From NCBI GenBank assembly GCA_013044385.1, contig JABEUN010000032.1, forward strand, positions 1 through 49,689: DNA of 49,689 bases, read 5' to 3'. Made by a program: the position numbers and the translations under genes. The notes below the pieces were generated by a model that was not told the DNA's origin, ran no database searches, and worked only from the letters and a program-made list of their open reading frames with translations. Source of the DNA: Acidimicrobiaceae bacterium (GTDB lineage: Bacteria > Actinomycetota > Acidimicrobiia > Acidimicrobiales > Acidimicrobiaceae). Position 1 is the stretch's first letter. Each line of letters begins with the position of its first letter. Shown here piece by piece: positions 1 through 49,689 of this stretch.

Positions 1-105
1 CAGGCTGTCCAAAGGTTGGGGTCCAGTTCATGCTGCCGTCTCTCACTTTGCCTAAGAGACCCCGCCCCGTCGGCCTTTCGATGCACTTAACGGTCACCAA
101 ATTTG
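1..105. other. window edge, no gene seen
   Basis: About 100 bases lie between the window edge and the stop codon of the first minus-strand gene. I see no coding frame, RNA gene or clear terminator here. A gene entering from the left cannot be judged. Confidence 0.4.
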
Positions 106-1236
106 TCAAATGGCTGACAGATTAATTGGGAATCTAGACTTGGAGATACCTTTAATCGCCCAACTGAGTTCGATACTAAATTGAGGAAGCGTTGGATACG
201 GCATCACGAACAACCAGAGATCGTAAGGGTCCTTTGGTGGTCTAGAGAATCTATGGGCGACAACATCCCTCTCTTGGGAGTAGTTGGGGGATTCGATGAC
301 CCCAGAGAATCGCCCGTCGGGGAAAAATATATCGAGTTCTAATCCATCGTATGGGTCGACCCGGCGAAGGCCCTTTTCCCACCAGTTACCGAGGTCCAAT
401 GATGGTGACACGATTTTCTGTCCGTTGCTATCAATGAGTTCGAAGTGGAGCTCGAGTCCACTTCCACCAGTCCTCACATCTTGCAGAATCAAATGACCTT
501 CGTCTATGGGTACCAAAAGGATCGGAGAGTCAAGAATGGAAGTTGAGTTCACCTTTTCGATATTCTGGAGATCGAACGGCAGGGGCCTTACAGGCTCTGG
601 ATGACCGGTACTGATTCGCACCGCTTCCAGGAGGAGCACCCGAAGATGGTCTTGATTAACTGTCTCAGCTGTCGAACATAGAATAACACCACTGTTGTGA
701 ATATATGACCAATCACCTGCCACGTCGAGCTCGATCAGTCCGACAGTGGAAGGAGCAGAGCTATTGCGCCTAGCGAAAGACTCGCCGAAGACACCTGACA
801 ATAGCTCTAAATCAAATGGGTTCGCAGGACCGATCTGCAACTTTGAGAGCGAGCTGCCAATCCACTTCCGCCCGGCATCCAGTATGGCAAGCGTGAACTC
901 GCCCACTCCGTCAGTTGTCGCCGCAATTAGATCCGACACGTATCCATCTCGTGCACGACCCATTCCCGTCTGTGGACTGACGGCGCCTATCGGTGAGGTG
1001 TCCATAACTTCTCGTATCGAATATTCAAGGGTGACTCTCCACCAATCCGGCCAGAGCAATTCCGCCTCTAAACGCGTGTCTTTATCGAACAGATCCGGAA
1101 GTTCGGGAAGCTTACCGTTCAACTGAGGTGGAATATCGCTTGCCACCGGAATAGTGAGGTGACACGCATCGCGCAGAAAGAGTACCAGATGCAGGGCCAA
1201 CGGCTTGTCAACCACTAAACGCCAGCGTGCTGTCAT
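106..1236 (-). CDS. hypothetical protein, about 376 aa
   Basis: This is a long open frame with ordinary amino-acid composition and no frameshift. I do not recognise the family. There is no signal peptide or membrane segment; the protein is acidic, rich in Leu, Asp and Pro, with several Trp in the middle, and looks like a soluble cytoplasmic protein. I chose the ATG at 1236. A TTG at 1251 is in frame, but neither start has a convincing SD. The gene lies 24 bases downstream of the secreted-protein gene on the same strand, so the two may be cotranscribed, but nothing in the sequence ties their functions together. Confidence 0.6.
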   Translation of the reverse strand: MTARWRLVVDKPLALHLVLFLRDACHLTIPVASDIPPQLNGKLPELPDLFDKDTRLEAELLWPDWWRVTLEYSIREVMDTSPIGAVSPQTGMGRARDGYVSDLIAATTDGVGEFTLAILDAGRKWIGSSLSKLQIGPANPFDLELLSGVFGESFARRNSSAPSTVGLIELDVAGDWSYIHNSGVILCSTAETVNQDHLRVLLLEAVRISTGHPEPVRPLPFDLQNIEKVNSTSILDSPILLVPIDEGHLILQDVRTGGSGLELHFELIDSNGQKIVSPSLDLGNWWEKGLRRVDPYDGLELDIFFPDGRFSGVIESPNYSQERDVVAHRFSRPPKDPYDLWLFVMPYPTLPQFSIELSWAIKGISKSRFPINLSAI

Positions 1237-1260
1237 TTTGGTCGGAGCCAACTGTCTGCG

Positions 1261-1890
1261 CTATGGAACAACGGTGTATGAGCGTGATCCAATTGAGGTA
1301 CAGACTCCATTCGTGCCAAAGACATAACCATTCAGGCTGCCCGGAGTTCCGCCTACAACGAACGCAGAATAACTGCCAGCGCCATCTAGAACCGAGAAAA
1401 AGGTGGTCCAAGAATTGGTGTTAATCGGGTCATCCCATTCAAAATTTGTGTATCTCAAGAATGAAGTATTCTCAATCTCGGAACCCCACTCGAAGTAATA
1501 CGCTTGACCAATAACCGAAGAGTAGACATCCCACCCCGTAAAACCGCTAACCCCAGAGTTGTTCGAATTCGGATCAACATAGATATACGAGTAGCCACAG
1601 CTACCGTAGACCGTATTTTGTGGCGTAATTCCACCGCCCGTAATACGCACTCCCGAAGCGACAGTCGAAGGAACGATCGCAGAGGTACCATTCGCAAAGT
1701 ATATTTGGCTCATACCGTCGGTCACAGTCGCGACTCGCGTTACACCTACTTGAGTCAATGGGACCCGAATCGGCGTTGGGATCGTGACACTTGCCCAGGC
1801 CGCTGACCCAGCTACCCCTACCGCCGCTGTCGATAGCGACAACGCCCCAACAACAAGTCCAATAGATTTTCCGAATCTATTGATCCTCAT
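1261..1890 (-). CDS. small secreted protein with N-terminal signal peptide
   Basis: The 209-residue product begins with a classical signal peptide. A short basic head (Arg2, Arg5, Lys8) is followed by a hydrophobic core to about residue 28 and an Ala-Trp-Ala site near residue 33, so cleavage is expected just after it. The mature part is rich in Gly, Ser, Asn, Tyr and Trp, typical of extracellular beta proteins, and has only two cysteines (about residues 98 and 196) that could form a disulfide. I recognise no named domain. The ATG is preceded by a run of six G that serves as an SD inside the upstream small ORF, and it overlaps that ORF's stop as ATGA, which supports both calls. Confidence 0.65.
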   Translation of the reverse strand: MRINRFGKSIGLVVGALSLSTAAVGVAGSAAWASVTIPTPIRVPLTQVGVTRVATVTDGMSQIYFANGTSAIVPSTVASGVRITGGGITPQNTVYGSCGYSYIYVDPNSNNSGVSGFTGWDVYSSVIGQAYYFEWGSEIENTSFLRYTNFEWDDPINTNSWTTFFSVLDGAGSYSAFVVGGTPGSLNGYVFGTNGVCTSIGSRSYTVVP

Positions 1891-2069
1891 TTGTCCCCCC
1901 AGTTGAGGAGCTCCGAGAAAACTGATCCACCCATAATGTGAGTCGTTCCTCCAAAATAGATTATGGGGCGCTGGTAGTGCAGCACTCTCACATCCTTCAA
2001 GCCGACGAGGGCCTCGAGGATTTCACTAGCATCGGAAAGGACGAAGGTGTTTTCTGCTTGTTTTCTCAC
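1887..2069 (-). CDS. small ORF translationally coupled to the secreted protein
   Basis: A 60-codon frame begins with GTG and ends in a TGA that overlaps the ATG of the secreted-protein gene (ATGA). This four-base overlap and the G-rich SD inside its last codons are the main evidence that it is translated. The product has no signal peptide or membrane segment. The segment around residues 14-30 (Ile-Leu-Glu-Ala-Leu-Val-Gly-Leu) faintly recalls the start of ISL3 transposases, but the cysteine motif that should follow is absent, so I do not call it that. Function unknown. The SD for its own start is weak, and it may be chance. Confidence 0.35.
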   Translation of the reverse strand: MRKQAENTFVLSDASEILEALVGLKDVRVLHYQRPIIYFGGTTHIMGGSVFSELLNWGDK

Positions 2070-2324
2070 AATTACAACTGAAGCACCTTCGTCGCTTCAG
2101 TTGCTGGGAGATCTCAGAGAGCTGACACCCCACCAGAATCCTATAAGCCGTGAAAGTACTTCACCAACTCAGACGCCGCCAATATATTACAACGTTAGGG
2201 GACACGCCCACTTGTCGCTCCGAGTACGTGAAGACGAGCGCCACAGACAGGATGTACTAAGCAAGAATCCCGTCCGATTGCTCAGCTCCGTGACGCACTG
2301 AGCGCCCCTAAAATAAGCACACCT

Positions 2325-2400
2325 TGGCAGCCCCAACGGGGTTCGAACCCGTGTCTCCACCTTGAGAGGGTGGTGTCCTAGTCCCCTAGACGATGGGGCC
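2325..2400 (-). tRNA. tRNA-Glu (anticodon CTC)
   Basis: On the minus strand a full cloverleaf folds from 2400. The acceptor GGCCCCA pairs with TGGGGCT (first pair G-U), the anticodon stem CCACC/GGTGG encloses loop CTCTCAA with anticodon CTC, and the T-loop reads TTCGAAC. The discriminator is G and a CCA is encoded (2325-2327). It decodes GAG. It is the distal member of the tRNA-Gln/tRNA-Glu pair downstream of gltX. Confidence 0.97.
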
Positions 2401-2506
2401 AAAGCAATTTCAGACCTAGCAGCTTAGTGATTACACGGAACTCAACAGTCCTCAAGTTGCCCGCAATCGCGAAACGAAGGTGGATACTAAGCACCCACCT
2501 TCGTAG

Positions 2507-2578
2507 CTCGGGGGGGAGGACTCGAACCCCCAATGACAGGGCCAGAACCTGTAGTGTTGCCGATTACACCACCCCCGA
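2507..2578 (-). tRNA. tRNA-Gln (anticodon CTG)
   Basis: On the minus strand the acceptor TCGGGGG pairs with CCCCCGA. The anticodon stem ACAGG/CCTGT encloses loop TTCTGGC with anticodon CTG, the T-stem GGGGG/CCTCC has one G-U pair, and the T-loop reads TTCGAGT. The discriminator is G and CCA is not encoded. It decodes CAG. It sits between the YdcF-like gene and tRNA-Glu, both on the same strand. Confidence 0.97.
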
Positions 2579-2597
2579 ATGGCCATAAGACCACCAT

Positions 2598-3290
2598 TCA
2601 CCATAGCGGAATAGCCGGTTCACCGTGCCGCAATTCTGACAGGGTCCGATAGCCAAAGATGCGACCGGCCGAGACTGCGACGGCCTCCCTAAGCATGTAG
2701 TCGAATTTGAGAACTCCCATAATGGGTGAGTTCCTGTCAGGGGAGGGCTGGGCTATCAATCCCAAAGAGTCGGCGATCTGAACGATACGGTAGGAGTGGA
2801 ATGAGTCCGACACCATGATCACGGCTCTCGCAGAGGATTTCCGGATGATCGAAGCAGCTGCTTCGATCGACTCATAAGAGTCGTCGCCACGAGGTACCGC
2901 CACAACCTCATTTGCCGGAACATCGTGGGCAATCAGAAAGGTCCGACCAACCCCGGCTTCGGAATACTTGTCTCCCACCAAGGATCCACCGACAACGAAG
3001 ATCTGTTTTGTCTGCCCATCCTCATAGAGTCTCAGAGCCTGTTCAAGCCGGGCCTTGAAGACCTGTGAAGGTCTGCCATTAAATTCTGCCGCTCCCATGA
3101 CAATAGCCGCAGGAGCAACACTGGAGGTGCTCACATTTGACTCATTGAAGACGAGCCAAAGATTAGTTAGAAAGTACCCTATGAACACTAACAGCACCGA
3201 TAGAACCAGGGTCAAAGGCCTCAAGCTGTGGTGGGATGGGTGTCTCGCCGACTTCTCCGTATCAGGAGTTGCCAGCATCTCCCTAGACAC
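2598..3290 (-). CDS. YdcF/SanA-like DUF218 membrane-anchored protein
   Basis: The 230-residue product has one N-terminal membrane anchor (about residues 26-49) followed by a DUF218 (YdcF/SanA/ElyC) fold. Family signatures visible are an early Val-Met-Gly-Ala strand end, the central RLEQALRLYEDG helix, the Val-Val-Gly-Gly-Ser strand, the Glu-Ala...Gly-Arg helix, and the Asp-Asp-Ser-Tyr-Glu-Ser-Ile-Glu-Ala-Ala segment. Relatives are linked to envelope integrity, but the reaction is unsettled. The GTG start at 3290 overlaps the gltX stop by eight bases; an ATG four codons later (3278) is an alternative. The gene is probably cotranscribed with gltX and perhaps with the two downstream tRNAs. Confidence 0.8.
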   Translation of the reverse strand: MSREMLATPDTEKSARHPSHHSLRPLTLVLSVLLVFIGYFLTNLWLVFNESNVSTSSVAPAAIVMGAAEFNGRPSQVFKARLEQALRLYEDGQTKQIFVVGGSLVGDKYSEAGVGRTFLIAHDVPANEVVAVPRGDDSYESIEAAASIIRKSSARAVIMVSDSFHSYRIVQIADSLGLIAQPSPDRNSPIMGVLKFDYMLREAVAVSAGRIFGYRTLSELRHGEPAIPLW

Positions 3291-4689
3291 CCAACTGCTG
3301 GTTCAGATCGCGCAAACGCGAAATACACATATCTCTACCCAAAACCGCCATTGCTCCGAAAAGTGGTGGTCCAACTTTTTTCCCCGTGATAGCAATCCGA
3401 AGTGGTGCCTGCAGCTTTCGAAGACTCAGCGACATCTCCTCGGCCATGTTTCGAGCCAACATCTCCAGATGTTCTGCGTCGAAATGCTCGAGCGAAGAGA
3501 GCGCCTCTGCAGTTAGCGAAAGGATTGACGACGCAACAACGTCTTTGCGCATCTCAGTGAGGATGGCATCGTCAATGGCCAGGTCATGCGCGAAAAGGAA
3601 ATTGACCATGTCCGGAACTTCGGATAGAAGTGAGACGCGGGTCAATAGGTCCGGCGCTAATGCAAGGAATGCCTCTACCTGTTCGGGATCCCCACTCCAG
3701 CTTTCGAGGGAATCCAGGAACGGGCGACTAACATCTAGTAGTTCCATAGGCGACATGAGCGCAATGTAATGTTTATTGAAGTGGAGCATCTTGGTCACAT
3801 CGAAGAACGATGGTGAATGACCGACCCTATCCAGATGGAACAGCTCTACTTCGTCATCTCGCGTCAAGAACTCACGATCGTCTCCCGGACTCCAACCGAG
3901 CAGCACTAAGTAGTTCTCCATCGCCACTGCCAGAAATCCTTGGTCTCGGAAGTCTTCTACCGCCACCCTGTCACGGCGCTTGGAGAGCTTCTGCCTCTTC
4001 TCATTCACGAGTACCGGTAGGTGTGCAAAGCTCGGCGGCGTCTCCCTGAGGGCTCGATAGACCATGATTGCCTTTGGAGTCGTCGGTAGATGCTCCTCCG
4101 CTCTGATCACATGAGTGATCCTCATGTCCAGGTCGTCCGCAACATTAGCAAGAACAAAAAGTGGGGCACCGTTCCCTTTCATAAGGATGAAGTCCTCAAT
4201 ATTCTTGTTCTCAAAGACAACCGGCCCCCTCACGAGGTCATCTACAACCGTCTCTCCAGTGTCGGGTGTTCGGAACCTTAGGGCGCGACCTTCAACATAA
4301 TCGAGTCCCCGATCTCGACAAAATCCGTCATAACCTGGTGGTCTTCCGGCCTTTTTGATCCGCAAGTCGATCTCTTCACGCGTACAGTCGCAGTAGTACG
4401 CCGAACCATTAGTTTGCAGATCGGCCGCCAATTTTCTGTACGACTCGACCCGCTCAGACTGGCGATACGGCCCCTCATCCCAAGTGATACCGAGCCAAAG
4501 CAGCGCTGATTTGATCCCCTCTACCCACTCCTCTTTGTTTCTGGCTTCATCAGTATCCTCTATGCGGAGTATGAACTGTCCTCCGGACTGCTTGGCGAAA
4601 AGCCAGTTGAACAGGGCCGTCCTTGCGCCGCCTACGTGAAAGAATCCAGTGGGCGACGGTGCGAATCGTACTCGGGGTGGCGTGGACAT
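3283..4689 (-). CDS. gltX: glutamyl-tRNA synthetase
   Basis: Class I glutamyl-tRNA synthetase, 468 residues, which attaches glutamate to tRNA. The HIGH-type motif is His-Val-Gly-Gly at residues 18-21, and the KMSKS-type motif is Lys-Leu-Ser-Lys-Arg at 234-238. Cys100, Cys102, Tyr120 and Cys124 match the zinc-site pattern of bacterial GluRS. I chose the ATG at 4689 because it starts directly at the conserved beginning (TPPRVRFAPSPTG) and leaves a 97-base gap; the frame stays open upstream but would run into the preceding gene. In actinobacteria GluRS is usually non-discriminating and also charges tRNA-Gln before transamidation. The tRNA-Gln and tRNA-Glu genes lying just downstream fit this, but specificity is inference. 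Confidence 0.97.
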   Translation of the reverse strand: MSTPPRVRFAPSPTGFFHVGGARTALFNWLFAKQSGGQFILRIEDTDEARNKEEWVEGIKSALLWLGITWDEGPYRQSERVESYRKLAADLQTNGSAYYCDCTREEIDLRIKKAGRPPGYDGFCRDRGLDYVEGRALRFRTPDTGETVVDDLVRGPVVFENKNIEDFILMKGNGAPLFVLANVADDLDMRITHVIRAEEHLPTTPKAIMVYRALRETPPSFAHLPVLVNEKRQKLSKRRDRVAVEDFRDQGFLAVAMENYLVLLGWSPGDDREFLTRDDEVELFHLDRVGHSPSFFDVTKMLHFNKHYIALMSPMELLDVSRPFLDSLESWSGDPEQVEAFLALAPDLLTRVSLLSEVPDMVNFLFAHDLAIDDAILTEMRKDVVASSILSLTAEALSSLEHFDAEHLEMLARNMAEEMSLSLRKLQAPLRIAITGKKVGPPLFGAMAVLGRDMCISRLRDLNQQLGV

Positions 4690-4786
4690 GTCCAGAGATG
4701 CTAGTTGGAGATGCACGCACGAATGTAGAAGAGGTGCTTGATGGCCACGGAGTTGAACACCGGTCCAGAATGCTGCTTCTGAAAGC

Positions 4787-5641
4787 TCAGCGGTAGTTGT
4801 AAAACCCCCTGCCGCTCTTTCTGCCCAGGAGGCCCGCATCGCACATTCTTGAAAGCAGTGGGGGTGGGGCATAAAGCGGCTCTTTGAACTCTTCGTAGAG
4901 CGATTGCGCCACAGCCATCGTGGTGTCCAGCCCTATCAGATCGGCGAGGGCAAGTGGACCCATCGGATGCGCACACCCCTTGACCATGCCTTCGTCTATA
5001 TCCTCCGCTGTTGCAAAACCAGACTCAAACATTCGAACCGAGGAAAGTATGTACGGTATCAGCAGCGCATTTACAATGAAGCCTGCTCGATCCTTGGACC
5101 TGATCACCGTCTTGCCGAGTACGTCCCTAGCAAACTCCTCGGCCTTTTGTTCTGTAGATTCCGAAGTGAGCAGCGAAGAGACTATTTCGACGAGAGGAAG
5201 AACCGGGACAGGGTTGAAAAAGTGGATTCCCACCACTGACGCCGGACGCTTAGTTGCCATCGCTAGCTTCATGATGGGAATCGATGAGGTATTCGAGGCG
5301 AGAATCGCGTTATCCGACTCCACCACGGCATCTAACTTGCTGAAGACCTCAGCCTTCTCATGCTCGGCTTCAATGATGGCCTCGATCACCACATCTCGGT
5401 CAAACAGCTCTGAGAGGTCTGCTGAATATCGGAGTCTCGCTAAGGCCGAATCCCTTTCCTCCTGCGAGATTTTATTTGCTCTTGCCGCCCTTTCAAGGCT
5501 GTTCGTGATCCGCTCCTGCCCTTTAGCGAGCGCGTCAGGACTCGCCTCCACGACGACGACTTCGAGTCCGGCTCTCGCAGACACTTCGGCAATGCCGGAA
5601 CCCATTAAGCCACAACCAACTACTCCGACTCTGGACAGCAA
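4787..5641 (-). CDS. 3-hydroxybutyryl-CoA (3-hydroxyacyl-CoA) dehydrogenase
   Basis: NAD-dependent 3-hydroxyacyl-CoA dehydrogenase of the Hbd/PaaH/FadB2 type, about 284 residues. It oxidises 3-hydroxyacyl-CoA to 3-ketoacyl-CoA in beta-oxidation or butyrate/PHB metabolism. The N-terminus has the Rossmann motif GVVGCGLMGSG. The SNTSS segment and the His of GIHFFNPVPVLPLVEI are the catalytic Ser and His region, and the C-terminal helical domain has the HPMGPLALADLIGLD signature. I chose the TTG at 5641 because GGAGG lies seven bases upstream; an in-frame ATG at 5668 has no SD. The acyl-CoA dehydrogenase at 5846-6991 lies upstream on the same strand and would give the preceding step of the pathway. 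Confidence 0.9.
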   Translation of the reverse strand: MLSRVGVVGCGLMGSGIAEVSARAGLEVVVVEASPDALAKGQERITNSLERAARANKISQEERDSALARLRYSADLSELFDRDVVIEAIIEAEHEKAEVFSKLDAVVESDNAILASNTSSIPIMKLAMATKRPASVVGIHFFNPVPVLPLVEIVSSLLTSESTEQKAEEFARDVLGKTVIRSKDRAGFIVNALLIPYILSSVRMFESGFATAEDIDEGMVKGCAHPMGPLALADLIGLDTTMAVAQSLYEEFKEPLYAPPPLLSRMCDAGLLGRKSGRGFYNYR

Positions 5642-5655
5642 AGCCACACCTCCGT

Positions 5656-5694
5656 AAAAAGACGACAAACTTACGTCTGGCTAGACGCTAGACG
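5656..5694 (-). promoter_or_regulatory. possible operator/hairpin in the leader of the hydroxyacyl-CoA dehydrogenase gene
   Basis: Just upstream of the SD of the dehydrogenase gene, plus-strand CTAGACG occurs twice in tandem (5681-5694). A five-base stem AGACG/CGTCT (5660-5664 and 5674-5678) follows in the transcript direction, then a run of T (5656-5660). This could be a repressor site or a small terminator-like element in the 200-base gap after the acyl-CoA dehydrogenase gene. The stem is short, so this is tentative. Confidence 0.25.
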
Positions 5695-5845
5695 GAAATC
5701 GATCGGCCTGAAAAATCACCGGACCAATCTGTCGCTACGGTTTTACTCCACCTATTAGTCACAGCTAGCTATTTCACTACTGGCGACATTGGAGGACTAG
5801 CCGGTCAGAATTGACCTAACACCGGCAGCGACGATGTGCGAGCGG

Positions 5846-6991
5846 CTACCCGCCGATTACCTGACGGGCAATCACCATGCGCTGGACCTGGTTAGTCCCC
5901 TCGTAGATCTGGGTAATCTTGGCATCGCGAAGGAATCTCTCCATTGGGAAGTCGTTGGTATACCCGTACCCTCCAAGTAGCTGCAGTGCATCGACAGTGA
6001 CCGCCATAGCGACATCAGAAGCGAAGGCCTTGGCAATTGCCCCGAACTTAGTAAGTTCGCCGTCCGGATCACCATCTACCAGCGAACAAGCACGATAGAC
6101 CAGAAGCCGGGCAGCCTCGATCTTCATGGCCATGTCGGCTACCATGAACTGAATTCCTTGATTGTCAGAGATGCGCCTGCCGAACTGCTTCCGATCCGAG
6201 ATGTACTTCACGGCATAGTCGAGCGCACCTTGGGCAATGCCGACAGCTTGGGCGCCAATGGTTGGCCTGGAGCGATCGAGCGTCTTCATCGCTAGGTAGA
6301 ATCCCTCGCCTTCTTCACCTACCAGATTCTCCTTCGGGACCCTGACCTCATCGAAGATGACCTCCCCCGTTGGGCTTCCCCGCATACCTAGCTTCTTCTC
6401 AAGCTTCGCGACCTTGACCCCCCAGTCAGCTTCGACCAAGAACGCAGATATCCCTCGGTAGCCAGCCTCAGGGTCAGTCTTGGCGAAGACCGTATACGTG
6501 TCAGAGATTCCAGCATTCGTTATCCAATACTTGGTTCCGGTAATCACGTAGTCATCACCGTCTCGCACGGCCTTAGTTTGCATTGCCGCTACGTCAGAAC
6601 CGGCATCAGCCTCTGACAGGCAGTACGAAGCCTGCGCCTCACCCGAAGCTACGCGCGGCAGGTATTTTGCTTTCAGCTGCTCCGAGCCCCAATTGATGAC
6701 GGGAATCATCCCCAGCTTGGAAATCAGGATCGCAAGACTGGTAGATCCACATCCGCTGGCCAGCTTCTCGACCATTATGGCCTGGGTGACATGGTCGGCA
6801 CCAATGCCCCCATATTCCGAGGGGACGCCCATCGCTGGTAGGTCCATCGCAACACATGCTCTGAAGTTATCCCAAGGGAACTGACCCTCGGAATCAACCT
6901 TTGCGGCGTTAGGGGCGATTTTGTCGGCAACGAATGACGTCATCACCTCGGAGAACTCCCTTTGTGACTCATCGAGACCAAACGCGGACAT
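5846..6991 (-). CDS. acyl-CoA dehydrogenase (short/butyryl-chain type)
   Basis: FAD-dependent acyl-CoA dehydrogenase, 381 residues, the usual length of the Bcd/ACADS group. It introduces the trans-2 double bond into acyl-CoA. Visible signatures are YCLSEADAGSDVAAM, the FAD-binding WITNAGISDTYTVFAKT stretch, QLLGGYGYTNDFPMERFLRDAK and IYEGTNQVQRMVIAR with the expected catalytic Glu near residue 364. I chose the ATG at 6991 because GGAGG lies a few bases before it; the open frame extends to 7066 without support. The neighbouring 3-hydroxyacyl-CoA dehydrogenase downstream suggests fatty- or branched-chain acyl-CoA degradation. It is divergent from a second acyl-CoA dehydrogenase at 7194. Confidence 0.93.
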   Translation of the reverse strand: MSAFGLDESQREFSEVMTSFVADKIAPNAAKVDSEGQFPWDNFRACVAMDLPAMGVPSEYGGIGADHVTQAIMVEKLASGCGSTSLAILISKLGMIPVINWGSEQLKAKYLPRVASGEAQASYCLSEADAGSDVAAMQTKAVRDGDDYVITGTKYWITNAGISDTYTVFAKTDPEAGYRGISAFLVEADWGVKVAKLEKKLGMRGSPTGEVIFDEVRVPKENLVGEEGEGFYLAMKTLDRSRPTIGAQAVGIAQGALDYAVKYISDRKQFGRRISDNQGIQFMVADMAMKIEAARLLVYRACSLVDGDPDGELTKFGAIAKAFASDVAMAVTVDALQLLGGYGYTNDFPMERFLRDAKITQIYEGTNQVQRMVIARQVIGG

Positions 6992-7193
6992 TGGTTCCTC
7001 CAGATCTTTATAACTTCCCAACAATAAACCCGAAGTGGTCGAACGCCAAAATGTCTCACCCAACAAACCTGCCAGACAACTTCAGTCGCGAATCTTACTC
7101 CCGCTCATCTTGATCTAGAATTCGACAAGTGTGATGCCTCCACAGGCACGCCAGAGAATTTCGAATCCACACCTATCGATGACAGGGGAGTAG

Positions 7194-8417
7194 ATGTCAA
7201 TCACCCAGCAGGAAGACGAACTCTATGGGAGTCTCAAAGACGTCGAAACTGTTAGGGGGGCAATCGCCAAACTATTGGAGGATTTTCCGCCTGACCAGGT
7301 CTCAGCACAGGAATTCTGGGGCGCACAGTTCGATCTCGGCCTAGCCTACGTACAGTTTCCTGAAGGTCTCGGTGGACTTGGAGTATCCCCGTCTTTCCAA
7401 GAGATGGTATCGTCCCGACTCAGGCAAGCAGGGGCTCCCAACAGCTTCATGAGGAATCCGATAGGGGTAGGGATGGGTATGCCCACCCTCTTCACGCACG
7501 GCTCAAGGGAGCTCTCAGAAAAGCTGCTTCGCCGCTGTTTCACCTGCGAAGACATCTGGTGTCAGCTCTTTTCTGAACCCGGAGCAGGATCAGATGTAGC
7601 CTCATTATCAACTAGAGCGGTTCGGGACGGGGACGAGTGGGTCATCACCGGACAGAAGGTGTGGACCACTCTCGCCCATGTCTCAAACTGGGGAATGCTC
7701 GTAGCTAGGACAGAACCTTCTGCACCAAAGCACAAGGGGTTGACTTATTTCGTAGTTGACATGCACTCACCTGGCGTGGAGGTTCGCCCACTGCGTCAAA
7801 TGACGGGCGAGGCGGAGTTCAATGAGGTCTACTTCACGGAGGCTCGAATACCAGACCTCCAGCGACTTGGCGACATCGGAAATGGCTGGTCGGTCGCTAT
7901 CACCACGCTCATGAACGAAAGAGTTTCCATCGGCGGAAACATAACTCCTCGGGGTGGAGGAGCAATCGGGGACGCCATTCGGGTATGGGACCGGACGGGA
8001 AGCCATGATGCGGCCGAGCGCGAGGAGTTGATGAAACTTTGGACCGAAGCGGAGGCTCTGAGGCTCACCAACATCAGGGCCGGACAGCTCCGCAAGGCTG
8101 GAAACCCTGGACCGGAGGGGTCAGTTGCAAAGCTTGCGTATGCCGAGTTGAACAAGAAGATCTATGAGTACAGCGTGGAACTCATGGGACCTGAGGGACT
8201 CCTGTACGGATCTTACGAGATGACTCGTCCCGACTATTCGAGGTCAGCCGTAGGAGAGCGAGATATCGCTAAGACCTTCCTCAGATCGAGAGCGAACTCG
8301 ATAGAGGGTGGAACATCAGAGATAATGAAGAATATTCTCGGCGAAAGAGTGCTCGGGCTTCCCGGCGAGCCCCGTAACGACAAAGACGCCGCCTGGTCGG
8401 CGATTCCGAAGAACTAA
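7194..8417 (+). CDS. acyl-CoA dehydrogenase family protein
   Basis: A 407-residue flavoprotein of the acyl-CoA dehydrogenase superfamily, diverged from the one at 5846-6991. N-terminal helices are followed by the FSEPGAGSDVASLSTRA and VITGQKVWTTLAHVSNWGML motifs that form the FAD and substrate pocket. The C-terminus has ANSIEGGTSEIMKNILGERV, the form seen in the larger, substrate-diverse FadE group rather than the YEGT form of butyryl-CoA dehydrogenases, so the substrate cannot be predicted. The ATG has an AGGGGAG SD. It shares a roughly 200-base divergent region with the neighbouring gene, which may mean joint control. Confidence 0.9.
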   Translation: MSITQQEDELYGSLKDVETVRGAIAKLLEDFPPDQVSAQEFWGAQFDLGLAYVQFPEGLGGLGVSPSFQEMVSSRLRQAGAPNSFMRNPIGVGMGMPTLFTHGSRELSEKLLRRCFTCEDIWCQLFSEPGAGSDVASLSTRAVRDGDEWVITGQKVWTTLAHVSNWGMLVARTEPSAPKHKGLTYFVVDMHSPGVEVRPLRQMTGEAEFNEVYFTEARIPDLQRLGDIGNGWSVAITTLMNERVSIGGNITPRGGGAIGDAIRVWDRTGSHDAAEREELMKLWTEAEALRLTNIRAGQLRKAGNPGPEGSVAKLAYAELNKKIYEYSVELMGPEGLLYGSYEMTRPDYSRSAVGERDIAKTFLRSRANSIEGGTSEIMKNILGERVLGLPGEPRNDKDAAWSAIPKN

Positions 8418-8628
8418 CCCTACGCAACAGGGAATCGTCAACAAGACTGAACTGCTCCAATGCGAGGGCCGAACGCTCAAATCCAACTTAATACCCGCTC
8501 ATCGGCACAGAAGGGACCTTTGGCGGGACTTACGCTTGCGAGATACGGTATTTGTCCCCTTCGCGCCTTTGATAGAGTCGGGGTTAAATAGGCACAGGTC
8601 TTTGTCCAACAGGAAGGAGGTGAGCTGA
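8418..8628 (+). promoter_or_regulatory. upstream region of the cytochrome b operon
   Basis: This gap between the acyl-CoA dehydrogenase and the small membrane protein must hold the promoter of the cytochrome b pair. I see AT-rich hexamers but no confident -35/-10 pair. The right end (about 8611-8624) has an almost perfect SD, AAGGAGGTGA, ahead of the ATG at 8629, which points to strong translation. Confidence 0.4.
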
Positions 8629-8820
8629 ATGGCTTCGCTAACAGCACTTGCTGGTATTTTCGCCGCGCTCATAAATCTCGATGGACCTGGTCACTACTTA
8701 CATTGGGGCTTTATCGAGATCTCATACGGCAACCTTGCAGTCATTATCGTGCTCATCGTTCTATTTTTTGCGGCGGTTCTCGTGCCGTTCCCACACCACA
8801 AGGGAAGTGACCAGAAGTGA
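8629..8820 (+). CDS. small single-span membrane protein coupled to cytochrome b
   Basis: A 63-residue protein with one strong hydrophobic segment (about residues 32-53) after a short head containing His-Tyr-Leu-His-Trp-Gly-Phe-Ile, and ending VPFPHHKGSDQK. It has an excellent SD (AAGGAGGTGA), and its TGA overlaps the GTG of the cytochrome b gene (GTGA), so the two are translationally coupled. I recall similar small proteins beside comparable cytochrome b genes in other actinobacteria, but I know of no name or established function. A role as an accessory subunit of the quinol-oxidising complex is inference from coupling and size. Confidence 0.75.
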   Translation: MASLTALAGIFAALINLDGPGHYLHWGFIEISYGNLAVIIVLIVLFFAAVLVPFPHHKGSDQK

Positions 8821-10430
8821 CTATGACGCCAGTAGAGGAAGGTAGCCGTAGTAGGGACGAAGGCACCCCTAGCAAGATGGCCGGCCTACCGGAGGATGCC
8901 AGTCAATGGACGGCAAAGCTCAGGAGAAAGGCCCTCACATACCTGCCTCCTGAGAAGTTGATGCCAGATCGCCAGCCAGAGTACGTCTCCAGCTGGATCT
9001 ACGTATTCGGCGTACTTACATTATCGGCTTTCCTGGTAGTAGCAATCTCCGGCGCTCTGCTGGCGCTTGAGGGACCGTCATGGTGGCACGAATCCGGACT
9101 CGGACATTTCGTAAATTCGCTGCACCTTTGGAGTGTTGAACTCTTCTTCTTGTTCATGGTCGTCCATCTCTGGGGTAAGTTCTTCATGGCGGCTTGGAGA
9201 GGAAAGCGCTCTCTGACCTGGATCACCGGCGTACTCGCATTCCTCACTTCGGTAGGCGCAGCATTTACCGGATACGTCTCCCAGCAAAACTTTGACTCGC
9301 AGTGGATCTCCACTCAGGCGAAGGATGGCATGAATTCAATGGGGATCGGCGCATTCTTCAACGTGCTGAACTTTGGTCAGATGTTCATGTGGCACATACT
9401 GCTACTGCCACTCATCGTCCTTCTGATCGTTGGTGTGCACGTAATGCAGGTGCGGCTCCGTGGCGTCGTGCCGCCAATAAAGGCAAACAGCGATCCTATG
9501 GCGGACTCAAAGCCTTGGTCGGGAAAGTATCGCCCCTACGACATAATCAAGGAGTTCACGATCGGATTCGTTGTGGTTGCAATTGCGACACTACTGTTCT
9601 CTTTCGTATTCTCCTCTCCTGACATGGCACCAGTAACCATTAAGAGTTGGTCACACGCCGATCCGGTCGACTTCGTAACTACGGCAGCATCCGAGCTCGC
9701 CGGCACGTCTGCCACTGCGACGTATGGTGCACCATACAACAACGTGCCCGGAACCGGTCAAAAGCTCGGCCCCATATCAATTGAAAACGCTGTGGGTGTC
9801 CACATTCCGGTCAACCCGACAGTCGATTTCGTGCTCGCTCCACTATCCACGGTTCCAAACAATCCGGCCCTTACAACTGCAATCCAGACTTGGAAGTCGG
9901 CCAGTACGCAACAGCAGACAACCTGGATGGCCGCCTATGACAAGGCACTGAACAAAGCCAAGCAGACGGCAGGCGACTCGGTCAGTATGCCCAGTTCCAA
10001 TTCCGGACCGGTGCCAGAGTTAATGAATCAAGAGCTTGTAATGGCACAGTCAGGTGGACTAGACGGAGCGCTCGAGAGTTCCACCCAGTTCTACGGGACC
10101 AATTACACCAAGCCACTCCTATTCATCGCCGACGGTGGGTATCTTGCCAGTCTCGCTCAGGCAGACCACCTTACGGGCAGCCAATGGGGCATGATGAACG
10201 AGACTGGAAGCTATCCAGGACAGGCATGGTTGTGGCTTTACACGATGTGGTACCAGGTAAAGCCATATTCGACTTCGACCAACGCAGATGTTGAGGTCAT
10301 GGCTACCATGATCGTCCTGACCCTGGCTCTTGCCCTCGTCCCGTTCATACCCGGTCTACGTGCCATACCGGAAAAAGTTGGCATCTACAAGCTGATATGG
10401 AAGGACTACTACAGGAGTAACAAGTCGTAA
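8817..10430 (+). CDS. cytochrome b N-terminal domain protein with large extracytoplasmic insert
   Basis: A 537-residue membrane cytochrome b. Four transmembrane helices carry the four heme ligands His103, His117, His193 and His208. The pairs are separated by 13 and 14 intervening residues; 13 and 14 is the b6f-like pattern, 13 and 13 the bc1 pattern. After a fifth helix (about 245-268) comes an unusually long stretch of roughly 215 residues, probably outside the membrane, then a final helix (about 488-508) and a C-terminal PFIPGLRAIPEKVGIYKLIW like the end of cytochrome b/subunit IV. No Rieske protein or cytochrome c gene lies nearby. It probably takes part in quinol-linked electron transfer; the partner is unknown. 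GTG start, coupled to the upstream small gene. Confidence 0.88.
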   Translation: MTMTPVEEGSRSRDEGTPSKMAGLPEDASQWTAKLRRKALTYLPPEKLMPDRQPEYVSSWIYVFGVLTLSAFLVVAISGALLALEGPSWWHESGLGHFVNSLHLWSVELFFLFMVVHLWGKFFMAAWRGKRSLTWITGVLAFLTSVGAAFTGYVSQQNFDSQWISTQAKDGMNSMGIGAFFNVLNFGQMFMWHILLLPLIVLLIVGVHVMQVRLRGVVPPIKANSDPMADSKPWSGKYRPYDIIKEFTIGFVVVAIATLLFSFVFSSPDMAPVTIKSWSHADPVDFVTTAASELAGTSATATYGAPYNNVPGTGQKLGPISIENAVGVHIPVNPTVDFVLAPLSTVPNNPALTTAIQTWKSASTQQQTTWMAAYDKALNKAKQTAGDSVSMPSSNSGPVPELMNQELVMAQSGGLDGALESSTQFYGTNYTKPLLFIADGGYLASLAQADHLTGSQWGMMNETGSYPGQAWLWLYTMWYQVKPYSTSTNADVEVMATMIVLTLALALVPFIPGLRAIPEKVGIYKLIWKDYYRSNKS

Positions 10431-10449
10431 TTCCTGTCAGAAATGGAGA

Positions 10450-10487
10450 GAGGCACCCCCAGTGTTTGGGGGTGCCTCTTCTTTTTT
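10450..10487 (+). terminator. rho-independent terminator after cytochrome b
   Basis: A perfect 12-base-pair stem (10450-10461 with 10467-10478) with a five-base loop is followed by TTC and six T. It lies 20 bases after the cytochrome b stop and closes the two-gene operon. Confidence 0.95.
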
Positions 10488-10580
10488 AATCGCTCATTAG
10501 ATCGTTATCTCGAATTTTAGTGCCGCCGCGATTAGGGCTCTGGAACTAGGTGAATCTCGCTCTCGCTGCAAGAGTCGGAT

Positions 10581-11078
10581 TCAGTTTGCAGAATTGCTAT
10601 ACATTTTCTTGGCGACCTCCATAGTCGACCGCAATGCAGCCTCAGACACTGCGTCAACCAGGTCGAGAACGCGTTGATAGTCGTGGCTCACCCCGTGGAT
10701 CAATTCACTCCTCTGAGCCAACATGTCCTCATCTGCCCCACCTCGAAAGCCGAGTAGTACTGCAGCTACCTCAAGATCAGCCTTGATAGGTGCTCTGCCG
10801 AAAAGCGATGCTCGCTTCATTCCGAGTGCTACAACGGCGGCGATTGCGTCAGATTCATGTTCATGTTCAGCAAGCTGCAGAGTTCCCTCTAAGTCAACTG
10901 CCAAAAGCAGTGCATAACCTTGATCGGGGCCAGGATTCCCCCTACGCGATCCCTTGTGCTGGTCAGGTCTACTGAGTTCGGCCTTACGCTCCACCCTTTT
11001 GCGATCCGGGACCGGCTGCGACCAGAAGACCCTGACGGACTCCCGATCGAGAATCGGAACATAGTCTGGCTGTGTCAC
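10581..11078 (-). CDS. conserved-looking hypothetical protein, 165 aa
   Basis: A soluble protein of 165 residues with a basic, charged N-terminal third (Arg/Lys/Asp rich, about residues 25-52) and a helical C-terminal part. Notable segments are EHESDAIAAVVALGMKRASLFGRAP and a His-Asp-Tyr stretch near residue 132. Proteins of this look occur in other actinobacteria as far as I recall, without assigned function. The GTG start has GGAGG nine bases upstream. It is the last gene of the leuB-ilvE-cimA run, 66 bases after the cimA stop, so it is probably under the same attenuator. A link to branched-chain amino acids is only contextual. Confidence 0.7.
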   Translation of the reverse strand: MTQPDYVPILDRESVRVFWSQPVPDRKRVERKAELSRPDQHKGSRRGNPGPDQGYALLLAVDLEGTLQLAEHEHESDAIAAVVALGMKRASLFGRAPIKADLEVAAVLLGFRGGADEDMLAQRSELIHGVSHDYQRVLDLVDAVSEAALRSTMEVAKKMYSNSAN

Positions 11079-11144
11079 TGGGTGAATCCTCCAAGGTGCG
11101 AACTAGTTAACAACTCGACTCTAGTCGCAGGTGCGTCTCGCGCA

Positions 11145-12752
11145 CTATTTCGCCTCGCCTTGCCCCGCCAATCGTACAAGTCCAAGGACAATGGAGTCCA
11201 CAAGGGCATGCCACGACGCCTCAATGATGTTGGGCGAGACTCCCATCGTCGCCCAGCTCTCCGAGCCGTCAGTCGAGTCGAGCAGTACGCGCACTGCGGC
11301 ACCAGTTCCAAGGGTGGAGTCCAATACCCTGACCCGGAAGTCTGTGAGGTGCATGTTCGCAAGGCCTTCGAAGTGAGGTACCAATGCCTTACGTAACGCA
11401 CCATCGAGTGCGTTCACCGGGCCATTTCCTTCTGCTGTGGCTATCACTCGGCTTCCGTCAACAAGAACCTTCACAGTCGCCTCCGTGACAGCGTCACCAC
11501 CCTCCCGGTAGTCGGTCATAACTCTGAACGACTCGAGTGTGAAATACTGCTGGCTCCAACCAGTCGCTGACCTCATTAGTAGCTCAAGCGAGCCATCTGC
11601 AGCCTCAAAGTGATAACCCTTATATTCGAGCTCCTTCAGGTGATCTAGAACTCTTTTGACCTCGTCACCTTCGAGTGAAAGGCCAAGCTCTTCGGCCTTG
11701 ACAGCTACTGACTGCCTTCCTGCCATCTCGGAAACTACGTAGCGCGTTCCATTTCCAACTTCTGCGGGATCGATGTGTTCGTAAGCGTCTTTCTTCCGTG
11801 CAAGTGCGGAGACGTGGAGCCCTGCCTTGTGCGCGAACGCAGAGTGTCCAACGTAAGGAGCCTGTGGATTCGGCGGGACATTGACAATCTCCGCAATGTG
11901 CCTCGAAACGGAACTGAGAATACGAATTCTCTCCCTCGGTATCGTCTGAACGCCCATTTTCAAACTCAGATTGGGAATCGTCGTCGAGAGGTCGGCGTTG
12001 CCAGTCCTTTCGCCGTATCCATTGACACAACCTTGGACCTGGGTGACGCCCATTCTCACCGCCGTCACCGAGTTCGCTACCGCACATCCTGAGTCATTGT
12101 GGAAGTGCACACCGAGCTGAACGGAGAAGTGGTCGCGGAGTTCGCCGATAATCTCTTCAACTTCGAAAGGGAGCGTACCGCCGTTAGTATCGCACATCAC
12201 CAATGAGGTTGCACCAGCGTCTTGCGCTGCCAACATTATGCGACGTGCGTACTCCGGGTTTGCCTTATACCCATCGAAGAAGTGCTCAGCATCCAAAAAC
12301 ACTTTCCGACCGCTTGAAACCAGGTACTTAACGGAATCGCTTACCATCTTGGCACCCTCGTCGAGGGTGGTCCGCAATGCTTCGACTACGTGGTAGTCCC
12401 AAGATTTCGCGACGATACACACAGTTTCAGTCTCTGCGTTCACCAACGCCCTCAGAACAGGGTCGGTACTAGTCTCGGAACTCGGTCTGCGAGTGGACCC
12501 GAAAGCTACTAGCTCGGCCGTAGTCAGATTCAACTCCTTTGGAGCTCGCCTGAAGAACTCCTCATCCTTCGGGTTCGCCCCCGGCCAACCTCCCTCGATA
12601 TAGGTAACACCTAGTAGGTCCAGCTGTTGAGCTACACGCAACTTGTCATCTACGGTTAGGGAAAGCCCTTCCTGTTGGGACCCGTCCCTGAGCGTCGTAT
12701 CGTAAACCTCAACGAACTCGGGCAGGACCCCTACTGGAAGATCAGATGACAT
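11145..12752 (-). CDS. cimA: (R)-citramalate synthase
   Basis: A 535-residue enzyme of the isopropylmalate/homocitrate/citramalate synthase family. It condenses acetyl-CoA with pyruvate to citramalate, the first step of the threonine-independent route to isoleucine. Seen: YDTTLRDGSQQEG at residues 17-29, the metal-binding His216 and His218 followed by Asn-Asp, GCVNGYGERTGNADL, and a C-terminal LeuA-type regulatory dimer domain (about 395-530). The IEGGWPGANPKDEEFF segment is the form found in the CimA group rather than in LeuA; a separate LeuA is present at 34164. The ATG at 12752 overlaps the ilvE end by 11 bases, indicating coupling. Feedback inhibition by isoleucine is expected from the family but not seen here. 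Confidence 0.9.
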   Translation of the reverse strand: MSSDLPVGVLPEFVEVYDTTLRDGSQQEGLSLTVDDKLRVAQQLDLLGVTYIEGGWPGANPKDEEFFRRAPKELNLTTAELVAFGSTRRPSSETSTDPVLRALVNAETETVCIVAKSWDYHVVEALRTTLDEGAKMVSDSVKYLVSSGRKVFLDAEHFFDGYKANPEYARRIMLAAQDAGATSLVMCDTNGGTLPFEVEEIIGELRDHFSVQLGVHFHNDSGCAVANSVTAVRMGVTQVQGCVNGYGERTGNADLSTTIPNLSLKMGVQTIPRERIRILSSVSRHIAEIVNVPPNPQAPYVGHSAFAHKAGLHVSALARKKDAYEHIDPAEVGNGTRYVVSEMAGRQSVAVKAEELGLSLEGDEVKRVLDHLKELEYKGYHFEAADGSLELLMRSATGWSQQYFTLESFRVMTDYREGGDAVTEATVKVLVDGSRVIATAEGNGPVNALDGALRKALVPHFEGLANMHLTDFRVRVLDSTLGTGAAVRVLLDSTDGSESWATMGVSPNIIEASWHALVDSIVLGLVRLAGQGEAK

Positions 12753-13665
12753 GGTCGAGCCAGGCTTTGTACTTCGGTGCCCTTCCCCTGACCGCGTCGA
12801 AGTACACGGACTGTATCGCCTTTGTAATCTCACCCGGTCGACCCTGGCCAACCTTCCGGTCATCGACCGACGCAACTGGCACCACCTCGGCCGCTGTTCC
12901 GGTGAGAAACATCTCGTCGGAGAGGTAGAGGTCTGACCTGAGCAAGTTCTCCTCCACAACCTTCACGCCAAGGTCACTTGCAATTTCCATGATCGCAGAT
13001 CGGGTTATCCCCTCTAAAGCCCCAGCCGAGGTGGGAGGTGTAATCAATTTCCCGTTCCTGTAGACGAATATGTTCTCTCCAGTGCACTCAGATACAACTC
13101 CGCTTGAGGAGAGAATGATCGCCTCATCGTACCCAGACTTGACCGCCTCCACCTTTGCAAGCGAAGAGTTGACATACATACCTGTGCATTTTGCCGCTGG
13201 AGGGACCGAGTTGGGATCGTGCCTCTGCCAGGAGCTGATCTTGACCCGAATTCCATTTGCAATACCGTCGTCACCTAAGTATGCACCCCACGGCCATGCT
13301 GCAATGGCGACATTAACCTCACAGTTGAGAGGATTTAGGCCCATCTCGCCGTAACCGAGGTAGGCGATCGGCCTAAGGTAGCAGGAGTCGAGTTCGTTCA
13401 CCTTGACGACCGATTTGGTCGCCTCAACCAGTTCTTCTGGTGAGAATGGAATCTCCATCATTAGGATTTTGGCAGATAGGAACAGTCTGTCGATATGCTC
13501 CTTAAGCCTGAACACGGCCGGGCCGGAATCCGTTGGATAAGCCCGTATACCTTCAAACACACCCGAGCCGTAATGGAGTCCGTGGGTGAGCACGTGAATC
13601 TGGGCATCCGCCCAATTCACCATCTCCCCGTCCATCCAGATCTTGTTAGTTGTAGTGATTGGCAT
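12742..13665 (-). CDS. ilvE: branched-chain amino acid aminotransferase
   Basis: A class IV PLP aminotransferase of 307 residues, the standard IlvE length. It interconverts Leu, Ile and Val with their 2-oxo acids. Seen: HGLHYGSGVFEGIRAY at residues 28-43, the PLP-binding Lys159 in AAKCTGMYVNSSLAK, and SECTGENIFVYRNG, typical of the fold. I chose the ATG at 13665, with AAAGGG upstream and only one base after the leuB stop; the frame stays open upstream within leuB and is not used. It lies between leuB and cimA, so one transcript would supply the last step of all three branched-chain pathways. Confidence 0.95.
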   Translation of the reverse strand: MPITTTNKIWMDGEMVNWADAQIHVLTHGLHYGSGVFEGIRAYPTDSGPAVFRLKEHIDRLFLSAKILMMEIPFSPEELVEATKSVVKVNELDSCYLRPIAYLGYGEMGLNPLNCEVNVAIAAWPWGAYLGDDGIANGIRVKISSWQRHDPNSVPPAAKCTGMYVNSSLAKVEAVKSGYDEAIILSSSGVVSECTGENIFVYRNGKLITPPTSAGALEGITRSAIMEIASDLGVKVVEENLLRSDLYLSDEMFLTGTAAEVVPVASVDDRKVGQGRPGEITKAIQSVYFDAVRGRAPKYKAWLDHVI

Positions 13666-13666
13666 C

Positions 13667-14683
13667 TCAAACCCTTTCTGCGTAGAAGTCGCCAATTGCC
13701 GACGTAGACATGCCCGCTGGTGGTGGAATTTCCAGGGCCTTATTGATCGACTGAGCTGCGTCCACCTCGCCGAGGAAGTCGAGCATGAGCGCAGCTGAAC
13801 GTATCGCTGCAATCGGATTCGCTCTACCCGTACCCACTATGTCATGAGCCGCTCCGTGTACGGGTTCGAAAAGCGATGGGCCGGTTCTGTTCAGATTCAG
13901 GTTCGCCGAAGCCGCTAGGCCAATTCCGCCTGATACCGCACCGGCAAGGTCAGTGATAATGTCACCGAATAGGTTGTCCGTCACGATGACGTCATATCGG
14001 GCCGGGTTTTCAACCATGTAGATACAAGATGCATCGACGTGATTGTACGCCACCTCAACCTGAGAATACTCTGCACCAACCTCTTCGAAAGTACGAGACC
14101 AGAGGTCCCCCGAGAAGGTAAGTACGTTGGTCTTGTGCACCAAGGTAAGGTGTTTTCTTTCTCGCTTGGACGCTAGGTCATACGCGTACCTCACGACCCT
14201 TTCGACACCGAAACGTGTATTCACCGACCCCTGGGTCGCTACCTCTTGAGAAGTGCCTTTCCGGAGGAATCCGCCTTCTCCCGCATAGGTGCCTTCCGTA
14301 TTCTCTCGGATTACCACCATGTCGACACGTTTCTCTGGTGAAAGTTCAATATCAGAAGGAGATATGAAAGGGCGGTGATTTACATAGAGGTCGAGGTCGA
14401 ACCTTAGCTTCAGCAGTAATCCTCTCTCCAGGACACCTGACGGCACCTCCTTGGATCCGATAGCGGGACCAATCGCCCCAAGGACTATCGCTTCAAAACC
14501 CTTCAGCTCCTGAAGTACGCCATCAGGCAGGACTTCTCCAGTATTCACGTAATGCGCTGCGCCGAGTTCGTACTCGACAGTCTCAAGCTTGACTCCAGTA
14601 GACCTTGCGACCTTCAAAGCTTCGAAACTAACCTCGGGACCAATGCCATCTCCTCCGATGACTGCGATCCGATGCCCGCCCAC
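13667..14683 (-). CDS. leuB: 3-isopropylmalate dehydrogenase
   Basis: NAD-dependent decarboxylating dehydrogenase of about 338 residues, for leucine synthesis and, with citramalate-derived substrate, isoleucine synthesis. Seen: [13 protein letters not shown] at the N-terminus, [16 protein letters not shown], and the metal-site signature [12 protein letters not shown] with [22 protein letters not shown] chose the GTG at 14683 because GGGGGT lies five bases before it; a TTG at 14695 is possible. It is the first gene after the attenuator at 14773-14832, followed at once by ilvE. Confidence 0.93.
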
Positions 14684-14772
14684 TATGACCCCCAAACGCT
14701 ATACACACCTATCCACCCAGATAAGAGGTAGGGCTAAGGCTGGAGCCTCTCCGAACTCGGAGAACGCGCTCC

Positions 14773-14832
14773 AAAATAAAAAGACCGCCCACAGATGTGG
14801 TCGGTCAGATGCTCACACCAGATCGGTGTGAG
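14773..14832 (-). terminator. transcription attenuator upstream of leuB (hairpins 1:2, 2:3 and 3:4)
   Basis: In transcript order (minus strand), the leader stop is followed immediately by a perfect eight-base hairpin CTCACACC/GGTGTGAG (14812-14832). Next comes a terminator hairpin, GACCGACCACA pairing 10 of 11 with TGTGGGCGGTC (14783-14806), followed by TTTTTATTTT. The antiterminator is also visible: GATCTGGT (14817-14824) can pair 7 of 8 with ACCACATC (14794-14801), joining the second arm of hairpin 1 to the first arm of the terminator. A ribosome stalled on the Val/Ile codons would cover the first arm and favour the antiterminator, so shortage of Val/Ile should turn on leuB-ilvE-cimA. Confidence 0.85.
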
Positions 14833-14880
14833 CTACCCAATAGCTACTACGACTGCTGAATGCGGCGTGAAGTTTTTCAT
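14833..14880 (-). CDS. branched-chain leader peptide MKNFTPHSAVVVAIG
   Basis: A 15-codon ORF whose codons 10-14 encode Val-Val-Val-Ala-Ile, ending at TAG exactly where the attenuator hairpins begin. That coupling of regulatory codons and structure is the hallmark of ribosome-mediated attenuation. No SD precedes the ATG. TAGCTT and TTAACT lie 6-16 bases upstream and could be a -10 element of a leaderless transcript. The peptide itself is not expected to have a function. Confidence 0.8.
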   Translation of the reverse strand: MKNFTPHSAVVVAIG

Positions 14881-15025
14881 TCGACTAGTTAAGCTAGCGG
14901 CGCTGCGGAACGATCTGGCACTCTTGCACAATTCAAGCCTCTCAATGATACAAACCAAGGTCCAACAGACCGAGAACCCGATAGCCGGTCTGCCGGGGTC
15001 AACAACGTGACTAACTTAGATACCC

Positions 15026-15493
15026 GTGAGCACGCATTCTCTTTCCATCGACGCCTTCGAACGGCTGCAAGCAGAACTAGAGGACCTCACGACACGTGGC
15101 AGGATCGAAATAGCGAACGCTATTGAGGCCGCTCGGGCCCTTGGTGATTTGAAGGAGAATGGCGACTATCACGCCGCAAAGGACAGCCAGGGCAAGATGG
15201 AGGCACGGATCCGTCAGATTCAGGCGATACTGTCCGATTGCGAAATAGTCGGCGGTACGTCCGAGTCTATTGAGGTCGTGCCCGGAGTCGTTGTGCACCT
15301 TCGCTACGAGGGTGACGAAGATACCTACGCATTCCTCGTGGGTTCCATTGAGGAGAAGCGGCCAGGAGTGGACGTAGTATCACCGACCTCGCCACTTGGG
15401 TCAGCTCTCATTGGCCGCAAGGTAGGAGAGGTGGTCCAATACGAGGCGCCAGGTGGAGCGTTGTCGGTTACTATTGTCCGATTCTCCAACTAG
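15026..15493 (+). CDS. greA: transcription elongation factor GreA
   Basis: A 155-residue GreA-type factor that rescues backtracked RNA polymerase by stimulating transcript cleavage. The N-terminal coiled coil carries the acidic tip in ARALGDLKENGDYHAAKD (about residues 36-53), followed by the FKBP-like C-terminal domain with the PLGSALIGRKVGE signature. The GTG has no SD. TAACTT at 15012-15017 lies eight bases before it, a spacing that fits a leaderless transcript; this is inference. It is divergent from the leuB attenuator leader. Confidence 0.93.
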   Translation: MSTHSLSIDAFERLQAELEDLTTRGRIEIANAIEAARALGDLKENGDYHAAKDSQGKMEARIRQIQAILSDCEIVGGTSESIEVVPGVVVHLRYEGDEDTYAFLVGSIEEKRPGVDVVSPTSPLGSALIGRKVGEVVQYEAPGGALSVTIVRFSN

Positions 15494-16486
15494 GCACGGT
15501 TTTAGTCCGACCTAAGATTTAGTGGTAGCCAAAGTTGCAACCGAGTCACCTGCGGCGTTCTCAAACCATCTCGTCAGCGTGAGCGTCACATACTTGGCTG
15601 CAGATCGACCGGGGGTTAGCTAAATGGTGCGTGGACATTTGACGTCGATACTTCCCCACCGCCTAGGCGAACCGACATCCAAGTTTCCAAGTCCATGGTC
15701 GATTATTGGACCTTCCGACCAAACCTAGCTACGGGCCGGTGGCAGTTGTAGCTTCCACCTGCATAACTGTCAGCTCATTCCGCAAAGCTAGTTGGGCAAT
15801 AAGTTAGGTAAAAGATACTTCGACCACACGTCCCAATCGAAGCAGAAGTTACGGAGAACCATGTTTGAGGTAGTCGGGGTGGTTACCTCCTTCGCGATCT
15901 CCACCCGTAGATGAGCAACCACATAGTTGTTAACTTCCGCCTGAATCAGTGGCTCGTTCGTAAAGACACTGCAGGCGAATGCTCCGTCTTTGTAGTTGTC
16001 AAATAGCCCAATTTGAAATCGACTCCGCAAGCGCCGCTGAGTACGTTCAGCCACAAGTAGGTGTGCAGGCGAGCATCGATTCAGTTGGCAGGAGGATCCG
16101 ATCATTACCACAGCGCGGCTGGATATCAGGGAGCCACTTGTCAGCCGTGGGATGGACCGTAGCCTGGGATTCCGCCCATTAAGAGCGTTCCAGACGCATG
16201 ATATGAAAGTTAGTTCGGCGTAAGCGGCGGCTGTCTCACGTTGGCTTAACAACTAGATACAGACTGTCTCCTTGTCAGCCCGCCGGCCGAATGATGCACT
16301 TCCAACCGACTTACAGGATCCGCAATCCCTAGGCCACTACTTGGCGGATGTGCCGGGGCTCCAAATCAGAGAACCAGCAAGATTGGTGTACGGCGCCTTG
16401 GCGCATGAAACACACTCATTGGGTGGGCAGTGGCCGCACAAGCACCGAGGTCACCCGTTCCGACATCACCTGACGCATCTCGACGG
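15494..16486. other. about 1 kb gap before leuCD without a convincing gene
   Basis: No recognisable gene, RNA or repeat was found between greA and the leuC promoter. A 154-codon minus-strand frame is listed separately with low confidence. A short plus-strand frame at 16272-16511 rich in His and Arg looks like chance. Unlike leuB and leuA, I see no leader peptide with branched-chain codons and no T-tract hairpin here. Confidence 0.5.
15788..16252 (-). CDS. doubtful hypothetical ORF, 154 aa
   Basis: An open frame of 154 codons in the otherwise empty gap. The C-terminal half (about residues 68-154) has plausible protein composition and includes SVFTNEPLIQAEVNNYVVAH, while the N-terminal half is rich in Arg, Ser and Cys and looks like non-coding translation. 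It might be a decayed gene remnant. No SD, family or neighbour supports it. I keep it only because it is the longest frame in the gap. Confidence 0.2.
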   Translation of the reverse strand: MLSQRETAAAYAELTFISCVWNALNGRNPRLRSIPRLTSGSLISSRAVVMIGSSCQLNRCSPAHLLVAERTQRRLRSRFQIGLFDNYKDGAFACSVFTNEPLIQAEVNNYVVAHLRVEIAKEVTTPTTSNMVLRNFCFDWDVWSKYLLPNLLPN

Positions 16487-16514
16487 TTTGCACGATCCAT
16501 ACCGAGGCTAGATT
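16487..16514 (+). promoter_or_regulatory. possible leuC promoter
   Basis: TTTGCA (16487-16492) and TAGATT (16509-16514) are separated by 16 bases and lie about 40 bases before the leuC ATG. The match to a housekeeping promoter is moderate. AGGCGGAG shortly before the ATG is the SD. Confidence 0.35.
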
Positions 16515-16553
16515 GATCACAGAAGTCAGAAGATTCGGATAGGCGGAGAAGAG

Positions 16554-17957
16554 ATGGGGCGGACGCTTTCAGAGAAGGTCTGGGATCAGCACGTTGTCAA
16601 GAGTACAGAGGGAGAGCCCGACCTGCTCTACATCGATCTCCACCTGATCCACGAAGTCACCTCTCCTCAGGCTTTTGACGGACTGAGGCTCGCTAATCGG
16701 AAGGTTCGTCGACCTGACTTGACGCTGGCAACGGCAGACCACAACGTTCCGACAACTGACATCGACAAACCAGTGAAGGATCCGATCTCGGCTAAGCAAC
16801 TGCAGGTACTCGACTCAAACTGCAGGGAGTTCGGCGTCACACTTTTCCCGATGGGAGACCCCAACCAGGGAATCGTTCACGTCATCGGGCCAGAGCAGGG
16901 CTACTCCCTTCCGGGGATGACCATAGTTTGCGGCGACTCCCATACCGCGACCCATGGAGCGTTCGGTGCTCTCGCATTTGGAATCGGGACATCCGAAGTG
17001 GAACACGTGCTCGCAACTCAAACACTTCCACAAATTAGGCCAAAGAAGATGGCCGTCACAGTGGACGGAAGTCTCCCTAAAGGAGTAACTGCAAAGGATC
17101 TGATTCTCGCCATAATCGGCGAAATAGGTACCGGCGGTGGCATCGGCTACGTCATAGAGTACCGCGGCAACGCTATTTCAGAGCTCAGCATGGAAGCAAG
17201 AATGACAATCTGCAACATGAGTATCGAAGCGGGAGCAAGAGCGGGGATGATCGCACCAGACGAGATCACCTTCGAATACATCCGGGGCCGCGACCATGCT
17301 CCCAAAGGTGCGGAGTTTGACGCTGCAGTCGCTTACTGGAAGACACTCAACACCGACGCAGATGCGACCTTCGACAAAGAGGTCAGGATCGACGCGACCA
17401 ACCTCGCCCCGTATGTCTCATGGGGAACCAATCCGAGCCAGGTTGCCAAGCTTGATGGTGTCGTGCCGGATCCTGCCCAGATCTCCGAACCCGACCTAAA
17501 AGAGGCCGCCGAGAGGGCCCTCACCTACATGGGCCTTACCGCTGGCACCGCTATCCGCCAGATCAAGGTTGATACGGTCTTCATAGGGTCTTGTACTAAC
17601 TCCAGGATCGAGGATCTACGTGCGGCGTCGAAAGTCGTCGCCGGAAGGCACGTCAAGGATGGGATGCGCGCCATGGTAGTGCCTGGCTCCCACCGAGTAA
17701 AGCAGCAGGCCGAAGCGGAGGGACTGGACCGACTATTCACCGGGGCCGGCTTCGAGTGGCGCGAACCCGGGTGTTCCATGTGCCTTGGCATGAATCCAGA
17801 CCAACTCAAGCCTGGTGAGAGGGCCGCGTCGACTTCGAATCGGAACTTCGAGGGACGTCAGGGCAGGGGTGGACGAACTCACCTCGTCTCTCCCGAAGTC
17901 GCCGCAGCAACTGCAATTGTTGGGACCTTTGCGTCTCCAAGTGATCTTGAGCCATAG
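16554..17957 (+). CDS. leuC: 3-isopropylmalate dehydratase large subunit
   Basis: The 467-residue large subunit of isopropylmalate isomerase, an aconitase-family enzyme. With LeuD it converts 2- to 3-isopropylmalate, and in the citramalate route citramalate to 3-methylmalate. The three [4Fe-4S] ligands are visible: Cys347 in [12 protein letters not shown], and Cys407 and Cys410 in [29 protein letters not shown] is the family signature. The length is normal and the sequence intact. leuD follows 74 bases downstream on the same strand. Confidence 0.97.
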
Positions 17958-18031
17958 TTGAACCGACGGTTCCAAAAAACAGAAGTCATCAGCCAGGATC
18001 GCCCCGTCTGGCACAACCCACAGGAGTCAGA

Positions 18032-18625
18032 GTGAAACCAATTAGCCGCATAGAGTCCACAGCTATTCCGCTCAAGAGGTCGGACGTGGACACCGATCAA
18101 ATCATCCCGAGCGACTGGCTGAAGAGGATCGAAAGGACCGGATTTGGTGCCGGACTGTTCGGCGAATGGAGAGACGACCCGTCCTTCGTACTCAACGACC
18201 AGCGGTACGCTGGCGCAAGAATTCTCGTGGCTGGTTTGAACTTCGGAACTGGATCCTCCCGTGAGCATGCAGTCTGGGCTCTGACCGACTATGGCTTCGA
18301 AGCGGTCATCTCGTCTCGTTTCGGCGATATCTTCCGCAACAACTCCACCAAGGCCGGACTTGTCCCTGTCGTCCTTCCACAAGCAGTGGTTGAAAAGATC
18401 TGGGCTGGTATCGAGAATAACCCGCAGATGCTGATAGCGATCGATATTGCTAAGCGCGAGGTAGAGATCGCTGAATTAGGTATCAGTGAGCCCTTCCCTC
18501 TAGATGACTTCACCCAAAATAGGTTCATCGAGGGGTTGGACGACATTGGGCTTTCGCTCAGGTATGAATCGGACATTACCCGATTCGAGAGTGTTAGGAT
18601 GCAGTGGTTGCCCTCGACCGTCTGA
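18032..18625 (+). CDS. leuD: 3-isopropylmalate dehydratase small subunit
   Basis: The 197-residue swivelling subunit of isopropylmalate isomerase. Seen: the RSDVDTDQIIPSDWLKR start, NFGTGSSREHAVWALTDYG and the SRFGDIFRNNSTKAGLVPV motif, all diagnostic. The GTG start has GGAG five bases upstream. The 3' end overlaps the end of the convergent DMT transporter gene by 32 bases. Confidence 0.97.
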   Translation: MKPISRIESTAIPLKRSDVDTDQIIPSDWLKRIERTGFGAGLFGEWRDDPSFVLNDQRYAGARILVAGLNFGTGSSREHAVWALTDYGFEAVISSRFGDIFRNNSTKAGLVPVVLPQAVVEKIWAGIENNPQMLIAIDIAKREVEIAELGISEPFPLDDFTQNRFIEGLDDIGLSLRYESDITRFESVRMQWLPSTV

Positions 18626-19520
18626 TACCCATCCTGCGTGTTGACTCTTCGCCCGTCGACGCAATTACCAAGCCGATCATTGTCACTGCCCCACCGACAA
18701 AAAATATTACCCCGAGACTCTGGTGCTGAAAAACGAACCCCTCAAACACAGAGACAAGGGCGATCAGGTATGTGACCGAACTCGAGACAGAAGCAGTTAC
18801 CGACTTGACGAGTCTGACGCTCAGGACAGCCGCAAAACCGGTCTGCAGAATTCCCAGCGTGAGGATGGCCGAATCAACTCTGATGCCAGCCCTAAACAGT
18901 ACCGCAGGGCCAGTTGGGTGAATACATAGAAGGACCAAGCTGGCCATGACGATCTGACCTGCGGCTATCGCCTTCGTGGAGGCCCCAATCGGATAGACAA
19001 AACGTTTCAGGTATATGAAACTCAATCCGTAAAGTGCGGCAGCAACGACGACAGCTAATTCGGCGACAACGTCTCCTCTTGCAGATCCCTGCCACGGGTG
19101 GAAAATGAGCAGCATGCCACCAAGTCCAATAGCGACGCCAACCCCCCGCCTGAATCCCAGCCTCTCTTTCAACAGAATGGGTGCCATGATCGCAGTGAAG
19201 ATCGGTGTCGTTGCACCGAGCATTCCTGCAATTGCCGATGGCGCTTTAGTCTCCCCCCAAGAGATGAGTAAATAGGGAGCCGCCGTCGAAATCAGACCTG
19301 AACCGAGCATCGCAACCAGGAATTTTGGGGTCAGAGAGAGGGCGTTGCGCTCGGCCGAACTCACGAACAGAACGATAAGCAGAACCACCGCACCGCCCAT
19401 CGTCCTCACTTGAGCCACTTGGAGGGGGGTCATCCCTTCTAGTGCGACCGCAATTAGCGAATAGGCACTTCCCCAGACAAACCCGAGAACGACGAAGTCA
19501 AAAAGCGACCTCGACCTCAT
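18594..19520 (-). CDS. EamA/DMT-family transporter
   Basis: A 308-residue integral membrane protein with about ten hydrophobic segments and the two EamA repeats typical of drug/metabolite transporters. The first repeat includes ALEGMTPLQVAQVRTMGGAVVL and ETKAPSAIAGMLGATTPIFTA. Members export amino acids or other metabolites; the substrate is not readable. The ATG overlaps the serC stop (ATGA), so it is cotranslated with phosphoserine aminotransferase, which hints at an amino-acid-related export role without proving it. Confidence 0.9.
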   Translation of the reverse strand: MRSRSLFDFVVLGFVWGSAYSLIAVALEGMTPLQVAQVRTMGGAVVLLIVLFVSSAERNALSLTPKFLVAMLGSGLISTAAPYLLISWGETKAPSAIAGMLGATTPIFTAIMAPILLKERLGFRRGVGVAIGLGGMLLIFHPWQGSARGDVVAELAVVVAAALYGLSFIYLKRFVYPIGASTKAIAAGQIVMASLVLLCIHPTGPAVLFRAGIRVDSAILTLGILQTGFAAVLSVRLVKSVTASVSSSVTYLIALVSVFEGFVFQHQSLGVIFFVGGAVTMIGLVIASTGEESTRRMGIRRSRATTAS

Positions 19521-20647
19521 TCACTGATTGCGCTGACCACGAAGTCGATGCATTCAGTTAGGGCCTGGACGTCGTCGGGATCTATGGCCGGAAACATCGC
19601 GATCCGGAGTTGGTTCCTACCAAGCTTCCTGTACGGCTCTACATCAACGATCCCGTTAGCTCTTAAAACCTTCGCAACTTGGGCATGATCTACAGACGGA
19701 TCGAAATCTATGGTTCCGACGACGTGGCTACGCATGGCCGGAACAGACACGTAAGGAGTTGCATAATCTGACTTCTCGGCCCATCCATAAAGGTTTTCAG
19801 CAGATGCGTCGGACCTGGATGCAGCGAACTCAAGGCCCCCGTTTTCGAGCATCCACTCGAGCTGAGACAAGAACATGTGAATAGTCGCCAAAGCTGGTGT
19901 GTTGTAGGTTTGGTCAAGTAGAGAATTTTCAAGCGTGACTGCCAGATCCATCGACGCAGGGATCCACCGCCCGCTAGCTGAGATTCGCTTGATCCGATCG
20001 GCGGCGGCCGGTGATACTAGAGCCACGTAGAGGCCACCGTCAGACGCGAAACACTTCTGCGGGGAGAAGTAGTAACAGTCAAACTCGTTCGGATCTACTC
20101 TTAGTCCACCAGCACCTGAGGTTCCATCAACCAATACCAGACCCTCTGATCCGGTCGGTCGCTCTATCGGCATCGACACACCGGTCGAAGTCTCATTGTG
20201 GGTGAGCGCATAGGCATCGATACCGTCTTGAACCACCGCTACTGGGTGACTACCAGTCTCGGACTTGATGACTACCGGACTCTCTATATGCGGGGCGGCC
20301 TCGGCGGCTTGTGCGAACTTAGACGAAAACTCGCCAAAGCTGAGATGAAGGCTCCGTCGTTCGATCAGGGAGAATGTTGCCGCATCCCAGAAATACGTTG
20401 CTCCGCCATTGCCCAGTATTACCTCGTATCCGTCTGGAAGCGAGAATAGGTCCTTCAACCCAACCCTCAACCTTCCTACGACATCTTTGACGGTCTTCTG
20501 ACGATGCGATGTACCGAGGTAGGTCTTAGCTACGCCAAGAAGGGACTCAACTGACTCCACTCGAACTTTTGAAGGTCCCGAACCGAATCGACCGTCGCTG
20601 GGAAGAAGTTCGCCTGGTATCTTGATCTGTGAGGCCGCTACGGCCAT
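19517..20647 (-). CDS. serC: phosphoserine aminotransferase
   Basis: A PLP-dependent class V aminotransferase of 376 residues, the second step of serine synthesis (3-phosphohydroxypyruvate plus glutamate to phosphoserine). The N-terminus, Ile-Pro-Gly-Glu-Leu then [12 protein letters not shown], is the form seen in mycobacterial-type SerC. The PLP lysine is expected at Lys198 in [15 protein letters not shown] chose the ATG at 20647 because AAAGGAGG lies just before it; the open frame extends to 20758 and would overlap the divergent gene. serA is encoded separately at 32383. Confidence 0.94.
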
Positions 20648-20697
20648 CTGAGCCTCCTTTGTCGATTGAATCATTACGTAAACTTTGGGAGTCCGCT

Positions 20698-21912
20698 TTG
20701 AGTACGAACAGTGTCGTCCGAATCTCCTCGAGAATCTCTCAGGTCCCTGAATCCGCAACCCTTGCCATCGATTCTAAGGCCAAAGCACTCAAGGCCCAAG
20801 GCGTCGACGTAATCGGCTACGGAGCCGGCGAACCTGACTTTCCAACACCGGAGTTTATAGTCGAAGCCGCAGTTAGGGCCGCAAGAGACCCAAAGTATCA
20901 CCGCTACTCTCCAACTGCCGGACTTCCGGAACTCCGACAAGCTATTGCAGACAAGACTATGCGAGACGCGGGCCTTGAGGTTCGACCCGATCAAGTCATC
21001 GTCACCAACGGTGGAAAGCACGCTATTTTCAACGCCCTCATGACCCTTGTCGGTGAGGGTGATGAGGTCATCATCCCGACACCCTGCTGGACCACCTATC
21101 CCGAGGTAGTCAAGCTAGCAGGAGCGACTCCGATCTACATCAAGAGCGATATTTCGAATGGCTTCAAGGTCACCGAGGAGCAGCTTGAAGCAGTCATCAC
21201 TGAAAGGACGCGTCTTTTTCTGCACGTCTCACCTTCAAATCCAACTGGCGCAGTCTATGACTTCGACCAGACAGTCCGCGTAGGTCGGATGCTCGCGGAG
21301 CGGAATGTCGTCGTACTCACTGATGAGATCTATGAGCACCTGACTTATGACGACAATAAGGCATTTTCTATGCCGGTTGCGGTTCCCGAACTCGAGGACC
21401 GTTGGGTCATTGTGAATGGTGTAGCAAAGACCTATTCAATGACCGGCTGGCGCGTAGGCTGGATGATCGGTTCCGGCCCAGTGATTAAAGCGGCCTCCAA
21501 CCTCCAATCCCAGGTGACATCGAATGTGAACAATATCGCCCAAGTTGCAGCTACGGCAGCTCTGAATGGTGGTTTGGAAGACGTCGCAGCGATGCGGAGT
21601 GCATTCGACCGAAGGCGACGGAAGATCGTCGTTATGCTGAACGAGATTTCTGGGGTGAACTGCCTCATGCCAGAGGGTGCATTTTACGCCTACCCCGACA
21701 TGAGTTCCCTCGTCGGTAGAAATTTCTCGGGCGTAACTCCACGCTCCACCAGCGAACTTGCCGAGGTGATACTTGATCAGGCGAAGGTTGCGATTGTGCC
21801 GGGTGAAGCCTTCCTCAGCCCTGGATTCTGCAGACTCTCCTACGCTCTTTCCGACGACGACCTCGTGGAGGGAATCGAGAGGATCGGCAAGCTAGTCACC
21901 TCCACAGAATGA
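20698..21912 (+). CDS. aspartate/aromatic aminotransferase, class I (AspC/AAT Ib type)
   Basis: A PLP-dependent aminotransferase of about 404 residues. Seen: [14 protein letters not shown] near the start, [23 protein letters not shown], and the PLP Lys244 in [17 protein letters not shown]. This matches bacterial aspartate aminotransferases of subgroup Ib, which exchange amino groups between aspartate and glutamate. I chose the TTG at 20698 with GGGAG six bases upstream; the frame is open back to 20629 but would overlap serC. Its start is only 50 bases from that of the divergent serC, so the promoters must be very close or overlapping. Confidence 0.9.
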
Positions 21913-22484
21913 AGGTCCGCACCGTAACGGGTCCAACTGCGTCAGAGGTACGCACTCAATTAAGTCTATAAATCGGCAGACTTGCTGGTGGGACCTACAC
22001 CTTCCGCAAACCTAGAGCCAACAAATAGCTGACGGGTCAGGTCATCGAGAGGCTAAAAAGCCAACTCCAACAATTTGATGTGGGGCTCGCTCCTAGTACC
22101 GATTCGCTGGAAAGATATCACCCCTCCACGGCAGAACTTCATGGATCTCTCGGTTCTGACCACCAAGATACAGAGGTCACGCTGCGTCCGAAACAGGACA
22201 GGCGACTCGTCGAGACTCGATACGAGGTGGGAGATCGAACAAACTCGGCGCGGCAAGATGAGTCCCACATCTGTACAGACTCGGGACACAGGCGCCTCAT
22301 GAGTGGATCCGCTTAAAGGGGTACCGTCAGTTGGTCGATGAGACACTATGAACGGAACGAAAACCTGTAGCTGACACTTTGAGGTGGATCATTCCGTTGG
22401 CCAGCAGTACCTAGATCTGACACAAGTCGAATCGGTTCACTTCCGGAGCAAGCGATAGAAGCTACCCTTTCTATTGAGGTCATC
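21913..22484. other. 572-base gap, no recognisable gene
   Basis: Several short frames on both strands overlap each other between about 22053 and 22346, and none has an SD or a recognisable product. I see no terminator with a T-tract after the aminotransferase gene. Nothing more can be supported here. Confidence 0.45.
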
Positions 22485-23609
22485 TTGGCGTTGATCCTGA
22501 CGCCTGTTTTCGCCGTCCTCTTCCGAAGCCTGACAAGAAGACCAGAGCTGGGGCGTTCGGCAACGCCGATCACCGAGAGCTATCTGGATGCAATTCGGGA
22601 ACCGCGACCGTCCCGCTTGATCAGATACAGCTTCGGATCGCTCTGGATATTGGACGCCATGCTCCAGGCGCAGCCACATATGGCCAGAGGTTTCGTGGCA
22701 CACGTTCTACAGCCAGTTGGAACTTCTGGACCATCCTGGCTGGCCGAGATTCTCTCGTTGGCGGGGGCTGGCTGGAACTCTCACCCCACCACCTCCGACA
22801 CCTTCTCCATCATCATCCAACTCGGTATTGGTGGACTGCTGATTTTCGCAAGTACTCGGAGGGAGATCAGGTTCGCTGCACATGCAAGCGCCCTTTGGGC
22901 ACTTGTCATCTGGGTTGTAGGAGAAGGAGTTGGAGGACTTCTCAACAGAGGTGCCAGTTGGACAACAGGTTCACCAGGGGCGGCAGCTCTGTACATCGTC
23001 GGGAGTTTGTTGGTGGCATCTGGAACCGACCTCGATGCTGAACTCACTGACGGCCGGCCCATTAAGGTCGCGGAACTTTCACTCGGAATTTTCTGGCTCG
23101 TCGAATCTATACTGCAAGCACTTCCCTTCGAAGGTTACTGGAATAACGGCCTCCTCCTTGCAATGAGTTCGGCGTATTCAAACATGCCCGGTCCCTTTAA
23201 GCGGCCCGAATATGCCCTTATAGATCTTGTCAAGCAGCACCAATCACTCGCGAACCTCGTACTTATCATTGTGATGGCAGTGATTGGAGCCGGATTTTTA
23301 CATCGGCGAACATCGATCATTGCCACTTTCCTCTCGCTGGTTCTGGCCTCGCTAACTTGGTGGTCGACCATGGGCTTCGGCGTATTCGGCGGTTATGGAA
23401 CCGATCCGAACGTGGCTTTGCCCTACATGTTTCTGGTGGGGATACTCCTATACGCTCGGTACTCATACCGATCTCGAACTGATTTGGCTGTCATAGGGGT
23501 ATCGAGTCGTGAAAAGGGTCGCTTGGCTGCAATTCCAGTTTGGATCGCCTTCTCGCTTATAGGCACGACGACTGTCTACAGTGCTGCCACATTCGTGTTA
23601 ACCCGCTAG
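22485..23609 (+). CDS. polytopic membrane protein with internal duplication
   Basis: A 374-residue protein with roughly eight to ten membrane segments and no family I can name with certainty; DoxX-like is possible. The two halves resemble each other. Segment YSFGSLWILDAMLQAQP (about residues 48-64) matches LSLGIFWLVESILQALP (about 197-213), and each is followed at similar distance by a hydrophilic loop and more helices. The TTG start has GAGGT five bases upstream. The gene converges on the transglutaminase-like gene with only 11 bases between stop codons. Confidence 0.7.
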   Translation: MALILTPVFAVLFRSLTRRPELGRSATPITESYLDAIREPRPSRLIRYSFGSLWILDAMLQAQPHMARGFVAHVLQPVGTSGPSWLAEILSLAGAGWNSHPTTSDTFSIIIQLGIGGLLIFASTRREIRFAAHASALWALVIWVVGEGVGGLLNRGASWTTGSPGAAALYIVGSLLVASGTDLDAELTDGRPIKVAELSLGIFWLVESILQALPFEGYWNNGLLLAMSSAYSNMPGPFKRPEYALIDLVKQHQSLANLVLIIVMAVIGAGFLHRRTSIIATFLSLVLASLTWWSTMGFGVFGGYGTDPNVALPYMFLVGILLYARYSYRSRTDLAVIGVSSREKGRLAAIPVWIAFSLIGTTTVYSAATFVLTR

Positions 23610-23620
23610 CTGGATAATGT

Positions 23621-24478
23621 TCACAGAACGGACATCGTAACGCTCACCTGAGGCGGATCGGTACCTTGTCCGGTGTATACCCCGTTCATGGGGGCCACAT
23701 CGAGATAATCCCTACCTACTCCTACCTTGACATATCGATTGTCTATGTGATCCATTCCGTTTGCAGAGTCAAACGCCCTCCACCCACCTATCCAGGCTTC
23801 CACCCATGCGTGACTCTCTCCTTCGGTGCTCAAACCTCGCTCCGGCTCCAACACGGGAAACAGATAGCCCGATACGTAGCGTGCAGGGATTCCGACCGAT
23901 CTCAACATGGAGATTCCGAGATGGCTGAAGTCCTGACAGACTCCGACGCCTACTGCCAATGCATCCATAGCTGGGGTCCGGGCATGGGTCAAGCCTTTTC
24001 CAAAGGTCAGCCTCGACTGGATCCATTCGGCTACAGCGCCGATCGCGTCCTCTGGTTCGAGCTGATAGGTGATCTCCTGCGCTGCATCCCTTACTGCACC
24101 CGACGCCAACGCCAGCGGAGTCTCTGCTAGAAACTCGTAGTAACGCTCTCTCACTTGCGCATGACTCAGTTCCACCCTTGAAATCCGCTTTCCAACGTAT
24201 CCAGCTCTCGATACTTCAACTATCGAATTCGCGGCAATGGCTAAGGAGTTATGTGGGTGCTGTATATCAAAGCAGTAGCAGTGCGTCCCGAAGTAGTCAT
24301 CGAATTCGAAAAGGAGGGCATTCGGCGAAACAGATATCGAGCTGCTCAATAGGCGTTGGCCGTCCGAATTCGCCGGCGTCATCCGAATCTCATTGTAAGA
24401 CGAAGTCGCGTAGCTTGCGTAGCGGTAGTCCGTCCTATGAGCTATCGACAGTCTCAATGCTGGCCCCGACACGATCAA
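23621..24478 (-). CDS. transglutaminase-like cysteine protease family protein
   Basis: A 285-residue protein with the bacterial transglutaminase N-terminal beta domain (about residues 8-100) and a transglutaminase-like catalytic core. The triad is readable as Cys181 in GVCQDFSHLGI, His223 in ESHAWVEAW and Asp237 in RAFDSANG. Family members may act as amidases or proteases on peptide bonds. The TTG start overlaps the alpha-E gene stop (TTGA); a GTG two codons on (24472) is an alternative. It is the third gene of the ATP-grasp / alpha-E / transglutaminase cassette, which is widespread but of unknown product. Confidence 0.9.
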   Translation of the reverse strand: MIVSGPALRLSIAHRTDYRYASYATSSYNEIRMTPANSDGQRLLSSSISVSPNALLFEFDDYFGTHCYCFDIQHPHNSLAIAANSIVEVSRAGYVGKRISRVELSHAQVRERYYEFLAETPLALASGAVRDAAQEITYQLEPEDAIGAVAEWIQSRLTFGKGLTHARTPAMDALAVGVGVCQDFSHLGISMLRSVGIPARYVSGYLFPVLEPERGLSTEGESHAWVEAWIGGWRAFDSANGMDHIDNRYVKVGVGRDYLDVAPMNGVYTGQGTDPPQVSVTMSVL

Positions 24479-25428
24479 ACTCCCATCTGAGGGTGATAAA
24501 ACCTCTGGTCAGAGTAGGCAGAAAAGAATCTCTCCAGCACGAACTCATCTACCTGGGAGACGGCGACCTGCAGTCCCTCAATGAAATTTCGCGCATCAGA
24601 TATCACGTCATCGTCAGAGGTATACCGCAGTGCCGCCACTCCCATACCCAATCCGGCATGGGCGGCCACCTTCGGTTCGGAGACCCACAGACCATCTGAC
24701 CTTGGCTGTTCGCCGGTGACAATCGCCTCAAGACACCTCTGGATCTGCATTAGCGACGAGAGTACCGACCGCGGGAATTCACGGTTCCTCAACAGAAAAA
24801 GGACGGCCGTGGCGTCGGTTGGCGGTCTCCTATAAACATGGAGGAACGCCTCGTGGCCAGAAAAGCATCTCAAAAGAACCACCGCGTCGGGCCAGAAACT
24901 GAAATGCTTTACCTTCATTAGGCGAAGGCCAATATCCGATCTTTCAAGTAGTTGCCCCAGGGTAAAGAAGTACCAGCCCTCGTCACGCATCATCGCTGAG
25001 TTCGCTATGCCTGATGCGACAGCCACCCTATCTTTCACCCACCCAAGGAAACCATGGGGTGAGAAACCTTCAGAGTCAGACAGCCACGTCTCAAGCTGGA
25101 AGTGGGTCCGATTCAGTGCCTCCCAAAGCTCCAGGGGGATCATATCGCGGGCAACCCTCGCATTTTGCCAAGCCTTGTCGAGTGCATAGGCTACCGAAAA
25201 AGACTCCGATCTCTCGATGGCGAGCTTCCAGATCAGCTCGGAGGAGGTAGATGCCCAGCTCTCCGGTTGGGAAAGGATCGTTGAAATATCGACCGTCCAG
25301 GCCAGCTCCTTTTCAGTCGGAGCGCCCGTCAGATCCTGTACGTGGACGTCGAGGATCCTCGAAAGATCCTCGGCTCGCTCAAGATAGCGTCCAAGCCAAA
25401 AAAGCGAGTCAGCAAGCCTCGACAGCAT
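24475..25428 (-). CDS. alpha-E domain protein (DUF403)
   Basis: A 317-residue all-alpha protein whose first residues, MLSRLADSLFWLGRYLERAED, are the signature of the alpha-E (DUF403) family. These proteins nearly always sit next to a circularly permuted ATP-grasp protein and a transglutaminase-like protein, as here, and are thought to help an uncharacterised peptide-forming or modifying system. No signal peptide. The ATG start is 37 bases after the ATP-grasp stop, and the stop overlaps the next gene. Confidence 0.92.
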   Translation of the reverse strand: MLSRLADSLFWLGRYLERAEDLSRILDVHVQDLTGAPTEKELAWTVDISTILSQPESWASTSSELIWKLAIERSESFSVAYALDKAWQNARVARDMIPLELWEALNRTHFQLETWLSDSEGFSPHGFLGWVKDRVAVASGIANSAMMRDEGWYFFTLGQLLERSDIGLRLMKVKHFSFWPDAVVLLRCFSGHEAFLHVYRRPPTDATAVLFLLRNREFPRSVLSSLMQIQRCLEAIVTGEQPRSDGLWVSEPKVAAHAGLGMGVAALRYTSDDDVISDARNFIEGLQVAVSQVDEFVLERFFSAYSDQRFYHPQMGV

Positions 25429-25465
25429 TCAGTCCTCACTATCTAAGAAGTAGGTATTCGATGGT

Positions 25466-27037
25466 TCACTGCGCACCGGTACCACCCCCCTCAACTGCCT
25501 TCCGCAATTCGAGCGGGTTCATTCCGAGGTGGTCAGCAAAGGATTCAGTTGTCGGCTGTGCGACCCTTTTAGCCTCGCTACGGAAGTCGATCCCTCTTCG
25601 TCTCTCGATAACCCATGTGTCCTTTGAGCCACCACCTTGGGATGAATTAACCACCATGGAACCGCGAGGCAGGGCCACCCTCGTGAGTCCCCCTGGCGCT
25701 ACCCAAATACTTCCAGCATCATTGATTGCAAATGGTCTCAGATCAACATGTCGCGGCTCGATACCTGACTCGGTCGCAGTGGGAGCTGCCGAGAAGTGCA
25801 CCAGCCTCTGAGCAACAAATCCCCTCGGGTTTTCTCGAATGAGTGTTCTGAGATTCAACAACTCCTGTTTAGTTGACAATGGGCCGAGAACGACGCCCTT
25901 GCCACCAGAAGCGTCAACCGGCTTGATCACCATCTCGTCCATATGCGCCAAGACATAACTCAGATGATCAGGCTCCCACATTCTGAATGTCTCGATATTC
26001 GGGAGTATCGGATTCTGGCCGAGATAGTACTTGATGATTTCGGGTACGTAGCAGTACGTGAGCTTGTCATCGGCGACTCCGTTACCCACCCCATTCGCAA
26101 TTGTGACACGTCCTGACCGGGCCGCATTGATAAGACCCGGGACTCCAAGGACCGAGTCTGGGCGAAATTGAACTTGGTCTAGGAACTCATCGTCTACTCT
26201 TCGATAGATGACATCGACCCTCAGCTCACCGGAGGTTGTACGCATGTAGACATTGTTGTCCCTACATATCAAGTCACGAGCCTCAACTAGGTATACCCCC
26301 ATTTGACGGGCTAAGAAACTGTGCTCGAAGTAGGCAGAGTTGTAGACACCAGGCGTCAGCACGACGACGTTTGGGTCACTTCCGCTATTCGGTGTAGAGG
26401 ACCGTAAGGCATTCAACAGGCGGGCTGGGTAGTCCGAGACTCCCAGAATCGAGTAGCTACTGAAAAGTTCCGGCAGTACGCGTGCCATGGCCCGTCTGTT
26501 CTCCAACACATAGGAGATTCCCGATGGGGTTCTCACGTTGTCTTCAAGAACACAGAATCTGCCCGTCTCGTCACGGATCAGATCGAGGCCGGAGACGTGG
26601 ATGCGTACACCGTTCACATAAGGGATGCCCCACGCCTTGCGAACGAACTGGGTAGAGGACCTTACGACACTATTGGGAATAATTCCATCCGCAACGACAT
26701 CTGCAGTACCTACGTAGACATCTGCAAGGAAAGCCTCAAGGGCCCTAACGCGCTGTGCAACGCCCCGCTCGACTGTCTCCCACTCGTCCGCGCCGATAAC
26801 TCGAGGTAGAGGGTCGAGCGGAAATGTACGCTCCTGACCTCCGAACGCGAACGTAATGCCGCGGTCCCTGAATCCGCTTTCGAACACCTTGACCCTTTGT
26901 CGCAAGGTGTCTATGGATGTCCGTTCCAGTGCCTTGGCAAGCATCTCCCAACCGGGTCTCGGCATGCCATCGGAATCAAACATCTCATCGAAGTAGGGAT
27001 GTTGCTGATATCCATCGAAAAGGTCACCCACGGCCAC
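25466..27037 (-). CDS. circularly permuted ATP-grasp type 2 protein
   Basis: A 523-residue protein of the circularly permuted ATP-grasp group (DUF404/DUF407 architecture), expected to form amide bonds through acyl phosphates. Seen: FAFGGQERTFPLDPLPRVI near residue 60, VLEDNVRTPSGISYVLENR about residue 165, RVDVIYRRVDDEFLDQ, and DASGGKGVVLGPLS for the nucleotide loop. It starts at GTG 27037. It is the first gene of the three-gene cassette. The substrate and product of the system are not known, and the neighbouring membrane protein is convergent, so its link is uncertain. Confidence 0.92.
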   Translation of the reverse strand: MAVGDLFDGYQQHPYFDEMFDSDGMPRPGWEMLAKALERTSIDTLRQRVKVFESGFRDRGITFAFGGQERTFPLDPLPRVIGADEWETVERGVAQRVRALEAFLADVYVGTADVVADGIIPNSVVRSSTQFVRKAWGIPYVNGVRIHVSGLDLIRDETGRFCVLEDNVRTPSGISYVLENRRAMARVLPELFSSYSILGVSDYPARLLNALRSSTPNSGSDPNVVVLTPGVYNSAYFEHSFLARQMGVYLVEARDLICRDNNVYMRTTSGELRVDVIYRRVDDEFLDQVQFRPDSVLGVPGLINAARSGRVTIANGVGNGVADDKLTYCYVPEIIKYYLGQNPILPNIETFRMWEPDHLSYVLAHMDEMVIKPVDASGGKGVVLGPLSTKQELLNLRTLIRENPRGFVAQRLVHFSAAPTATESGIEPRHVDLRPFAINDAGSIWVAPGGLTRVALPRGSMVVNSSQGGGSKDTWVIERRRGIDFRSEAKRVAQPTTESFADHLGMNPLELRKAVEGGGTGAQ

Positions 27038-27194
27038 AAACTACCGCGTCGGGAAGGACATTAGGGCGGATTCCAAATTACTTCGCAATTTGTAACACAT
27101 CGGGTCGACGCAGCAAATACCCAAGACGCAGGACTTGTTCTCGGTGCCTCGACCTGACTAGAGTCCGTCTCCCCCCCCCCTGACAATAGTGACG

Positions 27195-27241
27195 GTGTCA
27201 TCCGATGGATATGACACTTAGCGGCGGGCGGATCCATCGGA
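27195..27241. repeat. two mutually exclusive inverted repeats upstream of the ATP-grasp cassette
   Basis: TCCGATGGAT (27201-27210) has a perfect inverted copy ATCCATCGGA (27232-27241). The first copy is itself enclosed by GTGTCA (27195-27200) and TGACAC (27212-27217). Only one of the two hairpins can form at a time. It could be an operator or part of a switchable leader RNA, 160-200 bases ahead of the ATP-grasp start. Confidence 0.45.
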
Positions 27242-27522
27242 CGCAATCAGACAACACCCGGCTATCGCGATCCTATCGATTCGCACAACTAGAAGTTCAT
27301 TCTAAGCAAAGTACTTCGATTCGAAACATGCGGTAGACCTACAATTGTTGAATTTCGCTTTTCCATTTTAAGCAGTGATTCCCTTGGTCCAATAACCGTA
27401 ACTACTTCTCCTGCAATGATTGCAATATGGTTCATTTACCCTAGGGCGCAGGACCCAACCGAAATGAGCCCTCCGTCCTTCTATGGTTGCGAGCATCGCT
27501 CACTGGGCGGCATGCCTAAGCA

Positions 27523-27735
27523 ATGCTTGCGAAATCACGCAGCTACCCAAACATGGCCGTGCAGCTCGCATCCGATTTTTATCGAAACTTATCAGCAGAA
27601 CACGATCCGGGAACCCTGTTTGAACTTTCACAGATCCGTATAGGAATACGAAGTTTATTCAACTCAATCGAGTGGGCCAACCGAGCGATTCGAGCCAGTG
27701 TCATGCCTTTGCGATCTCGGCGTAAAGGTCCGTAG
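27523..27735 (+). CDS. doubtful small ORF, 70 aa
   Basis: A 70-codon frame whose middle part (FYRNLSAEHDPGTLFELSQI onwards) looks like an amphipathic helical protein, but with no SD, family or conserved context. It could be a real small gene ahead of the HD-GYP gene or chance. I cannot decide from sequence alone. Confidence 0.2.
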   Translation: MLAKSRSYPNMAVQLASDFYRNLSAEHDPGTLFELSQIRIGIRSLFNSIEWANRAIRASVMPLRSRRKGP

Positions 27736-27757
27736 CTTCCGCATCTTTATCATTCCA

Positions 27758-27780
27758 ATGACCAAGTCGCAATTGGTCAT
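27758..27780. repeat. inverted repeat upstream of the HD-GYP gene
   Basis: ATGACCAA and TTGGTCAT form a perfect eight-base inverted repeat around a seven-base centre. A second one, AATGCT...AGCATT, lies about 10 bases further on. They are 100 bases before the HD-GYP start in AT-rich DNA and look like operator half-sites; a weak terminator is the alternative. Confidence 0.45.
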
Positions 27781-27878
27781 CATACATAAATGCTTTTAGT
27801 CCTTTTTAGCATTCATTAGCGTCATTACATTATGACAATTTTCTTAAGTTATGGCCACACCATGCCGTTAACACCTAG

Positions 27879-29588
27879 ATGAACCAAGTAGGTAGTAACG
27901 AAGAGCGATGGAAGGCCCGCCCCCGCGTATCTCAAGCCGTCTCAGCTCTGGCACTCATGGGTCCGATAGGCATCTCGCTCGGAGTCACAGTCATTCTGGC
28001 GGGGACCCTTCCCACGCCAATCGGGCTGCTTCCCCACGTACTCTGGTGGGCAACTGTCCTCATAGGAGCTACCCTCTCGGTCTTTGGGTCCGAACGCCTT
28101 TTTCGGCGACTTCTCCCCCTTGGAGCGCTGCTAAAACTGACCATGCTCTTTCCAGACGCAGCTCCCTCCAGGATGAAGGTAGCGATAAGGGCTGGATCTA
28201 CGCGCGACCTCGAACGAAGGTTTCAGGCCGGACCCGAAGGCAAACTTCGTGAACCAGCCAGATCCGCAGCCGACATTCTTGCACTTGCCGCAGCGATCAA
28301 TAACCACGATCGCGCCACTCGCGGCCACTCCGAGCGAGTGAGAGTTCTGACCGAAATGATCGCCGAGGAGTTGGGTCTATCTCAATCTGATCGCGATCGA
28401 CTCCGTTGGTCGTCACTCCTGCATGACGTGGGTAAATTGAGCATACATCCGGACATCCTCAACAGTCCTGACAAACTGACCGAAGAGCAGTGGGAGGAGG
28501 TCAAGAAACATCCACTCGAAGGCTCACGCTTTACAGAACCGCTTCAGGATTGGTTCGGTGAGTGGGGATTAGCGATCGCACAGCACCACGAACGATATGA
28601 CGGAACCGGCTATCCGTTTGGAATTTCAGGCACATCCATCTCTCTTGGAGCGAGAATCGTCGCAGTCGCCGACTCTTTCGAAGTAATGACTGCATCTCGC
28701 ACTTACAAGCAGGCAATCACTCCACAGCAGGCCAGAATAGAGTTGATCCGCTGCACTGGAACCCAGTTCGACCCGGACATTGTCCGCGCATTTCTGAGCA
28801 TATCAATTGGTCGACTTCGGTGGACGATCGGTCCAGCATCTTGGCTAGCAGAGGCACCGCTGGCCCAGTGGGTAGCAAACGCCACCAAGACTCTCGGCAC
28901 AGGGGCGCACATTGCCCTCACTTCGATGGCCCTGGTTTCGAGTGCGATTGTTGCCTCACCGCTACTTAAGCGAGCCGCTCCGCCTGCAGTCAATAACTCC
29001 TCCAGCGTCACACCAGAATTGGCTACCTCCAGCACCATCGTAAATGGTGGTGCACCGGCATACGGAGCGGTTAGCGACGTTAATCTAACAAACGTTCCGG
29101 CTGGCGTTGACCTGGCAACGTCAGCGGCACAAATGGCTGATAATCCCGTCCAGGGCGTGACAAATCCGCCCACTTCGGTTGTGGCGAGCAACAACCACAG
29201 TTCAGCAGCACCAGTTCATCTATCTGGAGGCACCGGCAGCCACGCAAATACCAACCACCCTGGATCGGTCGGCCAACAACACGGAAGGCCCAACGTCAAA
29301 ACGACTACTTCGCGGCAGGTACCGACACCACCAGCCGAAACAGGAGGCAGTCAGCCGGCAGCTTCAGCGGCTGTGAGTCACGGTTCTGCACCCTTCTCCA
29401 CGGCAACGACCAATTCGACACAATCCAGCAACAGTGCCGGCGTTGGACCGTCGACACCCGTCGGAGGTCCCCCGGCCTCGGTCGCTAACCCGCCAAATGC
29501 CACTCCAGGAGGCGGATCAACTCCGGCAGCTCAGAATGGCTCGACGAACTCAAATGGTCAGTCGGCAGGTAATGGCTCTAAACCATAA
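27879..29588 (+). CDS. HD-GYP domain membrane protein with low-complexity C-terminal tail
   Basis: A 569-residue protein. Two membrane segments (about 22-43 and 51-71) are followed by a cytoplasmic HD-GYP phosphodiesterase domain (about 133-310) with His182-Asp183, His211, His236-His237, Gly244-Tyr245-Pro246 and Asp265, the residues needed for metal binding and c-di-GMP cleavage. A third hydrophobic segment (about 343-362) leads to some 200 residues rich in Ser, Thr, Asn, Pro, Gly and Ala with no fold signature, probably outside the cell. That tail is unusual for the family. The ATG has no clear SD. The expected activity is c-di-GMP hydrolysis to pGpG or GMP; the role of the tail is unknown. 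Confidence 0.88.
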   Translation: MNQVGSNEERWKARPRVSQAVSALALMGPIGISLGVTVILAGTLPTPIGLLPHVLWWATVLIGATLSVFGSERLFRRLLPLGALLKLTMLFPDAAPSRMKVAIRAGSTRDLERRFQAGPEGKLREPARSAADILALAAAINNHDRATRGHSERVRVLTEMIAEELGLSQSDRDRLRWSSLLHDVGKLSIHPDILNSPDKLTEEQWEEVKKHPLEGSRFTEPLQDWFGEWGLAIAQHHERYDGTGYPFGISGTSISLGARIVAVADSFEVMTASRTYKQAITPQQARIELIRCTGTQFDPDIVRAFLSISIGRLRWTIGPASWLAEAPLAQWVANATKTLGTGAHIALTSMALVSSAIVASPLLKRAAPPAVNNSSSVTPELATSSTIVNGGAPAYGAVSDVNLTNVPAGVDLATSAAQMADNPVQGVTNPPTSVVASNNHSSAAPVHLSGGTGSHANTNHPGSVGQQHGRPNVKTTTSRQVPTPPAETGGSQPAASAAVSHGSAPFSTATTNSTQSSNSAGVGPSTPVGGPPASVANPPNATPGGGSTPAAQNGSTNSNGQSAGNGSKP

Positions 29589-29707
29589 TCGGAAGTCGTC
29601 AGAGTCGAACTCCGTCCCCTTCAAATTGTGACCTACATAGACATAGGTCAACTCCCGCTTTGACGCAAGAGTTCAAAGCTATTCAAAAGTCGATATATCG
29701 GTGATCC

Positions 29708-29781
29708 TCGCAATTCTCGTACCAAACAGTTGAATACCGGGACTTGAGCCGGGTTCGGTCTGCGCTAGGTCGCAATTCTCG
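29708..29781. repeat. 12-base direct repeat upstream of pxpA
   Basis: TCGCAATTCTCG occurs at 29708-29719 and again at 29770-29781, 62 bases apart, in the 297-base gap before pxpA. The spacing is close to six helical turns, so a paired regulator site is possible. A TAGACT hexamer (29870-29875) may be the pxpA -10 element. Nothing else was seen in this gap. Confidence 0.35.
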
Positions 29782-29885
29782 ACCCTTCCAAAGAGGTTCG
29801 ATCGAGATGACAAAACAGAAACCGTTGCCGAACAGTTTCGAACTCTTCCATCGAGCCTCCGCCTGGCGTAGACTTCAAAGTTGAA

Positions 29886-30677
29886 ATGGACCTGAACGCA
29901 GATGTAGGCGAAGCCAGCTCCACTTTGGGTATCGATCTCGACCTCAGTCTGCTCGAAAACCTTACTAGCGCCAACATCGCATGTGGATTTCACGCTGGTA
30001 CCGCAACGACAATGCGGATTCTTGCCGAGAGGTGTGCTGAGCTAGGAATCCGTTTGGGAGCACATGTCAGCTATCACGACAAGGTGAGCTTTGGGCGACG
30101 CCAGATGGTGGTTCCCCACGATGAACTGGTAAGTCAGATCGAATACCAGATCGGAACCTTATCGGCGATTGCAAATTCGGCTGGCACTGAAGTGAGCTAC
30201 GTCAAACCGCACGGAGCACTCTACAACTCCTGCTTCACCGACTCAGATACAGCATCGGCAGTCGTAGAAGCCATACTTGCATTCGATTCGAACCAAAGGA
30301 GAGAGTTAACAATTGACGAGGCGACCGTACCTGCTCTATCCCTTGTGATCCAACCGCACTCAGTCGTCCAAGAAGTAGCAGACGAACTGGGGGTCCGGAT
30401 CGTCTCAGAAGGGTTTGCGGATCGTTCCTATGCCAGCGATGGAAGTCTGCTACCTAGATCGGAACCCGGATCTGTACTTACCGACCCGTACAAAGTTGCA
30501 GCACAGATTAGGTCGCTTCTGCTTGGAGACCTTCCCCCGGGATTACGAAGTAGAAGACCCACTATTCGGATAGAAACCATCTGCGTGCATTCCGACACAC
30601 CGAATGTAAAAGAGTTGCTTCAGATGGTGAAGGCGGAGATATTGAATATGGGAGTCACCGTTGGACCTTGGCAGTGA
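29886..30677 (+). CDS. pxpA: 5-oxoprolinase subunit A (LamB/YcsF family)
   Basis: A 263-residue LamB/YcsF protein, subunit of the ATP-dependent 5-oxoprolinase that opens pyroglutamate to glutamate. Seen: MDLNADVGEASSTLGIDLDL at the start, SANIACGFHAGTATTM, GAHVSYHDKVSFGRR, YVKPHGALYNSCF and EGFADRSYASDGSLLPR, all family landmarks. No SD precedes the ATG; a TAGACT hexamer eleven bases upstream suggests a very short leader. Its end overlaps pxpB. Confidence 0.95.
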   Translation: MDLNADVGEASSTLGIDLDLSLLENLTSANIACGFHAGTATTMRILAERCAELGIRLGAHVSYHDKVSFGRRQMVVPHDELVSQIEYQIGTLSAIANSAGTEVSYVKPHGALYNSCFTDSDTASAVVEAILAFDSNQRRELTIDEATVPALSLVIQPHSVVQEVADELGVRIVSEGFADRSYASDGSLLPRSEPGSVLTDPYKVAAQIRSLLLGDLPPGLRSRRPTIRIETICVHSDTPNVKELLQMVKAEILNMGVTVGPWQ

Positions 30678-31308
30678 GGGTCGTGAGCACCACCTTTCCG
30701 TGGCGCACCGTTTGGGTCCAGATGCGATTCTCATCGACCTTCCAATCGGAGTCTCGCCTCGGGTTCTTTCACAAAAGCTGTTAGACGAGCAATCAAACCA
30801 ATTAATTGAGGTCGTTGCTGGGGAGACCACCATATTGATTCGATTCACCGACACGTCGAATCTAAGAATCGAAGATATCTTTGCAATGGCAGAACTGATC
30901 TATGGCAAATTGCCTGAACCGTCAGGCAGAACCGTCGAGGTTCCGGTCAAATACGATGGCCCCGACCTCGAGAGAGTTGCGAACAGCTGCAATATGGATA
31001 TAGAGGAAGTTGTCAGATTCCACACTGAGGCACGGTACGTCGTCGAGTTCATCGGATTCGCTCCTGGTTTCGGATATCTAGGAGGACTGAACGAGCGGCT
31101 ACACCTGCCGAGACTCCCGTCGCCACGCAAAGCAGTACCGAGAGGTTCGGTAGCCATTGCGGATCGGTTCTGTTCAATATATCCATCTGCGTCACCTGGG
31201 GGATGGAACATAATTGGTGAGACAAACCTCGCAATGTTCGATCAGAATACAGATCCTCCATCACTGCTTCGTCCTGGTGACGAGGTCCTCTTCAAGCAGT
31301 GCCAGTAA
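30661..31308 (+). CDS. pxpB: 5-oxoprolinase subunit B (KipI family)
   Basis: A 215-residue KipI/PxpB protein (carboxyltransferase domain, subdomains C and D). Seen: EVPVKYDGPDLERVA, FIGFAPGFGYLGGL and VPRGSVAIADRFCSIYPSAS followed by GGWNIIG. It starts at a TTG at 30661 that overlaps the end of pxpA by 17 bases; a GTG at about 30700 is an alternative. It works with PxpA and PxpC as one complex. Confidence 0.93.
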   Translation: MDLGSEGREHHLSVAHRLGPDAILIDLPIGVSPRVLSQKLLDEQSNQLIEVVAGETTILIRFTDTSNLRIEDIFAMAELIYGKLPEPSGRTVEVPVKYDGPDLERVANSCNMDIEEVVRFHTEARYVVEFIGFAPGFGYLGGLNERLHLPRLPSPRKAVPRGSVAIADRFCSIYPSASPGGWNIIGETNLAMFDQNTDPPSLLRPGDEVLFKQCQ

Positions 31309-31343
31309 ATGGCCGACTCGCTAATACCGAATGAAGTTATCCG

Positions 31344-32249
31344 GTGCGCTCTCTCAGCGTGATCCGGGCACCAAAGGAACTCCTCATCGAGGATCTGGGC
31401 CGCCACGGCTTCGGAAGATACGGCGTTACCGAAGCCGGTGCATGCGACAGGGGAAGCCTGAAACTGGCAAACCGACTCGTCGGGAACCCTGAGAGTGCGC
31501 CAGCGCTCGAGATGCTTCTGGGCCCTGCCGAGTTCCTCTGTCATGACAATCTGATCTTCGCATCGACTGGAGCAAAGCTGAAGTTGGAGGTCGACGGGGT
31601 CCAACAGCCCCAGAACTGTGCCATCTATGTCAAGGCAGGGTCAAAATTGGAACCATCTATGCCGTCGCGCGGGGTCAGAAGCTATCTGGCATTGCACGGA
31701 GGTGTTTTCGTGGAGCCTGTATTGGGCTCCTCATCATACGACACGCTCGGCCAGATCGGACCTAAACCACTCCGCAGCGGCGACCTTATAGAGGTAGGTC
31801 CGCCTACCACATTTGTACAGTCCGAGCTGGCAGTTGCACCGGTCTCTGAACTGGCGAACCACCCGACGCTGCGAGGATGGTGGGGTCCTCGAGTCTCCTG
31901 GTTTTCAGCCAACTCGGTCGCCAAATTACAAACGATATCCCTTCGAGTGACCGAACGGGCTAACAGAGTTGGTGTGTGTCTGCAAGGTGGTGACCTAGTC
32001 AGAACCCGCGATGATGAACTGCCACCCGAAGGTGTACTTCGCGGTTCGATACAGGTGACACCGGCCGGGGATACCGTACTGTTTCTAGCTGATCATCCGG
32101 TCACGGGCGGTTACCCCACTTTGGGAGTGCTAGACACGTGGTCCTGCGACAGAGCTGCGCAACTCAGGCCTGGGGACATCCTGCGGCTGCAACTCAGACA
32201 GTGCTGTGCAGACGCTAGCCATGGAGCAATCGAGATCAAGCAGGGTTAA
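31344..32249 (+). CDS. pxpC: 5-oxoprolinase subunit C (KipA family)
   Basis: A 301-residue KipA/PxpC protein with the biotin-dependent carboxyltransferase-like fold. Seen: TEAGACDRGSLKLANRLVGN near residue 30, LALHGGVFVEPVLGSSSYDT, SVRVTERANRVG-like segment, and the C-terminal TPAGDTVLFLADHPVTGGYP. It starts at GTG 31344, 35 bases after pxpB. It completes the three-subunit 5-oxoprolinase operon. Confidence 0.93.
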   Translation: MRSLSVIRAPKELLIEDLGRHGFGRYGVTEAGACDRGSLKLANRLVGNPESAPALEMLLGPAEFLCHDNLIFASTGAKLKLEVDGVQQPQNCAIYVKAGSKLEPSMPSRGVRSYLALHGGVFVEPVLGSSSYDTLGQIGPKPLRSGDLIEVGPPTTFVQSELAVAPVSELANHPTLRGWWGPRVSWFSANSVAKLQTISLRVTERANRVGVCLQGGDLVRTRDDELPPEGVLRGSIQVTPAGDTVLFLADHPVTGGYPTLGVLDTWSCDRAAQLRPGDILRLQLRQCCADASHGAIEIKQG

Positions 32250-32382
32250 TCGACTTTTCACCTCCAAAGCGTACCAAACAACCCTGCAAGTCAGCGACCT
32301 GCATTAAGCTTTGAAGCTCAAGTTCCACTCGGGAAGATTGGCCTTTCACCCCCCGAAAGAGAAAAGGCAGGTTCGAAACAAT

Positions 32383-33951
32383 ATGGCAAGGATCCTCGTA
32401 ACTGAGCAGATCGCAGACAACGGCCTTCAGATGTTGAGAGATGCAGGTCACACCGTCGATGAGATGCTAGACCTGTCTCCCGAGCAACTCCTCGAAGAGG
32501 TGCGCACTGCTGATGCACTGGTCATACGTTCTGCAACCAAAGTGACCCAGGATGTTCTCGAGGCAACTAGTACTCTGCAAGTCGTAGGCAGGGCCGGTAT
32601 CGGATTAGACAACGTGGACGTCGCCGTAGCTACCAAACGTGGCGTGATGGTCGTAAATGCACCACAGTCGAACATCCTCTCCGCAGCTGAACACACAATC
32701 GCACTTCTTCTGGCCCAAGCTCGAAACGTCCCCCAATCCCACTCTGCCTTAGTCCAAGGGAAATGGGAGCGGTCAAAGTGGGAAGGGGTCGAACTATACG
32801 GCAAAACACTCGGTGTAGTCGGACTGGGTCGTGTGGGAGCGCTAGTTGCTCAACGTGCTCTAGCGTTCGGGATGAAACTGATCTCCTACGATCCCTATGT
32901 GTCCCAGGAACGAGCGCGCAAGATGGGCGTCGAGATGAGGGGCCTAGAGGATCTTTTCGCAGAGGCTGACTTCATAACCATACATCTGCCAAAGAATAAG
33001 GAGACCGTAGGACTAGTAAATGCGGAGCTGCTGGCAAAGTCGAAACCATCCCTAAGGATTGTCAACACTGCCCGAGGTGGAATCATCGACGAACAAGCTC
33101 TTGCAGAAGCAATCAAGTCTGGAACGATACAGGGCGCGGCTCTGGATGTCTTTGCCTCTGAGCCAACCACCAACTCTCCACTCTTCAGCCTTCCCTCGGT
33201 TATTGTGACACCGCATTTGGGCGCGTCTACGACCGAGGCGCAAGACAAGGCCGGAATCACCATCGCAGAACAACTTCTACTAGCGTTCAACGGTGACTTC
33301 GTTCCTTTCGCCGTCAATGTGGATGCCGCCGAGGCCTCCGAGACGGTCAAACCCTTCCTGAGTATTGCCGAGTCTCTCGGACGATTCCTAGCCTCCATGA
33401 GTGGTGGCCTTCCCGCCAAACTTGAGGTGGAGTACCAGGGTGTGATAGCGGAAGAGGACACGAGACTCCTTACGCTGTCGGTGCTGAAAGGCATCTTCTC
33501 ACAAGCCACAGTCGAACCCGTCTCATTCGTCAATGCTCCACAGCTAGCTATGGAGCGTGGCCTTGAGATCAAGGAATCCTCCAACCCGACCAGTCACGAC
33601 TATGTGAACTTGGTGACCCTACGAACTGACGATCACGAAGTATCGGGCACGATCGCCGGTATCAAGGGAGACGCTCGCATTGTCAGGGTCGACGGACACA
33701 CCGTCGAAGTTCCACCTGCACAACACATGCTTGTCGTCCACAACGACGACAAGCCGGGCAAGATCGGGGTAGTTGGGATGATCCTTGGCGAGGCCGGTCT
33801 TTCTATCTCGTCGATGGCAGTGAGTCCATCGGGAACCGACGGTACGGCACTGATGGTTATTTCAGTTGGATCGGCAATCTCGCCGCAAGTGACTGAAATG
33901 ATTTCAAAGTCCGACGGGATTCTGTATGCGAAGGCCGTCACCTGCTCCTAG
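32383..33951 (+). CDS. serA: D-3-phosphoglycerate dehydrogenase
   Basis: A long-form (type 1) phosphoglycerate dehydrogenase of 522 residues, the first step of serine synthesis. Seen: Rossmann GLGRVG at 147-152, catalytic Arg231 (NTARGG), Glu260 and His278 (TPHLGAST), an intervening allosteric substrate-binding domain, and a C-terminal ACT domain (about 447-520, HNDDKPGKIGVVGMILGEAG) that normally gives serine feedback. I chose the ATG at 32383, directly at the conserved start; the frame is open upstream to 32311. The leuA attenuator begins just after its stop. Confidence 0.96.
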   Translation: MARILVTEQIADNGLQMLRDAGHTVDEMLDLSPEQLLEEVRTADALVIRSATKVTQDVLEATSTLQVVGRAGIGLDNVDVAVATKRGVMVVNAPQSNILSAAEHTIALLLAQARNVPQSHSALVQGKWERSKWEGVELYGKTLGVVGLGRVGALVAQRALAFGMKLISYDPYVSQERARKMGVEMRGLEDLFAEADFITIHLPKNKETVGLVNAELLAKSKPSLRIVNTARGGIIDEQALAEAIKSGTIQGAALDVFASEPTTNSPLFSLPSVIVTPHLGASTTEAQDKAGITIAEQLLLAFNGDFVPFAVNVDAAEASETVKPFLSIAESLGRFLASMSGGLPAKLEVEYQGVIAEEDTRLLTLSVLKGIFSQATVEPVSFVNAPQLAMERGLEIKESSNPTSHDYVNLVTLRTDDHEVSGTIAGIKGDARIVRVDGHTVEVPPAQHMLVVHNDDKPGKIGVVGMILGEAGLSISSMAVSPSGTDGTALMVISVGSAISPQVTEMISKSDGILYAKAVTCS

Positions 33952-33997
33952 GAGCCATGTGATGCCGTAGAGCTGCAGATAACTCGAAAAGCTTCGC

Positions 33998-34003
33998 TAT
34001 ATT
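33998..34003 (+). promoter_or_regulatory. -10 element for a leaderless leuA leader transcript
   Basis: TATATT lies exactly seven bases before the ATG of the leucine leader peptide, the spacing expected if transcription starts at or next to that ATG. TGCAGA, 18 bases upstream, is a weak -35 candidate. Confidence 0.55.
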
Positions 34004-34010
34004 CGAAGTT

Positions 34011-34049
34011 ATGGTTGTCACTGCGGCATCACTGCTCCTTCTTACATAG
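34011..34049 (+). CDS. leucine leader peptide MVVTAASLLLLT
   Basis: A 12-codon ORF with four consecutive leucine codons (CTG CTC CTT CTT) at positions 8-11, ending at TAG immediately before two hairpins, the second a terminator, upstream of leuA. There is no SD, and the -10 hexamer seven bases upstream points to a leaderless mRNA. Its purpose is to sense charged tRNA-Leu through ribosome stalling. Confidence 0.85.
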   Translation: MVVTAASLLLLT

Positions 34050-34108
34050 GCGAGCGTCCCTCAAGGCGCTCGCTAAACCTCCTGTGCTCTATGGCCAGGA
34101 GGTTTTTT
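34050..34108 (+). terminator. leuA transcription attenuator
   Basis: Directly after the leader stop is a seven-base hairpin GCGAGCG/CGCTCGC (34050-34056 with 34067-34073). Then comes a perfect ten-base terminator stem AAACCTCCTG/CAGGAGGTTT (34075-34084 with 34096-34105), with its T-tract running to 34106 and beyond. Unlike the leuB element, I could not draw a convincing antiterminator by eye; GGCGC pairing with GTGCT in the terminator loop is the best weak candidate. Confidence 0.85.
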
Positions 34109-34163
34109 GTTGGTCCAAAAGAGTTGTGCATGTTGCGGCTACGCTCCGAAACAGGGGGAAGCA

Positions 34164-35708
34164 ATGGCCGAGAAGCTGGTCATCTTTGATACTACTTTGA
34201 GAGACGGAGAGCAGTCTCCAGGGATTTCACTCGACGCGCATGAGAAGCTTGAGATCGCCGAACAGCTAGCCAGACTGGGCGTCGATTACATAGAGGCGGG
34301 TTTTCCTGTCGCATCTCAAGGTGACTTCGAAGCAGTGCAGGCGATTGCCCGGACCGTACAAGGTCCAACTATTGCGGGTCTATCGAGAACCCAGTTGGCC
34401 GACGTTGACAGGTGCTGGGACGCGCTCAAAGACGCCGAACGCGCACGCATTCACGTATTCATCTCTACAAGTCCGTCACACATGGAGCACATGCTGAAGA
34501 TGAATCAGCAACAGGTGCTTCGCGAGGTGCGCTCTGGCGTGTCTAGGGCTCGGGAACACACGCCTGACGTCGAATTCTCTCCTCAGGATGCCACCCGTAC
34601 GCCGCTGGATTTCATGATCGAAGTGCTTCAGGCTTCAGTGGACGCGGGAGCAACAACTCTGAACATCCCCGACACGGTTGGCTACGGAATACCCTGGGAG
34701 TTCGAGGACCTCATTCGCTATGTTCGTGCGTCAGTAAACGGACATTACACAATCTCCACCCACTGTCACAATGACCTTGGCCTCGCGACAGCAAACAGTC
34801 TCGCCGGCGTCAAAGCCGGCGCAAGGCAGGTCGAGGTGTGCGTGAACGGACTCGGAGAGCGAGCCGGCAACGCATCCTTGGAGGAGGTCGTCATGGCTGT
34901 GAAGATCAGGGGAGACCTCTTCCCGGGCCTCGAGACCGCAGTCAATACCCAAGAACTACTTCGCACCTCAAGAATGGTCAGCAGACTCACCGGATACCCG
35001 ATCCAGTACAACAAAGCCGTAGTTGGTCGCAACGCGTTCTCGCACGAATCCGGAATCCACCAGCACGGAGTCCTGTCGGACCGGAGCACTTACGAGATCA
35101 TAGACGCAGCCAGCGTCGGCCAACTAGGGTCACAAATCGTCCTCGGAAAGCATTCGGGTCGGCACGCATTCTCCGATACCCTGAAGCAGTTGGGGATGGA
35201 GGTATCCGGAGAGGCCCTAAACTCCGCATTCTCTAGGTTCAAGGAGCTGGCAGATCGTAAGGTCGAGATTACAGACGCTGATCTCGAAGCGATCGTCGCC
35301 GAAGAGCTCGGCATGACAACGATGGACAATATCGTGCTCGAAGAACTCGAAGTCCGTGGTGGAACAGCTCACACTCCAAGGGCCCGGGTTGTCATCTCCA
35401 ACCTCGGCGAGAAGTCCGAATCGTCTGCTGAGGGCGACGGAATGATCGATGCCACGTGCAAGGCGATAGCTCAAGCTACCGGCACTTCACCCCGGTTAGT
35501 CGGGTTCAACGTCTCCTCGGTGACCGGAGGCATAGATGCACTTGGCGACGTCGTAATTCAGCTCGAAGATGACGAGGCAAGAGTCTCTGGAAGGGGTGTC
35601 TCCACAGACGTGGTTGAAGCTGCGGCCAGAGCTTACGTAGCGGCGCTCAATCGGCTCCAGCGGACCAAAGCACGGGCGAGGCGAAACGGCAACGAACCAA
35701 CGCCTTAG
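34164..35708 (+). CDS. leuA: 2-isopropylmalate synthase
   Basis: A 514-residue enzyme joining acetyl-CoA and 2-oxoisovalerate, the committed step of leucine synthesis. Seen: FDTTLRDGEQSPGISLDAHE at residues 8-27, His200 and His202 of THCHNDLGLATANS, VCVNGLGERAGNASLEEVVM, NAFSHESGIHQHGVL, and a C-terminal LeuA dimer/allosteric domain (about 380-510), the usual site of leucine feedback. I chose the ATG at 34164 with AGGGGG upstream. It lies behind the leucine attenuator, so it has both transcriptional and probably enzymatic control by leucine. Confidence 0.95.
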   Translation: MAEKLVIFDTTLRDGEQSPGISLDAHEKLEIAEQLARLGVDYIEAGFPVASQGDFEAVQAIARTVQGPTIAGLSRTQLADVDRCWDALKDAERARIHVFISTSPSHMEHMLKMNQQQVLREVRSGVSRAREHTPDVEFSPQDATRTPLDFMIEVLQASVDAGATTLNIPDTVGYGIPWEFEDLIRYVRASVNGHYTISTHCHNDLGLATANSLAGVKAGARQVEVCVNGLGERAGNASLEEVVMAVKIRGDLFPGLETAVNTQELLRTSRMVSRLTGYPIQYNKAVVGRNAFSHESGIHQHGVLSDRSTYEIIDAASVGQLGSQIVLGKHSGRHAFSDTLKQLGMEVSGEALNSAFSRFKELADRKVEITDADLEAIVAEELGMTTMDNIVLEELEVRGGTAHTPRARVVISNLGEKSESSAEGDGMIDATCKAIAQATGTSPRLVGFNVSSVTGGIDALGDVVIQLEDDEARVSGRGVSTDVVEAAARAYVAALNRLQRTKARARRNGNEPTP

Positions 35709-35872
35709 TCATCAAGGTTAAACAGGTCGAATTCTCGGCAACCCTAGTCGCTCTCTATAACTACTCAATTTTGCACCCACAGTTTCGCGGTAGTTTCACA
35801 CTCAAGAACTTCCTCAAAAATGTCGACCCTGAAAAAGTCTGTATTCTCTAGCGAGAAGGTTGGGTCTCAAAC

Positions 35873-36928
35873 ATGGCCTGCAGGGAATGTTCTCAACTCT
35901 GCTTAAAGGAACGCCTGGAGACTGCGAAAGTGCTGATCTCCGTTCCCGAACGAGAGATGATATTTTCTGTCCAAAATGCACTGGCTCGTTCCGATATTCA
36001 GTTGACGGTATCCGACCGAACGATTGAGTTCACTACCTCGGCTCCCGAGGAGTTAGTCAGAAGACTCGCCACGGAAAGTTCGCTGACTGATTTCCAGCTC
36101 AAGTCGGTCCACGTCTTGGTAACTGACGAGAGTTCGCCGCTGGAATTTCGCATGTTCCGGGACGTCAAAACTCTCTATCAGTATCGCAGTTCAACCTCCT
36201 CGGATGACATTGCCGAATGTCTCTCGGCTCGTCGAGTCGAGAGTCACTATCAACCCATAGTGGACCTAGGAAACGGCCAGATCCATGGTTTCGAAGCATT
36301 GGCCAGGGGTATACGTTCCGACCAATCGGTTATCTCTCCGCTGGAACTTTTCAAGTTCGCTGACGATAACGACGCGGTCTTCTTTTTGGACCGACTCACC
36401 AGAGAAACAGCCATTAGGACCGCAGCCCAACTTCGACTCCAGGGTCGAATATTCATCAATTTCATGCCGAACGCTATATACGACCCGACCCAGTGCCTGA
36501 AAACCACCTTCGCAACAGCGCAAGAGATGAACTTCGATCCATCGCGCATTGTCTTCGAAGTGATCGAGACCGAGAGGGTCGGGGATATGGACCACCTGAG
36601 CTACATCTTCGACTACTACCGGCACCACGGTTTCAAAGTAGCACTCGACGACGTAGGTAGCGGTTATTCCGGGCTCAACACCCTGATTGACCTAAAGCCC
36701 GATATCATCAAGATTGATCGCGAGATCATCAGTGGAATTGATCAGAACTCTATGAAACAGTCCATATTCTGCGGATTGGCAAATGCCGCTAACAAGCACC
36801 AAATCACTGTCGTCGCCGAAGGTATTGAGACGGCCGAGGAGCTCGAATTCGTCACCGCAAACGGTGCAGACCTCGGACAGGGCTACTACTTCGCCAAGCC
36901 GGCTAAAGACCCAATTCGATCCCTCTAA
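35873..36928 (+). CDS. EAL-domain protein (c-di-GMP phosphodiesterase)
   Basis: A 351-residue protein. The first ten residues hold three cysteines (Cys3, Cys6, Cys10), and an N-terminal region of about 110 residues has no recognised domain. The EAL domain (about 115-350) looks catalytically complete: Glu141 in EALAR, Asn196, Glu229, Asp259-Asp260 in DDVGSGYSGL, Lys280, Glu316 and Gln336. It should hydrolyse c-di-GMP to pGpG. No membrane segment. The cysteine cluster could bind metal or sense redox, which is inference. The gene seems to be monocistronic. Confidence 0.9.
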   Translation: MACRECSQLCLKERLETAKVLISVPEREMIFSVQNALARSDIQLTVSDRTIEFTTSAPEELVRRLATESSLTDFQLKSVHVLVTDESSPLEFRMFRDVKTLYQYRSSTSSDDIAECLSARRVESHYQPIVDLGNGQIHGFEALARGIRSDQSVISPLELFKFADDNDAVFFLDRLTRETAIRTAAQLRLQGRIFINFMPNAIYDPTQCLKTTFATAQEMNFDPSRIVFEVIETERVGDMDHLSYIFDYYRHHGFKVALDDVGSGYSGLNTLIDLKPDIIKIDREIISGIDQNSMKQSIFCGLANAANKHQITVVAEGIETAEELEFVTANGADLGQGYYFAKPAKDPIRSL

Positions 36929-36962
36929 TCAGCACAGGAGACGACGATCCCAATGGGTCTAC

Positions 36963-37991
36963 TCAGTCTGCTTGGAGCCATCTTTCCACGTTCACTCGAA
37001 TGAACTCCTCATCCTCGGGATTGCCGATGGGACTGCCGGCCCTATGTCCCCAGATACTCGGTATCGGATGCAACGCGCCCCTTGTGAGATACTCAAGCTC
37101 GGCTGCGTTATCAGCGACACGAAAGTAGAGATCCGATTCTGAAGGCAGCAATAGAACTTTGGCGGTGATTGCCGATAGGGCCTTGCCGAGATCACCACCA
37201 TACTTTTGCGAGGCGGATATATCCGCCTCGTACCAAGTACGAGCTTGCGAATACAGGTCAGCCGCCCGGTGCTGGAGGAATGAATTCTCCCACTGCGACA
37301 CCAAGAAATCGGTAAGGTTCGAGGCGCCAAGTGCGCTCATATGTAGACCCGCTCGGTAAAAGTCCTGACTTAGTCCCCACCCTGCATACACCTGACCGAA
37401 GGCTCTGATGGCGGCTTCGGGCTCCGAACTGAAGCGGCCACCACCGAGGTACTGCGGAGCTGCCTCGAGAATCCGGAGCAGACCAGACAGAAACACTTGG
37501 TTATGAACCAAGGTTCGAGCACTCCCACAGACAATTATCGCCTTGTCGACCGCATCGGGGAACTCCGCTGCCCAGTGGAAAGCCTGTCCAGCTCCCATGG
37601 AAAAACCGTAAACCGCAGCGACTTCTTCGACCCCGAACTGCTCCTTCATCATTCGCCGTTGGGCTAAGACGTTGTCTCTCATGGTCACAAGCTCAGGGAA
37701 GTCCGCCTCCTCAGAAGCACTTGATGAGATTCCATTGGAGAACATGTCCGGTATAACTATGAACCACCTAGTTGGATCCAGTATCCCTCCAGGCCGGATC
37801 AACCAGGACAGGTCGTGGTGAATAGCGGTATAACTACAGGGGTAGATGATCACATTGTCAAGATTTGCACTGAGTGTTCCGTGCGTCTGCCACCCGAGTC
37901 GCGCCTCTCGGATCACACCACCGCGCTCAACCTCAAACTCTCCTAGCTTGTAGTACCCCTCCTCAACGGGCCACTCAGTCAGATCAATCAC
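36963..37991 (-). CDS. alpha/beta hydrolase of the MetX (homoserine O-acetyltransferase-like) family
   Basis: A 342-residue alpha/beta-hydrolase with the MetX layout. Seen: RLGWQTHGTLSANLDNVIIY near the start, nucleophile Ser131 in GFSMGAGQAFHWA, Asp287 in PSESDLYF and His316 in IWGHRAGSP. True homoserine acetyltransferases share this topology, but many relatives are other acyltransferases or hydrolases, and no methionine gene is nearby, so the substrate is not assigned. It converges on the EAL gene with 34 bases between stops. Confidence 0.8.
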   Translation of the reverse strand: MIDLTEWPVEEGYYKLGEFEVERGGVIREARLGWQTHGTLSANLDNVIIYPCSYTAIHHDLSWLIRPGGILDPTRWFIVIPDMFSNGISSSASEEADFPELVTMRDNVLAQRRMMKEQFGVEEVAAVYGFSMGAGQAFHWAAEFPDAVDKAIIVCGSARTLVHNQVFLSGLLRILEAAPQYLGGGRFSSEPEAAIRAFGQVYAGWGLSQDFYRAGLHMSALGASNLTDFLVSQWENSFLQHRAADLYSQARTWYEADISASQKYGGDLGKALSAITAKVLLLPSESDLYFRVADNAAELEYLTRGALHPIPSIWGHRAGSPIGNPEDEEFIRVNVERWLQAD

Positions 37992-38138
37992 CCCCAGAAC
38001 TCACAACTTTCACGCAAGGCTATATCACATCAAGAAAGAACTGTTATCCAAGCCGATTAAGTTGGAGTCAAGACGAGGTAGATCTGTTACAAAATGATAA
38101 AAGTCCTGGATTTACCTGCCAAGACCATATTAAGAGAT

Positions 38139-38182
38139 GAGCGGGAGCCCGGCACGCCTACGGCGAAACCGAGCTCCCGCTC
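38139..38182 (-). terminator. hairpin after the ABC transporter operon
   Basis: A perfect ten-base stem GAGCGGGAGC/GCTCCCGCTC (38139-38148 with 38173-38182), extended by three more pairs after one mismatch, lies about 60 bases after the substrate-binding protein stop. It has no T-tract on either side, so it may be a U-less terminator or an mRNA 3'-end stabiliser. Confidence 0.55.
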
Positions 38183-38245
38183 TGAGGGGAAACTTGCAGC
38201 TTCCGGTCAATCAGCCAAGACCAACCAACCTGAATCTGCCACTAA

Positions 38246-39520
38246 CTAGTAGGTAGAAGCCACTTGAGCAGCCGTGACTGTATCAATCGTGTGCAGCGCT
38301 CCGGCCGAGTTGAATTGAACCACAGTAAAGTCGGAGAACACGTTGTGATACTTATTGAAGTCTTCGTTACCAGAGGCACCCTGATAATTGATCTTCATCC
38401 CGGCCTTCAAATCCTTCACGCCCTGGGCATATGTGTACACCTTGGTACCTGGTGCATCGGATACCTTGGTTATGAAGGGTCTCCACACCACCGGATTGGT
38501 AGAGTGAGCCGCAGTCATGGCTAGGGCAGCAATTACAACTCCGTCGTACATCGCAGGCGATGCAGGAAGCGGTGTCGTGGTGTGCCACACGGCATTGTAG
38601 GCCTGAATAAAAGCGGCCTGAGCTGCTGCGTAGGCAGGCGGCGAACCCATACCGGTCATCCACTTCGACGCATCTGACAATCCGAATGCTTGTGCCAATT
38701 GGAGGCTAGCTCCGGTATCTCCAGTAATGAACTTCACGTTCATGTGTCCCAACTGACGCACATTGGCAAACAGAGTCGCTGCAGTCTGCGGATCGGCATG
38801 GAAGAAGACGCACTGTGGACTCTTGGCAAATGCCTTCGACACCTCAGAGAGGTAGGAAGTCTGGCCAGCTACGAGTTGCTCGTTATCGAGGATCGTTCCA
38901 CCGAGTTTCGTGAAGGCACGGATCACCGCCGGCACCTCTGCCTGTGCGTTTGCATCAGCGGTGTACATGAGCGATGCCTTAGTGCAGCTGTCAGACTTCA
39001 CCGCGTAGTACGCTTCGGCCGCCAACAGAGCCGAGTCCGAAGGGAAGACCCTATAGACATACGGATACTGCATATGGTCAAGTTGGGTGGTTCCACCCTC
39101 CATGATGTCGACAATTTTGGCATTCTCGAAGTCATTGATCACACCCATGATCTCCAGCGACGAAGGTCCCATCACGAAAGTGGGATTCTGTAGCTGTAGG
39201 GTCTTCCAGGCCGTGACGGCATCTACGGGATCTCCCGCAGTGTCCTCGAGCACGGGTACCAACTTGGCACCCATAACTCCGCCTGCGGCGTTGACTGCCT
39301 CGATGCCGGCCTTTACACCGTGGTCGAACCACTGGCCGACGAAGGCCTCCTTGCCAGACATTGGCAGGAGCTCCCCAACAGTAATAGTCTTTGGCACAGC
39401 CGTAGTGGTGGCACCTGAAGAAGACGACGAGCTAGACGACGATCCCCCACAAGCTGCCAACACCAACGAGAGAGCCCCGACCGCACCAAGCCAACGGCTA
39501 TATGGTTTGAACCGCCCCAA
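38246..39520 (-). CDS. ABC transporter substrate-binding lipoprotein (branched-chain amino acid type)
   Basis: A 424-residue periplasmic-binding-protein type 1 fold lipoprotein. The signal peptide ends in a lipobox LAAC with the lipidated Cys24, followed by Gly-Gly and nine serines as a flexible tether. ITVGELLPMSGKEAFVGQWF is the typical start of LivJ/K-like proteins. The TTG start has GGAGG seven bases upstream. It is the last gene of the livH-livM-livG-livF run. The ligand may be a branched-chain amino acid, amide, urea or another small polar molecule; the sequence alone does not decide. Confidence 0.92.
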   Translation of the reverse strand: MGRFKPYSRWLGAVGALSLVLAACGGSSSSSSSSSGATTTAVPKTITVGELLPMSGKEAFVGQWFDHGVKAGIEAVNAAGGVMGAKLVPVLEDTAGDPVDAVTAWKTLQLQNPTFVMGPSSLEIMGVINDFENAKIVDIMEGGTTQLDHMQYPYVYRVFPSDSALLAAEAYYAVKSDSCTKASLMYTADANAQAEVPAVIRAFTKLGGTILDNEQLVAGQTSYLSEVSKAFAKSPQCVFFHADPQTAATLFANVRQLGHMNVKFITGDTGASLQLAQAFGLSDASKWMTGMGSPPAYAAAQAAFIQAYNAVWHTTTPLPASPAMYDGVVIAALAMTAAHSTNPVVWRPFITKVSDAPGTKVYTYAQGVKDLKAGMKINYQGASGNEDFNKYHNVFSDFTVVQFNSAGALHTIDTVTAAQVASTY

Positions 39521-39621
39521 AATAGGTCCTCCTCAATTGTTAACAGATATCGTTCGCCTGGACTTCTTCGAGCCACTCGCCCCAGGCTGCAGGTGGCCTC
39601 CTCCGAGGTGCGGTCAGGCTT

Positions 39622-40353
39622 TCAAACCTCGACGGCTTGATCAGCCGCCGCCACCGCTCCAAGGAAGATCTCGCCGAGTTCCATCTCGGCAACAACTGAT
39701 GCTGGCCCGTCAGCACGATTACGGCCCGCCACCATCACATACACCCAGTCGGACGAGGCAATCGCCCTATCGACGTTCTGCTCGACCACAATTACCGATG
39801 TTCCAAGATCGGCAATCCTCTTCACCTGTTGCCAAACGACATCTACGTAGATAGGTGAGAGGCCCGCCGTTGGTTCATCCAGCAGAATCACCTTTGGTTC
39901 AGCCATAAGTGCCCTGGCCATACCTAGCATGTTTCTCTGTCCGCCAGAGAGCTGGCCGCCCTTTTTACCTTTCGCCGTCTTCAGGTCGGGAAAGATCTCC
40001 AACACCTCGGCAATACGGCGCCTAATCTCAGACCTCTTGACCATTCCGCCGATCTCAAGGTTCTCCTCGATCGTCATAGTCGGAAAGACATTCTGTACCT
40101 GAGGTACATAGGCAAGTCCAGCTCGTGACAGCTGGTGAGGTGCAACAGACGTCACATCGGTTTCATCCAGTTTCACCGACCCCGAATCAACTCGGATCAA
40201 CGAAAATATCGCCTTCAAAAGAGTCGATTTACCTGCGCCGTTCGGCCCCACTATGCCGACCACCTGGCCAACCTTCGCCTCGAGCTTTACATCCCAGACG
40301 ATCGGATTCTTACCATAACCAGCAGTAAGGTGATCAACTACCAACACGCTCAT
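39622..40353 (-). CDS. livF: branched-chain-type ABC transporter ATP-binding protein LivF
   Basis: A 243-residue ABC ATPase. Walker A GPNGAGKST at residues 36-44, signature LSGGQRNMLGMARALM, Walker B VILLDEPTAGLSP, switch His replaced in VIVVEQNVDRAI as usual for LivF. I chose the ATG at 40353 because AGGAGG lies eight bases upstream; a GTG at 40362 is too close to that SD. Its start overlaps the end of livG by 20 bases. Confidence 0.94.
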   Translation of the reverse strand: MSVLVVDHLTAGYGKNPIVWDVKLEAKVGQVVGIVGPNGAGKSTLLKAIFSLIRVDSGSVKLDETDVTSVAPHQLSRAGLAYVPQVQNVFPTMTIEENLEIGGMVKRSEIRRRIAEVLEIFPDLKTAKGKKGGQLSGGQRNMLGMARALMAEPKVILLDEPTAGLSPIYVDVVWQQVKRIADLGTSVIVVEQNVDRAIASSDWVYVMVAGRNRADGPASVVAEMELGEIFLGAVAAADQAVEV

Positions 40354-41167
40354 GCACGTCACCTCCTAGATACGCGTCAACAACGGCCTTGTTCTTTCTG
40401 AGCTCGGCCATTGTGCCAACTGCCAGAGTGGCACCGAGGGCCACCACGACTACTTCTGAACAGATCTTCTCGACTATCTCCAGGTTGTGTTCCACCAACA
40501 CGAAAGTTGTACCAAACTTCTGGTTCAGCTCAACAATGTGCTCCCCCAGCTTTTCGATCAGGGCTGGGTTGACCCCTGCCATCGGCTCATCCAGAAGCAA
40601 CACTGTCGGCTCAGCCATTACCGCCCTTGAGAGCTCCAGAAGTCTCTTCTGACCGCCGGACAGATTGGCCGCATACTCATTCCTGAGCGGATAAAGGCCA
40701 AAGGTAAGCAGCGTCTCCAGCGCTTTTTGAACCAGCTCGGCATCTCTACGCTTACCCAATTTGGGCCTGAACATCACATTGAACAGCTTCTCGCCTGGAT
40801 TGTCCTTGGCGGATACGATCAGGTTTTCCAGCACCGTCATCTCCGGATACTCCCTTGAGATCTGGAACGTACGGATCAGACCCTTGCGGCCGATCTCGTG
40901 GGGTTCCAGGCCGGTGATATCCTCGCCATTCAATTTGACACTGCCAGAGTCCGGAGTGATCGATCCCGATATCAGGTTCACCACGGTCGACTTACCTGCA
41001 CCGTTTGGACCTATGAGTCCAGTGATGGTTCCCTTCTCAATTCCGAAGGTGGCACCGTTGACTGCGGCCACTCCACCAAAGCTCTTCCGCAGATCCGACA
41101 CCTGCAGCGCGTATTCAGTGGTGCGATCGGATCCCTGTCTCACTAATTCTGTATCGGTCACGGTCAT
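40334..41167 (-). CDS. livG: branched-chain-type ABC transporter ATP-binding protein LivG
   Basis: A 277-residue ABC ATPase with Walker A GPNGAGKST at residues 53-61, signature LSGGQKRLLELSRAVM and Walker B VLLLDEPMAGVNP, followed by VLVEHNLEIVEKICSEVVVV typical of LivG. The ATG overlaps the livM stop (ATGA), and its own end overlaps livF, so the ATPase pair is tightly coupled to the permeases. Confidence 0.94.
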   Translation of the reverse strand: MTVTDTELVRQGSDRTTEYALQVSDLRKSFGGVAAVNGATFGIEKGTITGLIGPNGAGKSTVVNLISGSITPDSGSVKLNGEDITGLEPHEIGRKGLIRTFQISREYPEMTVLENLIVSAKDNPGEKLFNVMFRPKLGKRRDAELVQKALETLLTFGLYPLRNEYAANLSGGQKRLLELSRAVMAEPTVLLLDEPMAGVNPALIEKLGEHIVELNQKFGTTFVLVEHNLEIVEKICSEVVVVALGATLAVGTMAELRKNKAVVDAYLGGDVHERVGS

Positions 41168-42192
41168 TCACCAACCTTCGCAAGATCGGCTTCTAAGGAA
41201 GTCTGTCCCGGCTTGGCATTGACGTCTTTGCCGAGTGGCACCTCATAGAAAGTGTTCTTTCTCTCAGGTATGACGCCCTGAGGCCGGAACCATATGGTGA
41301 GGATCACTGCAAGTCCGATAAGGATGTAACGGATATCGGGGATCAGGTTCGGATGTGACGGCATCTGCGGCAGATACCTGGTCGATTCGTTGAAGACGAC
41401 CGCCACCAAGAACGAGCCGACGACGGCGCCGAGGTTATTGGCCCTACCTCCGACCAGAAGTGCAGCCCAAACCACGAAGGTCTCCCCTGTCGTCCAACCT
41501 GCTGGCGAAAGTGCTGTTATGTAGGCGATTGTGAGGACACCGCCGACACCGATATACATACAACCGATCACCATTGCGGTCATTCGAATCCTGAAGGTGT
41601 TCTTCCCGAAGGCCTCCACTACGTCCTGGTCATCTCGCACCGCTCTCATGACCCTGCCAAGTGGTGACTTGTAGAGGCGATTAGCGAACAACCAGAGGAG
41701 CCCAAAAATGATTCCGGCCATGATCACGAAGAAGATCGAGTATCCCAAAGGAGTCCAATTCCTGAATCCTGCAAATGGTTGCGGAACGTTGAATAGGCCC
41801 TGCCAGCCATCGAACATGCTGGTAACATTTCCAGCCAGTCCATAAAGCAGGGTGCCGGTGGCGAGCGTAACGATCGCCAAATAGTCACTTCGCAATCTTC
41901 TTAGCGCAATCTGACCTATCAGTAGTCCTAGAAGTCCGGACGCAAGGACACCACCTAGTGCCGCGATCGGCCAAGGCAGTCCGAGGCCAAGGATGTAATA
42001 GATTCCGTTTGCCGTATCAGCATGAGGCATGACTAGAACGGCGGATACATATCCACCTACCGCCATGAAGGTAATCACAGTGAAGTTCAAGATTCCGGCA
42101 TACCCAAACTGGATATTCAGACCTAGCGTGAAGATGTTGTAGGTGAAGAAGAAGATGAGGATCGTTGCCGCGTAGCCGAGGATTACCGTCAC
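41164..42192 (-). CDS. livM: branched-chain-type ABC transporter permease LivM
   Basis: A 342-residue integral membrane protein with about nine hydrophobic segments. NIFTLGLNIQFGYAGILNF and GRVMRAVRDDQDVVEAFGKN (the cytoplasmic coupling loop) mark LivM. The GTG at 42192 has GGGAG six bases upstream. It lies 52 bases after livH and overlaps livG. Confidence 0.94.
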   Translation of the reverse strand: MTVILGYAATILIFFFTYNIFTLGLNIQFGYAGILNFTVITFMAVGGYVSAVLVMPHADTANGIYYILGLGLPWPIAALGGVLASGLLGLLIGQIALRRLRSDYLAIVTLATGTLLYGLAGNVTSMFDGWQGLFNVPQPFAGFRNWTPLGYSIFFVIMAGIIFGLLWLFANRLYKSPLGRVMRAVRDDQDVVEAFGKNTFRIRMTAMVIGCMYIGVGGVLTIAYITALSPAGWTTGETFVVWAALLVGGRANNLGAVVGSFLVAVVFNESTRYLPQMPSHPNLIPDIRYILIGLAVILTIWFRPQGVIPERKNTFYEVPLGKDVNAKPGQTSLEADLAKVGE

Positions 42193-42244
42193 TTAGCTCT
42201 CCCTTCCTCAGATCGCAGATACTTACAGACTGACATTGACCGGA

Positions 42245-43120
42245 TCATGCCTTTCCTTGAGCGGGGATGATTCCCTGAGGACGAACTAGGAGCATTACAA
42301 CGAGTATTAGGAACGCAACGTCCTGCTTGTATGCGGAGGATACCCAAACTGCCGAAACCTCGGTGACGATCCCGATCACCAGGGCCCCGAGCATCGCACC
42401 ATAGGTCTGGCCGATACCACCGAGTATGACGGCGGCGAAGATCACGAACAAGAGATCGTCCCCGGTTGTCGTCTGAAACACGACCGTATTCAGGGCTAGG
42501 ACGACGCCACCGAGACCGGCAAGCGCTCCAGAAAGGGCCCAAGTCGACCTTGTCACGGTCCTAGTGTCCACTCCGGATATCTTTGCCAGTTCAGGATTGT
42601 CCGACATGGCTCTCATCTGCTTACCCAAACTCGTGCGGGTGAGCAGTAGGTGGATCACGATCATCGAAAGTATCGCCACAGCAATGATCCAGAGCTGAAC
42701 AACGGTGAAGTCGAAGGGTCCTATATGCAGTGCCTCCGACTGTGTAATTGGAAACTTCTCGAAGCCAACTCCGTAGAAAATCTGCAGGACACTATCTAGC
42801 ACCAGAGATAGTCCAAAGGTCACGATCAACATGTAAAAGATGCTCTTGCGCCTCTTGGAAAACGGCTCGAACACGATCTCGTTGACAATCACCGCCAAAA
42901 GCGATGTGAAGATTACGCCAGCTAGCGCCGCAATTACGAATGGAAAATGCAGTTTCGTTGCAAATGTCCAGGTGAACAGCATTCCCGCAGACAGGTAGGA
43001 GCCGTAGGCAAAGTTGACAAAGTTGGTAACACCGAACTGAAGGCTCAGTCCCACCGACAGTAGGGAAAGAACTGACGCCGTTACCAACCCAAACCCAAGA
43101 GTCAGAAAAAACAGGCTCAT
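42245..43120 (-). CDS. livH: branched-chain-type ABC transporter permease LivH
   Basis: A 291-residue integral membrane protein with about eight hydrophobic segments. SLLSVGLSLQFGVTNFVNFAYGS at the start (20-residue core typical of LivH) and GKQMRAMSDNPELAKISGVD as coupling loop. It is the first gene of the transporter operon; AGGGGAG precedes the ATG. It is divergent from a two-component system whose genes start about 270 bases away. Confidence 0.94.
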   Translation of the reverse strand: MSLFFLTLGFGLVTASVLSLLSVGLSLQFGVTNFVNFAYGSYLSAGMLFTWTFATKLHFPFVIAALAGVIFTSLLAVIVNEIVFEPFSKRRKSIFYMLIVTFGLSLVLDSVLQIFYGVGFEKFPITQSEALHIGPFDFTVVQLWIIAVAILSMIVIHLLLTRTSLGKQMRAMSDNPELAKISGVDTRTVTRSTWALSGALAGLGGVVLALNTVVFQTTTGDDLLFVIFAAVILGGIGQTYGAMLGALVIGIVTEVSAVWVSSAYKQDVAFLILVVMLLVRPQGIIPAQGKA

Positions 43121-43246
43121 ATCCCAAACACTCCCCTACGGCACATGCCGCCTCCGTCCCCCGAGTGGCCGACACTCAGATAACAAACCATCAGGCGTCA
43201 CTTTCGTAACGCTCAGTTAATACCCAAGTAACTAATCTGCAATCCG

Positions 43247-43264
43247 CACAATCCCTAGATTGTG
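43247..43264. promoter_or_regulatory. 18-base palindrome, candidate operator
   Basis: CACAATC-CCTA-GATTGTG is a perfect inverted repeat with seven-base half-sites, in the shared region between livH and the sensor kinase gene. The form suits a dimeric DNA-binding regulator. Confidence 0.55.
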
Positions 43265-43279
43265 ACCAAATTCACTGAA

Positions 43280-43308
43280 TTGATCCCATTTCCCAAGTTG
43301 ATCCCATT
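43280..43308. promoter_or_regulatory. tandem 11-base direct repeat, candidate response-regulator site
   Basis: TTGATCCCATT occurs at 43280-43290 and 43298-43308, 18 bases apart, with a third partial copy (AATCCC) just after. Direct repeats at this kind of spacing are common for response regulators. It lies in the livH / sensor-kinase divergent region. Confidence 0.5.
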
Positions 43309-43390
43309 AATCCCAGCGCGGATCGCGAATCAAAGCTGGCCGTGCTTGCCCTTGTGCTGATTGCTAGCCTTGGATACTGGGGGGCTTACT

Positions 43391-45148
43391 TTGCAGGAAA
43401 GTCGCAGGGCTGAGCGGGATTCAATAGGTCTAAGACTGAAATTGGCGACGACCATCGCTTCAGTTGCACTGTTTTTGGCAGTTGTAGTCGGGGGATTATT
43501 CGTCAGCGCCTCACAGGCCGCCCAGGATGGAATGGAGAGGCAAGTACTGCGAAATGCCACTTCTGCAGCTGTTCAACTTGTCAATACATACCGAAACGGC
43601 CAGGGTCAACAGACTGGCAGTGTGACCTCGGCTGGATTTCGTCGAGGACTAGCTTCCATATGCCGAATTTTCTCAGTAGGCATGGCCACTATCCCCGACT
43701 TCGAGATTGATAAGGCGGGAAGTACCCTCGGTGGACTAAGGACGATTCCTACTTCAGTGTTCAGCTCACCAATTGTAGGAGAGGGATATCAGTTTGGAGA
43801 TCAGACTTCATTACAAGTCCAGAGCCTGATCCACAACAAAACCCTCTCCAATCTATGTCCGAACGGCTTCGCCGTCCCAAAACCAATTAACGTTGCCTAC
43901 ATCTCCCCCATCGGGTTGGGCGGAACCAGGGGAACCGTCGACCTCGTTGTTGTCGGAAGTCAAGAGACATATTTTGGCGCCTTGGTGGACTCCAACGCCG
44001 CTTTCATACTGTCGATCCTCACACTTGTACTGGCAGCATCAATTGGCATCTTTCTAGCTCTAAGGCAGATACGTCAAGCGATGCTAGGCCTGACTCCGTC
44101 ACAACTTTCTGCAGTGATTGAGGAGCAGCAGGCGCTCTTACAGGGAATCTCCGAGGGCGTCATCGGATGCGATGGAAACGGACGCATTCGCTTCTACAAC
44201 CACGAGGCCCAAAGAATACTCAATCTTCCGAGATCCAGCCAAGGACGTCCGATTGGAGTCCTCGTAAGAGGGTCACGGTTGAGGGGGGTGCTTACGGGCC
44301 AGATCGAGGGCCGCGACCTTCCAGTGGTGGTAGGCGAGTCGGTACTGATCATTAACCGAATCGTGGTATCCCGTGAGGGAGACGACCTTGGTTATGTGAT
44401 CACACTTAGGGACCAGACTGAGTGGGAAGGACTCCTAAAAGAGCTCGATTCCCTGGTAGGGATGACAGAGACTCTAAGGGCGCAGGCGCATGAGTTTCGG
44501 AACAAGTTGCACATCATCATCGGACTGATCGAGATTGGAAGACCAGAGGAAGCGGTCGCATTCGCAACCGATGTTTCTGTTGCACAGGATCGTGTCTCTG
44601 CCAAACTCTCCGGGATCGGAGATCCAATGGTGGAAGCACTGCTCCGGGCGAAGATGGCAGCCGCCGCAGAACGGTCCGTCGACCTAATCGTGGATGACGA
44701 TTCGAAGCTCGACGCAAAGCTCAACTCTCCAGCGGAGATTCTGTCGGTACTTGGAAATCTCATCGACAACGGAATAGATGCGGCATCGAATGGCATCCTC
44801 CAACTTGGATGGGAGACTGGAGACAGGGGTTGGGTCGTGGTGAAACTACGAAATGAAGGAAGTGAGCTTCAGCTCGAGGTATCGGACTCAGGTTCGGGCA
44901 TTCCAGCCGAGATCAGGGAGGACATCTTCACCGACGGCTTTTCTACCAAAGTATCTCGTCACGGTGCTCGGCGTGGACTGGGATTAGCAATCGTGCATCA
45001 AGTGGTTACACGGGCAGCTGGGACCATCGGATTCACAAACCAACCCGGTGCCAGCTTCCAAATTACAATTCCTTCAGCAGTTGGGGAGATAGAACAACCT
45101 ATAGCTCGGCTCCGTCGCTCGATGACTACAGACGCCAAACGGGGGTAG
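43391..45148 (+). CDS. CitA/DcuS-type sensor histidine kinase
   Basis: A 585-residue membrane kinase. TM1 (about 18-42), an extracytoplasmic sensor region of about 160 residues with two cysteines, TM2 (about 203-226), a PAS domain (about 240-340), then the short CitA/DcuS-type dimerisation helix LRAQAHEFRNKLHIIIGL with phospho-acceptor His367, and a GHKL ATPase domain (NLIDNGIDA, DSGSGIP, RRGLGLAIVHQ). I chose the TTG at 43391 with GGGGGG six bases upstream; in-frame TTGs lie earlier. CitA-type kinases usually sense carboxylates; here the divergent transporter suggests its substrate as the signal, which is inference. Confidence 0.9.
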   Translation: MQESRRAERDSIGLRLKLATTIASVALFLAVVVGGLFVSASQAAQDGMERQVLRNATSAAVQLVNTYRNGQGQQTGSVTSAGFRRGLASICRIFSVGMATIPDFEIDKAGSTLGGLRTIPTSVFSSPIVGEGYQFGDQTSLQVQSLIHNKTLSNLCPNGFAVPKPINVAYISPIGLGGTRGTVDLVVVGSQETYFGALVDSNAAFILSILTLVLAASIGIFLALRQIRQAMLGLTPSQLSAVIEEQQALLQGISEGVIGCDGNGRIRFYNHEAQRILNLPRSSQGRPIGVLVRGSRLRGVLTGQIEGRDLPVVVGESVLIINRIVVSREGDDLGYVITLRDQTEWEGLLKELDSLVGMTETLRAQAHEFRNKLHIIIGLIEIGRPEEAVAFATDVSVAQDRVSAKLSGIGDPMVEALLRAKMAAAAERSVDLIVDDDSKLDAKLNSPAEILSVLGNLIDNGIDAASNGILQLGWETGDRGWVVVKLRNEGSELQLEVSDSGSGIPAEIREDIFTDGFSTKVSRHGARRGLGLAIVHQVVTRAAGTIGFTNQPGASFQITIPSAVGEIEQPIARLRRSMTTDAKRG

Positions 45149-45205
45149 CATACATGTACCTTATGACTGATACCGGATCAAAGGAGTGCGATTACCGAGG
45201 ATCAA

Positions 45206-45919
45206 ATGGCTGAAAGGGAAGATCGAACATCTGCCCCGAAGGAGACGATCGAAGTGATAGTCGTCGAGGACGACTATCGGGTTAATGAGATTCATTCAAC
45301 CTTCGTCGCACGGACCGATGGTTTCAAGGTAGTGGGCAATGCATTCTCAGGTGCCCAGGCACTCAACTTGATCAAGGACCTAAGGCCAGATCTGGTGCTG
45401 TTGGATGTCTACCTACCTGACATCTCCGGACTCGAAGTGCTCGCGCTTATAGGCAGACTGCCCGCCCCAAGACCGGATGTGATAATTGTGAGTGCAGCCA
45501 AGGACACTGCCTCGGTAAGGACCGCCATGCAGGCCGGGGCGGTGCACTTCATCACCAAGCCATTTGATGCCCAGAGCCTCACAGAGAGGTTGACGTCGTA
45601 CCGTATCTTCAGGAACGAACTTGCAGACGTGGCGGAGTTCGATCAGGCGACGATTGACAAGCTGTGGACATCGATCAGATCTACCCCTGAGGAGACACCG
45701 CGTCCAAAGGGTCACTCGCAACATACGACCACACTTGTGATGTCGGCGCTACGACAGTCAAAGGAGGCACTCACTGCCGAGGAGGTTGCAAAACGGTGTG
45801 GACTATCCCGAACTTCTACCCAGCGCTACCTCTCTTATCTCGGCCGACTCGGGAAGGTTGACATTTCCCTCCGATATGGAGCCGCAGGTCGACCGGAGCA
45901 CCTATACCGATGGAAGTAG
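45206..45919 (+). CDS. CitB/DcuR-type response regulator
   Basis: A 237-residue regulator with an N-terminal receiver domain (Glu21-Asp22-Asp23, phospho-acceptor Asp67 in LVLLDVYLP, and the conserved Lys of HFITKPF) and a C-terminal helix-turn-helix (EEVAKRCGLSRTSTQRYLSY) of the CitB/DcuR/DctR kind. It pairs with the kinase 57 bases upstream. The ATG has GAGG five bases upstream. The likely target is the divergent ABC transporter promoter. Confidence 0.92.
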   Translation: MAEREDRTSAPKETIEVIVVEDDYRVNEIHSTFVARTDGFKVVGNAFSGAQALNLIKDLRPDLVLLDVYLPDISGLEVLALIGRLPAPRPDVIIVSAAKDTASVRTAMQAGAVHFITKPFDAQSLTERLTSYRIFRNELADVAEFDQATIDKLWTSIRSTPEETPRPKGHSQHTTTLVMSALRQSKEALTAEEVAKRCGLSRTSTQRYLSYLGRLGKVDISLRYGAAGRPEHLYRWK

Positions 45920-46429
45920 AAGTCCAGTTCGGTAATCCCCAAGGCAGAAGCTGGCCAATTTAAAGATTCAGGCCGATTCCTCTATGTTCACTTATGTTGA
46001 CTCGATAGTTTTACGTCTCGCTACCAGGAAGCTCCCTCTCCGATGCCGCGGTTTCCACAACGGCCAATACGCAGAGTCCGGGGTAGCAGACTGCGGGTAC
46101 CAACTACCTCTGATTGAAAGTTCCCATTTTCGACTTCACCCTGGTTGGTTCGGAATCCAAAGCTACTTCTAGTCAAGGCCTAGAAACAGCGCCAAATGTC
46201 GACCTCCGAACCCAGCACCTACTCCCTGAATAGGGGACTATTTCCAAAGTAGAAATCTGGTTGGGCTGCTCTGTAGCTGTCACCTCACCAGCCCCTCGAG
46301 TCAACTAGACCAGCCGGACCAGAGGGCTCGCTTCAGGCTCGAAGTGGAAGTTTCAAAACAGGGAGCGGAAATGTGGAGGCTGGTCAGCGAGTACTATCGC
46401 TGCACAATTTTAGAAACTCTGAGCGAATC
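45920..46429. other. 510-base gap, no recognisable gene
   Basis: Between the response regulator stop and the stop of the LLM gene I see only short frames without SD or recognisable products and no T-tract terminator. Confidence 0.5.
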
Positions 46430-47455
46430 TCAGGCGAGCAGCTCTGCCATGAGTTTCACGACCTCAACGTCGCCACCCACAATCAAAGTGGTGATTAAGG
46501 TTTCGCGCCACCTCTCAAGATCGTCACGTATCTTCTCTTTCGGGCCGATCAGAGCAACATCCTCAACCATCTTGAGGGGAATCGATGCGACTGCCTCAGC
46601 CTTTTTCCCATTCAGAAAAAGATTCTGGATATTTGCGCACTCAGCTTCATAACCCATCCTGACAAAGACGTCCGCATGAAAATTAGCGTTACGCGCGCCC
46701 ATTCCGCCTACATATAGCGCAATCTGTGGGCGAATCCTATCTGCCGCAGCATTCACGTCGTCGTCGATCGAAACCATTATCGGCGCTGCGACCTCGAATT
46801 CAGACTTAACTCGGCGCGCCGACGGAACTGCGAAACCTTCATCCAATGCTTGTCTGTAGAAGGAGTCCGAAGATGGCGAAAACCAAAATGGAAACCAGCC
46901 ATCGGCGATCTCGGCAGCAAGTGCCACATTCTTGGGACCCTCAGCTGCAAGAAATATCGGCAGGTCTTCCCGGATGGGATGCACGGTCGACTTGAGTGGT
47001 TTGCCCAGTCCGGTACCACCTTGGTAAGGCAGTTGGTAGAACTCTCCGTCATATTCCGCAGGTCCAGATCGGGCGAGCACCTTTCGCACAATGTCCACAT
47101 ACTCCCTCGTCCGGGCTAACGGCTTGGGGTAGGACTGGCCGTACCAGCCTTCAACCACCTGTGGGCCCGACGCTCCAATCCCAAGGATGAACCTGCCTCC
47201 GGTCAGATGGTCCATCGAGATTGCCGCCATTGCCGCAGCGGTAGGAGTACGCGCCGAAATCTGCATGATCGCAGTCCCCAACCTCAACTTGGAACTAGCC
47301 GAACCCCACCAGGCGAGCGGTGTCAGGGCATCAGAACCGTACGCTTCCGCAGTCCAAGCAGACTCGTATCCCAACTGCTCGGCAAGCTTGATCAGGTCGA
47401 CTACACCAGAAGGTGGGGTTGACCCCCAGTAGCCGAGTTGCAGTCCCAACTTCAA
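46430..47455 (-). CDS. LLM-class (F420-dependent type) oxidoreductase
   Basis: A 341-residue TIM-barrel luciferase-like protein. Seen: LGLQLGYWG at the start, AEQLGYESAWTAEAYGSDAL, LRLGTAIMQISARTPTAAAM, and RFILGIGASGPQVVEGWYG, the signature of F420-dependent oxidoreductases of the Rv3520c kind. The cofactor is inferred; FMN cannot be excluded. I chose the TTG at 47455 because GGAGG lies six bases before it; a TTG two codons earlier is less well placed. Substrate unknown. The neighbouring acyl-CoA ligase is on the same strand about 210 bases upstream. Confidence 0.88.
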   Translation of the reverse strand: MKLGLQLGYWGSTPPSGVVDLIKLAEQLGYESAWTAEAYGSDALTPLAWWGSASSKLRLGTAIMQISARTPTAAAMAAISMDHLTGGRFILGIGASGPQVVEGWYGQSYPKPLARTREYVDIVRKVLARSGPAEYDGEFYQLPYQGGTGLGKPLKSTVHPIREDLPIFLAAEGPKNVALAAEIADGWFPFWFSPSSDSFYRQALDEGFAVPSARRVKSEFEVAAPIMVSIDDDVNAAADRIRPQIALYVGGMGARNANFHADVFVRMGYEAECANIQNLFLNGKKAEAVASIPLKMVEDVALIGPKEKIRDDLERWRETLITTLIVGGDVEVVKLMAELLA

Positions 47456-47664
47456 TTCCAACCTCCGCTACTTCGAGTTCGCAGTCACAAGCTCACAGTG
47501 GATCACAGCTGCACAATCTAACATTTCTCGGCAACCAAATGTCGGCGGCTTCTCCGCCAAGTCCAGCGATAACGGAACAGCAGCGTACGGCTACTCTCGA
47601 ACCTTCAAAACCATGACATATCTTCGACTCAAGGCCGCTTCTGACGGACCTATGTCAACTAGTG

Positions 47665-49224
47665 TCAGATTGTGCGGCTGACCTCTTGCCAGTAGGGCCT
47701 ACGCAATAAGTGTTTTTGCAACTTGCCGGCCTCACTTCTGGGTAGAGCCTCGAGGTAATCAAATCCTCTCGGTACCTTGTAGCCAGCAATTCTCTCCCGG
47801 AGCCACGCCTGCAACTCGGTGGTGAGGACGTCCGAAGGGGAATAATTGGGACTGAGACAAACTGCACAGTGCACACTCTCACCGAACTCGTCATCAGGGA
47901 TACCAAAAACCGCCACGTCTAAGACGGCGGGGTGAGTAATGAGGACGCCTTCGATCTCTGCAGGATAGATGTTTACGCCACCCGAGATGATCATATCTAT
48001 CGCCCTATCCGAGAGGTAGAGAAGCCCGTCGTCGTCTAGGTAACCGATATCACCTACCGTCGCCCATCCATCATCGACATGGGCCGCCTTAGTCTTTTCC
48101 GGATCCCCGTGATAGGTGAAATCGGCGCCATTGGACCGTCGGAAGTAGATCACTCCGGGCTCGCCGTTTCGAGTCGGAGTTCCATCCTGCCTTCGGATCA
48201 TGACCTCAGCGCCAGGCAGCAGTCGACCCACAGTACCTGAGTGCTCGAGCCAGTCTTCGGAGTCGACCACGGTTAGGAAGCCCGACTCCGACGCGCCGTA
48301 GTATTCGACTAGAACCGGGCCGAACCAGTGAATCATATCGAACTTGACCAAAGGGGAGCACGGTGCGCCCCCATGGATGACGCTGCGCAGACTCGATCCA
48401 TCGAAACTGTCCTTGCGTTCATTGGGTAGCCGAAGGAGGCGAACAAACTGCGTTGGCACCATGTGAACGTTGGTTATCTTCTTCTGTTCGATCGTATCGA
48501 GGATCGACTCTGGTGTAGATCGGTAGAGCATGTGCGTGCTGCTACCAACCATTATCGGAAGAATACCGCAAGCAAACTGAGCACTGTGATAATAGGGTCC
48601 GCAAAGAAGCGTCCTGCCTTGTTCTGGCATTCCGAGAATTTTGGTTATCAGTCTGGAACGATCTACACCAATTGAAGATGGGCCAGATACATCGAAACCG
48701 CTGGGTACCACACCTTTTGGCCTGCCGGTCGTTCCAGAGGTGTAGAACATGATCGTTCCAGAACCTTGACCGGCTGGCTCGCCGGACTCCGATCCCCCCA
48801 TGAACTCCGCCATGTCAACATATTTGTGCGAAATGGGTTCATCTCCGAAGACCACTACCACCTTCACATCGGACTTGGAAAGATCGATCTTTCCAAGTAG
48901 GTCTAGATACACAGACTCGATGAACAGCAGTTTCGCACCACAGTTCCCGAGCACGTAGTCGAGTTCTTCGGCGGTCCAATGCCAATTGATCGGTACGAGG
49001 ATCTTCGATGAACCGAGCGCGGCCAACGAGATCTCCGCCACCTCAGACCTATTACCCGAGAGGAGTGCCACGCGGTCACCCGGACTGACTCCAAAGCGGT
49101 TCATCGCGTTGATTAGACGATCCACATTCTCGTTCAGTTCTGCCCAGGTGCGTGTTCCACCTTTCCCTTCAACTGCAACCTGATCAGGTTTGGAGTCACT
49201 CCAAGCAGATAAAACTTCAGCCAC
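47665..49224 (-). CDS. AMP-dependent acyl-CoA ligase (FadD-like)
   Basis: An adenylate-forming ligase of about 519 residues that activates a carboxylic acid to acyl-CoA. Seen: P-loop-like MFYTSGTTGRPKGVV, VEYYGASESG, GWATVGDIGYLDDDGLLYL, and the hinge/A8 region DRAIDMIISGGVNIYPAEIE, with the catalytic Lys in SEAGKLQKHLL. I chose the GTG at 49224, with GGGGGA and AAGGAG upstream; a GTG at 49284 adds 20 basic residues and has no SD. Substrate unknown; a fatty or aromatic acid is plausible alongside the acyl-CoA dehydrogenases elsewhere in the window. Confidence 0.9.
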   Translation of the reverse strand: MAEVLSAWSDSKPDQVAVEGKGGTRTWAELNENVDRLINAMNRFGVSPGDRVALLSGNRSEVAEISLAALGSSKILVPINWHWTAEELDYVLGNCGAKLLFIESVYLDLLGKIDLSKSDVKVVVVFGDEPISHKYVDMAEFMGGSESGEPAGQGSGTIMFYTSGTTGRPKGVVPSGFDVSGPSSIGVDRSRLITKILGMPEQGRTLLCGPYYHSAQFACGILPIMVGSSTHMLYRSTPESILDTIEQKKITNVHMVPTQFVRLLRLPNERKDSFDGSSLRSVIHGGAPCSPLVKFDMIHWFGPVLVEYYGASESGFLTVVDSEDWLEHSGTVGRLLPGAEVMIRRQDGTPTRNGEPGVIYFRRSNGADFTYHGDPEKTKAAHVDDGWATVGDIGYLDDDGLLYLSDRAIDMIISGGVNIYPAEIEGVLITHPAVLDVAVFGIPDDEFGESVHCAVCLSPNYSPSDVLTTELQAWLRERIAGYKVPRGFDYLEALPRSEAGKLQKHLLRRPYWQEVSRTI

Positions 49225-49689
49225 TTTCCCCCGACTCCTTGCTTTTATTGAGGACGACTTCCAAAATCTATCGCGTAGCTTCACTTACAGACGATCAAGT
49301 CCGAACCTTCTATCAGTCTTGCGAAGCGACCAACTGGGTAGTCCAAACTCGCTCAGCTCCTACAAAGACCTTTCCCTTAAAATCGCTGTACCTAGGCACT
49401 GGTTAGTCCATCCAAACAGAGCTGAGACGGTCATCTCTAATGAACTAGCAGGTCTCCGACCTTTAACAACCGCTCCGAGAGCTTGACCACGCGGTCGTTA
49501 GAGCAGTCATTCCGTTCAAGTTGAGAAGTTTTGGAGTATGTCGTGTCGAATCCGCTTTGGTGTTGCGGCCGTCGAACTCAGGCACCTCCCCACATGCGCC
49601 ATGGAACTGACTGTCGAAGTTATCTGGGGTGCCAGGTGGCAAAACCATGCCTCAGTCACCGGAGAAATTGACGGCAACGATGCCAGATG
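49225..49689. other. 465-base window end, no gene seen
   Basis: Only short overlapping frames without SD are present. The promoter of the acyl-CoA ligase gene must lie near the left end, but I cannot place it. A gene entering from the right cannot be excluded. Confidence 0.4.

Follow-up and report, generated by a model that had tools for sequence, protein, structure and literature searches.

The 49,689-nucleotide stretch of Acidimicrobiaceae DNA analysed here (the window) carries, in front of a leuB-ilvE-cimA gene cluster, a short open reading frame with valine and isoleucine codons followed by two hairpins. This raises the question of whether the element senses the supply of these amino acids and, if so, how the position of the translating ribosome would decide between termination and read-through. 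All parts lie on the minus strand. The leader ORF, MKNFTPHSAVVVAIG, comprises 15 codons and a TAG stop (14833..14880), a length shared by 4 other same-genus genomes, and V/I-rich endings recur in its relatives; the control codons GTC GTA GTA (GCT) ATT, encoding Val-Val-Val-Ala-Ile, occupy 14839..14853. The first hairpin, P1 (GCTCACACCG-ATC-TGGTGTGAGC, 14811..14833), begins with the final base of the leader stop. A 4-nt spacer (14807..14810) separates it from an intrinsic terminator (GACCGACCAC-ATCT-GTGGGCGGTC, then TTTTTATTTT; 14773..14806) that has closely similar counterparts in relatives. Downstream follow leuB (3-isopropylmalate dehydrogenase, GTG start, 13667..14683; NF002898, 465 bits, cut-off 393), ilvE (branched-chain aminotransferase, ORF as listed 12742..13812; TIGR01122, 442 bits, cut-off 246) and cimA (citramalate synthase, ORF as listed 11145..12959; TIGR00977, 686 bits, cut-off 450), in this order and each above its curated NCBIfam cut-off. 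As listed, the ilvE ORF matches its profile only from about residue 54 and the cimA ORF from residue 83.

The first-pass annotation, made from the letters of the sequence, had described a 15-codon leader with Val-Val-Val-Ala-Ile, a hairpin right after its stop and a terminator hairpin with a T-tract. All three are present: the leader at 14880-14833 (minus strand), the hairpin starting at the stop codon itself, and the T-tract ending at 14773. It had also proposed RNA folding as a check, and the 111-nt stretch reached -38.1 kcal/mol against a shuffle mean of -27.7 (z -3.42), beating 200/200 dinucleotide shuffles. Within the Rfam library searched, no family scored at or above its gathering score at the locus, the best sub-threshold match, Hrs13, reaching 19 bits where its gathering score is 52.

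Leader DNA was recognisable in 4/4 other same-genus genomes searched; matches were obtained in 8 genomes, that of G057 (L008) lying, by eye, in unrelated coding sequence. The terminator pattern occurred in 46 of 99 distinct leuB upstreams, one of them (L060) false, and after removal of duplicates and of this regular-expression mismatch a leader ORF ending beside P1 was found in all 45 true cases. Dropping leaders more than 95% alike reduced these 45 to an alignment of 37, the window included, in which the Ile codon aligns with at least 90% identity at its first and second bases. Over P1 and the terminator, 94.9% of the cells of these 37 leaders were paired compared to 82.3% after shuffling, and the covariation score was 0.456 compared to 0.231 (structures slid along the alignment scored at most 0.151). 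Changes on both sides were seen in 9/9 modelled pairs of P1, and 4/8 terminator pairs were invariant. Alignment of relatives for compensatory changes in three stems, another proposed check, thus bore out two of them: P1 and the terminator covary, and the third, the pairing of the second arm of P1 with the first arm of the terminator (2:3 pairing), is absent from the top covarying pairs.

A covariance model trained on the 37 leaders matched 92 of the 148 genomes of the order and left 56 without a match, the downstream gene having been checked for only part of the 92. Citramalate synthase matched in 127 of the 148, so that the element is not universal with cimA in the order. Directly downstream of 38 model loci that were checked (the window and an ilvB locus of its own genome included) lie leuB in 31 cases, cimA in 3 and ilvB in 2; of the two left, L145 ends 111 nt downstream and L155 (genome G311) is weak and probably false. 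A phylum-wide draw gave matches in 9 of 149 genomes: 5 from the same order, own genome included, 2 from the same class and 2 others. One locus from another class (L153, genome G220) has leuB-ilvE, a leader ending in V-V-I-I-R before its stop and a different terminator sequence, and hence the layout exists outside the class. The leader before leuB-ilvE-cimA is real and common to many related bacteria; locus L016 of a cultured relative, Acidithrix ferrooxidans, has it too.

The position of the element differs among relatives. Among 80 named leuB loci, 24 of which contributed to the 37 training leaders, 28 have the model match directly upstream of leuB and 35 directly upstream of cimA, none of the latter having been used for training. 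The other 17 comprise one match cut by a contig end and 16 loci without a match, 10 of them truncated; altogether the element is found in 64/80 loci, plus the window. In the cimA-type loci leuB-ilvE lies upstream and is without the element. At first sight, these 35 loci show what the first-pass annotation had named as evidence against its claim, namely relatives that keep leuB and lose both the codons and the stems; in them, the element precedes cimA instead. In 6/80 loci (L014, L017, L043, L055, L074 and L080) the upstream regions of both leuB and cimA could be seen and the element is really lacking at both. Several cimA-type loci of this set (e.g. L025, L031 and L049) have 1-2 kb between ilvE and cimA.

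The genomes of the order also yielded a weaker second model match with the same layout as the leuB-type leaders. In the window's own genome (G000) this sister element lies at C92:18349-18431 on the plus strand (L157), before ilvB, and encodes the leader MAFSARLIVVLGM; its terminator type, GACCTCCC/GGGAGGTC, differs from that of the leuB-type. The IlvB start could be read directly in 17/20 second-match loci. The ilvB set leaves out L171 and L176 (the latter a leuB), and L159 was kept by its terminator type, its IlvB frame not being seen.

We then compared the control codons of the three types, using for the cimA-type 29 of the 35 loci as input (near-identical ones were omitted); for 3 of 81 leaders more than one stop came into question, and the script settled on the one giving the higher V/I/L content. 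At their end, most cimA-type leaders have three or four consecutive Ile. Counted over the last six codons, the leuB-type leaders have Val at 50 and Ile at 79 of 216 positions, the cimA-type Ile at 108 and Val at 2 of 168, and the ilvB-type Val at 37, Leu at 26 and Ile at 14 of 102. The Val counts of the leuB-type and cimA-type positions differ with Fisher p 7e-12, the related sequences not being independent. At least one Val is present in 35/36 leuB-type compared to 2/28 cimA-type leaders, and at least one Leu in 17/17 ilvB-type, 9/36 leuB-type and 4/28 cimA-type leaders; at least three V/I/L codons are found in 32/36 leuB-type, 28/28 cimA-type and 17/17 ilvB-type leaders. Control codons therefore follow the genes: Val plus Ile before the leuB operon, Ile-Ile-Ile-Ile with almost no Val before cimA, and Leu plus Val before ilvB. 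L147, a leuB-cimA operon without ilvE, has an Ile-only leader, which suggests that Val codons go with ilvE. Among the Val control codons GTA prevails (41/50 in leuB-type and 27/37 in ilvB-type leaders), and by eye this holds for GC-rich leaders too, which hints at selection in favour of a single tRNA-Val.

This shift of codons with the downstream genes amounts to a natural experiment, in which cimA alone goes with Ile runs, Val appears when ilvE is in the operon, and ilvB goes with Leu and Val. It is the strongest evidence that the ORF would sense amino acids, and strong evidence for attenuation in which isoleucine would be the signal for cimA. The element thus very probably works like a leader-peptide attenuator, and we put at roughly 80% the probability that it is a ribosome-controlled transcription attenuator reading isoleucine (and valine) supply before leuB-ilvE-cimA. 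The first-pass annotation had proposed just such Val/Ile-sensing attenuation, reasoning that it made sense for isoleucine supply, and on this point the 35/80 loci with the element directly before cimA and their Ile-run leaders agree with it. That the element is instead non-regulatory, a chance ORF before the ordinary terminator of an upstream transcript, is highly improbable: immediately upstream there is no gene in the same direction, greA being divergent with leuC beyond it, and conservation, covariation and codon tracking already contradict it.

A likely -10 box, TAGCTT, lies at 14891..14896 (minus strand), 10 nt before the leader ATG. It matches TATAAT at 3/6 bases and no good -35 is seen by eye; judged by consensus, this promoter is weak. 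Across the leaders, a -10-like hexamer with A2 and T6 stands 5-11 nt before the start in 31/36 leuB-type, 17/28 cimA-type and 17/17 ilvB-type cases, in total 65/81 compared to a frequency of 0.23 at random positions, counts that lean upward because the script's choice of start partly used the box. SD-like motifs were found in 3 leuB-type, 5 cimA-type and 3 ilvB-type leaders (11/81, random 0.10). The position of the -10 box suggests that the leader mRNA may be leaderless or nearly so. Passages on Corynebacterium glutamicum ilvBNC describe a leaderless leader peptide, transcription starting one nucleotide from the leader start codon (PMC11857589), and those on Streptomyces lividans describe leaderless Leu/Trp/Ile leader peptides before amino-acid genes, with a TAnnnT -10 box about 6 nt before the start site (PMC8079986), a leaderless start like the one proposed here.

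If the element is such an attenuator, with charged tRNA-Ile/Val plentiful the ribosome would probably reach the stop codon and transcription would end at the terminator; with these tRNAs short, the ribosome would stall on the control codons and RNA polymerase would read through. How the ribosome would be coupled to the terminator is a further question. In the classical trp/ilv scheme P1 would be the 1:2 anti-antiterminator, a stalled ribosome would cover region 1, and region 2 would pair with the first arm of the terminator. Such a scheme has points in its favour, as the parts stand in the classical order and include a codon-rich leader ORF, an intrinsic terminator and a structurally conserved first hairpin. 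The first-pass annotation had seen a full fit to trp/ilv/leu logic, with a 7-of-8 antiterminator. With the register checked by eye, the 2:3 pairing in the window consists of 6 contiguous pairs (one of them G-U) and one isolated pair, and some high-GC leaders do allow about 7/8 pairs by eye. When the P1 stem was permuted, the pairing in the window ranked at 0.80 of the shuffles (0.425 with strand flips), that is, at chance level, and the 7-of-8 antiterminator was not upheld.

The same permutation gave no better result with other leaders. Among the 37, the median rank was 0.73 with 0 below 0.1 (0.445 with flips, 2 below 0.1), and among 30 more it was 0.59 with 0 below 0.05 (0.39 with flips); 3 of the 30 repeat the first set, and the two together cover 64 distinct leuB leaders, the window included. 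The 2:3 complementarity was thus no better than that of permuted stems. We also compared the upstream RNA with the first arm of the terminator against dinucleotide shuffles. Significant complementarity was obtained in 0/34 leuB-type, 1/25 cimA-type and 0/17 ilvB-type leaders, compared to 4/6 E. coli attenuators with p<0.05. These six E. coli leaders are positive controls for this assay and not for the P1-stem permutation, and the assay misses some real attenuators (trpL p 0.205, hisL p 0.08). Region 2 alone against the terminator arm gave p<0.05 in 5/25 cimA-type leaders (median p 0.16), which favours the classical scheme and is a weak hint against P1 itself being the switch. Mutual information over the 37 leaders revealed no 2:3 covariation among the top pairs, and P1 is similar in many leuB-, cimA- and ilvB-type leaders, the terminators of which differ. 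In ensemble folding the terminator of the window had P = 0.98 with P1 present or masked, and over the leaders the mean P(terminator) was 0.87-1.00 at every ribosome position.

On the permutations, the dinucleotide shuffles and the mutual information, the 2:3 antiterminator was rejected as unsupported, not as disproved. A 1:4-type pairing of the upstream RNA with the 3' arm of the terminator was likewise rejected (significant in 1/34, 1/25 and 1/17). Column pair 32-72, joining P1 arm 1 to an odd terminator position, is complementary in 37/37 rows; as a solitary pair that by eye tracks two clades, it was treated as phylogenetic. The script gave no hairpin decomposition for L088, L084 and L160, and L009, L113, L056, L061 and L086 were mis-decomposed; these five were left out of the structure tests and kept in the codon counts.

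We next placed the ribosome on the leaders, setting its edge at a distance of 12 nt from the A-site codon, counted from the first base of that codon. With the first control codon in the A site, P1 starts 4, 5 and 7 nt past the ribosome edge (medians for leuB-, cimA- and ilvB-type) and is free in 33/34, 25/25 and 17/17 leaders, respectively (75/76). With the last control codon in the A site the ribosome invades P1 by 4 nt (median), partly masking it in 76/76, and at the stop codon about 10 nt (median) of the P1 5' arm are masked. The first hairpin is therefore masked by a ribosome at the stop and not by one at the first control codon, and the control codons lie outside region 1, which, with no antiterminator detectable, runs counter to the claimed full fit to trp/ilv/leu logic. 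A ribosome halted at the last control codon does reach into P1, as the classical scheme would have it. Because the two defining features that were tested, masking of region 1 and a 2:3 antiterminator, were not found, we did not file the element as classical trp-type, and we regard that scheme as unlikely.

Distances to the terminator point to another arrangement. From the stop codon it lies 28, 26 and 28 nt away (medians for leuB-, cimA- and ilvB-type; 26 in the window), and from the first control codon 44, 42 and 45 nt by sequence (44 in the window); with P1 folded, 16, 15 and 17 nt of the latter stay unpaired (window: 21). P1 is separated from the terminator by a median of 2-3 nt across the three types (range 0-6). 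According to passages of PMC4824070, no antiterminator is needed in E. coli for a terminator to be repressed when a ribosome comes within about 27 nt of it. This threshold was obtained with a single E. coli terminator, and one of the constructs gave termination of about 0.8 with a distance of 18 nt. The stop codon is at least 27 nt from the terminator in 47/76 leaders and below 27 nt in 29/76, the window included; the P1-folded distance is below 27 nt in 76/76. Given this geometry and ribosome-proximity repression in E. coli, P1 is proposed as the switch. With a ribosome at the stop, the P1 5' arm would be covered and the gap to the terminator would be about 26-28 nt, roughly what the terminator needs for folding. 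In front of a stalled ribosome P1 would be free, and its folding would reduce the single strand between ribosome and terminator to some 15-17 nt (window: 21), such that ribosome and P1 together may hamper the terminator as it closes inside the exit channel of the polymerase. It is a tentative possibility that P1, rather than 2:3 pairing, carries the switch, and we hold with the same reserve that the element might be an attenuator without antiterminator, in which P1, abutting both the leader stop and the terminator, would act as a distance switch. A stall at the last codon, invading P1 by about 4 nt, would blur such a switch, and P1 could refold after release of the ribosome from the stop codon. 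Loss of the leader start codon separates the two models by opposite predictions, since only with P1 as the switch, and not in the classical model, is higher read-through expected on loss of leader translation.

Two other roles of P1 have to be weighed. In the two-state attenuator proposed for Mycobacterium tuberculosis ilvB1, P1 would be the antiterminator, excluded by pairing or overlap with the terminator. The ribosome geometry fits such a device, the codon set resembles LVVI, and P1 abuts the extended terminator stem at 0 nt in 11/76 leaders (5/34, 2/25 and 4/17). Against it, P1 and the terminator, as decomposed, share no bases, and both hairpins fold together, with a mean P(terminator) of 0.93-1.00 when P1 is free; we consider it improbable, to the same degree as the classical scheme. 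Somewhat less probable still is that P1 serves only as a polymerase pause or as an mRNA-protecting hairpin, the control codons acting via coupling or another factor (e.g. NusA/NusG). In its favour, the structure of P1 is conserved and not tuned to the terminator; against it, the distances from the stop to P1 and to the terminator are tight, which points to P1 acting mechanically and directly.

Known leaders share parts of this layout. Those of actinobacterial ilvB genes, as described in passages of Seliverstov 2005 (PMC1262725), PMC10272879, PMC11857589 and PMC13236596, likewise have an ORF rich in branched-chain amino acid codons, one or more hairpins and an intrinsic terminator. The ilvB-II motif is one such actinobacterial leader-peptide element, and the ilvB-OMG and ilvB motifs also have such uORFs before ilvB (passages of PMC10272879). 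Unlike these leaders, the element studied here stands in Acidimicrobiia before leuB-ilvE-cimA or cimA alone, Ile is its common codon, and P1 adjoins both the stop codon and the terminator with no terminator overlap. For M. tuberculosis ilvB1, an attenuation model with LVVI codons has been published (passages of PMC13236596). It shares the V/L/I codons just before the stop and the terminator downstream, and in it the antiterminator hairpin would be covered once the ribosome sits at the stop; the geometry of P1 would fit this, but by base pairing P1 and the terminator are not mutually exclusive. With the E. coli thr, trp, leu, ilv, his and phe attenuators the element has in common control codons, a proposed ribosome-stalling logic and a terminator. 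Their 2:3 complementarity is strong (4/6 p<0.05) and their control codons lie within the first hairpin, whereas here no such complementarity is detectable and the control codons lie upstream of P1. In passages of PMC4824070, on the tR2 terminator and the pyrBI attenuator cited there, a nearby ribosome blocks the terminator without an antiterminator. At tR2 it is the ribosome at or near the stop that blocks termination, and slower translation reportedly raises it; in contrast, hairpin folding would here bring the stalled ribosome, although it stands farther upstream, nearer to the terminator than one at the stop.

The targets appear to differ as well. In S. lividans they are leuA, leuS, trpE, trpS, ilvBHC, alaS, thrS and metNIQ, with no occurrence of leuB in the leader-peptide text of PMC8079986, and the passages of PMC1262725, PMC10272879, PMC11857589 and PMC13236596 contain no leuB or cimA leaders. 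Among the literature matches listed, none reported a leader of leuB or cimA from Acidimicrobiia. The layout groups the element with actinobacterial branched-chain amino acid leaders, with leuB-operon and cimA targets that were not found described among those matches, and it would provide dedicated RNA control for the citramalate route of isoleucine synthesis in Acidimicrobiia. An earlier Streptomyces codon-substitution result, cited in a passage of PMC1262725, is at odds with the classical scheme. The opposite predictions given above would make testable the problem posed by actinobacterial attenuator-like leaders, some of which lack classical components.

Similar layouts were seen more widely before ilvB. 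A phylum-wide draw supplied 29 ilvB upstreams. Filtering them for ORFs with a V/L/I-rich end retained 12, compared to 2.1 expected from shuffles and 2 on the reverse strand. By eye, tandem hairpins begin at the stop in 11 of these 12 (L212 is without), which corresponds to 3/3 ilvB upstreams from the same class (L184, L185 and L191) and 8/26 from outside it (L188, L194, L195, L196, L198, L204, L205 and L206). If P1 does act as a distance switch, these ilvB layouts in other classes would suggest a widespread actinobacterial design. Elsewhere in the window, a strong terminator-like hairpin of 15 pairs with a T-tract (10448-10480, plus strand) directly follows a cytochrome b-like ORF (8817-10430), and two tRNA genes lie at 2328-2400 and 2507-2578 on the minus strand.
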